Shown here: positions 1 to 64,000 of the stretch, piece after piece | Position numbering within the stretch: the stretch's first letter is position 1 | How the letters are laid out: the number at the start of each line of letters is the position of its first letter | Assembly: GCA_944470555.2 (NCBI GenBank) | Contig: OX104129.1 | Span: 83,784,820-83,848,819, forward strand | Direction of reading: 5' to 3' | DNA from: Heterobilharzia americana | Lineage: Eukaryota > Platyhelminthes > Trematoda > Strigeidida > Schistosomatidae | Length of the DNA: 64,000 nt | Notes under the pieces: generated by a model | What the model was told of the DNA's origin: nothing | Database searches by the model: none | What the model saw: the letters and a program-made list of their open reading frames with translations, nothing else | Translations under genes and position numbers: made by a program

Positions 1-194
1 ATCCTATCACAGATTAGTGATATGTATCATTTTATGCGTTAATTTCTGTCTGATTAAGAGTACAAGATGGTAAATGGAACCCCCTTTATGGGTAACCTTG
101 CATAATTTAGATCCTAGTTCATTATTATAATGTTTGAACGATTATTAGTTGCAGTTTACCTGTAAAATAAGCTAATTACTAATTATCAGGATTA

Positions 195-335
195 TAAAAT
201 GCCTGATTTGAGTTCGATTCCTGACGGGGTCGTGGGTGCGCACTACTGAGAAGTCCCATACTACTGGGCTGTGACAGATGTCCAGTGCCCCCAACTTTCC
301 TTTGTTCCTACAACTGATGTCAGTCTACGATAAAT
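195..335 (+). mobile_element. Decayed tRNA-derived SINE with hammerhead-like remnant (type B)
   Basis: A B-box-like GTTCGATTCC is followed by a block resembling a hammerhead: ACTACTGAGAAGTCCC and GATGTCCAGTGC. The core reads CTGAGAA instead of CTGANGA and the GAAA is disrupted, so it is probably not catalytic. The same family recurs at 540-740, 4300-4425 and 12490-12650. Confidence 0.55.
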
Positions 336-539
336 AACAACTTGGAATATTTCCAAATCCCAACAACTCCCCAAAATTCAATTGAACTGGTGCTCATTAG
401 TGACTAGCTTCGAGAGGTATTCCCAAAGATCTAATGATAGATGGTGACTGGTTGGGCAAAGTGTGATGGTTATGAGGACAGTTACTGAAAGATTACATTG
501 GGTGGTGGTTGGGCTATATCGTGAGGTGAAGGATGTTGG

Positions 540-740
540 AAATATGGACTATTGTATTCTGACCCAGTGGCTAGCTCAATGGTGACGTGCTGTCGACGGA
601 ACCTGAAGGTGGGGGATTCGATCCTTGGGGGGTGGGGTCGTGAGTGTGCACTGTTGAAGAGTCCCATAACGGGACGAAACAGCTACTGCCTAGTGCTCCG
701 AGGTTTCCTTTTTTCTCCAACTGATGCCAGTCTACGATGA
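540..740 (+). mobile_element. SINE with hammerhead-like block (type B)
   Basis: Has an A-box-like TGGCTAGCTCAATGG and a B-box-like GATTCGATCC, then GTTGAAGAG...GGGACGAAACAG. The first conserved C of CTGANGA is T here and the cleavage triplet GTC is GCC, so activity is unlikely. The tail shares AACTGATG and CAGTCTACGATGAA with the copies at 195 and 4300. Confidence 0.6.
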
Positions 741-1645
741 ACTTCAGCATACTGTGTCGTTAAGGTTTTTCGATGTATATTTCTACACTCACAAATATAC
801 ACATAGACAGATATTCTTCCTATGTAAACCATAATATTGGCAATAAATGATGATTTGATCAATTTCCAATGTGTTGGCAATGATGTTAACACTTTTTTCG
901 ATATGTTTTTTGTTTATGAGTTACAAAGTTTATCATACTAATACCGAAAGATAATGTAATGTTAACAATTATCTGGAAGGTATTAGTTACTTCGATGAAC
1001 ACTAACTCGATAATTATAAAAAGTGACTATTTCTAAAACATGTTGAAGTGAAATGAATATGTCTTATTGTTTATCTGGAAACCCTACTTGATCAAGCAAG
1101 AGTTCATACTTATCTGCGTTCATCAACAGGGATTATCTGTAACCTTACTGATTCGAATCTGCTTCAGTGAGTACTGAAATCAAAGACTCAACTAGACCTC
1201 CCTTACGACTGAATTGTCTACATAAAGTGTACACCAGTGGATAGCTAACCAATCTAGTTGTCTAATCCTTACTGCTTCGTATTGAGCAAAATCTGTAGAT
1301 CAGGCTTTCCAATGCGATTATTTGATTGGTAGACTTAAATCAGGGCTAAACACTGCAGCACTAGGTAGCTACATAATTTACCTCCTAGTGATCGATTCAT
1401 TTTTCCCAAACAATTGGTAGACTGAGAATTTTATTTCAGCTTAACTTATTGAAATCCTGTCAGGAAATACGATGATGTCGAAGAGAATCGATCTCCAAAG
1501 ACTTTAGCTCATTAAAAGTCCACTTCCGCTGCTTAACTTCAAGGTCATTTCTGGTAGCGTTGTAAATATGCATGGTCATAGTTGCCCCTAATTATATGTG
1601 GTTGAATCAAGGTTTATATTGGTGTGATCAATAATTATTCTGATT
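741..1645. other. No recognisable gene
   Basis: AT-rich sequence with no long open frame. I saw no domain, splice-bounded exon or retroelement motif here. Confidence 0.6.
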
Positions 1646-1648
1646 TGT

Positions 1649-1651
<3 letters not shown>

Positions 1652-1714
<63 letters not shown>
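1652..1714. repeat. (TA)n microsatellite
   Basis: About 31 uninterrupted TA units. The open frame through it (repeating Tyr-Ile) is a by-product of the repeat. Confidence 0.98.
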
Positions 1715-1718
<4 letters not shown>

Positions 1719-1721
1719 ATA

Positions 1722-1892
1722 ATGCCTCGACGTGATACGATTCGTGAAAAAACAATAACTTCTCAATATCACGACATTCAGCTGACGCCGGGAGAGGAAG
1801 ACAAACTGGGATTGGAAGTATATTTACTTCATCCGAATGGTGTGGTTATAGCTGAAAGTTCAGTCGTTTATATACTTTCTAAAAGACCTTGA
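1722..1892 (+). CDS. Small coding-looking frame of unknown identity
   Basis: ATG-started 56-codon frame directly after the (TA)n tract, containing MPRRDTIREK, LTPGEEDKLGLEVYLL and NGVVIAESSVVYIL. Residue composition is mixed and not repeat-driven, unlike most open frames nearby. No family recognised, no ribosome or splice signal that settles it; it could be an exon fragment, a decayed retroelement piece or chance. Confidence 0.25.
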   Translation: MPRRDTIREKTITSQYHDIQLTPGEEDKLGLEVYLLHPNGVVIAESSVVYILSKRP

Positions 1893-2745
1893 TTCAAGAG
1901 AACAAAATAGCATATTAAAAGTGTAAAATGAACTAATCAGCGTTTAGTATCTTATACCGCGGTAAAAAGGCGCGAAAATAATCTTTAAATGTTACAGTGA
2001 AAATATATGCATATCATAAATCAGTTTGTTTTTTGAGGATCGGAAATCTCTAAAAGTAGACCAGGGTCACAATCCTTGCTATCGCATCAGAGATGAATCA
2101 AACACATGTTTGGAAGGTGAATATTTAAAACGGAAATACATAGATACTATTGAATATCAGTCGATAGTATCCACAGTTTAAACTGATAACTGTGTCAATC
2201 TCCGGTACAGTCCGAAATGTGATCGCTAAACTATCTACATCCTGAAGAAAAGGTTCGAGTGAAGTGTTATGTCCCTTTTTAAACTATAAGAGTAAATTTA
2301 ATGACAGTGGTTCGAAGAGTCGGCTGACGAAGGTTCTCAAGGTACCCTCAAGGAAGTAGTCATTGTATACAAGCTCCTCGATGTAGATATTTTCATAATA
2401 AAGTCTGATTAGAAATTTTGACTAGATATCACTTAGTACTTACAATATGCTTTTGTAGATTCTGAAGGAGATCTTAAAAAGGACTGTCGTATCTAGATAA
2501 TGATGCCGTAGACTGTATGACACGTCTTCGTTTATGAACTGTGAAAAGCTGATGGTATGTCAACTTGATGGTTTATTGGTATGCAGAAGAAACATTCGAC
2601 TGCCAATGTAGAAAGTTTACAAACTGTGAACCACTGGATAGGTTATGGCATTCCATATTTTTTGCATTCAGGAAATCTGATACATTCGGTTTCACCTCAT
2701 GAAGATCTCATGTTGGATAGGCATATCACTTGATTAATGTAACTT
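1893..2745. other. No recognisable gene
   Basis: No domain, repeat family or convincing exon recognised. Confidence 0.55.
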
Positions 2746-2754
2746 TGTAGAAGA

Positions 2755-2945
2755 ACTAATGTTGAGCAATGGCAAGCACTGGAATCCAGGACGCGCGTTT
2801 CGTCCTATTTGGGACTCGTCAGTTGCATGTACCTGCCTCCTAGTGAGCGATGTTGTCCCCACCTAGACTCGAACTAGGAACCATCAGCTTCAAATGCTAG
2901 GACATTATCCACTAAGCCATTGAGTCGCGATAGCCACTTCTTGTG
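2755..2945 (-). mobile_element. SINE with hammerhead ribozyme (Sm-alpha-like, type A)
   Basis: On the minus strand a tRNA-like head (A-box TGGCTTAGTGGATAA, B-box-like AGTTCGAGTC) is followed by a hammerhead. The core is complete: CTGACGA (2816-2822), helix II GTCC/GGAC, GAAAC, and cleavage triplet GTC at 2790-2792. Helix III is only a few pairs, as in the described schistosome Sm-alpha ribozymes. Helix I is weakened: the expected CCAG before CTGACGA reads GCAA. Confidence 0.8.
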
Positions 2946-3344
2946 CTACTTCAGTAGAAGTCAGAGTGGAATTCCACTCTCTAGTTAGGTATTTCATGAT
3001 GGGAAGTCACTCTTGTTGATAAAAGGCTCCCTCTTATGCTGGGTACGTTGAATAGTTACGAATACGTTTTTCATGGTGGTGAATAAGAGGGTTGAATTTA
3101 AGCAATACCCCACCAAAACTACTCAGTGTAATCTCAGAACACTTCCGACTGTCAAACTTCAACCCATTCAAATTCGTTAGTTAACTGGATCGTTTGATTG
3201 TACTCACCTCTCTGTGGCCAGATGGACGCGGGATACGTCTTACTAAGTCTCTACAATCTAGGATAAGAGAACCGACTCCTCTTCCCAAAAGACCATCCCC
3301 CTCTTACCATATTGAATCAACTTCAGAGGCTGCTCCATGGCTAC

Positions 3345-3895
3345 TTATGCAGCTAAGACTAGGATGAACGATACGTAGCATTCGAATCGCGTACCACACA
3401 ACTTTGCAAAGTAAACCACACTTAAACAACAGTAACAATCAGAGTTGGGGAGTTGGATTCCGTTAACTTTCGATTGCCTACTCCTTAAGCACTGGGCGGA
3501 ATCCTGACAGTCAGCTAGTTGGTCCATAGTTTGGAAACCCACGCTACTAATATGCACATGCCCCTTGTTGACCTCAGTTACCGATATATCAATTCTGACG
3601 GTGTACTGGTTGATGTCCGATAGCGTCACATTGACGTTCACAGTAGTTGCATAACGGGGCTCGACTTGTATATAATGGTGCACAATAGATCCCATTTTTT
3701 CTGACCATCAGGCCAAACACACATACACAATTCAAGTGACCTGTGTATAACATCTTCAAGTTGATGCTCTGGTATGTAATTATGGCAGAGTTGTCCAGCC
3801 ATATTGAGTAAGTCATAGTTACTCCCGGGAACTGGAATATCGAGATATGCATACAATGAATTCCTATAAAAATACAGATTAACTATCTCAGTCAT
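3345..3895 (-). pseudogene. Coding-like segment with a probable frameshift, unassigned
   Basis: One minus frame reads DIPVPGSNYDLLNMAGQLCH, EHQLEDVIHRSLELC and WPDGQK. At a run of A about position 3694 a second frame continues with VHHYIQVEPRYATTVNVNVT, INQYTVRIDISVTEV and NKGHVHISSVGFQTM. The two blend as one protein if a base is gained or lost in the A run. I recognise no family. It could be a decayed gene fragment, exons of an unknown gene, or a mobile-element protein. Confidence 0.35.
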
Positions 3896-3899
3896 CTCT

Positions 3900-4295
3900 A
3901 ATCTTAAATGAAGTGATCAAACACGCTAATAACAACAGTTGGAGATACTTTAAAAAAACTAGGAGCACTGAACAATCTCCGGTACTCAGAATATACACCA
4001 GTCAAGATGTTACAACTTAGCCACTGGGTTGAAATCTGGTTGCGTACAGTTTTTTAACTTGACTAGTTTGTGATACAGAATGACTAACATTCACTACAAT
4101 CGATGAGTATTTATCCTTACATGCAACTTTTTAGCTCCGATGGTTACAAGTTCTCATCAGAACTTCAATAGATCTCTACAAACCTCCAAAGTGAATAGTT
4201 TTCCAGGGCTCATTATTGATATGCTTCAAGATGATATTTTCTAAAATCAACAGAAAATGTTGACTAGTGGATCTCAACTAAGTGAATAAATTGTA
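3900..4295. other. No recognisable gene
   Basis: No repeat family or reading frame worth annotating was seen. Confidence 0.55.
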
Positions 4296-4299
4296 ATAT

Positions 4300-4425
4300 G
4301 TTGGACGTGGAACCTGAGGGTTCGATCTTTGGCAGGCGCCTACCATACTAAGACGAAAAAGCTATCAAGTACTACTCAGTTTTCAGTGATTCTCCAGTTA
4401 ATGTCAGTCTATGATGAAAACCAAC
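4300..4425 (+). mobile_element. Fragment of type B hammerhead SINE
   Basis: Shares GGAACCTGAGGGTTCGATC and the tail AGTCTATGATGAA with 540-740. Most of the ribozyme block is missing (only ACGAAAAAGC remains). Confidence 0.45.
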
Positions 4426-4759
4426 TTGAAATAAATAAATTCTTAAAAAACCTCCAAATTGAATTAGTTCCACAAATGATATGAATTCTTGATGAAAACT
4501 AGTGTGAAATTAGCGAAATCAAAATGTACCCAACAACCCCATGAACATTCATTCATTAGACAATGAGCTATACCTATTTTATGTTGGCTTATGATGCTAC
4601 TTGGCTGCTTAAAATTTGACAGGTATAGCGGGGCTTAAAACCCATCAAATGCCCAAACCATTAAACCACGATTTCCTCGTAAAAATAACTCAATCTCATC
4701 TAACTACCAAGCAAAATATGATTAATAAAAAATCTTCACAGTTTACATTACATATTCTA

Positions 4760-5775
4760 TTTTATTTTTATTATTATTAGTCCCTTGGGTTCCTAGTGGA
4801 ACATAGGGCTTCAGTAGCACGCCTCCAGTGACCTCTGTTCTCTGAGATCTTTTGAACCTGGTCCCACGACAGCCCACAACCTCTCATTTCCTCCTCGCAC
4901 GACCTCCTCCATGTCACCCTCGGACGTCCAACTCGTCGCTTCCCATCGGGGTTCCACTCGAGGGCCTGACGCGTGATGTCCTCAGTCGGCCTTCTCAGTG
5001 CATGACCAATCTATCTCCACTTCTTCCTGCATATTTGTTGCGTGATAGGTTCTTGGTTGGTTCGTTCCCAGAGTTCCTTGTTGCTTATTCTAACTACTCT
5101 GGCCATCTGATCTTCAGCAGCGAGCGTAAGCAGTTGTTGATGAATGTCTGTAGTTTATTGGAAATGCCTTTTGTGACGCGCCAAGTCTCTGAGCCATACA
5201 AGAGCACTGACTTGACGTTGGTGTTGAAAATCCGTATCTTGTTCCGCATGCTGAGTGCAGAAGATCTCCACATTGGTTTCAGGCTAATGAACGCCTGTCT
5301 TGCTTTTCCGATTCTGACTTTGACGTCCTCGTCCGTCCCGCCTGTAGTTGAAACAGTGCTTCCTAGATAAGTGAAGGAGGTTACTTCCTTCAAGTTTCTC
5401 CCGTTGATGGTAATTGGAGTTTGTTGTTGTTGTTGATGGTGGTGGTGGTGCAATATCTTCATCACTTCTGTCTTCTCTATATTCACCTGAAGTCCCGTCT
5501 TCGCTGCCTCTTCTATCAACTTGTTAGTTTTTGCCTGCAGATCTTCAAGTTTGTGTGACATTAGGCATAAGTCATCGGCGAAATCCAAGTCTTCTAGGTT
5601 CTTTTCCGCCGTCCAGTGTATCCCCCTCTTCTCGCTGCCTACTGTTTGCTGCATGATCCAGTCCACCACAATCAGTAATATCATGGATGATAGTAGATAG
5701 CCTTGTCTTACTCCTTCCTGTCTTCACTTCAAAGGCATCACTGAGCTTCCCATTGTGGATTACTTGTCACATATT
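4760..5775 (-). mobile_element. RTE/SR2-like non-LTR retrotransposon, 5'-truncated
   Basis: The minus frame at 5094-5684 is the C-terminal part of an RTE reverse transcriptase: LDFADDLCLMSHKLEDLQAK, GLQVNIEKTEVMK, TINGRNLKEVTSFTYLGS, SVLLYGSETW. The 3' end reads as the family tail (GAACCCAAGGGAC-like) followed by (AAT)n, typical of RTE. The 5' part with the endonuclease is absent. Among the best-preserved RT frames in the window. Confidence 0.9.
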
Positions 5776-5927
5776 CTAGTGGGTGACATATAATAACAGA
5801 GGTGACTGTTTACTTGTCAGTGAAAAGAAAAATGAATCAAATTTTCGAATTATTCATCATATTATATGGAACAGTAGACGCCGATTGACAGATATCTATC
5901 TACAATCAAAACATTCCATGTGCCACA

Positions 5928-5945
5928 CACACACACACACACACA
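5928..5945. repeat. (CA)n microsatellite
   Basis: A short run of CA units. Confidence 0.9.
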
Positions 5946-6124
5946 TACACTACTGTTCAACTGTCAAACCATATGACAAACCCTCAATGTATCCATCTTC
6001 TATAAAAAGTATAGACAACTTCACAGTATTTCAGTCGTTAAACCTGAATTGACTATTCATTGGCAAGGAAAGAATAGCCTAAAGATTGGTTGGATTATTT
6101 TAGCCTACTTCAAAATAGTTCCAC

Positions 6125-7625
6125 ACCACTATTGCAGAAGGACTAGAAGGAAGAATCGATCGACTGGAAGAAGAAATACCTTGTCAAACTCCTGAAGAAG
6201 AGCGACATAAGTCTTTGCAAGAACTGGCAAGGAATCGTGCTTCACCCTGTCCACCCTAAGCAAAATATTATGCTGCATAGTCCTAGAGAGACTAAAAGAT
6301 GCACTCGATTCAAAACTACGACCGGAACAGCCTGGATTCAGGAAGTACAAATCATGTGCGGAGCAAATTGCAACGCTACTCTACACATCATCATAGAACA
6401 GAGCATAGAATGGCAGTCAGCTCTACACATCAACTTCAACTACTTTGAAAAGGCCTTTGACAGCGTCAATAGCGCCGACAAGTAATCTGGCAACTGCTTC
6501 AACACTACGGAGTACCGCAAACCTTTATCAACCTCGTTCAACAGTTACATGACGACGCCAAATGCCAAGTAATTCACAATGGAAAGAAAGTTCAGTGATG
6601 TCTTTGAAGTGAAGACAGAGGTAAGACAAGGCTGTCTACTATCACCCATGATATTCCTGCTTAAGGTCGACTGGATCATGCTGCAAAAACGGTGAGGAGC
6701 TAGAAGAGGAAGATACGCTGGACCGGGAATAAGATCCTAGAAGATTTGAATTTCACTGATGATGACTTATGTCTAGTGTCGCGCAAACTCGAAGATGTAT
6801 AGGCAAAATCCAACAAGTTTAAAGAACAGGTGAAGCAGTGAAAACGGGACTTCAAGTGAATGTAGAGAAGACAGAGGTGATGAAGATACCCAACCAACAC
6901 CATAAACAACTACAACAAGCTCCAATCACCATCAGTGGGAGAAACTTAAAGGAAGTAACCTCTTTCACCTATCTAGGCAGCACTGTTTCAACTATAGGCA
7001 GCCCAGACGAGGACGCCAAAGCCAGCCAGGGTCGGAAGCACAGCAAGACAGGCTTTCAATAATTCGAAATCGGTGTGGAGATCTACTGTACCCCACTCAG
7101 CACAAAGCGTGAACAACATACGGATTTTCAACACCAATGTCAGTCAAGTCAGTGCTTCTATATGATGGTTGACACACTTGGTGTGTCACGAAAGGCATTT
7201 TCAACAAACTACAGACATACATCATCAACAGCTGCGCCCACGCTCGCTTGATACAGAGGATCAGATGACCAGAATAATAAGAATAAGCAAGAAGAAACTC
7301 TGGCTGACTGGCAACGAATCAACGAAACAAGAACCTAGCGCTCAACAAGTATGCAGAAGGAAGTGGAGACGGATTGGGCATGCACTGGGAAGACCATTGG
7401 GGGACATCACGCGTCAGGCCAGACAGTCGAGTGGAACCCAGATGGGAATCAACAAGTTTGGTGTCCGAGGCGAGGGTGACATGGAGGAGATGGTATGAGG
7501 AAGAAATGAGCGGTTGTGGGCAGTCGTAGCGCCAGAGTGGAAATATTGCAGAGAAGAGAGTGAAACGGAGACGTGCTACTGAATCCGTATGTTCCATTAG
7601 GAACCCAAGGGACAAATAATGTTAC
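6125..7625 (+). mobile_element. RTE/SR2-like element, heavily decayed
   Basis: Successive broken frames match the RTE RT: FEKAFDSVN (about 6450), then KTGLQVNVEKTEVMK and SGRNLKEVTSFTYLGS (6838-7000), then the 3' tail ending GAACCCAAGGGACAAATAAT near 7618. Multiple stops and frameshifts. Confidence 0.85.
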
Positions 7626-8660
7626 TAATAGTATTCACCACATCACTTGGAGAAAGATATAAAACCTGAAGTCCCTGAACAGCTACTTCGGTTGAGTAAA
7701 TGAATACTCAGAATGCCGTAAACCCCACGAAACCAAGGATAGAAATCAAAGCCTTTAGGCTTCATGGAGAACCCAATAACAACTCAGCTACTAGGTCGGA
7801 CCTTAATAGTTCACAGGGAACCCTATTCACTTCAGACTGCTTAATCTCACATGTTATCGCTTGTCATTAAGAATTTGCGATATCCATCTCAAAGTATGTC
7901 AATAGTCAGCAGAGTGATTAATGCGTTCGCCATGAAACGTCAACATCCTGAGTTCCATTCCAGTCGAATCTTGAGTGCAAACTGATGACCAGTCGCATAC
8001 TTCATTCTTTCAACATCTTCAATACATCTCCCACTTATTTCAATCCATAATAAATATCACTTCAAAAATCCACATCTCATTTCATAGACTTTACACACCC
8101 ACAAAAAGTCGAAATATGAAGTCAGAACGACTGACATACTCATGTATAAACGCAATATACATGATCACCGTGATGTCAGAAACAGACACAATGAAATGGA
8201 GACTATCACCAGTTCAGATGATAAAGATAACATTCTCTTGACTAACTTGTCAGATGGGTAATTCTGGAGTTCAATTTAATTCAGTTACACAGTTTTCTGC
8301 AAGACATTTTAAACAAGAAGAGACAAGCAATGTGGAAATTTTGTGAGAAAGCAAGGCTGGTAAAAAAATTACTTGAGACCAGGCTAAAAATTCGCATCAA
8401 TCTACGAAGTCTTTGACAGGCTGTCGTTTGATCCATGTAGACGAATGTCGATATGAAAGTTCAGGTTGTGATCAATGTGACAGCCGAAATCGCGGTCTTT
8501 AACTCCGCATGATGTGCCTCAGAATTTACAACAGTGACATAGATGCATACACTTATTGTTCGTATCACAGTTACATGGAATGTCGACATCATTTTATCCT
8601 TTCTTTCCAACTAACAGTGAGAAGCTTCTAATGAATATAATCACAGGAATAGTAATAATG
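7626..8660. other. No recognisable gene
   Basis: The plus frame at 7975-8241 has no recognisable motif; I treat it as chance. No other repeat recognised. Confidence 0.5.
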
Positions 8661-8664
8661 GTAA

Positions 8665-8850
8665 TGATGGGCAGTGGCTAGCAGTGGAATTCAGGATGCG
8701 CATTTCATCCTACTTGGGACTCGTCAGCTGGTTGTACCTGCTTCCCAGTGAGTGATGTTGTTCCCACCGGGACTCGGACTCGGGAGCGGTCGCTTCAAAC
8801 GCCAGCGCGTTGTCTACTACACCACCGAGCCACGGTAGCCACTTCTTGTA
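8665..8850 (-). mobile_element. SINE with hammerhead (type A)
   Basis: tRNA-like head (TGGCTCGGTGGTGTAGTAGA; GAGTCCGAGTCC) and hammerhead with CTGACGA at 8721-8727, GAAA, and cleavage triplet ATC at 8695-8697. Helix I is intact (CCAG with CTGA/ATTCC, one change). The pair closing helix II next to GAAA is G-U rather than G-C, so cleavage may be slower. Confidence 0.75.
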
Positions 8851-8984
8851 ATAGAATAATAATAATAATAGTCAAAAATCTACCACACAAATGTGTTACG
8901 CAAAACATAACAAAACGTGAAAAGATAAACAATAAAGGGATAATGTATTTTTGAGATGAATGGGGATTTTTAATTTAGAAGTAG

Positions 8985-9320
8985 TATTCATCATGGACCG
9001 ACACTGTACATCGACCGTAGCCAGAGAATGCTTTCTACACGCATACGAGACCATGTTCCTACTTGGTTTTATAAAGGTGAAAGGAAGTTTGTTAGAAGTC
9101 CGATTCTAGAACATTTGATTGACTTCCATCGCTCAACAAACCCAGACGATGACTTTGAAATTATTTATCAAATTCGTCCAAACCTCCCACGTTCTCTTCG
9201 TTTTCAACTCCTTAAAACAGCGGAGGCTTCAGCTATTCATGAACTAAGACCTGATCTGTGTGTACAAAAGAAGTATGTGCAGTCACTGTCTTTATCATGG
9301 TCATAACATTTTCCAACCAC
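8985..9320 (+). mobile_element. Penelope-like element, 3' end with GIY-YIG endonuclease C-terminus
   Basis: Open frame at 9028-9306 gives RIRDHVPTWF, RSPILEHLIDFHRS, RFQLLKTAEASAIHELRPDL and KKYVQSLSLSW. The upstream frame retains CGTLYIDRSQ, a GIY-YIG-type motif. The ending resembles that of the Penelope-like fragment at 27885-29160. A (TA)n tract follows immediately. Confidence 0.75.
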
Positions 9321-9328
9321 CAACCCCC

Positions 9329-9333
<5 letters not shown>

Positions 9334-9394
<61 letters not shown>
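9334..9394. repeat. (TA)n microsatellite
   Basis: About 30 TA units just 3' of the Penelope fragment. Confidence 0.98.
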
Positions 9395-9395
<1 letters not shown>

Positions 9396-9494
9396 TCTCT
9401 ATGTACCATTCCATATATATTACATAATTCATTCGTTATCATTCGCACTTCAATTGTTATTAAAATCACAAATGCCTATTAGTATAAGGGTTTT

Positions 9495-9785
9495 TATATG
9501 ATACCGTCGTTGATTGGACCGAATTGATCAGTCTGTATTGGTATGTGAGCTCCTGTTCGGATGCCTCGACATTGCCAGCAATCTAATTATGTTAATGATG
9601 GATCGTGGCTAGCAGTGGAATCCAGGATGCACATTTTGTCCTACTTGGGACTCGTCAGCTGGATGTACCTGCCTCCCAGTAAGTGATGTTGTTCCCACCG
9701 GGACTCGGACTCGGGAGCGATCGCTTCAAACGCCAGCACGTTATCCACTACATCACGGAGCCACGATAGCCATTTCTTGTGCGAA
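9495..9785 (-). mobile_element. Long SINE copy with inactivated hammerhead (type A)
   Basis: Contains the tRNA-like head, the hammerhead block and a longer 3' tail (shared with 11205-11330 and 33190-33310). CTGACGA is intact, but GACGAAAC has become GACAAAAT, losing the essential G of GAAA. Confidence 0.75.
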
Positions 9786-9895
9786 CAACATCACTCACTG
9801 GGAAGCAGGTACATCCAGCTAACGAGTCCCAAATAGGATGAAATGCGCATCCTGGATTCCACTGCTATCCACGATTCATCATTAGCAAATGCCTA
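9786..9895 (+). mobile_element. Partial SINE in opposite orientation (type A)
   Basis: Begins with CAACATCACTCACTGGGA and runs through the hammerhead in plus orientation. The core reads CTAACGA, with the catalytic G changed to A. Joined head-to-head with the copy at 9495-9785. Confidence 0.75.
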
Positions 9896-10339
9896 TGTCA
9901 TCATCCGCTCTATTATCATTGTCATCAACAGCATATAGTGGTTAGTTTTTCTCACGGGATATAATTTTTTCAAATATCATATATATACGATTGTACAGCT
10001 TGAAAATAAATTCGTTGAAAAGAGTCTCTTAGCTGAATATCTTGTTCTTGCTGTTACAATGGGAATTATTAAATTATGTAATTGCCCAACCACTTAGAAT
10101 AGACTTCAATGGTCAAGTGATTTGACCTTCTGTCAAATCATTTATTATATAATAAGGTCATTGACCAGTCTAATCTATAGATGAGCTAACTGTACTGGCT
10201 AATGGATTGATTATGCTATAAAGTACAGTGTATCATACAGTAGTTTAGTCTAAATTGGCTGACATATATTTGTATAATAGAAGCCGCGATTCTGTTTACA
10301 CTCTAAGGAATATAATAATCCCAAACTTCATCCAATTTC

Positions 10340-10745
10340 CCTTTAAACTGTATTAATTGGTCACGGGAGTACAGACCTAATTCTATCGATCATATTTGCA
10401 ATGTGGCAACCAAGCTACGAAGCTCAGCATCACACTGCACATCAGTAGATGTTAGTTGGTTGGAGGTAGTCGGCAGGAAGCCCTGGACCTAGGTTTCATG
10501 CTTTTTGACACTCATCAGCAAAGCGTATGTGTGACCTCGACGGAACTGATATCCCACCTGAGATTTCAACTCGCGTCACCCAGTATTGTAGTCAACGATT
10601 TTACCACTGAGCTATTCGGGCCGCGATTGACCTCCTGTAGGACTGGCTTACATGTATTGATTGGTCATGCGAGCGCAACCAATTTCATGTCGTCTAGTCC
10701 TGGGTGCAGACCGAATTCTATAGATCATATTTGAAATGTGGCAAC
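10340..10745 (-). mobile_element. Hammerhead SINE, third class (type C), in a tandem partial dimer
   Basis: The minus strand carries an A-box-like ATAGCTCAGTGGTAAAATCG and then a hammerhead: CTGATGA (10512-10518), short helix II, GAAAC (10493-10497) and GTC (10486-10488). Helix I pairs CTTTG with CAGGG using wobbles. A flanking block (10352-10412) is repeated imperfectly at 10655-10745, as expected of a partial tandem unit. Confidence 0.65.
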
Positions 10746-10859
10746 CCTTTAAACTTTGTGATTTATGATCAGATGGAAGCCAGTTTCATCATTGTCATTT
10801 CAGGGTTAATTACTGTTAGAAAAAAAATCCCTACAGTTTATTTCAAGCATGTGAATTTA

Positions 10860-11030
10860 CCCGATGGATGGTGACTAGCAGTGAAATCCAGGATGCGTTT
10901 CTCGATGTATTTACCACTCGTCACTAGGATGTACCTGAACCTTAATGTGCGACGTTGCCCCCTCAGGGACTCGAACTCGGGACCGATCGCGCCGGACGCC
11001 ATAGCACCATCCACTACATTACCGGGCCAC
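10860..11030 (-). mobile_element. Decayed SINE (type A)
   Basis: tRNA-like head with ATCGGTCCCGAGTTCGAGTC on the minus strand. The ribozyme block is degraded (CTAGTGACGAGT...GAGAAACGC) and lacks a clean core. Confidence 0.65.
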
Positions 11031-11054
11031 AACAGTAGTTTGATGCACGACAGC

Positions 11055-11330
11055 TATAGTGGCTCGGTGGTCTAGTAGGTAATGGTGTGGCGTTTGAAGC
11101 TGTCGGTCGCGAGTTGGAATCCTGGTGGGAACAACATCGCCCACTCAGAGGCAGGCACATCCAGCTGACGAGTCCCAAAGTAAGCATCCTGCATCCCACT
11201 ACTAAAACTATCTATCACTACTATAATTAGAATACACGTAATATTGAGGTATCCGCACAGGAGCGTATATGCTAATAGGGACCGATGAATTCAGTTGTAG
11301 AATCAACGACAATACAAGCAATAATACTGA
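11055..11330 (+). mobile_element. SINE with deleted hammerhead (type A)
   Basis: Plus-strand tRNA-like head (CTCGGTGGTCTAGTAGG), then CATCCAGCTGACGAGTCCCA and a deletion removing GAAA, then the long tail. Lies head-to-head with 10860-11030. Confidence 0.7.
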
Positions 11331-12485
11331 GTAATCTGTCTGCCTATTTGATTTCTGATGATGGGAAACTCAAGAATACTTAACCTTTTCTCAATGAAGT
11401 CTGATAGTGAAGATTTTACTCCCACGAAAGATGAGAACAGTTGAGGACTTTCACATATAAACATGACAGGCTTAAGCGTTACCCCATAGTTGCTAGCTTG
11501 TCCAAAACCAGCCTAAGGATCACTGCAACGAACTACAGTCATCTATCTGCGATCCTACAATACTTAATATACACATCAGTCACACTGCATCCACCACAAT
11601 CGTCACTCAGTCAACAAAAAACACTCCAGAACTCCGCACCACCGCCTTCACCAATCAACCATCAAACACATACACACATACACGTAATAAGCCAACTATC
11701 AACAACACACATCACAATTGTAAATTCAATAAGACCTCATGCTATACACTACAAAACATTGAGTGATAACACTAGCATCACTACAGCACTCTGTTGGATC
11801 GCATCGACCACGACTCGCTCCGTAAGGCAAAACCTCGTCATAGTCGACAGCATCTCCAACTCACTCACTCACATATACACACAGAAACACATAAATTCTC
11901 AACACTATCACCAGACGACTGAATCAACTCACTTCAATCCACCTTATTCCCTGAATCATTTGCTCACTCCATCTCTCACCATCTCCTTCACGCATCCACC
12001 CAATACATCATATAACCATAATACAAATACTTAGCTGGAACTGTAAACTTTCATACAAGCTGAATAATCCTCCTGATGAATAGGTAAGCATCAGACTTTG
12101 TATTCTGTTGTAAACGGTTGAAAATGCGGTTAGAATAGCATGACTCATCCTGTATGTGAATTGAGTATACACAATTTGACATGAGACCAATCACATTCAA
12201 GGTCAACGTTTAGACTGAATAAGTAAAATCACGTGAATCAGACAAATACAATAAGATAAAGTTATGGTAGCACTTACCGATTACCTGAGGAACAAGACAA
12301 TTAAGAGTCGATTCTATGCATAGATTATGGTGCATACCATTGTACCGTACTGTATTAGATTTATGGTATCTCAAATGACAGAGAGGAAAAATTTTTTGGT
12401 CAAGTAATTAAGATTTATTCAATCTGGAGATTTGTAGGGATCTATTCATTGGTTACAGGTTGGTAATCATAACAGACTCATATCA
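11331..12485. other. No gene; strand-asymmetric G-poor tract
   Basis: About 11555-12035 is strikingly poor in G and rich in C/A on the plus strand, which keeps a 197-codon plus frame open (11441-12034). That frame is Thr/Ser/His/Asn-rich without domains, so I do not call it a gene. Confidence 0.5.
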
Positions 12486-12489
12486 GCTG

Positions 12490-12650
12490 GAGTAACACTA
12501 AATACCTGGAAGTACTGGACAGATGTTTCGTCGTAGTGTGGGACTCCTCAGCAGTGCCAACTCATGACACCTCCAGAGATCGAACCCAGGACCTTCTGCT
12601 TCCATGGCCAATAGGTTGCCATTGAACCACCGGGTAGGAACCCAATGATC
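12490..12650 (-). mobile_element. SINE with intact hammerhead core (type B)
   Basis: Minus strand: CTGAGGA (12545-12551), helix II GTC/GAC with a 9-nt loop, GAAAC, a minimal helix III and GTC at 12518-12520. Helix I pairs ACTG with CAGT. Downstream on the plus strand lies a B-box-like block (GATCGAACCCAGG, read in reverse). The most complete type B ribozyme here. Confidence 0.75.
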
Positions 12651-12714
12651 ATCACTTCTTACTTCTGTCATTTCATGATAAGATTTAGTAAAACTATTCA
12701 TGAAGTTAACTCTT

Positions 12715-13995
12715 TAACTCAATTTCATCGACTTTGAAACGGCCTACGATCGAGGCGTCGACTGAGAAGTAATTTGCAGCTGCTTCAACACTACTGTCTT
12801 AGTGTCACAAACGTTTATCAACCTCATTCAACAGCAGCTATATGCTATGCTATATGATGCTACATGCCAATTGATTCATAATGGAAAGATCTGTAATGCC
12901 TTTGAAGTGAAGGCAGGAAGGAGTAAGACAAGGCTGCCGCCTACTTTCACCGATGATCTTCCTGATTGTGGTCAACTGGACCGGACTGGATTGCAACAGA
13001 CAACAGTGAGGAGCTGTGAGAAGATAGGCAGACGATGTTTGACCGATGAAAACCACCCAGAAGATTTGGATTTCGTCGATGATGATTCGTATCTGATGTC
13101 TCATGTCGCACAAACGCGAAGGTGTACAGGCGAAAACTAACAAGTTGGCAGAAGAGGCGAGGCGAGTCATCGAAGGAAGACGGGACTTCCTTCAGGTGGA
13201 CATGGAGAAGACAGAGGTGATGAACATACCTAACCACCACCAACAACAACAACAAACATCAATCACCATCAACGGGAGAAATCTGAAGGCAGTTGTCTCT
13301 TACACCTACCTACCTACCTAGACAGCATCGTCTCAACTACAGGCGGCGGCAGCACAGATGACGATGTCAAAGCCACGATAGGAAAGACAGCAAGAGAGAC
13401 CTTACTTCATTAATCCGAAATAATCAGTGTGGAGATCTTCTGCACTCCACTCCACTCAACGTAAAGCGTGAACAACATCCGCATTTCCAACACTAATGTC
13501 AGTCAAGTGAGTCAGTGCTTCTATGTGATGGTTGACAGACTTGGTGCGTGACGTAAAGCATTTCCAATAAACTAAAGACATACATCATCGACAGCTGCCA
13601 CCTGCGCCTACTCGATACTGAAGATCAGATGATGAGAATAATAAGAGTAAGCAACAATGAACTCAGTGTGGCTGGCAACGAACTAACCAACAAACTATCA
13701 CCCAACCTGTATGCAGAAGAGAGTGGAGATGGATTTGATCTGATTGGGCATACACTGAGAAGGCAATTCGGGGACATCATGCGACAGGCCAGGCCGTCAA
13801 GTAGAATCCAAAGGGGAAACGATGAACTAGTCGTCTGAGCCGAGAGTGACATGGAGGAGATCGTGTAAGGAAGAAATGAAAGCTTGAGGATAGTCGTGGC
13901 GAGAGATTCAAAAGACTGCAGGGAACAGAGTGGAATAGAGGCATTCTACTGAAGCCGTATATTCCACTAGGAACCCAAGGGACAAATAATAATAA
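12715..13995 (+). mobile_element. RTE/SR2-like element, decayed
   Basis: Starts in the RT region (FIDFETAYD-like), passes through DLDFVDDDSYLMS-like, MEKTEVMNIPNHH, TINGRNLKAVVSYTYL and the 3' tail GAACCCAAGGGACAAATAAT followed by AAT units. Frames are broken many times. Confidence 0.88.
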
Positions 13996-14024
13996 TGAAT
14001 ATAAATTCACGAAGTGTCAAGGTT

Positions 14025-14115
14025 CCACGTTTAAATCAGCTATGGATGGAACCAGCAATGTGCACTGCCGAGAAGTCCGAGAACAAAGCGAAACAGTTGG
14101 TTCTCCAGTCAACCA
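14025..14115 (+). mobile_element. Possible remnant of type B hammerhead SINE
   Basis: Contains GTGCACTGCCGAGAAGTCC and GCGAAACAG in the spacing of the type B ribozyme. Too degraded to be sure. Confidence 0.35.
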
Positions 14116-15345
14116 TTTATTAGAGGTAAACAAACCAATAAAAATCGTTACTGTACAAAAAAAAAATGAAGAAATCAGGAAACACAAAATGTTTATATGT
14201 AAAATGGTAGGAAAGAAACACTTACAATGAATCCTTTATACCACTTCTTTATTTGTGCCTCAGTGAAATGTGTTTTAGCTGAGAGTCTCTTCAATTCAGA
14301 TTTAGTAATCCCTTTACTTGAATGAACAGCACCCATTTGAGTAGAGATTTATTGATTTCTATTATCTTATAATTTATTGATAAGTTGTTCAAGGTCAAAA
14401 TGAGTAAAACCACTTTGAAACATTGAAAGTTTTCTAGAGCGGTATTTTGAATAATACAGTAAGGTGACTACTACTGCGTCTATAGACGTTTTTTTCTCTC
14501 ATATATCCTGAATTGACCAACAAAATTAGTTTATTCAATGGAAGTTCATCATTTATTTCCTTCAAATCTACTTGGATAGGATAATAAGTAGCTGTGCATA
14601 AGCTTACATGTAGACACGAACACACATACTTATTTGGTGTTTTTTCTTCTCCTATTCAATGTCCAATAACAGTGAAACATTTACCCATTGTAGGTGTATG
14701 TGTGTGTGTGTGTGCCTAGCTGACTATATTCAATGAATATTTCAGCCTAATAACTAACATCCGTACACATTGATCAATATTTTGTGCAATCAAAAAATCT
14801 GCCAAATTCTAAGCGTAGGCGTGATGTATGTGTAGACCAATGTGAGTGAGGTTGACCTTGAACTGGAATCAAGGTCAAAATATCCCTTAACTATTCGCTT
14901 ATTATATTAACCATTATATTGTTTGTATGCATTAATATTTGAATGATAGACTGAAATATTTCAGCATATATTATTGACTCAGATGATAGACTGTCTGTCT
15001 ATAAAGCAATTGACGACACAATGTAGAGATGAGAGAAAAGAGAAGAGGAAAGGAATTTTTGGTGAAATATAATAGGAAATTAGAAAAAGTATTTCACGAA
15101 TAATAATGACAGTGGACTTGTTAACTTTCTTTCTGGTTTATTAGTATCATAGAATAATAAGCCAACTGTTCTCTTCCTACAGGGGAGTATACACTGAAAA
15201 GAAAGTATTAAAGATCAAAACTTATTCAAAACTTCTATCCTTTTTCACTGAATTTCATTGTTACTTATGGATAAATCAGTTTCATATGAATTTATGCTTT
15301 AAAAACTAAATTACTAACGGTTTTCATCAACCAAATTTTCTTAAT
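14116..15345. other. No recognisable gene
   Basis: Holds a short (TG)n run near 14697-14714. A minus frame at 14434-14625 includes VDLKEINDELPLNKLILLVN, which looks coding-like but has no recognised family. No repeat family identified. Confidence 0.4.
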
Positions 15346-15349
15346 CAAT

Positions 15350-15810
15350 AAATCTGGTCGATGCTGGATTTCTCAGATCGATTAAACACCACATCTGCAA
15401 TCTAACATAGGTAATGCCTGTTCATTTTCTACTTCTTCGTGAGTGAATTGAACTGTATCTTCTACTGAGTCGATATGTTCCGATTACAACACAATAAATA
15501 TCTCAGGTACAGAATTATACGTTTGTAAAGGTATGTCTTGCCAACTATTCATAAATATACCTGCTAAGATATGGGATACTGGCGATCACAATGGGATCAA
15601 AATGGGATTTAAACTTACAAACTCACTCAGAGATAAGCTTCATCAGCTGCCTTATGGTTCCCATAGATCCAATTAGGTAAAATAATGTAACCTATGAAAT
15701 TCTATGTAATAATTGTGAGGTCAAGTACATGGGTCAAACTACTAGGTTGGGGTCAGTTAGAAAAGAGGACTCAGCTATTACAATGCATGCATTAACACAC
15801 ATAATCACAT
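15350..15810. mobile_element. Two Penelope-like fragments joined head-to-head
   Basis: 15350-15605 matches, on the minus strand, the RT segment also present at 35120-35400. 15605-15810 reads on plus as NNCEVKYMGQTTRLGSVRK, a GIY-YIG-type endonuclease motif of the same family. Orientation flips at about 15605. Confidence 0.65.
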
Positions 15811-16264
15811 GTTGGGGGTGGGATAAAACCACTGTACTTAAGTCCAATATACTTAGGTAGAGAGATGGAGAGATTCATTACTAAATCTTTATTCATCAAA
15901 TTTTTGCTACCAATAAAAACGAAGCGTATGAGGTGATAGTGTAACAGGCGTTGCTAACAAGAATGGATATAAGTAGTATATGTTGAGAGGGTGGTAGAAA
16001 TCGTAGGCAATTACCAGCAATGGGTAAGAATTCCCCCAAGAGAAACGTAAGAGACAAGGCAGGTGTATGAAGAGGAATTGAAGCACATTTTGCGAATGAC
16101 TGTTCTAGTGCATGATGTACCATATTTAACGACTATTGTCCCACTTGCTGACAGTTATTATTCCTCCTATCGTACCTGTCTTCTTGTTTCTTTCAGTAAG
16201 ACTGTAAAAATCAGATGCCGAAAGTAGTGTGATCATAGGTGTCCTCGTAGAATTGCTCATATAT
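15811..16264. other. No recognisable gene
   Basis: Nothing with a recognised domain or repeat signature. Confidence 0.5.
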
Positions 16265-16580
16265 GGTGAAATTATAATGTGAGCAATGTTGAAGAGTACC
16301 GGACAGGGTAGAGTAGGTCAGTCAATTGATATGGTTGTGAACCATCATTGACTGAAGTGGCTTAGATATGCTCTGAGTATACCAAGCAACCACCTAGAGG
16401 AAAGCTGAATAAAGTTGGAAGAGGTTAACAGTGGCTAGATCAAGACCTGGCTACAATCTATGAAGTTTCTGACTATTGGTGAGCTGTGTGGAGAGATGTG
16501 GACAGCCTGGATGGAGTCCACAGGGCGAAAAGACTTTTAGTGATATGGCTGAAAATGGGTCAACTTGGTTGAGATATGTT
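16265..16580 (+). mobile_element. CR1-like LINE fragment, 3' region
   Basis: Shares the decayed 3' coding block (Leu-Arg-Trp-Leu-Gly-His type region and the following Trp-rich tail) with copies at 46779 and 39900, seen as GTTGTGAACC, GACTGAAG and GGTTAACAGTGGCTAGATC. Confidence 0.6.
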
Positions 16581-17324
16581 TACTCTATAACGAAGGTAAA
16601 TACACTTGGTGATTATACAAATTTCGAGACTTTTACTCGTCTTACTAAACTGTGTAAAGAACTCTGCAACATCCGAAAGGAAGATTAAGCAACATCGATT
16701 TTTTATTGTTTCTATATCTGCTTTTCAAGATTGTCACCATAGATCAAAATCACGTAAATCACAAGCTGAAGTTTGCTGGTACCATAAGTAAGTGATATGA
16801 TGTCAAGACTGAAAATTGTATTCAATTTTACACTGTTGTTACAAGGCAGTTTTGAAACGTCTAAGTCATCATGTAATGGTGATTGACATTACAAGGAAAC
16901 TACTTGCCTATCATCTCTTCTAAATATCAGATTATCGTTCTGTTTTACATTCTTGGGCCAGCAACAAATAAAGTGATTGTACCTGATTTCTCTATAGCTC
17001 TGTGTTGCCAATTATGATGTAATGTTGAAAATTCTTCTACCATAACGTTGGACTGTATAGCTCTTTACTATATGTTATAATTATCACTATCTGTATGCAT
17101 CTCTTACACTACTAACAGACAGATATCAGTCGAATTGTTTGAAAGTGAACTCATGCATGTATGCAGTGCCAAAGTCTCAAGGTTAACCGGCATAATCTTA
17201 CACCTCTTGGAACATTTAGCTAGGCAAATTTGCGGGTTTTCTTATATTCATTTAAACATCATACTTCTATTTTCACTCTCAAATAGTTAGTCCTATCTCT
17301 TCATATGTGCTGAGAAGTTAACCA
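16581..17324. other. No recognisable gene
   Basis: No family, exon or repeat recognised. Confidence 0.5.
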
Positions 17325-17940
17325 TGTGACTGAAGGCAGTCACCACCAATGGGAAAAACCTTAAAGAAGTTGTCTCTTTTACCTACCTAGGCAACATCGT
17401 TTCAAAGTGGAGATCTACTGCACTAAGTACAAAGAACAAGATCCAGATTTTCAACACCAACATCAGTCAAGTCAGTACTGCCATATGGTTTAGAAACTTG
17501 GCGGCACGTCACGAAAAGCATTTCCAACAAACTACAGACATACATCATCAACAGATGCGCCTACGCTCGTTTGATACAGAAGATGAGATGACCAGAATAA
17601 TAACAATAAGCAACAAAGAACTCTGGCTGACTGACAACGAAACAACCAAGAACCTACCACCCAACAAGTATGCAGAACGAAGCGGAGATGGATTGGGCAT
17701 ACACTGAGAAGAGCATTCCGAGACATCATGCACCAGGCCAGGTCGTCGAGTGGAATCCAAAGGGGAAACGACCAGTTGAGCGTCTGAGTTGAAGGTGACG
17801 TGGAGGAAATCGTGTGAAGAAGAAATGAGAGCTTGTGGGCAGTCATGGCGCCAGGTTGAAAAGAATGGAGAGAAGAGAGTGAAATGGAGGCGTGCTACTG
17901 AAGCGGTATGTCCCACTAAGAACCCAAATAATAATAATCT
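17325..17940 (+). mobile_element. RTE/SR2-like fragment, 3' third
   Basis: Begins at the GKNLKEVVSFTYLGN equivalent and runs to the 3' tail ending in AAT units. Frame at 17498-17707 keeps HHQQMRLRSFDTEDEMTRI-type sequence. Confidence 0.85.
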
Positions 17941-18439
17941 ATCATAATAGCAAATCGACAGCGGCAGTTCGAATCTCTTACATTTCAGAGGCTGGGAATG
18001 CAAAGGAATTTAAACCATTGTATATTATCCAACTTTTAAAAGCCTAGCAGAACACCCATATTGTTTTCTTATGGCTTTCTCAATGGTAGATGACAACGTG
18101 AAATAGACTGAATCTATGCCGTTGGACGACGAAACATTCGCATCGAGTCATACTGAAAGAAAGAGATAATTCAGCGAACAAGTTTTTCTCTTCCGACGTC
18201 ACTTTTTAGAACTGTACAATTGTATTCATGTATATATCACATAAACATATAACAGTCTATCATTGACCAGTATGGTATAGTTACATCATTAGGCTAGTGG
18301 TAAAAAGCGAAATCAGGAATGGAAAGTAGTTGCGTAGTAATCTTCTAGACAGTAGAAATAACGAGGAAGGCAAGGAGTTTGACAAGGCGACTACTACTGT
18401 TAGGTGTGAAATGTTGAGATTTGGTGTCCACTTGACAGA
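17941..18439. other. No recognisable gene
   Basis: No recognised feature. Confidence 0.5.
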
Positions 18440-18690
18440 AGATAGATAGATGTGTAGAAGGTGAAGAATGAGACAAGGGTCATCATGAAGGTGTTAATAA
18501 TAAACCAGTTAATGATAATGAAATTGAGGAGAAATTCTGTGTTAAGACTATTTATGGTAAGATAAGAGATTGAACATACTTCTTTCGCGCTTACAGATTA
18601 GGCTTGATTTGATGAATTACCAATGGTTCTCAGTGCACAACTGTTGAAGGTGTACTCCTTTTGGACCATTCCATTTGACTCTATAAATGG
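18440..18690 (-). repeat. Direct repeat copy 1 flanking a Penelope-like element
   Basis: About 250 bp resembling 21200-21440 in the same orientation (shared blocks such as AAGAATGAGACAAG and AATAATAAACCAG). Penelope elements often carry such pseudo-LTRs. Confidence 0.6.
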
Positions 18691-19290
18691 CAGTGAAGGA
18701 GGACTCTGGTCGAGGTATATGTCTAGTGTTGACCAAATGTACAGTCATTGAGCTGCTAATTGATTTACATTCTTCCTTCGACAACCGAGCGGAATAGAGC
18801 TCAGAGATACATAAGAAAGTGTGCGTATTGTGCTGTCTGTATAACTAGCTCCACAGGAGGAAGTGAATTTGTAGACACACATTGAGGTGGCCCAAGGTGA
18901 CAAATTGTTCTTAACGCACTCTGGAACCATTTGCTGACTAAAGAAGCCAATCTGTAGCTTCGCAGAGAAAAATGTTTTCTTCAGTGATCTGGATAGCTGA
19001 TTCTTCAGGATCTCTACTGCAGTATCACCTTTGAAATCAACGTTCATAAACAACGTCTTCTTTGGAACTGTGAGTACTTGCTCTGTATTCTGTCTTAACT
19101 TCAAATTCTTCTCAATAAATCTGAATAGATATCCATCTTGTGTGAGAATCTTCCGTAGTTTGTCCAATTCATCGTCGATAGTAACACTTGTGCAGACTAT
19201 TCTGATTCTTGAACATAAAGAATGGATCACATTCCCTTTTCTGCTAAGAGTCAACCAGCTATGGAAATTCAAGTATTGTCCATTCCATGT
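18691..19290 (-). mobile_element. Penelope-like element: RT C-terminus and GIY-YIG region
   Basis: Minus frame 18745-19296 has WNGQYLNFHSWLTLSRKGNV, PKKTLFMNVDFKGDTAVEIL and CVYKFTSSCGASYTDSTIRT. The last is a GIY-YIG-type block in which expected Ile-Gly residues are replaced (YTDS). 183 codons are open without a stop; the upstream RT is missing. Confidence 0.82.
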
Positions 19291-21190
19291 GGACATGTTC
19301 TATGATGATGCGCAGCGTGGCGTTGCAATTTTATTCGCACATGATTAGTTCTTCCTGAAGTCAGCCAGCCTGCTCCGTTCGTAATTTTGAATCCAGCGCA
19401 TTCTTTAGTCTCTCCAGGATGATGCGGCTTAATATTTCGCTTGGGGTGAACAGGAGCACGATTCAGCACCAGTTCTTGCAAAGACTCAGCTCAATTCGCC
19501 CTATCTTCGGGAGTTTGACAAGGTACTCCTTTCTTCTAATCGATTGCCAGATACGTTTCCTTCCTTCCAAACCTTCTGCATTAATGTTATGAGCATGCCT
19601 GCTGTTGTCTCTGTGTCTGTTTTCAGTGCTTCTGGAGGAATTCCACTTGGTCCTGTTGCATTCCTGGTTTTCAGCAACTTTATGGAGTTCAAGACTTCAT
19701 TCCTGCTTTTGTCGGACGGGTTGTGTTCACTGGTGGTTCCGTGGCTGCTGGTGGTATTTCTGGACGAGTTGGAGGTGGTGGTAGTCGAGTCAAGAGCTTT
19801 TTGAATTGGTCAGCCCATCGTTTCCTTCGTTTCTCCTCTTTGCTAAGTAGGTTTCCTTCACTATCTCTCAATGGTTTCATTTGTGTTGATCTCTTTCCTA
19901 CCAGATAGTAACCTGCTTATTTGATATAATGTTGTCATATCTCTGTCTCTCCTACTAGCAGCCTGTTCTACTTCACTTGGAAGTGTGTCCTAGGAGTGTC
20001 TTTTGTCTTTGCGCGCACTCTTCTTCACTTCTTTGTCCAGTATAGTTTTTTATAGGTTGTGTTCAGTTCCTCTTTTCGTTCTTCATCCCTCCACTGTACT
20101 GCACTGGTTCATCTTCTGCTTCACCATCAGCAGCTTCCTCTCCTCTATCAAATTACATGTCCCGTCGAGATCCATTCCTTGTCTTCTTTCTACTTCCTTC
20201 CTAACAGGGCTGTACAGGTTTCCTCCCACGTCTCTTTCAAAGAGTTCCAGTGTTCTTCCACGCCCGATCCTTCAGGGATGTTGCTCAATGTCTCCCATTT
20301 TGTCCTGATAACTGACGTGAAGATGTAATTTCTTCCTTCAGTTCAGTTTCTGTTCTGGGTGTTTAACTGGAACTGTGGTCTATCACCAACTTCTTTGAAG
20401 GCTTTCAGGTTGATTTGGAAGGTTCCTTGGACAAGACCCATCATAAGTTCTCTTCCTATGTTGTCCGATCCTCCTAGTTTGGCATTCATGTCACTCCACC
20501 CATTAGAATTTTGATGCCGCCAACTGTAGTTTTGTCCTGTACTGATTGCAGTTGTCTGTAGAATTCCTCCTTCTTCTCTTCATCTGCATTATTTGTAGGT
20601 GCGTAGCATTGTATGGTTGTGACTTTCCTTCCTTTTGAGTTGAATATTCATGTCATGATCCTGATTATGGAGGAGATTGGTTTCCACTGTATGACAGCCT
20701 TCGATGATCTTGGAGAATTTGTGATGGCCACTGCAAAATTCAGTGTGCTTGTGGTTGTCGCCTGGGTGACAATATCGTAGTAGATTATTGACTCTCCAGT
20801 TAAGAGTTTGGAGAGTCCACTTCCATTCCATCTACTGTCGCAGATTCTAAGCACTTGTATGCCATACCTTCCCATCTCTTTAGTAATCTAGGCAGCCTTG
20901 CTAGGTTCATACATGGTGAGGACATTCCATGTCCCCATTCTTACTTTAACTTTCATCGAGAGAAAGAAGAAACATCGGCTAACTGGTTTCTTGAGGGCTT
21001 TCACCAACCGGCGTCATTTCGTCTCTCCGATTCCAGCGGGGAATAAGTTTATTTTTGTTTTTTATATTTTGTTGGTGCTTAGACGTTTCTTTATCGATTG
21101 GATTGGTTTTACGAGGTAGGGTTGCTAGGCCTATGCCTAACCTTCCCTCTTTATCCGGGCTTAGAACCGGCTAGTGAACTAGTTAACCAG
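19291..21190 (-). mobile_element. RTE/SR2-like element, 5' half with endonuclease
   Basis: Read on minus: endonuclease N-terminal block (MGRYGIQVLRICDSRWNGSG, LLTGESIIYY) at 20648-20875, linker about 20000-20330, KEEKRRKRWADQFKKLL at about 19830, then RT start ATGPSGIPPEALKTDTETTA (19501-19692) and RTNHVRIKLQRHAAHHH. It stops abruptly at the Penelope fragment, so the 3' half is missing. The best-preserved RTE 5' end in the window. Confidence 0.82.
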
Positions 21191-21199
21191 GCGAGGTTG

Positions 21200-21440
21200 T
21201 CTACTTTTGATAGATAGATGTAAAGAAGATGAAGAATGAGACAAGAGTTATAATGAAGGTGATAATAATAAACCAGCTAATTATAATGAAATCGAAAAGA
21301 AATCTTGAAAGTGTTAAGATAAGAGATTGAGCATACTTTTTTTTGCACGTAGAGATCACCTTTGAATTGGTGAATTAGTAATGGTTCTGCCATGGTATAC
21401 AACTGCCGAAACCGTACTCCTTTTAAACCGACTGATTGAA
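21200..21440 (-). repeat. Direct repeat copy 2 (Penelope pseudo-LTR-like)
   Basis: Similar to 18440-18690. The two bracket the Penelope and RTE pieces. Confidence 0.6.
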
Positions 21441-21800
21441 GGCAAACCTTGAGAATAGTGAACTACATTCAAAAGTTGATAGTTTCTATCTATACAAAAG
21501 ATGTGGATGATAAATTCATCATATGTGATCAAAATACAAATAATGGGACTGTAGTTAAGATGAAACTGGAGGTGGTGATAGAAATTTACAAATAAAGTCA
21601 GATCCTTGTTATTGTACAATCAGTAGTGAACAATCAATAATCGAAAAAGAATCACCACAAGTATTACTGCAGGCTCCCTATAGGTGAATAAGCAGATTAC
21701 ATACCGAAATGTCTATTGGCACTAGAAACCGAAATTCCAGTAGGATCTATTTGTTAGGTGTAAATTAGACGTAGGCATTATATACACAGTCCAGTCAACT
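21441..21800. other. No recognisable gene
   Basis: No recognised feature. Confidence 0.5.
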
Positions 21801-22289
21801 AGCAGATATAGTTTTGCCACGACTCATCATCATCAACTGAGGACCCAGAAATACTGTATTACGGTCCAAATTGGCACACTTCATATCACTACATCAAGTA
21901 ATAAGGTAATAAAATGGAAGATGAAGAAGGCAAGAAGAGTAGATCAAAAGCAGTAGAGAGAAGAGAGAACGGAGGAATAGGAAAGTGATACGATTAAGCA
22001 AAACCGTTTTCAGCCATGTCATCACCCAGGCTCTCTAATCACTGGTTGCTGTTGTCACGTGGATCCCAACCGTGGGGTTTACATTTCCTCACACTATTTA
22101 TGCCAACAGTCATGCAGTGATGCCATGCCCCCTATTCTGGCTGCCGACAACCTTTACCCAGACTAAACCTACTTCAACTAACATTGAGTGACGAGGATAA
22201 CGGTGACCAGATATGTGTAACCCATGTCCTAACCATCTCAATCGAAGAAGGTTCACAACCGTATCAACTGTCTTACCTCTCCTCCCCAA
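21800..22289 (-). mobile_element. CR1-like LINE, 3' end fragment
   Basis: Carries the family 3' UTR signature on the minus strand (TGTGCCAATTTGGACCGTAAT, ATGATGATG tail) and the decayed C-terminal block (equivalent of CCATCTCAATCGAAGAAGG). Confidence 0.65.
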
Positions 22290-23890
22290 AGCTGAATTTC
22301 TATTGGATTACTTAGGTGAAGTTTACTCTGTAGATCATGATGATGGAGTGCTTAATAGTGGTGTCAGCACTACCCCACCAACGGATACAGTGTTCACAAC
22401 AAAAGAGTCTTACCGCTGCTCATTAATCTTCAACCTGGAAAATCCACGGGTCCTGATGGGTTACACCACAAATTGCCACCTTTGCTAGCGGATATTATTG
22501 CTGAGTCAGTCACTGATCTTTCCAATATGTCCCTATCTCAGAATTGCCTCTCTAGAGACTGGAAAGATGCCATAATCAGCCTAGTTTTTAAGTTTGGTAG
22601 TTGCCAGTTGGTGTCTAACTATCCTCCTTGTGAGTCTAACTAGCATAGTTATTAAGATTTTAGAAAAAATAATTCGTGATAAGATACTTAAACATGTTGA
22701 ATCAACCAATTTTTTGGCACCACAATAACACAGTTTTCGTACTACGCACTCCTGTTTAACAAACCTCCTTGTCGCAAGACAGGAATGAGTTACAGCCCGT
22801 GATTGCAAGCTGCCAATAGATGCCGTGTTTACAGACTTCAGTAAGGCAGTCGACAAAGTGTTGCATGTCAAATCGATAGAAAAGCTCTCTTCTTTCGAGG
22901 TTTAATGCTTAATTGCAAGCCTGAATTAGGGACTTTCTGTACGAAAGAAGGCAATGAGTGAGAGTAAATGGGATAATGTCCGAATGGAAACCTGTGATGA
23001 GTGGAGTTCCCAAAGGAACAATCCTAGGTCCACTACTTTTCTTCTTATATACCAACGAATTACCAAAAATGCACAATTCTTCGGTGCTGCTATTCGCCGA
23101 CGATGTTGAGATTTGGAGAGCCATATGCAGTGATGCGGATAGGTATGCATTTCAAGCAGATTTGGATGAAGTAGTAGGTTGGTTCAAACGTTGGTGCTCG
23201 GAAATTTACTTGAATAAAAGTGCAGTAATGCACATTAGTCATAGCAATTGTTTCGAGTATTCCATTGATGGTACACCACTACTCCCAGTCTTTGGACTGA
23301 AAGACTTAGGTGTCATCTTTAGTCATGATTTGAAAGCCTCAGCGAACTGTAACGCAGCCGGAGCGAACGGCTTCCGCTTTCAAAAGTTTTGATCAGGACA
23401 TGTTCAGAATACTCTATTCTACTTACGCTAGACCTCACTTGGAATACTACATTCAGGCGGCCAGCCCATGCCTATAAAGATGATCCTAACGTACCCGAAC
23501 GCGTTCAAAGGGTATGTAATAAGCTTGTAGCAGGCCTTTCGAATCTGTCCTATGATGAACGACTAAGTTTATTCCCAGTCTTACCGTAGAAAACGGGCTT
23601 ATCTCATACTGGCATTTCGTATCCTTAATAATGACTTCAGTACTGATATGTCCTATCTTTTCTCCCCTGTTAAGATTGACTATCTCTGAAGACATCACAA
23701 GGAAATTCAAAAACCGCGATCGAATCAATTTAGTGTGAATTTGTGCTTCTCCTATCGTGTAGTCAACGACTGGAACTCTTTACCTCAGCAAGTAGTATCA
23801 GCACCTACTGTCAATGCGTTCAAGGAGAAACTAGATCTTCATATAGATATCTTCTGCAAGGACTAACACAAGCCAACTGGCCTACTATCC
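22290..23890 (+). mobile_element. SR1/CR1-like LINE reverse transcriptase
   Basis: Open frame 22958-23392 holds MSGVPKGTILGPLLFFLYTN, SVLLFADDVEIW (catalytic FADD) and the following KSAVMHISHSN and LKDLGVIFSHDL. Upstream frames have the ENPRVLMGYTT region; downstream at 23389-23589 are RPHLEYCIQA-like and ERVQRVCNKLVAGLSNLSYD. Interrupted by frameshifts at about 22500, 22940 and 23390, so inactive. Confidence 0.88.
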
Positions 23891-23914
23891 TTATAACTGA
23901 ATACTAAAACTTTG

Positions 23915-26900
23915 AGCCTGACTTCTGCATTACTGACATAGTGGCACCAAGACACACAAACTATGCTATGAAGGCAACAGTGGGCAAACACTTGAAACCT
24001 TCTCATATCATCTACTTTTAATGGCTCTATTTCACTGTCAAATAATATAAAACAGAGTGAACTGAAGCGCAGTACTCTCGACCCTTAGTCGATAAATGAA
24101 TATTGTTAGGTATGCCTATTATCCTTATATTCCATACTTACCATCTAAACTCCTTTCTTTCACGCTCGCTGGTCACAATTCACTTAACCTACTAGCGTTC
24201 TGATTGGCATCTGTCTCCTTAAATGTATTAATTACACCTTACCATTCATGGTTGTTGCAAACTCTATAAATAGGGTCCATACTGCAAATCACTTGGATTG
24301 AAATATTTTCAATCTTCATCTCTCAATTGTTCATTCTTTTAACTCTGCATCGTAAAAGATGTACAGGCGGTGACATAATTGATTTAAGTTGGAAAAAGTC
24401 AATCAAGAATTTTGTATTCGTGTAGAGATTTCGTCGGCCACTGACCCGCCCATTAGGACTGATCCTACTTTCAAGGTAAGTTTTGTGTTCAACGCACTCA
24501 ACCATTTCATTGCCAATTGATAGTCAGGGCACCGGTAAAGACCAGTCCTGGAGTAAAAATTTGCATTTCGGTGGCGAGAATCGCATCCCAAACATTCTCA
24601 AATCATCGTTCATGGTGTTCAGTAGACTCTGGATCTTGTCAAGGTCTTCACACAACAGGACTATGTCATCTGGGCATTCTAGGTCTACCACGCAGTTTCT
24701 TGTTATTACGTCAATCCCTGTAAAGTCAATCGACGAAAGGGAGACTTCTACAAAAGTGTCTATGACAAAATAGAATAGGGACGAAGGGATTGGACATCCT
24801 TGACGGACACCACTCGGTGTAAACAGGTCACCAAAGGCTCTAACACGTCTACGGGTATTCGAGTAAAGATCTTTTTACAGAGTGGTGTACTTATTCGACA
24901 CCCTTTTTAATTAGAGACATCGCTATAAGACCTCTCGATAGACGGAGTCGAATACCATCCAGAAATACAGCCAGTGTGGAGCGTCGATAAGTGTGTCCGT
25001 GTTGTATAACCTTACAGAGGGTGAATATCCAATCGATACACCCACGGCGAGATCTGAAGCCTATGTGACTTTCTCAGGCTTGCTGTTCCCGAACTTCACT
25101 CAGATGCCTGATGATTATAGAACCTAGAATCTTAGATAATCATAGGAGGACTTCTCGTCTTTCTTGAAGACTGGGACAATCAGTAATTGTGACCAGTCAG
25201 AGAGGTTCATGTCTCACTCACACATACTAGTTAACACCAGTCAATGTGATCAATAGACGTCTACCACCATCCTTGGAAACCTCTGAAATTAGTCCGTCTG
25301 CCCCAAGCTACTTTGTCTTGTTTCAGGTTATCTGCAGCCTTCTCGACTTCTGCAAGTGTTGGGGATTCTATCTGAATATTCAATTTAGGATCCGACAGGA
25401 CAAAGGGAAACGAAATAATAGCTGGAGGCCAGCCAACCTGTTCCTCGAGGTGTTCCACCCATCGTTCCAATCGTCGGAGTTGACAGTGAATCAGACTTAT
25501 CCTTCTCCGCTATAGTGTCACTAATCACTGACATTTTCGCTCCAGTTTCCTTGATAAGTCTAAATAACCGCCTACTGTTAACTGTCGACATTGACTTTTC
25601 TATCTCTTTCTTCGCTAGTCACCACTGTTCGCAATCATTGCGTAAGCCTTTTGTCAGTGTATATTTAAGTTGTTTCCACTCCTCATTGAGGTCGGAACAT
25701 ACTGGGATGCATCCATTAACTCAGAGGCTGCTGAGATCCACTGGCACCTTTTAACTACTCTCTAAGAATCGGCTGCAGTACTCATTGCTGTCTTTACAGT
25801 GAACTGAAGATGGCTACAGTGCTGTTGTTGTTATCTATCTAGCCAGCTTCCCACTAAAAGCAGCCTTATTACTTTCACTGTCATCGAGCCGGACTCGCAA
25901 TGTTCTTCCTCCTGTAGTTTTCCGAAGTCCATTTAGGCGTCGGCGTATACGCACCCAAACCACCACGTGGTCGTTGTGCAAGCACCTGCTCCAGAAGGAG
26001 TGACAGTCTTCCACCAACTTTCATCAACAATAACTGACAGCAATATGATCTGTTTCTGTTCACTACTCAGTTGAGCTCAGTGCACGCCACGTCACACAAC
26101 ACCTCTATGTCTATAGTGTGTGCTAGCTAAAAATAAATGGTTGTCTGGGGACAGTTATCGGAGTCTATCGCCACTATCTTTTTGTCCTCCTGGAATTCCG
26201 AAATTGCCTTTCCACCTGACTTAGCCTGGCGTATTCACTTGTACATTGCAATCGCCTGCAATATCAACCATACCTGAGTGCTTGACTTTCAGCAGGAAGT
26301 TAAACAGTTTTCAGTAGAACTCATCCTTTACTTTTCCGGACTGCAGTCAGCAAGTCCTTTAGCAGAGATTACAAAAAGACAGCGGCAAGTTTTTCTGTCC
26401 CATTTTTCCTACCTATGCCATTCAGTTGAACAGAGCACCGGCAAATGTCAACTGGGATTCATTCGGGCAGTGTACTTTCTACCTTCACATTTAAGGCTAT
26501 TGGCACTCGAAAGGTGAATTCCGCAGATTCACCATAATGGCCGCATGAGTCTAAGTAAACAACCCCACTTGAGTCCTATATAAATGTTTCACAAACACAT
26601 GATAAATCCATAAACCGAGATGCTACAATTTCGCTTACTGGCCTATTTGACTGAAGGTGTCAACATCGGAAGCCCTAGTGTGTACATTGGAGCGCGGTTT
26701 CAGGAGACCGATGATGCGGTTTATTGAACTAATATCGTTTTCAGGAGTTCCAAAACTGGAAAAAATATAAGGTGATGTAGGATTATTGACAGAGACAAAG
26801 GAAGAATAGGTGAGGATGTGGACAGAGATCTCGGGAACTTTAATGCTGAAAGAGATGTGAAGGCGGTTGACACTTCCCAGCTACCACACAGTTGAATGAG

Positions 26901-27350
26901 ATTTCTTAAGGTGCCTGAAAAAGTTAGTGCAAGATCGCAGTGCCCAAAAAACATCTGCTTGAGTCCTACTTTTAAATCCGACTATGAAACCAGGTCACTG
27001 GCATCAGAATGACATGGGGTTTGGTACTTTTGGGGCCGACCTCTTCTGACCACCCTTTCTCATAGGGATGGCACATCAGCGTAGCGCTGCTGGTCATCTA
27101 CAGAAAACACCTTACTGCCGTGAAATCCATTAGTCAGTAGTTCGACCACTCTTGGACTCTCATCATAGCGTAGAAATTTACACTATAACGCTAACTGCCC
27201 TACCACTATTCAACTTATCTTCTTGGTATTGTAGGGCTTCCAAAGAACAATCGTTCTGCCAGCATAGCTCCTCGGGTCATTATGATATGCGAGCACGATC
27301 ACCACGTCAAGGTGGCAGCTATCGCTTGGGTTTGGCAAGAGTAAATCGTA
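23915..27350 (-). mobile_element. CR1-like LINE, nearly full length but decayed
   Basis: Minus strand in order from right: a 5' block at 27015-27350 (also at 58010-58350), an endonuclease region about 25600-26500, an RT start with IQIESPTLAEVEKAADNLKQDK (25261-25470), and RT to C-terminus down to 24300 (MVECVEHKTYLESRISPNGR). Similar to the copy at 37374-38580 in the last 500 bp. Many stops. Confidence 0.75.
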
Positions 27351-27884
27351 CCATTCCTGTAAATTATGGTAAACCATTCTACTGGTCGATTCTCCGCTTA
27401 TCTCACGTTAATATTAAAGTAGCACCCTGCATTTTTTCAAACTATCAATTTACACTACTTACTAACAGTTAGTAGTGAAATTCACCATCCCCGACACTGT
27501 TAAGATTCTATTTTCTTCAAAAATTAACATTCTAGGTTATTTCTGTGATGCTATATCTTTCTTTGAATAACTTTATCTTACGCCTCTTGATAGTAACCCT
27601 GTGAATCTGCACACTTTCCACTATTTAATTAGTGGGAAAAGAAAGACATGTGCAGAATAAAATGAGATCATTTTATTTCATAGCCTTTCATCAGCATTGT
27701 TCAAATTTGTCAAGGATATTAGATGTATTACTTCCTACTATGGTTTGATTTGGACAACTCTGCTGTTTATTTTGACGGACCTTTTGTATCGGGCTTTCGA
27801 CAGAGATAAAAGTCTACAAACACCTCACAACTTGAGTTTTGCAATACATTAGTTAGAATTTGAAACAATCAGTCCCTTTTATGA
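27351..27884. other. No recognisable gene
   Basis: No recognised feature. Confidence 0.5.
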
Positions 27885-29160
27885 ATTTGGAAGACGTAGA
27901 TTATCTGAACAATGTGTGATGCATTAGCGCTATACATTCCAAACAATCTGATCACACGTTTACTTGTTAAGGCATTATATATGAAAACTGGAAGTGGGGG
28001 AAGGATAAATATGACATAAAGGAATTCAATAATAAGAAAGATAATGAGAGGAATAAAAGATAAGACTTGAAGACAATCTTGGTAGTACGATAAAATAAGC
28101 ATTACCAAGGTAGGCTTAATGTAAGGACAAACTGTTTTCGCACATACAATGATGGGCTAAATTTATTTATGGCTAGCGCCTCAACAAACTTAAGTATACG
28201 CCCCTGACAGTTGCTATACAAAATTGTAAAGGCTGTTTTAATATCAATCCAGTGACCTCTTATGAATGATATGTTTTGTAATGGATGCGGATGATGGTTG
28301 TCTGCCATCTGCGCTTATCAATGTATGTGAATCCAGCTGCTTTCGTAGCCATTTTTGAACATGTTCCCCTACCCTCAAGTGCATATCACGATTAGTCCTC
28401 CCTATGTATGTTTGTCCACACACACATGTAAATTTATAAACGCAGTGGGATGTGACGCAATCGTTTATACAGCATTGAGGTTAAGGTTGCAGCAATTGTT
28501 TGGTTTTCTCAACTATGACAAGCTTAGCTGCATAGTACGTTTTGCTAACAGCAGACCTTAACCTTCGTTTTAATATTATGATGTTAGATCCTCCTTTGTA
28601 TGGTAACGCCTTTCTTCAGAACGGAGTACAGATCAGATTTGAATCCTTGCTGATTTTTGCAGCGGTTAGTATTTTGACATCATCCATTGAGTCTTCCGTA
28701 CAAATACACTGGATCCTTTTAAATAGGCAAGTTAGCAAACCTCACTTGTATTGGGTTGGACAAAAGCTATGGAAACTTAAATACTGACCTGTCCAAGTAG
28801 GTTTCCTGTAGATCGACTGTTTTATTGAACCATCATTTCTGCGACTTAGGAGTATATCCAAGAATGGCAGACGGTTTTCTTTTTCTTCTTCACTTGTCAG
28901 GCTTATGTTGTTTTGTACGTTGTTAAGTCTTTCTAACAAACATGTTGCATCTTCATGCTTATCACATATGACGATTATATCATCGACATATCTTTTATAG
29001 AGAGTAACTTTATTGATGAAATCGCCGGTCAAGCCTTCAGTGTGTGACATGTAAATATCAACTAGCAATGGTCCTTAGGGACTTCCAATGGCTACACCAT
29101 CTATTTGTCAAAAATGTTCACCTTCAAATGTGAAAAAAAAACTTTATCAGTACACAATAA
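27885..29160 (-). mobile_element. Penelope-like element, RT palm to GIY-YIG
   Basis: Minus frame 28742-29068 contains LYKRYVDDIIVICDKHEDAT (catalytic YVDD) and IYRKPTWTGQYLSFHSFCP. Farther on, a frame keeps KFTCVCGQTYIGRTNRDMH, a good GIY-YIG motif, and the end has VRKQFVLTLSLPW. Frames are broken between these. Confidence 0.85.
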
Positions 29161-30179
29161 CAACAGCTCTCTCAAACACGTTAAGGGGATAGGGAAAGAA
29201 GGATTATATTAGTTAAAAATCTTATGTATTCGATTTTACGCACAAAACGAGTGGTTGATTAATTTATCGATGAATAACATGATCAGTTTGATTTCGAATT
29301 TCTGGAAAGAAATTCACCAATCATATATGAGGATATGAACCTGTTCCTCGATTATATTTAAAAATCTCCGATTCAGTGACAATGTAATCAGTCTTACGCC
29401 ACAGACTGATGTATTATGCAACTAAGGTTCACTTGAGAAATGCTACTCAAACAAAAGACAAGCCATATAGTCCTACTTAATCCGAACGTCTTGAAAATCA
29501 GCTGTTCCTGTGGAAAAAAGCGGAAGTATTCTGCTTAGATGGTTCATTCAACAATCTGTTGTTTTCGATATAAAATCAATATGAAGCTCAATTTTAGCCT
29601 ATATGGCAAACAGTAACCATGAGACAAGCAAGACCAAAGTCATCAGTATAACCCTTCTCATACTAGTGACTGTGGACTTTCGATGCAGATGGTGCGTGCA
29701 ACCCCAACTTCCACCCTGGCTACGTGAGTTTTGACAGAAAAATTAACCCTGGGTTGTTTAATGGTGAAGTTTTCGTCGTCTTTCTAGACACTAACTTCAA
29801 TATGAAGTGAGCTGTCAATATCTCTCCGTGAGTGATTTAGTACCTTGACCTGACCAACTGATTTGCGATTGGTTGTTTCTTTTTGACTGTTGTGTCATTG
29901 ACTGACTCTACAGATTTTTCTGTTACCACTGTTCCTCTGCTTCATCTCTGACCTTTCTATCGTTTATCATTTTTCTTATCGGTTGGTAGATTGGGTCTAT
30001 GTCTATACATCTATTGATTGCTGACTGACTGATGTGAATGTCAAGCTTCTAGGAATTCTCTCATATTCCTTGTCTTTCCTCTCTCCGTCCAAAATTTCTA
30101 CATTGTCGAAATTGATTAGCCATTTGTACAATAATAATCCCTTCACTACTCTCCTCGATCAGCAAATATATAGACAAAA
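29161..30179. other. No recognisable gene
   Basis: About 1 kb between two oppositely oriented Penelope fragments; no domain or repeat recognised. Confidence 0.5.
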
Positions 30180-31435
30180 TTAGTTATCGTTTGCAAGATA
30201 GGAAGCCGTTTCTAGGTGAGTCAAATCGGTTTAATTTAATGCCAAAAACTAGTAACCCCAGTAGAACGTATGGTACTATTAAGATTTACAAGTCAGGATA
30301 TCCAATCAGGCTTGTAGTAAATTTTGGTGCTAGGTCCAATAAGAAATTATTCGAAATCTCGACTTATTAACTCTTATGACTTAAAGTATAGATTAGACGA
30401 CGTAACTAGCCTTTACACAAATATACCGATTGACATGGTTCTACAGGCAGTTAGAAATGGGCTTAAAGATGACAAAGAACTCACGCATCGAACTAAGGTG
30501 CCGATCGAAGAAATTATACTAGGAGTAAGATTGTGCCTAACATCTACACTTTTTAAGTTTCAAAATAAAATATACAGACAAACTGAAGGGGTTGTCATGG
30601 GATCACCATTATCTCCTATTGGTGCAGACATATTTTTAGAAAGTTGGGTACGGATGGCCTTTCAAACATTGACGCCTACTCCAAAGATATGATTCCGATA
30701 CGTACATCATACGTTTACAGTACTGACATAAGAACACACTAATAGGTTCTTGGCACATATAAATTCAGTAGTGAATGCAATCCAATTTACCTGTGACTTA
30801 GAAAGTGAAGATGAGCTAGCAATGTTGGATTGCAGGATTAAACGAACACAAGAAGGAAATCTAGAGAAAAGTGTCTATAGGAAACCTACGCAATCGAATG
30901 AGTACTCAGACTTCCAATCATCCCACCCCATTTCAGTTAAAGTAGGCCTAGTTAAATGCTTAAGTGATACAGCGAAAAAGGTTACTAGAAGATCAGAAAA
31001 TCTGCGACAAGAGATTAGACACATCGAGAATACCCTACGTCTCAATAATTACCAACCTACATTCATCAATAAATTCATGAGAAGTCGAAAAAAAACATTC
31101 ATAGTGGTGGTAGTATTAGTAATACAGATGTTATGAATAACAATTCCGCTACTAATGGTAATAATGGTGACAGAGTTAAGAGAGAATTCAAAGCCTCTGT
31201 TGTGTCACCATACAAGGAAGACACCTCAGAAACATTATGAAGAATTCTCAATAAGGTTGGTCGGGATTTGGGTGGCATTTAAACCAAAAAAACTCGCTTA
31301 GAAACATGCTTTGTAGGTGGGAAGATACTATTGTTCCAATAATGCTAAATAACTTCGTTTACCAGATCTCTTGCGACGATTACAATGTCAAAGTAGTTGA
31401 CCTAGGTCAATGAGCATAGCAGAGCACAAAATGGT
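30180..31435 (+). mobile_element. Penelope-like element, second subfamily
   Basis: Frame 30324-30692 carries LDDVTSLYTNIPIDMVLQAV and QTEGVVMGSPLSPIGADIFL; frame 30750-31136 carries HINSVVNAIQFTCDLESEDE, YRKPTQSNEYSDFQSSHPIS and LRLNNYQPTFINKFMRSRKK. Together these give RT fingers to thumb, with a frameshift around the YVDD site (FRYVHHTF here, catalytic Asp pair lost). The endonuclease end is decayed. Confidence 0.87.
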
Positions 31436-31832
31436 GAGATTCAGTATAGCGTGGTTAAGATGAGGATAATGTGTGTGGGCATACATCTGCACCACTGACA
31501 TCGCTTCTCAGCCATGTCATCACCTAGAGTCAGTCTCCAACCACTGGTTCCTCTTGTCCCACCGACTCCAACCACCTAGTCTGCATCGCCCCATATGGCT
31601 CAAACCAACAGTCAAACACTTCATACATTGGTGCCATGTTTAGTCTGGCCACCTCGGACCTTTTTCCAACCTGGACTCACCTCAGCCAACATTGTGTGAC
31701 GAGGTAATCGGCTACTAGACACACGTAGCACATGTCGAAGGTGACCACCTCGGTCGATGAAGGTTCATAACCTCGCCAACTGATTTACCTCTACTTCCTA
31801 AAACTCTATTGATCTTAGGTAGGAATTCATCA
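31423..31832 (-). mobile_element. CR1-like LINE, 3' end fragment
   Basis: Very similar to 37520-37925 (ACAAAATGGTGAGATTCAGT start). It is the 3' coding tail of the element family on the minus strand. Confidence 0.75.
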
Positions 31833-31859
31833 TGCAGTGACATAAGTTGGATGAACATT

Positions 31860-32085
31860 GAAAATCTAGGGGCACTGGACAGTTGTTTCATCCCACTAGT
31901 ATGCGTCTCCTAGGCAGTGCGTACCCATGAACCCCGCCAGGGTAACACATGCTGACCACAGAACCTGAAGGTACTGGTTTCAATCGCTGGCCAGTGTGCA
32001 CTGCTAAGGAGTCCCATACTTGTGGGATGAAACAGCTCCCTAGTCTTCCTTCATGGTGAATTCCAACTTAAAAACAGACAGATAT
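31860..32085. mobile_element. Two head-to-head type B hammerhead SINE pieces
   Basis: 31862-31945 is the minus-oriented ribozyme block (GATGAAACAACTGTCCAGTGC; CTGAGGA damaged to CCTAGGAGA). 31950-32085 is plus-oriented (GTGCACTGCTAAGGAGTCCC, GATGAAACAG; catalytic G changed to A). Both look inactive. Confidence 0.65.
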
Positions 32086-32334
32086 TTATAAAATCCATTC
32101 AAACTGCTGATAAATTTATGAAAATAACGAGCCTCTATAATAACTTGAAATTATCCATAAGACAAAACAAGGGAATAATCGAAAACAACAAGTAAATCAT
32201 TGTCATCAATAACTGCAAAAAAATGTGAATAAACATACAAAAACATATTTCAACAAACATGGCAAGAAATAATCTTCCAAAACGATGAACATACAACACA
32301 TACTTCGGCTCTCATGATTATTGTTTTTATCATT

Positions 32335-32771
32335 ATAAACAGTAGTAGTAGTGGTAGTATTGGTTGTAGTAGTGGAGTGAGTAGTAGTAGTAGTAGTGTG
32401 AGTAGTAATAGTGGTGGTAGTAGTGTGAGTAGTAGTAGTAGTAGTAGTGGAGTGAGTAGTAGTAGCGGTGGTGTGAGTAGTAATAGTAGTGTGAGTAGTA
32501 GTATCGGTAGTAGTAGCGGAGTGAGTGGTAGTAGTACTAGTAGTGGTATTGGTAGTAGTAGTGGAGTGAGTAGTAATAGTAGTGGTAGTAGTGTGAGTAG
32601 TAGTAGTAGTAGTAGTGTGAGTAGTAATAGTAGTGGTAGTAGTGTGAGTAGTAGTAGTGTTGGTAGTAGTAGTAGCGGAGTGAGTAGTATCAGTAGTGGT
32701 GGTAGTAATAGTAGTAGTAGCGGAGTGAGTAGTAGTAGTACTAGTAGTGGTAGTAATGATAATAATAATAA

Positions 32772-32803
<32 letters not shown>

Positions 32804-32820
32804 ATAGTGTGCTAGCATAA
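32335..32820. repeat. Imperfect (AGT)n trinucleotide repeat
   Basis: About 485 bp of AGT units with GGT, GAG and AAT variants. It keeps a Ser/Gly frame open on plus (32314-32820), which I do not treat as a gene. On the minus strand it begins 13 nt beyond the LIN9 stop, so it probably lies in the LIN9 3' UTR or just past it. Confidence 0.95.
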
Positions 32821-32832
32821 GTAATATCTTTT

Positions 32833-32947
32833 TTACAAGTATTGAAAATGATTTGGATGAGTGTACAAAAAGGAATTCAAATTACTCATTGTACATAAAC
32901 CGCTGAGAGTATGATGCATTGAAATTTCTATACTATTTTCAAATGCT
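32833..32947 (-). CDS. lin9: lin9 exon 12 (C-terminus and stop)
   Basis: 115 nt: one base completes the split Gln, then 37 codons and TAA. Contains AFENSIEISMHHTLSGLCTM and SNLNSFL, which align with the C-terminal family segment QNNVEIHVAHIQSGLSQMGNL. The acceptor follows a T/C-rich tract (ATACTTTCAG). It lies 5.7 kb from exon 11, across Penelope and CR1-like debris. The stop is 13 nt from an (ACT)n tract in the presumed 3' UTR. Confidence 0.88.
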
Positions 32948-35900
32948 CTGAAAGTATAATTGAAGAAAAGAAAAGAGATTAAAAATCAGTTAATATTTGT
33001 TTTTAACTACTCCTTAACACCATCATATACTTTCAAGGTCATGAAATATTTTCCCAATTCCTCCTCCCAAAAGAACATGAATAGTTAGGGAAATATTCAT
33101 ATTATGTATAGTAATGATGGGCAGTGTCTAACAGTGGAATCCAAGGTGCGCATTTCGTCCTATTTGGGACTCATCAGCTGCTACTCACTATCCATCATTA
33201 CTACCATTAGAGCACCGGTAATATCAAGGCATCCGCACATGAACCTATATACTAACAGAGACTGATCAATGCAGTCCAATCAATGACAATGTCATAATTC
33301 CATATTAGATTTGTTTGTTTGATTGATAACACACAGTAAGTGATACAGTATTATTTACTTAATGACGACGTTATGAATACTACTTATCACTGCTTATAGT
33401 CATATCAATGTGTAATCATACAGCACTTTCAATAGTTGATTCTATATAGTTATATCCCTTTATATGAGTGTTGTTTTTATTGGTAGCAAAATTTTCCATA
33501 TCTCTGGTGTAGGTGTTGCATCATTTCTATTACACATGTGTTGGTTGGATGTTGATTCGATGAATAAAGATTCACTCATCAATCTCTTCCTTTCACTCCA
33601 CCTAATTATATTGAACTTGAGTACAGTGGTACTATCCCGCTTCACCCTATTGTGCGATTGTGTGTGTTAATGTATGCATTGCCAGAGTTGGAGTCATTTT
33701 TTCTAGATTATTGATTTCGTTGGGTTCTATCATCCCAGATTTAGCTGATTCCGATCGGTTAGTTTGACCTATGTACTTGATTAGGTCATTTTGATTAATT
33801 GGTTCTATCGGATCCTTAAGACAACCGATAGAGGTTATCATTTCTTTGTCCAGTGTTTTATACGTTGTACTCAGTTCCTCTTTTCGTTGTTCTCATCTCT
33901 CCACCACACTGGTTTATCTTCTGCTTTACCATCTCCCTCTCTTCTATCAGCTTCCATATGTCTATCGAGATCCATTCCTTGTTTTGTCTTGTTTCCTCTT
34001 CCTTTGTAATACGGTTTTTTTTCCACATGTCGTTCAGTGTCAGATACTCGAAGTCAACAATTGATCCTAATATTCTGTCAAAGTGCCACTGCACACACTA
34101 ATATAGATGTAAAACTTCGGCACTGTAGTAGAATTTAATTCCATATTAGATTTGTTTATTTGATTCATAACCCAGAGTGATACAGTATGATGTATATGAT
34201 GACGTTCCAAGCATAAATTATCATCGCTCATCACCATATCAATGTAATCATACACCACTCTCGACATCTGATTTCCATAGTCCTGTCACCTCACAATCTT
34301 TCGTTTTATTGGTGACAAAATTCTCCGTATCTCTGGTATATATGTTGCGACATTCCTGTTACATGTCTTCCACGGGCGTCGATTCGATGAACAAAGATTC
34401 AGTGATCAATCTTTTACTCTTACTCCACCTAATTATATTGCACTGAAGTACAGTGGTTTCACACACCACCCTATTGTGCTGTAGTGTGTTAATGCAGGCA
34501 TAGCAATAGCCGAGTGCTTTCCTACATTATTGATCTTATTTAGGTCTGTTACTTTATATTTAGCTAAATTCCCATTTTCGGCTATTCTAACTGACCCCGA
34601 TCAACTAGTTTGACCTATGTACTTGACCCCACTCACAGTCATTACATGGAATTTAATAGATTAGATTATTTTGCATAAGCCGACAAAAATTATCTCTAAG
34701 TGAGTTTGTAGGTCTTCGAATGCCACCCTAATTTCAGCTCTGTTGAGGATTCTACGTAAAGTTTCTGAGGTACCTTCCTTATAGGGTAACATAATGGAGG
34801 CTATGTACTCCATTTTTCTCGTGTTGTCGTTACTAGACGCACTTATGTGATTATTATTTTTCCATTTTTTCTGTGTCTATAAGAATTTTTTTAATAAACT
34901 GCGGAGGATGATTATTAACTATTAGCGCTTCTTTTACGGGTTTCAATTCCTTGTTTAGGTTCTTGCTATGACTAGTCAGTTTTCTAGCTGTATCATTTAG
35001 ACATTTGATTGATCCTGCCTTAACTGACTGACATTGGATGGGATGATCTGAAGTCTAGATACCTGTTACAGTGTGTCAGTATCTCGTAGACAGTAGTACC
35101 GAAGCCACCATCTGTTCTTCGTTTTATTCTGCAATCTAACATAGGTAATTCTCCTTGTTCATTTTCTAGCTCCTCGTTAGTGAATTGGGTTGCGCCTACT
35201 ACGAGTTTATATGTGTGAGGAAATTGTCGATATGTTCCGATTTCAACGCAGTAGTGAATGTGTCATCCACATATTGCCACCATATTTTTGGTGTAGCACT
35301 AAACGTTTGTAAAGCCATGTTTTCCCAACTATCCATAAATATATCTGCTACTATTGGGGATATTGGCGATCCCATTGCTACTCCTTCTGTTTGTCTGTAT
35401 ATTTTATTCTAAAACTTGAGTTTGACTAATATTGAGTTCAAGATCCCTCATAATTAGTTATCCAATGACTAACTGAAGTTCAAAAATAGCAAGCCTGAGA
35501 AAACGAGACAGGTTCTTGACCTAAGTCTCGGGGATGCATTGACGAGATTTTCACCCTCCTACAGATTCTGGAACACAGACACATTTGCCATATTTCTTGA
35601 CCTGAGGGTGGTGTTTGACTCAGTCGATTATGAGGTGTTGTGACAGTCTCTGATTGTGAAGCGAATACCTAGGAAGTATATATACCGGTAATTGAACCCC
35701 TCTACTCGAACTCATGCAGTCGTGTCACCCACTTATGGAGAGTTGTTATCTAAATTGACGACAACTAGTTTGTGATGTCAGCCAATGATGCCCACTAGTT
35801 ACCGTTCCAAATTAACTTCATCATAGATGCAGTTCACCTAGTTGACTTGGAATATGAAGACCATATTGTCCTGAAAGGTGAAAAAGCTAACAAAATGTAA

Positions 35901-38900
35901 GGTTTTCTGGACATGTTAACCAGAGCTCTGAGTATGTTTGGCATATGTTTTGCTGTTACCTGTCAAATGTCACATGATGCTAAAGGACTGGTCTGCGACC
36001 ACTTCCAACCTTATTGATAGGGAGTGAAATGGTGGCATGTGTCGACTACTTCACTTACTTACTTGAGAGCTACATCAATCCGAACAGGCTGGTTGCTGAC
36101 GAAATCTGAGCTCAAATGAAAAAGGCACAATTGGCATTTGTCAACTTACGTTACCTGTGGCGTCGGCAAGACATTCGGACGAGTATACTACGCTGCCATT
36201 CCTTCTATCCTGTTGTATAGATATGAGACATGCCCGTTAAAAGAGATATGCAGCGAATACAGCGTTCCGACTATGGATGTCTCCTTAGTATTGCTTGCGT
36301 TGCTGGAATCACTGTAAAAGCAATGTTCAGGTCAGACGAAGTGTACTAGACAAGACAGGCGAGTCGATTGATAAGGTTGTGAACCTTAATTGACTGAGAT
36401 AGCTTGGACATGTACTGTGCATGCCGAACCACTCCCTACCTAGATGTCTCATCCTACGGAAAGTTGGATTAGGTTAAAAGAGGGTTCAGTGTCGTCAGAC
36501 CAAGACGTAACACCAGTCGATGAAGTCTCTGAATGTTGGTCTGAGTTGTATAGAGAGACATGGAGTGCCAACGTAAAGTCCTGGAGACGAAAGGGATTAC
36601 AGTAGTTGAAGACTCTTGGTGACATGGCGGAAGATCGGTCACAATGGTGCTCGAATATTCGCAACAACTATTGTCTTCAGATTATTATTCTCTTGCACTC
36701 CTTTTCCATCACCTGTTCTTTGAGTACTACTAATGTGAAGGGAGGCAACTTGAGTCGATTTTGTCAGTTAGTCAGGGGGCGTAAACCAATCGGAATGCAG
36801 TCAGTAGGCTTGTATGCATTTGCGCAGCGATGAGGGTTAATAACACTACTTGACAGGCTGCTCAAACCTCGGTAGGTAGATCGGTGTTTCAACTTGTGAC
36901 TCATAGCTCCACTGAACAACGAGTTGCTTCAACTACATATTAATGAGGAAGGCAACTGTGTAAAAAGTTCTATTGCTTACAACTCTACCACAGTATTTAT
37001 CGTTATAAATAATGATTCAAAACAGGAGAGCGATTTCATTGGTGCTAATTTTTGTTGCTTACTTCATACTCGTCATTTCCAAGGCCATATTTGTGCTAAC
37101 TGGTGACCTCCAGTTAGTGTCGTTTTGTGTGTGCTTTATTGCTTCATATCAAATGTAAAACAAGAGAGAAGGTTGTAAACAAAACGATAAGGATTGTAAC
37201 TACTCACAATGTATGTGTTTGCAACGAACTGGGGCACAACCTTGTCAATCATTCGGGGAAAAAATTGAAGTGCTAATGTGTTTAAAAGGGGGTTAGGGTA
37301 GTTAATCCAATTTACACGTATCTAATAGTCTAGTATAGTTAATGAAGACTGAATCAATCAACCAATCAATATCAACATAGGATCAGGCATTACTGCGTAA
37401 CACTCCGAGTTGCCACACCTCATCTCATATCAGTACACATCAAGTAGAAAGGCAGTGAGGTGAAGGATGAAGATAAGAGAATGCAGTCAAAAGAAATATA
37501 AAATACGAGAAGAAAGAGAAGAGGAATGACAAAATGGTGAGATTCAGTATAGCGTGGTTAAGATGAGGATAATGTGTGTGGGCATATATCTGCATCACTG
37601 ACATCCGTTCTCAACCATGTCATCACCTAGAGTCAGTCTCCAACCACTGGTTCCTCTTGTCCCGTTGACCCCAACCACCTAGTCTGTATCGCCCCATATG
37701 GCTCAAACCAACAGTTGAACACTTCATACATTGGTGCCATGTTTTAGTCTGGCCACCTCGGACCTTTTTCCAACCTGGACTCACCTCAGCCAACATTGTG
37801 TGACGAGGTAATCGGCTACTAGACACACGTAGCACATGTCGAACGTGACCATCTCAGTCGATGAAGGTTCATAACCTCGTCTACTGATTTACCTCTACTC
37901 CCTAAAACTCTATCTATACCTTACTTCTGCATTACTCATGCGGTGACACCAAGGAATACGGCCACCTATACTACGAAGGTAACGGTGGTCAAACACTTGA
38001 AGGCAGCCTTATCATGTCTTCCACTTTCAATGGCCATGTTTCACAGCCATACAGTAGAACAGAGTGGACTGCTGTGCAGTACATGCGACCCTTAATCGAC
38101 AATCGGATATCACGGCAGTCCCATAGGTGGCGTAAATTGGCCAAAGCCAATCGAGCCATTTGTATCCGTGCCGAAATCTCATCGGCAACTAACCCACCAG
38201 GGTTGATCCTACTTCCCAGGTAAGTGAAGTGGTCAACACACTCAACCACTTCACTCTCTATTGTTAGCCGCGGCACCGCTGAAGATCAGTCCTGGAGGAA
38301 AAATTTGCATTTAGGTGGTGAGAAACGCATCTCAAACCTTTTCAAACTGCCACTCAAAGTGTTCAGAAGACTCTGAATCTTATCAGCGTCTTCACTTAAC
38401 AGGACTATGTCATCTGCATACTCTAGGTCTAACGAAAATTCTCATGTGATTAGGTCAACATCTGTGTAATTAGGTGACGACAGGGAGACCTCCATAAGTA
38501 TGTCCATGATAAAATTAAATGAGAATGGAGATAGTGAGCATCCTTGATGGACACTATTCGATGAGTATACCTCCCTAATGAAGATTGAATAGGGTTATAG
38601 GAATTGCATTCATATATTATTTTATTACTATATCATATTGTATATTTATGCATAACTTACTGAATATTGCTGGAATGAATACTCGACTTCAATTCACGTA
38701 AAGATTCTTGTATACTTGAACAATCATAGGTGGATTCTTCATTTTCACTTAGAGAACGAATTTGTACAAGTAAACTAATAAGTTTAGTGATCAAATCGAC
38801 TGTCTTTAGATTGCGAAACTTTTGAGCCTGTAATAAGAAAAAAATATTTTTAGAACAAAAATTTAAGGATAATGTAACACGAAAGTATAATATATCATCG

Positions 38901-41900
38901 AACTATGAAGGTATTGTGTATACAGATATATACACCAACTGTTGGAAACATTTGAAATCAACTGCTTAAGACACTGAACGAAACATACTCAACAAGCCAC
39001 GGCTAGTGATCTACCTGGCTGGCCAAACTTCAATATGTGGAGCGGGGTTCGAACTCATGACTCATTGGTTGATTATCATCTCCCTTAACTACAGTAAGTC
39101 GCAACTCCCCTCCAAGACTCTAGGGGGAGATCATTCCAATTCCTCTCCATCACCGTGACCATCTGTCGAAGTTTGTACCATCACAAAATTGATGTTACTT
39201 GAATTGGTGATCTCTTATGCTGTACTGATGTGCACACTTTCATTGCTCTGTGGACGTAATTGTGAAACTAGTAAAACGTACTCAAATATTTATTGTAGTA
39301 ATATTTCTTAATAAAATGATCTAAGAAGGACTTGATTCCCAGATTAATTTTCGTATTGATGAGTGGTGGTGGGGTTATGCTGCTTGAAACTAACAGGACA
39401 TTTGAGTTACAGCAGAATTTGAAGTAGTAACCATCAGAATACCAACTATGCATGCTCTGCCTGTTAAGCTAAGATGTTCTGTTACAAAACATTATGCCTC
39501 AATTTCGATGTTCACTTTAAAAGTTGCGAAGTGGTTGAGTGCCTGGGAAGCAGGATCAGCCGTACCTTGGTGGTTCAGTTGCCGATGAAATCTCTGCACG
39601 GATACAAATGGCTCGATTGGCTTTGGCCAATTTACCCCACCTATGGGACTGCCGTGATATCCAATTGTCGATTAAGGGTCGCATGTACTGCACAGCAGTC
39701 CACTCTCTTCTACTGTATGGCTGTGAAACATGGCCATTGAAAGTGGAAGACATGATAAGGCTGCCTTCAAGTGTTTGACCACCGTTACCTTCGTAGTATA
39801 GGTGGCCGTATTCCTTGGTGTCACCGCATGAGTAATGCAGAAGTAAGGTATAGATAGAGTTTTAGGGAGTAGAGGTAAATCAGTAGACGAGGTTATGAAC
39901 CTTCATCGACTGAGATGGTCACGTTCGACATGTGCTACGTGTGTCTAGTAGCCGATTACCTCGTCACACAATGTTGGCTGAGGTGAGTCCAGGTTGGAAA
40001 AAGGTCCGAGGTGGCCAGACTAAAACATGGCACCAATGTATGAAGTGTTCAACTGTTGGTTTGAGCCATATGGGGCGATACAGACTAGGTGGTTGGGGTC
40101 AACGGGACAAGAGGAACCAGTGGTTGGAGACTGACTCTAGGTGATGACATGGCTGAGAAGCGATGTCAGTGGTGCAGATGTATGCCCACACACATTATCC
40201 TCATCTTAACCATGCTATACCGAATCTCACTATTTTGTCATTTCTCTTTTCTTTCTTCTCGTATTTTATATTTCTTTTGACTGCATTCTCTTATCTTTAT
40301 CCTTTACCTCACTGCCTTTCTACTTGATGTGTACTGATATGAGATGAGGTGTGGCAACTCGGAGTGTTACGCAGTAATGCCTGATCCTATGTTGATAATG
40401 ATGATGATTTTGAAATTCTAGGAGAACATCTTAATCCTTTTTTTAAACAGATTGAAACTATATGTTCCCTTGTTTTACTTTATTTCAAAGTGGTATGCAT
40501 CATGAAATGACGTTAATTTGACGCGAACTAAAAACAAAAGTTGGGAGCATTGGATAGTCGTTTTGCTCGCAGTATTGGAACTCTTCACAACGAAGCACAT
40601 GATTGCCCTATCTAGTTTTCGGTGGCTTTTTCAAATGATGTCGGATTATGATGCATAATCACTTTGTAAGCAATCAACTAATCAGTTACCAAAGACCACT
40701 ATGGGATACTTCTAAAAAATTGTAGTTTTTCTTGGCCTTAATGGATGAGTCTACGATTCAAATTTCACACCGGCTACTTCGGATTGTGTAGTCGCATATT
40801 GGTGTTGATTGACATCAACTGGTCCAGTGCAAAACTGTGCCAATGAACTCGGTAAACGTACATACATACACACACACATACATACATACATACATACATA
40901 CATACATACATACATACATACATACATACATACATACATACATACATACATACATACATACATACATACATACATACATACATACATACACACATACATA
41001 CATACACACATACATACATACATACATACACACATACACACATACATACACACATACATACATACATACATACATACATACATACATACACACATACACA
41101 CATACATACACACATACATACATACATACATACATACATACATACATACATACATACATACATACATACATACATACATACATACATACATACATACATA
41201 CATACATACATACATACATACATACATACATACATACATACATACATACATACATACATACATACATACATACATACATACATACATACATACATACATA
41301 CATACATACATACATACATACATACATACATACATACATACATACATACATACATACATACATACATACATACATACATACATACATACATACATACATA
41401 CATACATACATACATACATACATACATACATACATACATACATACATACATACATACATACATACATACATACATACATACATACATACATACATACATA
41501 CATACATACATACCATATATACCATACCATACATACCATACCATACATAGCATACCATACATACGTGCCATACATACCATACCATACCATAGATACATAC
41601 ATACACGTCCATGTAGTAGGCAATGAGTTATACCTATTGTTGTATGAAGGATAATGATATTACCTGATCACTTACACTTCGGTCGAAAGTCAAGTACCTA
41701 GATTGATGAGTCAAAAACTATTCAACAGGCATATATATATATAGACACTAGACTTTAACTCACCTGCATACTTTTAATTCGTGTAACAATTTCATAGGCA
41801 TCTTCATCACAACGCTGTTTGAAATCAGCTGCTTGTTCCAATGGTGCTACACCATGTTCTTGTGCAATCTAATAAACAAAAGAAATATGCATAGATAGGA

Positions 41901-44900
41901 TACTTGGATAAAATACAACAGATAAGAATGGTAAAAGATAACGTTTATCTTATTGAAGATAAGAAAAACTATCTAATGAATTATTAACTCAATTCTCTCT
42001 ACTCCGCAAAGTCCATTCAACTTTTCATGAAGTAGAGAATACTAATGTGTCAATAGGGAACAGTTTCAAACATGTTTATAAACCAGAAGATATAAAGTAT
42101 AACTGTTAGATGAATATACAATTTGAAAAATCTAGTCAGTGGTTGAGTAATGAATTATAGATTTTCGATAGCGTAATTAGAAGATGAAGTTTATCTGAAC
42201 AATGTGGGTGATGTATTTGCACAATACAACATTTCCAACAATCTGCTCGATCAAACATTTACTTGTCTCAAGTCAATATACCTTAAACCGAGGACTGGAG
42301 GGAAAGGGGGAAAAATAAAACAATAATTAACACAACAGAGGATTAAAATTAAGAAAGATGAGGACAAACAGGAAGTGATATAGTTGATCCTAATGTTGGT
42401 AAGAAAACAAATTTTACCAAGGGGTAGGTGTAGTGAAAGAACAAACTGTTTTTCTACATATTAAGGTGGTTTACATTTATGTATGGCTATGGCTTCCACA
42501 AATCTTAGAATACATCCCTGACTGACTGTTTCTATAAAGAACTTTGAAAGCTGTTTGAACGTTAATTCTGCGACCTGTTTCTATGACATGTTTAGCCATA
42601 GATAAAGAGAGTCTTCTCCCACCAGCGTTTATTACTGTTTCACACTCCATTTGTTGTCGAAGCCATTTAGGCACATGTTCTACCACCACCAACTGCATTG
42701 CCCAATTTCTCCTCCCTCATGTATGTGTGACCACACACACATGTAAATTGGTAAACACAATGGGATGTGACGTAATCACTGATGTAGTGTGTAGGTTTTC
42801 GGTGAAGTATGTGTTTTGTTTCTTCCACAATGGTAAGATTTGCCGCGTAATATGTTTTCCTAATTGGGTCATGTCAGTCTGCGTCTCAAAATGATACTAT
42901 TTAACTCCCTCCTGTATAGTGGAGTGACATGGACGCTTTTCTTAGGGACCGCGTATAGAGTTGCCTTTGGTGCTACTTGACCTCTACGATGGTTTATAAA
43001 CTTCGTCGGATATCCATTTTCCATGAGTGCTTTGCTCAGTAATTTGATGTCTTCATTCATCGCATCTGGTGTACTGATACAATAGATCCTATTAAACAGG
43101 CATTTTATTAGACCTCGCTTGTATTGGATTGGACAAAAACTGTGAAAATTCAGGTGTTGTCCTATCCATGTAGGCTTTCTGTAAACTGACCGTCTTATTG
43201 AACCATCTTCTAATCGACTCGGAAGTATATCTAGGAATGGCAGTTGATCATTATTCTCTTTCTCACAAGTCAGGCGGATGTGTGTTTGTACGGCGTTGTC
43301 TATTCAGTAGACAAGCCATATCCTCATGCGTCTCACAAATCACTATGATATCATCAACATATCTCTTGTAAAGAGGAAGTTTAGCGATGAGAACACCAGC
43401 CAGATTTTCGATATATAACATATAAATATCAGCTAGTAGTGGTCCTAATGGACTACCCATAGCTACACCGTCAACTTGTCGAAAGTGTTCACCTTCAAAT
43501 GTGTGGTGGACTTTGTCGGTACACAACAATAATAACGATTAGCGTTCTGTGTGACTACATATCTCCTAGAAACCTCCCATTTCCTATTACTCCAGCCTTT
43601 TTGAAGGAGTTACTTGAATTTTCACAGTTTTTGTCCAATCCAATACAAGCGAGGTCTAATAAAATGCCTGTTTAATAGGATCTATTGTATCAGTACACCA
43701 GATGCGATGAATGAAGACATCAAATTACTGAGCAAAGCACTCATGGAAAATGGATATCCGACGAAGTTTATAAACCATCATAGAGGTCAAGTAGCACCAA
43801 AGGCAACTCTATACGCGGTCCCTAAGAAAAGCGTCCATGTCACTCCACTATACAGGAGGGAGTTAAATAGTATCATTTTGAGACGCAGACTGACATGACC
43901 CAATTAGGAAAACATATTACGCGGCAAATCTTACCATTGTGGAAGAAACAAAACACATACTTCACCGAAAACCTACACACTACATCAGTGATTACGTCAC
44001 ATCCCATTGTGTTTACCAATTTACATGTGTGTGTGGTCACACATACATGAGGGAGGAGAAATTGGGCAATGCAGTTGGTGGTGGTAGAACATGTGCCTAA
44101 ATGGCTTCGACAACAAATGGAGTGTGAAACAGTGATAAACGCAACGGCAGAATTACCACTGAACACAGGCACTCCGACAAAAGTAGAAGTCCTGAATGCC
44201 ACAAAACTGCAGAAATTAGGGAAAGCAGCAAGACCAGATGGAATTCCTCCAGAAGCACTGAAAACAGACGCAGAGACAACAGCGGACATACCCACACCAC
44301 TATTGCATAAGGTTAGGAAGGAAGGAAAGGTACCTGGACATTGGAAGCAGGGCTGCCTTGTCTAACTTTCAAAGAGGGGAGACCTAAGTCTCTGCAAGAA
44401 CTGGTGAGAAATCATGCTGCACCCATGTCCACCCTAAGTAAAATATTATGCCGCATCATACTGGAGAGACTAAACAATGCTCTGCACTCAAAATTACGAC
44501 TGAAACAGGCTGGCTGACTTCAAGAAGAACAAATCATGTGCGGACCAAATCGCAACGCTACTCTACGCATCATCATAGAACAGAGTATAGAATGGCAGTC
44601 AACTCAACTCCATCTCAACTTCATCGACTTTGAAAAGATCTTTGACAGCGTCAACCGAGAAGTAATTTGGCAGACAGTTGCTTCAACACTACGGAATACC
44701 ACAAACTTTTATCAATCCCATTCAACAACTAGATGAAGACGCCACATGTCAAGTAATTCACAATGGGAAGAAAGTTCAGTGATCCCTTTGAAGTGAAGAC
44801 AGGAAGGAGTAAGACAAGGCTATCTACTATCATCCATGAATATTACTGATTGTGGCCGACTGGATCATGCAGCAAACAGTGAGGAGCGAGAAGATGGGCA

Positions 44901-47900
44901 TAGGCTGGCTGGACCGATGAGAAGACCCTAGAAGATTTGGGTTTTGCCGATGACTTATGTTTAGTGTCGTGCAAACTCGAAGACGTATAGGCAAAATGCA
45001 ACAAATTGAAAGAAGAGGTGAGGCAGCGAAAACGGGACTTCAAGTGAATGTAAAGAAGACAGAAGTAGAGGTGATGAGGATACCCAACCAACATCACCAC
45101 CAACAACAACAAGCTCCAATCACCATTAACGGGAGAAACCTAAAGGAAGTAGTCTCTTTCACCTACCTAGGCGGCATCGTTACAACTACAGGCGGCACAG
45201 GCAGAGATGATGACCTCAAAACCAGGATCGGAGAAGCAATACAGGTTTTCATTATTCTGAAATCAGTGTGATCTACTGCACTCACCATAAACAACAACAT
45301 CCGGGTTTTCAACACCAACGTCAGTCAAGTCTGTGCCGCTATGTGATGGTTCAGAAACTTGGCACTTCACGAAAAGCATTTCCAACAAACTATAGATATT
45401 CATCAACAACTGCCGCCTACGCTCGCCCCATATTGACACTGAAGATCAGATGGCCAGAATAATAAGAATAAGCAACAAGGAGCTGTGGCAGTAACGAAAC
45501 AACAAGAGAACCTATCACCCAACAAATATGCAGAGTAAAATCCAAAGGGGAAACGATGATTTGGACATCCGAGACGACGGTGAGGAGATTGTGTAAGGAA
45601 GAAATGAAAGCTTGTGGCGCCAAGTTGAGAAGACTGCAGAGAATAGAGTGTGCAATGGAGGCGTACTACTGAAGCCCTATGTTTCAGTAGGAACCCCAAG
45701 GGAAAAATATTAATAATAATAATAATAATAATAATAACAACAACAACTAGATGATGAACCAAAGAAAAACACACATAATAAACAACTTTTAAAAATACAT
45801 TTAATTAGGCTTACTTCATTAGCATACTGTAGTACATGAACCAAGTATTGATTTAATTCCTTGTTAAGGCGTTCCAAGTGCATAACTAATGTGAGATAAG
45901 TGTGTTGAAACTCTAAGGATAATTCAGCTTTGTTTGAAATCTATATTCAAAGTAAGGCATATCTATACTACTAACCTTTCTTTCAGCTTCATCATTCAAA
46001 TCTTGTAGTTCATCAACACAACGCTTTTTAACTTCTAAGATTTTTGACAGTTTTGTCTGTAAAAATAAAAGTAATTTTAATGAAAATTATTAAAAAAAAA
46101 AAAGAGATTTTACTTATCATATGAAATTTAACATAGAGTAGTTGTACTGGACGATAAAACATTCATGTGAAAATCTGTAGCTAGCTGGATGTAAATGTTC
46201 GGTTTTATTTACCCAATGGATTGGTGGAGGTGTTGTTCCCTGGCTTGGGGAGTTGATTTTCAATCAGTCGGTCATGGCTTTGAGCCTCACCACATCTACC
46301 GAGGTTCAGGTATTATTATTATTATTTGTCCCTTAGGTTCCTAGTCGAACATAGGGCTTCCGTAGCACGTCTCCACTCCACTCCACTCCACTCTCTTCTC
46401 TGAAATCTTTTCAACCTGACTCCACGACTGCCTACAACCTCTCATTTCTTTCTCACGCCATCTCCTCCATGTCATTCTCACCTCGGATGACCAACTCATC
46501 GTTTCCAATCTGCGTTCCACTCAATGGCCTGCCTTGGCACATCATGTCCCTGAATGGTCTTCTCAGTGTATGCCCAGTCCAATCCATCTCCACTTCCTTC
46601 CAATGCATATTTGTTCAGCCATAGGTTCTTGGTTAGTTCGTTTCCAGAGTTCCTCGTTGCTTATTCGTATTACTCTGGCCATCTGAGTTTCAGTATCAGT
46701 ATCGAGCCAGCGTCGGTGGTGGCAGTTGTTGATGAATGTCTGTAGTTTGTAAAGTGGAGGATACAAAAAAGGCTTAAGGTGTTTGACCACCGTTGCCTTC
46801 GTAGTATAGGCCGCCGTATTCCGTGGTGTCACCATGTGAGTAATGCAGAAGTTAGGTGTAGAGTTTTGGGGAGAAGAGGTAAATCAGTTGACAAGGTTGT
46901 GAACCTTCATCGACTGAGATGGTTGGGACACGTACTGCGTATGCCTAGTCACCGACTGCCTCGTCACACAATGTTGGCTGAGGTGGGTCCAGACTGGAAA
47001 AAGGTCCGAGGTGGCCAGACTAAAACATGGCACCAATGTATGAAGTCTCTGACTGTTGGTTTAAGCCATGTGGAGCAATACAGACTAGGTGGTTGGGGTC
47101 CACGGGATAAGAGGAACCGGTGGTTGGAGACCCTAGGTGATATGGCTCAGAACCGAAGTCAGTGGCGCAGACGTATACACACATTATCCTCATCTTAACA
47201 ACGCTATACCGAATCTCACCATTTTGTCACTCCTCTTTCCTTTCTTCTCGTACTTTATATTTCTTTTGACTGCATTCTCTTATCTTCATCCTTCGCCTCA
47301 CTACCTTTTACTTGACGTGCTGATATGAGGTGTGGCAACTCGGACCGTTACGCAGTAATGCCTGATCCTATGTTGATAATGATGATGATGTCTGTAGTTT
47401 GTTGGAAATCCCTTTCGTAATGCGCCAAGTCTCCGAACTATACAAAAGTACTGACTTCATGTTGGTGTTGAAAATCCAGATCCTCTTCTTTATGCTGAGT
47501 GGAGTGCAGAAGATCTCCACACTGCTTTCAGGTTAATGAAAGCCTCTCTGGCTTTTCTGATCCTGGCTGGTTTTGACATCCTCGTCTGTGCCGCTGCCGC
47601 GTGTAGTTGAAACAGTGCTGCCCAGATAGGTGGGTAGGTGAAAGAGGCTACTTCGTTTAAGTTTCTCCCGTTGATGGCGATTGGAACTTGTTGTTGTTGG
47701 TGGTGGTGTTGGTGTTGGTTGGACATCTTCATCACTTATACCTCTGTCTTCTCTATATTCACTTGAAATCTCGTTTTCGCTGCCTCACCTCTTCTTTCAA
47801 TTTGTTGCATTTTGCCTATACATCTTCGAGTTTGCGCGACACTTAACATAAGTCATCGGCAAAACCCAAATCTTCTAGGGTCTTCTCATCGGTCCAGCCA

Positions 47901-50900
47901 GCCTATGCCCATCTTCTCGCTCCTCACTGTTTGCTGCATGATCCAGTCGACTACAATCAGTCAATCAATCCTTCCTGTCTTCACTTCAAAGGCATCACTG
48001 AACTTTCCTCCCATTGTGAATTACTTGACATGTGGCGTTTTCATCCAGTTGTTGAATGAGATTGATAAAGGTTTGTGGTATTCCGTAGTGTTGAAGCAAC
48101 TGTCTGCCAAATTACTTCTCGGTTGACGCTGTCAAAGATCTTTTCAAAGTCGATGAAGTTGAGATAGAGTTGAGTTGACTGCCTTTCTGTACTCTGTTCT
48201 ATGATGATGCATAGAGTAGCGTTGCAATTTGGTCCACACATGATTTGTTCTTCTTGAAGGCAACCAGCCTGTTTCGGTCGTAGTTTTGAATCCAACTCCA
48301 GGTGATAAATATCCTAATCCCTCATACAATAAGGTTATTGAATGCATTTCAATTTCGATTCGACTCAATCCATTCATATTGATTATAATTGTTAGCTGAT
48401 TGAAGATTGCCTGGATAGTCTAATTAAAAAAAATGCTGTAGTCACGTATATACTTGACCTGAGACTAGAATTCTTAAGAATAAATCTCTCTCTCTTAATC
48501 ATCTCTTACACATTAAGACTATAAATGCTTGAACATGATCAAATTTATAAGCAAGCATCAATCATCCTAAATCTGTTCACTTAAAATAATCATAGATATA
48601 CAGTACAATTTTGGGATATTCAAGATTAAGGAACAGTTATTCATCTTATCTCAATTTGTGTGGATGCATAATTCACTGATCTAAGTACTCAACTTTCAAC
48701 CAATGAGCTTTAAGATTCCAACCCTACCTACTCTAATCTGAGAAGTCGGAGAGTAGTATCACCAACCATTAGACAGTGTGGTTAATCGTGTATAGTGTGT
48801 ACATATATCAATCAGTACCGCATAGCCGAGTAGTATAACACCGGTTCATGAAGTTAATGCCTATCGCTTATGAATCTGTAGTAAAGTAAGGATATAAAAG
48901 AAAACGAATATTACGAAAACTAAATTTATACAGTTTTACAACTGATGAATATATAAACTAAGCAAAAGTATCTTACCACCATGACTAGAAACTTCATTGG
49001 ATAGCCACCGTATATATCAGCTTCATTGAGTAGCAATCGACCGCCTGAAGGTTCATTCAATGATAATGCAGCACTTCCCATCGATGCTGCAACATCACCA
49101 CTACTAATTGCAGGAAGTTTCAATGGAGCAGATAAGAGATTATTACTGGCCATGAAGCCTGATGTTCTTGTAGATGGACTACCACCTACAGCTCCTCCAC
49201 TAGCTGCAGCAGCCTCTGATTGACATAATGGACAATCATGGACAGTTAAATCACCAGATCCACTACCACTTTGATTCATTCCGTGTCCAAACTTATGATG
49301 GTGCATATGATGACGTTTCCCCTACACACAGTAAAGAATAGAGGGTATACTCATAATTTAAAGATGAATAACTCAGTCCTTCAATATCAGTTGTACTAAT
49401 GACTCTGATCAATATGACTGATGGAATCTGACTCAGGGAATAGCAGACAAATAACAAAATATACTTCAACTTTAATAAAAATATATTAGAAAAGATTTCT
49501 ACCTAGAAACTTATCTACAGCAAAAGACTACTGGATGTTATTTTACAGGAGATTCTGTCTAGAATACGCTTGGTATCCCTAAATAACAGTGATCAACAAC
49601 AACAACAACAACGAATTCATGCTTTCTTATAGGTATGGAACTATATCCGTAGAGCCTAGGCATTATCACTGAGTATAACATAAGCCATAAACCGAATAAC
49701 CTTTAAAATCAGTAATGCTATAACTATACTGCTAGAGACAATTTACCAACAACTAAATTAACATACAGTTGTATTTATGAATATAAAGATATCAGTGAAC
49801 TTGCATATGTCAGTTCTCATTCAGCTATTGTCACACTATAAAATGTACCCAAAAATGTATGCAAGGAGGTATTTAGGTCTTAGATAACTGAAAAATGACA
49901 TTCTTCAGTGAAAAAAAAATTTAATCTATATAGAGATGAGGAAAAAAAAGTAGCTTTTATCAACCACCGTTTAGCTGGTTGGTTATTATCACACATCAGG
50001 ATCCACTTTTTGAGATGTTTTTATTAGAGATTAGGTTTTTTTTCAATAAAATATCATTTGAATCTATAGAATGTTCACGTCTACCGTAATATCAACAGCA
50101 TTAAAAACTTGTATATACAAGGTTTACAGTGGAGATGTAGACGAATGGCTTAGGAAGTCGACTTTTAAGCAATGGACACCGGGTTCGAACCCCTCACTCC
50201 CACCACTACACCGACTTCAACGTAGGCATCCAAGTAGGATTACAAGAAGTGTAGCTCATATCCTTGTACATAAACATGTAACGGGTTGAATTACATTACT
50301 TATTACCAGGTATGGCAAAAATTGGTGAGTGCTTTACCAATTGTCAAGTGGTTGGTTATCTGATAATCAAAGCACTCAACTGCCACACAAAATAAAACAG
50401 TAAACATACATAGGGAGGTCAGTGAGACAACTAAATACTTCCTTGAGAAGGAATACAAAGGATGATGATAACTACAGTCATACTGAAAGTTTTGGCCATA
50501 TAAAAAAACTAGTTCGGAGGGTAATCAAACTACCAGAACGCTCTTGACATTAACGCTGTTGCTTTGAAGCAGATAATTATTTTGCGACCACACGATCAGC
50601 ATAATCAACTAGTCATTTGAAAAACGAGAGCGTACAGGTGAGTAGTGACTAGTGACTTTTCTTCCGCCCAACAGATGAACAAGGTTAATTTTTGCATGAC
50701 ATCATGAAATTGGTTTAATACACCAATAACATGCAAATATTAATTCTAGAACTGCATGGGAATCAATGAGTTATTATGCCTCTGCTTAAACTACACAGAG
50801 ACAGTCAGTAAGGTAGATGGTATGCCGATAAAAAATCCTCAAAAACGCCTGGAACGCTGAGCGGAACACTTTGAAAAGCAGTTTAACTGGCTCTCAGCTT

Positions 50901-53900
50901 CAGTGTGTCGTGTTCCATGGCCAGTTAACACTGACCCACCAAACGAAGCGGAGGTCAATAAGGAACCCCAAGGCAGCCAGCCCAGACAACTTACTCCATG
51001 GCTGAATGAGTGTTCCAGCACTCGGAAATGAAGTCATTATTGTACCCATCTTTAAAAAAGGTCGACGCAATGTAGGTGACAACCATCAGGGCATTAGTCT
51101 GTCACAGTCACATCGAAAATATTGGCTGTCGTCATACTTTGTAGACGTGCGAAAATGATTCGTGAGGAGCAAGTCGAGTTCCGTTCCGGTTATGGATACG
51201 TTGACCATGTGTTTACTCTCCGCTAGATGCTTGAACATTGGCAGACGTATTGTAGACCAAAGGCCGTTGTGTTTCTTGACATTAGGGTTGCCTTTGATTC
51301 GTTGTACTGTGACAGTGTCTATTAGAGAGGGGCGTACCTAAGGAATTTCTCAACATCTTGAAAGCCCTATATAATAACGCCTCAGGTAGAGTGACGGCAT
51401 ACAACCACCTGTCTCCATTGTTCAGAACCAGCAGTAAGGTTATGCAGGGTTGCCCGATTTCTCCATTCGTCTTTAACTTTACCATCGAAGATATTCTTGA
51501 GACAGCTCTAGAAGAAGTGCGTGATGATGGTGTAGATCTAAAACCCGAAGAACGGCTATTCGACCTTGAATATGCGGATGATATCGTCTTACTGTGTGAT
51601 AACATAAAGGCTACTCAAGTCACACTTAATCAGTGATTTGGACCATTGAAGTGAAAAATATTTTTCTAAGTTTAGCAGGAGCCTGTGCTTGCACTCACCC
51701 TTGGTGGTGAGCCATTGGGAAAGTGGGAAAGTTCGTGTATCTGGGTAGTTTTGTGAATCCTGGTGGGGGTGTGTGATGAAATTTCCAAACACATATCGAA
51801 GGCATACGTCAATCTGGGCCACCTTTGGCGCCATCGCGACGTTAGTCTGGTCGTAAAAAGTTGGGTTTATAACCCTTCGGTGAGAGCAATTCTGCTCTAC
51901 GCCTGTAAAACTTGGCCTCTTCCTGCTGAGGGTGACCGATAGCTCTGTGTGTTCGATCATTGTTATGGCCGTAGAATAGCTCGTATCCAGTGGCATCACT
52001 GTGTAAGTAATCCTAAGGTACGACAGTGTACGTTTAGGTATGATGGAGATCATCATTCAATAAGTGAAGTCATTTGGAAACAGCGGCTTCGATGGGGATG
52101 TCGTCCCAACGGCTTCTTGTGAATGGATGAAAAAAGTGGATAGGTTGTCAGTTTATAACATGGTGCCGTGGGATGAAGGATAGTTGTATCGGGAGAGCAT
52201 CTGTCAGTGCACCACGACTCTCTGGGTGAGGTCCGAGAGTTCACGCAGCTGAGTAGCTTGAGACGTTATCAGATATGGTTCACAACAGAAACTAGTGGTG
52301 GTCATGCTGTAGCTTCTATCTTCTGCTGCTGAAAAGCAATGAACATTTTGTTTGGAATGTACCTTACTGAATTTCCCTTCCAATCACGGAATTGTTTTCC
52401 TTTCTTACTTATCCATTTCTCATAGTTGATGCCTTGACATTGTTGTTACACTAATTTAGGTGATGCATTTCTTGGTGTCCTTTTTCTACCATGTCTTTAT
52501 TTTAATATTTACGATTACTATTTGTCCCTTAGGTTCCTAGTCGAACATAGGGCTTCCGTAGCACGTCTCCACTCCACTCCACTCCACTCTCTTCTCTGAA
52601 ATCTTTTCAACCTGACTCCACGACTGCTTACAACCTCTCATTTCTTTCTCATACCATCTCCTCCATGTCATTCTCACCTCGGACGACCAACTCATCGTTT
52701 CCCATCTGGGTTCCACTCGACGGCCTGCCTTGGCACATCATGTCCCTGAATGATCTTCTCAGTGTATGCCCAGTCCAATCCATCTCCACTTCCTTCCAAT
52801 GCATATTTGTTCAGCCATAGGTTCTTGGTTAGTTCGTTTCCAGAGTTCCTCGTTGCTTATTCGTATTACTCTGGCCATCTGAGTTTCAGTATCAGTATCG
52901 AGCCAGCGTCGGTGGTGGCAGTTGTTGATGAATGTCTGTAGTTTGTAAAGTGGAGGATACAAAAAAGGCTTAAGGTGTTTGACCACCGTTGCCTTCGTAG
53001 TATAGGCCGCCGTATTCCGTGGTGTCACCATGTGAGTAATGCAGAAGTTAGGTGTAGAGTTTTGGGGAGAAGAGGTAAATCAGTTGACGAGGTTGTGAAC
53101 CTTCATCGACTGAGATGGTTGGGACACGTACTGCGTATGCCTAGTCACCGACTGCCTCGTCACACAATGTTGGCTGAGGTGGGTCCAGACTGGAAAAAGG
53201 TCCGAGGTGGCCAGACTAAAACATGGCACCAATGTATGAAGTCTCTGACTGTTGGTTTAAGCCATGTGGAGCAATACAGACTAGGTGGTTGGGGTCCACG
53301 GGATAAGAGGAACCGGTGGTTGGAGACCCTAGGTGATATGGCTCAGAACCGAAGTCAGTGGCGCAGACGTATACACACATTATCCTCATCTTAACAACGC
53401 TATACCGAATCTCACCATTTTGTCACTCCTCTTTCCTTTCTTCTCGTACTTTATATTTCTTTTGACTGCATTCTCTTATCTTCATCCTTCGCCTCACTAC
53501 CTTTTACTTGACGTGCTGATATGAGGTGTGGCAACTCGGACCGTTACGCAGTAATGCCTGATCCTATGTTGATAATGATGATGATGTCTGTAGTTTGTTG
53601 GAAATCCCTTTCGTAATGCGCCAAGTCTCCGAACTATACAAAAGTACTGACTTCATGTTGGTGTTGAAAATCCAGATCCTCTTCTTTATGCTGAGTGGAG
53701 TGCAGAAGATCTCCACACTGCTTTCAGGTTAATGAAAGCCTCTCTGGCTTTTCTGATCCTGGCTGGTTTTGACATCCTCGTCTGTGCCGCTGCCGCGTGT
53801 AGTTGAAACAGTGCTACCCAGATAGGTGGGTAGGTGAAAGAGGCTACTTCGTTTAAGTTTCTCCCGTTGGTGGCGAATAAGCATAAGCATCACGGAACTC

Positions 53901-56900
53901 TGGAAACGAACTAACCAAGAAGCTATCGCTGAACAAATATGCATTGGAAGGAAGTGGAGATGGATTGGACTAGGCATACACTGAGAAGATCATTCAGGGA
54001 CATGATGCGCCAAGGCAGGCCGTTGAGTGGAACCCAGATGGAAAACGATGAGTTGGTCGTCCGAGGTGAGAATGACATGGAGGAGATGGTATGAGAAAGA
54101 AATGAGAGGTTGTAGGCAGTCGTGGAGTCAGGTTGAAAAGATTTCAGAGAAGAGAGTGGAGTGGAGTGGAGACGTGCTACGGAAGCCCTATGTTCGACTA
54201 GGAACCTAAGGGACAAATAATAATAATAATGATAATAATCTTTGTGTACTACTGTAAAGTGTGGCAAATTGAACCGATGCAACTGTCCGTGAGATTTTTC
54301 TGTAAACAAATACACCCATAACAGCTAGCGTATCTCATATAAAATTAGATAATGCTGGTTGTAAACAGAATGATACGTGATATAAGTATGAAATATCATA
54401 TTCAATGGTCTATAAGGTCTAAAGGTAATGGCGATCGAAAAAAAGTGTTTAAATGAAAACGTGGCTCCAGACTTTGAATTCAGTGTGCGCCATACTGAGT
54501 CGTAGACTACTGAGATGCTAAGAGGTGCAATTCGAAAGTCAGCAGTAACACTCTAACTTCATTTCGTTTACTTAAAACTTGGTTTTTCCTTTCATTATTT
54601 AACATTTATCTCTTTTTTATATATGTCTATTTCATTTTTCCACACAATTAAAAGTGTACACTCACCAGTGGTTGGAGTTCTTAATACAAACAACATTGAT
54701 CACGGTGAAGTAGGTATGCGCACGTCTGATTTCCTACTCCAGTTTCAGAAATCTTGTCATCATGTCTTCGACTCCCTATTATTTTTATTCATGATTACTT
54801 TAATAACAGACGACATCATTATTAGTATTCATTTACCCTCTCACTTGCTCATCTGCTTTAACTGTCTATATTGATAGTTGGAGTCCGCGGGACAAGAGGA
54901 ACCAGTAGTTGATGACTCTAGCTGATGACATGGCTCAGAACCGATGTCAGTGGTGCAGATGTATCCCCATAGACATTATCCTCATCTTAACCACGCTATA
55001 CCGAATCTCACCATTTTCTCATTCTTCCTTTCTCCCTTTTCGTACTTTATACTTCTTTTGACTGAAGTTTTTTATCTTCATCTTTCTACATCACTATCTT
55101 TCTACTTGATGTGTACTGATATGAGGTGTGGCAACTCGAACCGTTACGCAGTAATGCCTGTTGATATTGATGATGACGATTGATGTGTAATGCAAAGATT
55201 AGGCTCGATACCCAAAAACACAATGTCTCGTCATTTATTCACATCAATTTGTAAACTTGTGAGAAAAGTTGGTTGTTGCATACACTAAAGTTCTCTTATA
55301 AACAGGGTTGAACTCAAAAATCAGTACCAAAATTACTGACTCTGTGGGATAGACATAAGAGTATAATAAAGAAGTATAATAACTGATTAAGAATTAAGTG
55401 ATTACAATAATGTAACTGAACCATATTTAAATCAAATGAAAAGGGGTGATTAATTGTTAAACCAACTAGTTACCTGTAGAGCGGATTGAGCCAATAGTCG
55501 AGCTGGACTCATAAAAAGATTACGGCTGGCTTTATGTTGAGTTTTATATGCAGACAAAGGAATAGTTTCTTGTGGTAAAATACTTAAAACTTCATAGTCA
55601 GGTATTGATCGAGTGCCAAGAGCTGGTTTATCGAATGTTACTCGATAACAATGTCTGAGAGCGTCAATAGCATCGACTTTCCCAGTGTATAAACCATCAG
55701 TTGGATAACGAACTCTGTAATTCATTTAAATTAAATAAATACTGAGAATTACAAGAAAGTTTAACATATTTTAACGGAAAAATCCCAAAACATATTGAAA
55801 ATATGCTTTAAGGGTTAGTTCTTTGATAAGATGATGCTTTAAGTGAATTATTCAGATATATATATATATATCAACCACATTCATGTGTGCTGTAGGCAAT
55901 TAGCCATATATTGTGTGACCATTAATGATATAACGTGGCCATCAAAATTTTGGCAGACAGACAGACAGATAAAATCAACGTAGGATCTGGTATCAGTGAG
56001 TAATGATCCAAGCTGCCACACTTCGTAGCACTACATCAGTCAACCAATCAATCAATCAATATCAACATAGGAACAGGCATTATACTGCGTAACACTCCGA
56101 GTTGCCACACCTCATCTCATATCAGTACACATCAAGTAGAAATGCAGTGAGGTAAAGGATAAAGATAAGAGAATGCAGTCAAAAGAAATATAAAATACGA
56201 GAAGAAAGAGAAGAGGAATAACAAAATGGTGAGATTCAGTATAGCATGGTTAAGATGAGAATAATGTGTGTGGGCATACATCTGCACCACTGACATCCGT
56301 TCTCAGCCATGTCACCACCTATAGTCAGTCTCCAACCACTGGTTCCTCTTGTCCCACCGACCCCAACCACCTAGTCTGTATTGCTCCACATGGCTTAAAC
56401 CAACAGTCAGAGACTTCATACATTGGTGCCATGTTTTAGTCTGGCCACCTCGGGCCTTTTTCTAGTCTGGACCTACTTCAGCCAACATTGTGTGACGAGG
56501 CAGTCGGCGACTAGGCATACGCAGTACGTGTCCCAACCATTTCAACCGATGAAGGTTTATAACCTCGTCAACCAAGCACCAAGATAAAAGAAATCATCAA
56601 AAACCAGTCAGATAAGCGACCGCTTCACGTGGCTTATTGGCCTACGAGCTTGACATCTAAATAATGAATCATATGGTTCAAATCCTACTACATATACATT
56701 TTGACCTAGACACAAATTAGTTCTCAGCTTAGTATTTATACACATAGAATTTCTCAGTTACAGTAGTCAGAATTTAAGCCTGTTATTATAGTTGATTGTT
56801 ATTTGTTCTAATATACTACGCCGGGATTATACAAGTAAAAATACACCTTATACAGTGATTACCTTAATGCCTAATACACCAGTACTATTTAGAGCTTTCA

Positions 56901-59900
56901 AAACGATTTTGTGCTTGTTTGGAGGTCAGTTACTTCGACAATTAACAGTCATAACTGAATCGACTCCTTAGTCTTTATTCCTCAGAGGAATTTATAATTA
57001 TCTCCATCATAATTTTGTACAGTGTAATCAATCAAGTTATTTTTTCAGGGAAGTAAGTTTCCCGAATAGCTACTCTGAAATAAAAATCTTGCCTGAAAAA
57101 CAGTAGCCGTAAAACAAATGAAGACAGAAAACTGATTCACTTTCGTTGGGATTGTGCTAAGCCATCGTGATGGATATCTTTGTAAAAGTTATGAATACCG
57201 AGACTCTAGTTATTCGGCCATGTTGTAGCTAACAGTTCCCTTGATGTTCTCTCCTGTTTCTCCCCTCCATATTATTATATGACTGAGACTAAAGTAGGAG
57301 TTAGTGTCAATCTTGTTATTTGTCGTTTTCAGAAAACCTGACTCAACCAGTCAACATTTTCAGTACGATGCGAACCATCCATCCAGATCAACCTAGGACC
57401 AGGTATTACTGCGTAACGGTCCGAGTTACCACACCTCATCCCATATCAGTACATCAAGTAAAAAGGCAGTGAGGCGCAAGGTGAAGATAAGAAAATTCAA
57501 TCAAAATAAATATAAAGTACGAAAAGAGAGAAAGGAAGAATGAGAAAGTGGTGAGATTCGGTATAGCGTGATTAAGATAAGGACAATGTATGTACACATC
57601 TGCGCCACTCACATCGGTTCTCAACCATGTCACCTGGAGTCTCCAACCCCTGGTTCATCTGGTCCCGTGAACCCCAACCACCTAGTCTGTATCGCCCCAT
57701 ATGGCTCAAACCAACAGTCAGAGACTTCATACATTGGTGTCATGTTTTAGTCTGGCCTCCTCAGGCCTTTTTCCAGCCTGGACCCACCTCAGCCAACATT
57801 GTGTGACGAGGCAATCGGCGACTAGGCATACGTAAAGTGTCTGAAAGAGATTTGTGTGACCGCAGAGCCCATCGGACATCTGCTTCAGGCCTGTCACACA
57901 CAGCCTTTTGTGTATGATTATTTTGAACTTTTGTATTTTTGGGGCCGGATGGTTGAAAAGAAACGACAAATGAACCAACACCGCTAGCCCGGCAGACCGT
58001 AGGGCATGGTGGAGTATGTTGTTTTTGGGGCCAACCTTTTCTAACCGCCTCCCATTGAGAAAGCAGCATCAGCATGGCCCTGCTGGTCATTAAAGGGAAA
58101 CACCTTACTGCTGTCACACCCCATCCAGCTAACAGCAGTACGACTTCGCCCTCAGACCCCCATCATAGTGTAGTAATTTACACCACAACGGTAACTGCTT
58201 TTCGTCTAACCACTATCCAACAGACCTTTCTGGTATGGCAGGACCTCGAGGGAACAAGTGTTCCACTAGCACAGCTCGTTGGGTCATTGTGATATGCAAG
58301 CTCGACCAACACGTCAAGGGAGCAGCTATCGGTCGAGACGATGCGAACCAACAACAAGCAAACAGATTATTTAAGACAGTTATACAGTCAATATCACTGT
58401 AGGGTCTAATACTACTGCTTAACGGTCGGTCTGTTATCACATATATCGGTACATCACGATACAAAGCAGCGAGATGAAAGATAGAGAAATAGGAAAAGAA
58501 GTAATCAAAAGTTGTAATACGCCATAAAGAAGCACAGACAGAATCAACGTAGAAGTGCATCAGTTCAATTTGCCACACTTCACAGTACTATACAAAGAGC
58601 AGGTGTGTAGAAAGAATGGTATCCAAGTAGACGGAGTTGAGTGAGAGAATAAACAATCTGAAGATAACAGTCAGTTCAAATATTCTGGCTTGAGAAAATA
58701 TCAAAGAGTGAATACATTTGCGCCATCATTGCAATTAACTTTTTAACCATGTCACTAAGTTCACAACCATTGATTCCTTTTATCTTGGGCACCCCAACCA
58801 GACAGTCTGTATCTTTCTATACGACTCAGATCAACAGTCAAAGACTGCATCGACTAGTCCCAGGTTTCGGTCTGGCCAGCGTGAACCCTTCTCCAACTTC
58901 CCCTAGCATGGGATGTCGAGGTAGGTGGTGGTTTGGCATGCTCAGTACATGTCCAAGCCATCTCAGACGACTAAGATTCATGAGGGAAAACGGGCTGAAA
59001 TAATAAAGAAATATGACATGACGATTTCGATGAAGATAACGTGTAGACGATGTAACTGGGCCATGGAGATTGATTCTCATTTATATCACAGCTAGTTAGC
59101 CTGTTCTTCAGCTACTTACATTCTTATTACATCTGGCATTCTCCGAGTATTTCGGTCTATTGAACCATTATTGAAGTGACTCACGCTTTGCTACAGAAAT
59201 CGAACCAGCAAATTAGTGTTACGCAAAGTTTTGGTCACACTTAACCTCACTTCATTATAACTATATTTTTAATGAATATTTACACACAAAGACGTTATTT
59301 AGTCTGGGTGTGTAAACATTCATTACAAAAATATTTATAATAAATTCTCTCCACAAATCTTTTCGTGGCCAAAGCTTTCTATAGTATTCCACACTACAAC
59401 ATGTTCGGTAAATTCGCAAAAGTGGGTATCACTGAACCACTCAGCATGCTTTACAGCATGTCTAGAAGATAGAGAATTCTGTAAGCAGAATCCGATCAGC
59501 CTAGAGGAGTGCAACAGGAGTTTCTTAAGGACCCATTCTTGGGTCACTCTTAGTTTTACCACTCATCAATGACCGTGACATTAAAATTTCGTCTATCTTC
59601 CTGTTTTCCGACATCAAAATATGGAGGACAATAGGTAGGAAAGAAGATTTTAGGATACCTCAAAAAGATCTGTCACAGCTGGAGTCCTGGTCAGCTGCCA
59701 GTAATTTAGGCTTCAACCTGGAGAAATGCGAAGTGACGTATCTTTGTATACCAGAAGCGATGAAAACCAGCTACAGCCCCAACAAGTGCGCAATCACCAA
59801 GGTGTCCATAGAGGACCTAGGACTAACCTTCTCTGATACACTGGGTACTACTGCCAACTATAACGGAATGGCAGAAAAGGCGAACGTCATCATACACTTT

Positions 59901-61814
59901 CTAAGAAGGCAGGTAGAAGCGCCAACTTGTTATTACTTATGGTGTTTAAAACCTATGCTAAACCACACCTAGAGGTATTTAACATGACAGCCCACCCCCT
60001 CTGCTAGAGACACGAATGCTCTCGATAAAGTACAGAAAGAGGCGAGAGGATTGGCTGTCAGACAGACAGGCAAAACATATGCATCACGCATCAGAGAACT
60101 CGACTTATTCACCTAAAGCTATCGAAGGAAAAGATGTGATCTAGTAACAGCCCACAAGATCATTCACCAAGTGGACCACTCCAACAGGTCGACATTAACG
60201 GCCAAAAACTGAGTTTTGTAGGAACCCCATTAGCATACCCCACCACTAGATAAAGATGAAAGACCGAACTACTCCTCATCCAGGGTATGTGCCTTATGGA
60301 ATGCTCTACCGAAAGTAGCCACAGCTACATCAGTTGACTCCTTCAAAGACTACTGGATAAATACGTGAGCACAAACGGCTTACCACGAACATCTGTCGGT
60401 AGCAACTGTAGATATGCTCATCCCCCTGCATTCCCCAACCCTAGTATATGCAATAAGACACATCCCTTCCCCGTATTATTGCCATTAACACATTTCTCCG
60501 TAAGTACTGGTCACTCCTTTTTCTCATTCCCCAAGCCCTATTTCTAGCACCCTTTAAGTAACGTTTAATGCCTACTTGCATGTGCATACAAAATAGTAAT
60601 TGTCAAAGGTTAATTGATGTTATCAGCAGCCCCATTGCCCTCCCGAACAAACCAAGATACAAGATGCAAGAATAAATACCTGCAAATAGACAATCACTAC
60701 TTCCGGGGCTACAAGCAGGAAAAACGTTAAGACTACTGAGACCACTCAATAACAAGAACCGAACCTTAAGACCTAGGAGCGATAGCTTAAAAACTACAAG
60801 TCTTCTCTAATCGCACTATTGACGTTGGAAACCAACTTGTCTAACGGAACATCCACAATGTGTCCAAATATGGGCAGAACTACAGACACGATAATTCTAC
60901 CAATGCATTACTATCTCAACAGATGGACAAATCGACATATAAGTGAAGAAAAACTCGGAGAATAATAACAGAAACTGGTAAAAACAAAACGTGTACGAAT
61001 AACGCTTACCTAGCCGTTATTTTAGTCCCGATTATTAACGGCATTGGAACGTGCATATCGTCCGGAAGGTCTCTTAAGAATTCCAGCTGCACTGATCTTG
61101 TGGCCTGTAAAGTACGTATTTTTTCCCTTTTTTCGTTCAGAGAACGACGTTCTTCATCAAAAAACGCCGTGGAACAACGACGAGGTTTCCCCATCAAACG
61201 TCGTAGTAATGACCAATGGGCCCGAGATAATCTTCGAGTCTTAACATTTGGAAAACTTTCACGGAGGCAAATACGGAAATCATTCTCACCTAGTAGTAAA
61301 GGTCTGAAGGAATAATTTGTTTAACTTTCACCTACCTATCCAAATTGGAATAAAACCATTCATAAAACACCCATTTGTGGGCTTTTGGTAATTTTAGAAC
61401 ATTACGTAGACGAACAGCATTTGTTTGTGCCATTCTTCTTTCTGGGTGGTGCATTTGGGAACGCCATGGCATATGCCCAATCATTGACTTATGCTTAAAC
61501 CACAAAATGTTACAAATACAGGCATACTAGTTTCTGAGGTTTTCTGACTTTCTGGACCGTTTCCTCTGGTTGTACATGTGGTCTTGGGGATTGAAGTAGT
61601 CGAGGTTTGTAGCTAGTTGGTGGTTCGTAATAGTCATCTGAATAGTATCGGTTTTTCTTCCGAATGCGAGGAGGCTAGAACAATGTTATGGAGCGCAGAG
61701 AAACACCTACATTTTTTCTGTAAGGACTGTTGTACTCTTCCCCTTCATCCCCAGAATCTACAAAAAGAGATAAACTTCCAAATTCTACTTACAATTTTGG
61801 ACATCCGACGACAT
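32833..61814 (-). CDS. lin9: LIN9 orthologue (MuvB/DREAM core subunit), complete 12-exon gene
   Basis: In other animals LIN9 is a nuclear scaffold of the MuvB core (with LIN52, LIN54, LIN37, RBBP4), which joins E2F/p130 to form DREAM or B-Myb to activate late cell-cycle genes. Twelve coding exons with consistent GT/AG sites and phases give 615 residues; the human protein is about 540. The DIRP domain (about residues 101-180) carries LKLPKAHKW, EWFYSNLD, ENDFRICLRESFPN and LMGKPRRCS. A Tudor-like segment follows (about 205-275: IIGTKITAR, YRVTFDK, IPDYEVLS), then a low-complexity insert in exon 7, a helical region (KLSKILEVKK, LERLNKELN) and a C-terminus with MHHTLSGLCTMSNL. The start is the first ATG after an in-frame TGA. 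Introns 1-4 and 8 are 32-36 nt; the others are about 2.8-6.2 kb. Start, stop and every junction are seen in the sequence; function is from the family. No frameshift or missing motif was seen. Confidence 0.95.
33112..33310. mobile_element. Type A hammerhead SINE with orientation switch
   Basis: 33112-33183 is a minus-oriented ribozyme block: CTGATGA, GTCC/GGAC helix II and GAAA are intact, but the cleavage triplet is ACC (GTC or ATC elsewhere), so cleavage is unlikely. At about 33184 the sequence switches to the plus-oriented SINE tail (CACTATCCATCATTACTACC onward). In LIN9 intron 11. Confidence 0.7.
33440..33836 (-). mobile_element. Penelope-like element, 3' end copy 1
   Basis: Minus frame includes LIKYIGQTNRSESAKSGMI and TLAMHTLTHTIAQ, a GIY-YIG-type end. 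Similar to part of 34100-34640. Confidence 0.7.
33838..34095 (-). mobile_element. RTE/SR2-like linker fragment
   Basis: Frame 33858-34094 has EYLTLNDMWKKNRITKEEET and WISIDIWKLIEEREMVKQKI, the segment between endonuclease and RT. Matches 20003-20330. Confidence 0.7.
34100..35425 (-). mobile_element. Penelope-like element, RT and 3' end (second subfamily)
   Basis: Minus frame near 35400-35180 reads IYRQTEGVAMGSPISPIVAD, WENMALQTFSATPKIWW and QYVDDTFTTALKSE (YVDD intact). The end at 34470-34640 is the decayed GIY-YIG block. Lies in LIN9 intron 11. Confidence 0.85.
35440..36690 (+). mobile_element. CR1-like LINE, RT region, decayed
   Basis: In plus orientation it has a decayed RT start (FAIFLDLRVVFDSVD-like about 35595), later the DEI-Q-K-AQLAFVNLRYLWR equivalent at about 36100 and a 3' coding tail to about 36690. 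Contains many stops. In LIN9 intron 11. Confidence 0.7.
37374..38580 (-). mobile_element. CR1-like LINE fragment; left arm of inverted repeat
   Basis: Minus frames 37989-38276 (VECVDHFTYLGSRINPGG, ADEISARIQMARLALANLRH, SVLLYGCETWPLKVEDMIRL) and 37623-37835 (SSRLPRHTMLAEVSPGWKKV, RGGQTKTWHQCMK). 37374-38262 pairs with 39527-40396. In LIN9 intron 11. Confidence 0.88.
38661..38827 (-). CDS. lin9: lin9 exon 11
   Basis: 167 nt, residues 523-577 plus two bases: VDLITKLISLLVQIRSLSEN and IQESLRELKSSIHSSNI, aligning with LTDLISRLTAILLQIK and SLNDIKSTIDASNI of human LIN9. Acceptor ATTACAG. The end is read as CA|GTAAGTT, a near-perfect donor. If unspliced, the same bases read CAG TAA and end the protein at 578 residues. 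The conserved C-terminus in exon 12 favours splicing. Confidence 0.93.
39020..39120 (-). repeat. tRNA-like (SINE-head) remnant
   Basis: B-box-like GAGTTCGAACCCC on minus with an upstream weak A-box. No credible cloverleaf; a decayed tRNA-derived repeat. Confidence 0.35.
39527..40396 (+). mobile_element. CR1-like LINE fragment; right arm of inverted repeat
   Basis: Plus frame 39539-39778 (ADEISARIQMARLALANLPH, GCETWPLKVEDMIRLPSSV) and 39932-40144. The latter translates identically, all 70 residues, to the minus frame at 37623-37835. The 3' tail ends in GATGATGAT units. In LIN9 intron 10. Confidence 0.9.
40535..40625 (-). mobile_element. Possible type B hammerhead SINE remnant
   Basis: Shares the AGCATTGGATAGTCGTTTTG layout (GTCCAGTGCT and GAAAC, read in reverse, both damaged). 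Low certainty. Confidence 0.35.
40856..41513. repeat. Long (ACAT)n tetranucleotide repeat
   Basis: About 650 bp of ACAT units with occasional ACAC variants clustered in the left 250 bp, then a degenerate ACCAT/CATAC tail to about 41600. Because 4 and 3 are coprime, the unit reads as a stop-free four-residue repeat (Tyr-Ile-His-Thr on plus, Met-Tyr-Val-Cys on minus), giving several long false frames. In LIN9 intron 10. Confidence 0.98.
41764..41868 (-). CDS. lin9: lin9 exon 10
   Basis: 105 nt, residues 488-522: APLEQAADFKQRCDEDAYEI then VTRIKSMQ, matching the RRRCEEEAQEIV segment of the family. Phase 0 at both ends; acceptor TTATTAG, donor GTGAGT. Confidence 0.93.
42175..43545 (-). mobile_element. 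Penelope-like element with YVDD reverse transcriptase
   Basis: Minus frame 43263-43529 contains HFRQVDGVAMGSPLGPLLAD and LYKRYVDDIIVICETHEDMA. Farther down are GYPTKFINHRRGQVAPKATL, then the decayed GIY-YIG end and 3' UTR. 42625-43152 is the left arm of an inverted repeat. In LIN9 intron 9. Confidence 0.9.
43608..44142 (+). mobile_element. Penelope-like fragment; right arm of inverted repeat
   Basis: The same segment in plus orientation: FHSFCPIQYKRGLIKCLFNR, MNEDIKLLSKALMENGYPTK, VPKKSVHVTPLYRRELNS. Compared with the left arm I see one residue change (HRRG to HHRG) in 63 residues. In LIN9 intron 9. Confidence 0.9.
44143..45735 (+). mobile_element. RTE/SR2-like element, RT to 3' end
   Basis: RT start (ARPDGIPPEALKTDAETTAD), FIDFEKIFDSVNREVIWQTV at 44536-44736, then LQVNVKKTEVEVMRIPN and TINGRNLKEVVSFTYLGG at 44957-45271, and a 3' end with about 8 AAT units. 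Several frameshifts. In LIN9 intron 9. Confidence 0.9.
45815..45940 (-). CDS. lin9: lin9 exon 9 (coiled-coil region)
   Basis: 126 nt, residues 446-487, including LSLEFQHTYLTLVMHLERLN and KELNQYLVHVLQYANE. Aligns with the human segment that contains LEQLNKDLNKVL. Phase 0 at both ends; acceptor ATATAG, donor GTAAGC. Confidence 0.94.
45976..46056 (-). CDS. lin9: lin9 exon 8 (helical region)
   Basis: 81 nt, residues 419-445: TKLSKILEVKKRCVDELQDL then NDEAERK, matching LIN9 TRLSKILMIKK. Phase 0 at both ends; acceptor TTTACAG, donor GTTAGT. A 35-nt intron (45941-45975) separates it from exon 9. Confidence 0.94.
46324..48300 (-). mobile_element. RTE/SR2-like element split by a nested insertion
   Basis: 3' end at 46324 ((ATT)n, GTCCCTTAGGTTCCTAGTCG). 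The RTE sequence runs to 46750, is interrupted at 46751-47387, and resumes at 47388 through TINGRNLNEV-type and FIDFEKIFDSVNREVIWQTV-type sequence to about 48300. In LIN9 intron 7. Confidence 0.9.
46751..47387 (+). mobile_element. CR1-like LINE 3' copy inserted in the RTE
   Basis: 637 bp, 5'-truncated. Frame 46779-47198 gives FDHRCLRSIGRRIPWCHHVS, LHRLRWLGHVLRMPSHRLPR, ETLGDMAQNRSQWRR. It ends in GATGATGATG and is bounded by a 15-bp target-site duplication, ATGTCTGTAGTTTGT, at 46736-46750 and 47388-47402. Confidence 0.92.
48301..48976. other. Intronic sequence without a recognisable element
   Basis: Remaining part of LIN9 intron 7, AT-rich, no repeat family recognised. Confidence 0.55.
48977..49321 (-). 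CDS. lin9: lin9 exon 7 (low-complexity insert and conserved end)
   Basis: 345 nt in phase 0, residues 304-418. Starts with a His-rich stretch, then a Gly/Ser/Ala-rich section with a CPLC pair, and ends in the conserved IYGGYPMKFLVMV, which matches the family segment GGFPVEFLIQV. The middle is longer than in vertebrate LIN9, so it looks lineage-specific and disordered. Acceptor GTGTAG, donor GTAAGA. Confidence 0.9.
50138..50225 (+). repeat. tRNA-like sequence (pseudo-tRNA or SINE head)
   Basis: A-box TGGCTTAGGAAG and perfect B-box GGGTTCGAACCC, with TTT in an anticodon-like position (Lys-like). The T-stem pairs only partly and I cannot draw a full acceptor stem, so it is probably tRNA-derived rather than a functional tRNA. 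In LIN9 intron 6. Confidence 0.45.
50226..50859. other. Intronic sequence without a recognisable element
   Basis: Part of LIN9 intron 6; no recognised feature. Confidence 0.5.
50860..52330 (+). mobile_element. CR1-like LINE, another subfamily
   Basis: Frame 51358-51636 gives LKALYNNASGRVTAY-like, VMQGCPISPFVFNFTIEDIL, FDLEYADDIVLLCDNIKATQ (catalytic YADD). Further 3' the decayed C-terminal block (Cys-Glu-Thr-Trp equivalent about 51910, VFDHCYGRRIA-like about 51950). Frameshifts throughout. In LIN9 intron 6. Confidence 0.85.
52520..53876 (-). mobile_element. Second copy of the RTE plus nested CR1-like composite
   Basis: 1,357 bp almost identical to 46324-47681, including the same 637-bp insertion (52947-53583) and the same 15-bp duplication (52932-52946 and 53584-53598). 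It begins exactly at the RTE 3' end. In LIN9 intron 6. Confidence 0.93.
53877..54235 (+). mobile_element. RTE/SR2-like 3' end, opposite orientation
   Basis: 5'-truncated RTE tail in plus orientation, ending GGAACCTAAGGGACAAATAA then AAT/GAT units. Nearly identical, inverted, to 52520-52870. In LIN9 intron 6. Confidence 0.88.
54236..54870. other. Intronic sequence without a recognisable element
   Basis: The plus frame at 54623-54874 has no recognised motif. Confidence 0.5.
54875..55185 (+). mobile_element. CR1-like LINE, 3' end fragment
   Basis: Starts at GTCCGCGGGACAAGAGGAACC and runs to GTGTGGCAACTCGAACCGTT and a GAT-rich tail. In LIN9 intron 6. Confidence 0.8.
55474..55714 (-). CDS. lin9: lin9 exon 6 (Tudor-like region)
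   Basis: 241 nt, residues 223-303: VRYPTDGLYTGKVDAID, CYRVTFDKPALGTRSIPDYE, then ETIPLSAY and RNLFMSPARLL. These align with the LIN9 segment that follows DIRP. Acceptor TTACAG; ends in phase 0 after CAG at donor GTAACT. It sits between a 5.3-kb intron 5 and a 6.2-kb intron 6. Confidence 0.96.
55950..56575 (-). mobile_element. CR1-like LINE 3' ends, two adjoining pieces
   Basis: A short 3' end at 55950-56040 is followed by a longer one at 56040-56575, each starting with an ATCAA-type tail and the GCAACTCGGA signature on minus. In LIN9 intron 5. Confidence 0.75.
56576..57360. other. Intronic sequence without a recognisable element
   Basis: Part of LIN9 intron 5; no recognised feature. Confidence 0.5.
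57365..58350 (-). mobile_element. CR1-like LINE 3' fragment next to a 5'-end block
   Basis: 57365-57835 is the 3' coding tail on minus. 58010-58350 matches 27015-27350, the presumed 5' end of the family (GGGGCCAACC, CACCTTACTGC). The middle of the element is missing, so this is an internal deletion or two neighbouring insertions. In LIN9 intron 5. Confidence 0.7.
58370..58985 (-). mobile_element. Two decayed CR1-like 3' ends
   Basis: 58370-58545 and 58545-58985 each begin with the family tail (AGTCAATATCACTGTAGG; CAGAATCAACGTAG) and contain the 3' UTR signature; the second continues into the decayed C-terminal block. In LIN9 intron 5. Confidence 0.6.
59345..60550 (+). mobile_element. SR1-like LINE, RT C-terminal half, decayed
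   Basis: Plus frames include NLEKCEV (about 59720), VSIEDLGLTFSDTLGTTANY and MAEKANVIIHFLRRQ (59733-59972). Later fragments resemble the 3' domain of the element at 22290-23890. Stops are frequent. In LIN9 intron 5. Confidence 0.65.
60551..61009. other. Intronic sequence without a recognisable element
   Basis: End of LIN9 intron 5 next to exon 5; no recognised repeat. Confidence 0.5.
61010..61303 (-). CDS. lin9: lin9 exon 5 (DIRP core)
   Basis: 294 nt, residues 125-222. Carries PLLLGENDFRICLRESFPN, KTRRLSRAHW, RRLMGKPRRCSTAFFDEER, the basic helix LNEKREKIRTLQ and PLIIGTKITAR. Enters with one base completing the split Arg and ends in a split AG|A Arg codon at GTAAGC. This is the strongest identity evidence for LIN9. 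Confidence 0.97.
61336..61493 (-). CDS. lin9: lin9 exon 4 (start of DIRP domain)
   Basis: 158 nt, residues 73-124 plus two bases of a split Arg codon. Contains AVRLRNVLKLPKAHKW and FYEWFYSNLD, the highly conserved N-terminal half of the DIRP domain. Donor GTAGGT; the next intron, 61304-61335, is only 32 nt. Confidence 0.95.
61528..61674 (-). CDS. lin9: lin9 exon 3
   Basis: 147 nt in phase 0, residues 24-72, rich in Arg, Lys, Tyr and Pro (RIRKKNRYYSDDYYEPP). It is a basic, probably disordered N-terminal region before DIRP. Ends at donor GTATGC; the next intron, 61494-61527, is 34 nt and ends TTTAAG. The short intron is required to keep frame, because unspliced reading reaches a stop at once. 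Confidence 0.85.
61711..61757 (-). CDS. lin9: lin9 exon 2
   Basis: 47 nt coding residues 8-23, including GDEGEEYNSPYRKN, an acidic then basic stretch. Enters in phase 1 and leaves in phase 0 at donor GTAGGT. The next intron, 61675-61710, is 36 nt. Confidence 0.85.
61793..61814 (-). CDS. lin9: lin9 exon 1 (start codon)
   Basis: Codes MSSDVQN plus one base of a split codon, then donor GTAAGT. The upstream reading frame has a TGA three codons before the ATG, so this is the first usable start. The following intron, 61758-61792, is 35 nt and ends in a T-rich tract and TAG. Confidence 0.85.
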
Positions 61815-62074
61815 TTTGAATCAAAATGCCGGTGAGCAATGAGTAGAAAAAGGCGGAACGTGTTCAATGGCCCCTTCACCCGTAGCTTGTTGCACCCAGT
61901 TCCATCTTCAAACTTTGCATTTACACTAATAAAAAGAGCAGATCAGTTTTATGAGTGTTCATCGTTGTAGTAATATTCTTAATTACAGAATCACGCCTCA
62001 CAATGACGTCGCGAAAACATGCTGATACTCTCAGCTATTTCTTGCATGCATTGCCGTAGCACATTTGAAGCCCA

Positions 62075-62243
62075 TAATTTGCGATTCTAGGTCTTAGAAA
62101 CGTCTGTGGTTCGAATTGCCATGCTGACGTCTTCATACCAAACAATGATAAGCAACCATTAATACTAGACGAGGTCTCAGTGCACACCATGCTACTTGGC
62201 AACAGCTCATCGCCATTGGGTCGGATAGATATTTCGATGACAA
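62075..62243 (+). pseudogene. Coding-like segment, unassigned
   Basis: After a possible acceptor (GATTCTAG) a plus frame reads LRNVCGSNCHADVFIPNNDK, QPLILDEVSVHTMLLGNSSS and PLGRIDISMTI, then TGA. Composition and Cys spacing look like an extracellular domain. A weak resemblance to integrin alpha stalk sequence came to mind, but I cannot support it. Not LIN9; lies upstream of it on the opposite strand. Confidence 0.3.
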
Positions 62244-62499
62244 TTTGATGCCCATTGCTCTGGGATGCGCACCCAGTCACGGCGTAGTGTCATGCAGGTC
62301 CAGGTAGACGTATGAAAAGTCGGTCTTGAAATCAGTTTTCACAGATCAATCAAAGGGCGCTACAAACCGAAAAGAGTATCCACTATTTGTCCCAAGAGAT
62401 CAAAATCTGCTCACTATCCTTCACTTGCTCATCTGATAGCCAGTGGGCTACACATTTCGCATGAGGGCAAATGATTCTACCTGGCTGTACAAACATATG

Positions 62500-62580
62500 C
62501 AGGTAGAGTAGGTTTCGAACCCATGGCCTGTCTGTTATGAGTCAAGAGCTTAGACAGATGAACCACAACTCCTTCACTGG
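62500..62580 (-). repeat. tRNA-like (Met-like) repeat remnant
   Basis: Minus strand carries GACTCATAAC, like an elongator tRNA-Met anticodon loop, and B-box GGGTTCGAAACC. Anticodon and acceptor stems do not pair properly, so a tRNA-derived repeat is likelier than a tRNA gene. Confidence 0.4.
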
Positions 62581-62617
62581 CCATTAGCGACCACGTCGTA
62601 AGTTTGTTTAATTTCAG

Positions 62618-62864
62618 AATGCAAGGTTTCATCGATGATGGCGATCCTCCTCGACCAGGTGTTCAGTAGGTGGACACAGCAACTACGGATACCGTCGCTT
62701 TGGCTGACCAGTCTCTTGATGTAGGTTGTTCGATAGAGAAGGCTTTGAAAATGTTTCGGTGTAAAAAACGGGTAACAACACCACTTATCCCTCTGTCTAT
62801 CCCTCAGAGACCTTCACGCAGACCAACATATTTAAACGGACAAACCCAAAGATCTTTAAAGTAA
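62618..62864 (+). pseudogene. Coding-like segment with one in-frame stop, unassigned
   Basis: Follows a good acceptor tract (TTTGTTTAATTTCAG). The plus frame reads MQGFIDDGDPPRPGVQ, a TAG, then VDTATTDTVALADQSLDVGC and SIEKALKMFRCKKR, with a donor-like GTAACA. Coding-like composition on both sides of the single stop suggests a decayed exon or an unrecognised splice. Confidence 0.3.
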
Positions 62865-62888
62865 AAAAGTGCTCTTGTGATTTTTAAA

Positions 62889-63580
62889 AATACTTCAGAT
62901 GGTGATGAATTCTGCCTGGAATATTGTAAGGTTGAATGTAAATGTGAGTCCGCACCCGGGCACGTTGCATAAAACACTAAAATTCGGTAAAGGATGATTG
63001 TTCTATGTTTCTTAAGCGCTTGTTCTCTCATTAAGAGAAGGACTGGGACTGGGGGCATTGTCTCATTCATGAAAAACAATATAAGAGAAAATAAGTAGAC
63101 AGTATTTGCCTGGTACACGACCCAACGATTTGCAGGAGTTCCTCTTACTCAAGCCATGCTATAAAGACACTTCAAGTTACTCCACGAACCACACCAATTG
63201 TTTCGGCCTTTTGCTCTTCAAAACACATTCCTCAATAAAGATACCCGATTTCAGAACAATAGTCTTATTAACCGAACCCACAGTGTTACTAGCTGCTGAA
63301 TCATAGTGTCCTCCCTAATCCCGGACGTAGGTCAACCATGCATGCCCATGTTCATCATGGTGCTAGTCATGACAGTGACCTCCAAAGATATCCATCTCTG
63401 TAGCGACAAAAATATAGAATACGAGGTGCTTATCGAGCGCCTCGGATCCACTTCACGGGACGATTGCTTCACAACAGCCTCATTAGCGGGCACACTTTCA
63501 CTTTTCTGCAAAAATGCAACGTTTGCACCCGTCAAGGGATGCGACTCGTTTATCACGCAATGGGATGGTCTGCAATGACC
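62889..63580 (+). other. Further coding-like plus-strand segments, unassigned
   Basis: 62898-62968 reads DGDEFCLEYCKVECKCESAP after a TACTTCAG acceptor, then stop. 63306-63578 has an open frame with IEYEVLIERLGSTSRDDCFT and TASLAGTLSLFCKNATFAPV. The minus strand is also open here, so strand is uncertain. No family recognised. Confidence 0.25.
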
Positions 63581-63654
63581 TACCAATGATTTGTGAACAA
63601 TTTGGTGAATCAACCACGAATTCGACCCTACCACTTCCAAATCCTCTGGTTTTG

Positions 63655-64000
63655 CCCTACCTATTATTATTATTTATTTATTTGTTCTGTGGGTTCCTAG
63701 CGGAACATGGCGCCTCAGTAGCACGTGTCCACTTCACTCTCTTCTCTGTAGTCTTTTGAACCTGGTCCCACGACTACCCACAACTTCTCATTTCTTCCTC
63801 ACACGATCTCCTCTATGTCACCCTCGGGCGCCCAACTCCCCGTTTCCCATCTGGGTTCCACTCGACTGCTTTGTCTGACGCGTGATTTCCCCGAATGGTC
63901 TTCTCAGTGCATGCCGAATCCATCTTCACTCTCTTCAGCATAATAGTTGAACGATAGGCCCTTGGTTGGTTCGTTGCTAGGCAGCCAGAGTTCCGTGCTG
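63655..64000 (-). mobile_element. RTE/SR2-like element, 3' end, continues past the window
   Basis: Starts with (TTA)n/(TTTA)n and the family 3' end (GGGTTCCTAGCGGAACATGG), then the minus-strand C-terminal region. Confidence 0.88.

What the first reader, a model, noticed from the sequence alone, without database searches (positions are those of the whole stretch)
37374..40396. Near-identical inverted CR1-like copies bracket LIN9 exon 11
Arms 37374-38262 and 39527-40396 (about 870 bp each) are inverted; a 70-codon stretch translates identically from both. They lie in introns 11 and 10, and exon 11 (38661-38827) sits in the 1.26-kb spacer. Paired intronic repeats of this sort promote back-splicing or exon skipping in other animals (human inverted Alus). 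Skipping exon 11 (167 nt) would shift the frame.
Basis: partly seen in the sequence, partly recalled or inferred. Interest (0 to 1): 0.75.

Follow-up and report, generated by a model that had tools for sequence, protein, structure and literature searches.

The report
Inverted fossil retroelements flanking LIN9 exon
Two old, broken copies of a jumping gene lie in opposite directions on either side of one exon of the LIN9 gene in a dog-infecting blood fluke; they look alike probably because neighbouring copies have overwritten one another rather than because they are new, and such inverted pairs are common around this gene.

Summary
In detail: arms L (37365-38262, minus) and R (39528-40402, plus) are 96.7% identical over 861 nt, 1.3 kb apart, in the two introns flanking LIN9 exon 38661-38827. 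The genome is Heterobilharzia americana (contig lengths). The arms are degraded 3' ends of a non-LTR retrotransposon; RTE rather than CR1 looks likelier, untested by phylogeny.

They do not look like two young insertions. Genome-wide, L's best match is R (97%); the next full-length copy scored is 87%. A central 445-nt block is 100% identical, next best 89%, while the outer parts differ at 23 sites. In the 3' part, R is as close to a copy 16 kb away as to L (95% each), then 93% at 57 kb and 91% at 122 kb. Best reading: two separate insertions homogenised by local gene conversion; short-read polishing could mimic the 100% block.

The transcript could fold into a hairpin looping out the exon. But 20 of 22 inverted alignments of 200 nt or more in 30-62 kb bracket an exon, 2 of 24 sampled 10-kb stretches hold inverted pairs of at least 500 nt and 95%, and no RNA data were available. 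Splicing effect: possible, unshown.

The parts
37355..38575 (-). Arm L and its longer 5' part: 5'-truncated non-LTR retrotransposon remnant (1221 nt); part homologous to R is 37365-38262
   Evidence: blastn; RT fragments PF00078 at 38289-38441 (29.5 bits, cut-off 29.6) and 38445-38594 (18.7 bits), DUF6451 at 37992-38285 (25.7 bits, cut-off 28); ends from the target-site duplication
37340..37354 (.). Outer target-site duplication of L (ATTCAGTCTTCATTA read on minus)
   Evidence: 15 nt, one mismatch; best of 200 random pairs 13 nt
38576..38590 (.). Inner target-site duplication of L (ATTCAATCTTCATTA read on minus)
39528..40410 (+). Arm R: 5'-truncated remnant of the same family, own TGATGATGATG tail; no target-site duplication found
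37615..38059 (-). L half of the 445-nt block identical in both arms
39708..40152 (+). R half of the 445-nt identical block
38661..38827 (-).
   Evidence: (PF19438)
41764..41868 (-).
32833..32947 (-). Last LIN9 coding exon with stop codon
31426..31842 (-). Partial copy c31, about 1 kb past the LIN9 stop codon; nearest relatives in the genome search are R and L
56042..56572 (-). Partial copy c56; mosaic, shares L/R private states in its 3' part only

Best explanation
Two independent, 5'-truncated insertions of an old, abundant non-LTR retrotransposon family (probably RTE clade) landed in opposite orientation in adjacent LIN9 introns, 3' ends outward. Afterwards ectopic gene conversion between them, and to a lesser degree with other copies in the same neighbourhood (c31, c56), overwrote parts of the arms; the latest tract covers at least 445 nt and left them 100% identical there. 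Shown here: the inverted arms, the block, the local kinship. Inferred: that conversion and not another copying process made it, and its recency. Consequence (inferred): the LIN9 pre-mRNA can form a roughly 850-bp hairpin with the exon in a 1.26-kb loop, which may give low-level skipping, back-splicing or A-to-I editing without being a dedicated regulatory device; in DNA, crossing-over between the arms would flip the exon.
For: Arms are each other's nearest kin: L's best match is R at 97%, the 38 other scored copies 83-87% (40 of 9472 candidates scored). Block alone: R 100%, the 38 others 86-89% (40 of 5316 scored). Differences are not spread evenly: 23 substitutions (and one 5-nt gap) in 857 columns, longest clean run 445, reached by 0 of 20000 permutations, whose largest was 375. 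Relations change along the arm: in the block (340-611) L-R 0/272, L-c31 12/271, L-c56 38/268; in the 3' part L-R 13/246, L-c56 10/246, R-c56 11/246; at 612-690 R-c31 3/79 against R-L 8/79. States shared by L and R and absent from 20 other copies: 4 of 144, 16 of 430, 3 of 239 sites from 5' to 3'; c31 shares 12 of the 14 it covers (11 of 13 in the block), c56 3 of 3 in the 3' part and 0 of 11 in the block. Kinship to R's 3' part falls with distance: 95% at 2.5 kb (L) and 16 kb (c56), 93% at 57 kb, 91% at 122 kb, then 90% or less (40 of 5286 scored). Separate insertions: different 5' ends, different tails, an own target-site duplication for L.
Against: R has no recognisable target-site duplication. 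Differing sites lie only in the outer 166 and 246 nt, which is also what short-read polishing of a repeat would leave. Outside the block the nearest relative is a tie between L, R and c56 and not a clean reversal. Local kinship in the outer parts could equally come from local re-insertion or an old local duplication; another pair about 32 kb apart on C2 is 95% alike over at least 2 kb without significant clustering of its differences (568 of 5000 permutations as extreme), which does not look like patchy conversion. The control direct duplication 46318-47680/52514-53876 also has clustered differences, so patchiness is not peculiar to this pair. A second copy from the sampled stretches had no local kin. 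Search lists score 40 candidates only and favour full-length copies; 'private' means absent from 20 fetched copies, not from the genome.
Confidence: 0.68

Rival explanations
1. One arm is an inverted duplicate of the other (replication template switch or fold-back copying), not a separate retrotransposition.
For: Arms are nearest kin by a wide margin; R has no target-site duplication.
Against: Homology stops at the element's 3' end in both; tails differ (TGATGATGATG in R, ATTGATTGGTTGATTG in L); L's duplication flanks the element; outer 3' parts are as close to c56 as to each other.
Confidence: 0.17
2. Two recent insertions from one young source element, no conversion.
For: 97% identity alone would suggest youth.
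Against: None of the 38 other copies scored is above 87%; differences clustered; both arms share 4-nt insertions at core 220-223 and 309-312 that 20 of 20 other copies lack.
Confidence: 0.04
3. The 100% block is an assembly or polishing artefact: the arms are real, but consensus calling erased differences in the middle.
For: Differing sites sit only near the unique flanks.
Against: Contig of 86.8 Mb and no N in the window; the direct repeat 46318/52514 keeps 13 differences; states private to L/R in the block are shared by c31, 11 of 13, so the block's sequence is a real local variant. No reads or assembly method could be checked (0 papers).
Confidence: 0.11
4. The pair is a functional device: its hairpin promotes a circular RNA of the exon or regulated skipping of it, lowering or truncating LIN9.
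For: Arms in both flanking introns, -1693 kcal/mol duplex; circRNAs are reported in Schistosoma japonicum (2636, passages of PMC13029200).
Against: No RNA evidence; 20 of 22 inverted alignments in 30-62 kb bracket exons; the exon is in the deposited protein.
Confidence: 0.15

Closest known systems
Gene conversion between neighbouring Alu elements in primates
   Same: Interspersed retroelement copies overwrite near neighbours, the more so the closer they lie (about 10 kb range, falling with distance, as a passage of PMC8230782 reports of its reference 8)
   Different: A flatworm non-LTR element; raised kinship reaches 57-122 kb here; patchy block in an inverted pair
Inverted Alu pairs flanking circularised exons
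   Same: Complementary repeats in both flanking introns close to the exon (principle from a passage of PMC13029200)
   Different: Arms about 860 nt instead of about 300 (Alu length recalled); no back-splice evidence; single 167-nt exon
SR2/SR3/Perere-3 RTE elements of Schistosoma mansoni
   Same: 5'-truncated copies in introns, short tandem 3' tails; SR3-like 5'-truncated copies sit in introns 1 and 6 of S. haematobium AChE (passages of PMC1291365)
   Different: SR3 tail is (TAAG)n, here TGATGA/TTGAT; clade not placed by phylogeny
Inversions between inverted repeats in human genes such as factor VIII introns 1 and 22 (recalled)
   Same: Inverted near-identical repeats that can recombine and flip what lies between
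   Different: Here no flip is seen: L's target-site duplications are in ancestral order

Membership tests
RTE-clade non-LTR retrotransposon | Reverse transcriptase domain | tested here: inconclusive
   PF00078 fragments 29.5 bits (cut-off 29.6) and 18.7 bits
RTE-clade non-LTR retrotransposon | Short 3' end with simple tandem repeats | tested here: met
   TGATGATGATG in R, c47, c53; ATTGATTG-type repeats in L, c56; feature as given in the abstract of PMC2887409 and passages of PMC1291365
RTE-clade non-LTR retrotransposon | RT phylogeny inside RTE | not tested
   No reference RTs of named clades at hand
CR1 clade | CR1-type 3' terminal repeat (octamer, recalled) | tested here: not met
   Tails seen are TGA/TTGAT repeats; the CR1 criterion is recalled
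CR1 clade | RT phylogeny inside CR1 | not tested
   As above
Gene-converted repeat pair | Tract of raised identity with sharp limits | tested here: met
   445 clean columns of 857, 0 of 20000 permutations; a direct duplication used as control is patchy too
Gene-converted repeat pair | Nearest relative differs between tract and outside | tested here: inconclusive
   Block: each arm's nearest is the other by far. 3' part: a tie of L, R and c56; at 612-690 R is nearer c31 (3/79) than L (8/79). L's own 3' part did not complete
circRNA-promoting intronic complementary pair | Complementary arms in both flanking introns | tested here: met
circRNA-promoting intronic complementary pair | Back-splice junction reads | not testable with these tools
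   No RNA data
LIN9 gene | DIRP and LIN9_C domains in the protein | tested here: met
   P0066 carries PF06584 and PF19438 (precomputed); exon 38661-38827 hits PF19438

The most novel reading that the evidence does not exclude
In this schistosomatid genome a LINE family of thousands of candidate copies evolves partly in concert by neighbourhood: copies within about 100 kb are more alike than unlinked copies because of ectopic conversion (or local re-insertion), so that introns keep regenerating near-identical inverted arms around exons, a standing source of dsRNA and of exon-flipping inversions.
Probability: 0.3. Interest if true: 0.5.

Novelty: new member of a known kind. Interest (0 to 1): 0.33.

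Why it matters
Identity between repeat arms is usually read as youth. Here it more likely reflects local overwriting, so the pair cannot be dated by divergence, and dsRNA-forming arms around exons may be maintained or renewed without new transposition. It also gives a clear, testable locus in a flatworm for three questions: does a long intronic hairpin cause circular RNA or skipping, is it edited, and do populations carry the flipped exon.

Tried and rejected
Youth of the pair (two recent insertions): held very unlikely on genome-wide identity. CR1 label: dropped for lack of support. Segmental duplication including flanks: not seen for L/R, c31 or c56, whose matches to the family end at or near element ends. 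Inversion of the spacer: L's target-site duplications are in ancestral order, so no odd number of flips within the arms since L inserted (inference). Uniqueness of the pair around this gene: rejected. Generality of local kinship: mixed. The L006 copy has its nearest relative about 32 kb away at 96%, next 88% (40 of 11612 scored); the L004 copy has none, nearest 79% on another contig (40 of 6196 scored); both were picked as long copies from the sampled stretches. L002 and the copy at 46745-47389 got no answer. Literature: nine searches. (H. americana, genome, PacBio) and one search gave 0 papers. Apart from the five papers cited, of which passages (PMC13029200, PMC8293314, PMC1291365, PMC8230782) or the abstract and outline (PMC2887409) were seen, only listings were seen.
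Full report
Where it is. The window is C3:83784820-83848819 of a 664,890,237-base genome in 337 contigs. Contigs C2 (79,544,659), C4 (85,565,828) and C3 (86,847,596), lengths, are the lengths given for contigs of Heterobilharzia americana, and the deposited LIN9 protein of that species (P0066, 615 aa) lies on a contig of 86,847,596 bases. So the window is from this dog schistosome. Six type I hammerhead ribozymes in the window fit a schistosomatid (recalled).

The gene. LIN9 is on the minus strand; nine exons were located with a recalled human sequence as a lead and six shown again with P0066. The exon of the finding, 38661-38827, scores 46.5 bits to Pfam LIN9_C, has a canonical acceptor and donor, starts in phase 0 and is 167 nt long. 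It is present in 30 of 34 homologues examined (P0066-P0099 of 120 listed; P0081 and P0083-P0085, 316-482 aa long, gave no match). The preceding exon is 41764-41868 and the following, last coding exon begins at 32947. Skipping would read SMQ-SI-stop, losing 93 of 615 residues; with the stop in the last coding exon, exon-junction NMD is not expected (established knowledge). That the exon is the eleventh was not checked.

The arms. L and R align at 96.7% over 861 nt; R's inner end is at about 39528, L's element runs further inward to 38575. L is framed by a 15-nt duplication with one mismatch, 38576-38590 and 37340-37354; the best of 200 random pairs was 13 nt. R has no such duplication above 7 nt. 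L's element ends 85 nt from the exon (its target-site duplication 70 nt), R begins about 700 nt from it. Reverse-transcriptase remnants are recognisable but broken. Of 65 protein relatives of one piece, those with a name are trematode (Heterobilharzia, Schistosoma, Opisthorchis, Clonorchis) but for one labelled Marinifilum breve; the best is H. americana at 91%.

Why the arms are alike. In the whole genome L's nearest relative is R (97%); the 38 other scored matches are 83-87%. With the central 445 nt alone, R is 100% and the 38 others 86-89%. The 23 substitutions between the arms fall at core positions 10-166 and 612-857; 0 of 20000 random placements gave a clean run as long. Against the 20 fetched other copies, the mean distance of each arm is about 10-14% in all three parts. 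States shared by L and R and absent from those 20 occur in all three parts (4 of 144, 16 of 430, 3 of 239), so there was older sharing too; 12 of the 14 that c31 covers are shared by c31, and 3 of 3 in the 3' part by c56 (0 of 11 in the block), copies lying about 6-8 kb and 16-18 kb away, c56 in an intron of the gene and c31 about 1 kb past its stop codon. For c31 the two nearest relatives are R and L (93%), the next 89% (40 of 6989 scored). For c56 they are L and R (90%) and a copy 138 kb away (89%), the next, 1.8 Mb away, also 89% (40 of 7755 scored): a narrow margin. For R's 3' part the order is L 95%, c56 95%, a copy 57 kb off 93%, one 122 kb off 91%, then 90% or less (40 of 5286 scored). 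By my own arithmetic, uniform placement would put a given copy within 122 kb with a probability of about 4 in 10,000, though copies are denser than that around here. A local process is therefore very likely; the block with sharp limits, the different tails and the different 5' ends speak for gene conversion between separate insertions.

What speaks against or is open. Conversion inferred from an assembly can be mimicked by polishing; no reads were available. The outer parts do not show a clean reversal of kinship but a tie between L, R and c56. A pair on C2 (L006/L046) is also local (about 32 kb) and stops at the element's 3' end, yet its differences are not significantly clustered (its 5' limit lies outside the fetched stretch), so local re-insertion or duplication may also operate. 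The L004 copy has no local kin. Of two copies from the sampled stretches that were answered, one shows the pattern.

How special is it. In 30-62 kb of the window 22 inverted alignments of at least 200 nt exist and 20 bracket an exon; they come from fewer elements and are not independent. Some lie as close: 54877-55184/56051-56367 (82%, spacer 867 nt) brackets another LIN9 exon. In 24 10-kb stretches taken at round coordinates on C1-C4, 8 hold an inverted pair of at least 200 nt and 2 one of at least 500 nt and 95%, both cut by the end of the stretch; one of these is a Penelope-like element by its reverse-transcriptase and GIY-YIG-like ORF (named from recall). The arms of the finding are the only one of the 22 alignments at 95% or more that brackets an exon.

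Function. The minus-strand transcript can pair the arms (854 pairs, -1693 kcal/mol). Circular RNAs occur in Schistosoma japonicum (2636, passages of the review PMC13029200), and inverted Alu repeats in flanking introns can promote them (same passages). No RNA evidence was available for this gene. I think it likeliest that the hairpin forms at some level and has little effect on LIN9, whose exon is included in the deposited protein.

Known kind. Gene conversion among neighbouring Alus, within about 10 kb and falling with distance, is described (passage of PMC8230782 about its reference 8). RTE elements with simple-repeat tails are described in Lepidoptera (abstract of PMC2887409) and schistosomes, where truncated copies in introns are also noted (passages of PMC1291365). 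TE-derived coding exons in S. mansoni genes are reviewed in PMC8293314 (passages). The finding is a member of known kinds; the part worth following is the neighbourhood-wide kinship of the copies.

Noticed in passing
42625-43155 / 43612-44142: Second near-identical inverted pair (99.4%, 531 nt, spacer 457 nt) within a single LIN9 intron; arms carry a shared open stretch.
   Followed up: partly
46318-47680 / 52514-53876: Direct duplication of 1363 nt at 99.0%; 10 of its 13 differences fall in the first 240 nt, so it too is patchy.
   Followed up: partly
40859-41605: 747-nt (TACA)n array in the intron between arm R and the preceding LIN9 exon.
   Followed up: no
32341-32808: 468-nt degenerate AGT triplet array directly downstream of the LIN9 stop codon.
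   Followed up: no
2784-2828, 8689-8732, 9620-9664, 9813-9857, 12512-12557, 33139-33182: Six type I hammerhead ribozymes above the Rfam gathering score.
   Followed up: no
L006:1925-3919 and L046:1-1980: Two copies of the same retroelement family about 32 kb apart on C2, 95% alike over at least 2 kb, match ending at the element's 3' end; next best copy 88%.
   Followed up: partly
L009:5467-6165/9302-10000 and L017:4924-6972/7950-10000: Near-identical (99.7% and 99.1%) inverted pairs in sampled 10-kb stretches, both running off the end of the stretch.
   Followed up: partly
39528-39560 against 38220-38262: R lacks about 18 nt present in L; the missing piece is one side of a small hairpin (AGTGGT...ACCACT), seen by eye.
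   Followed up: no
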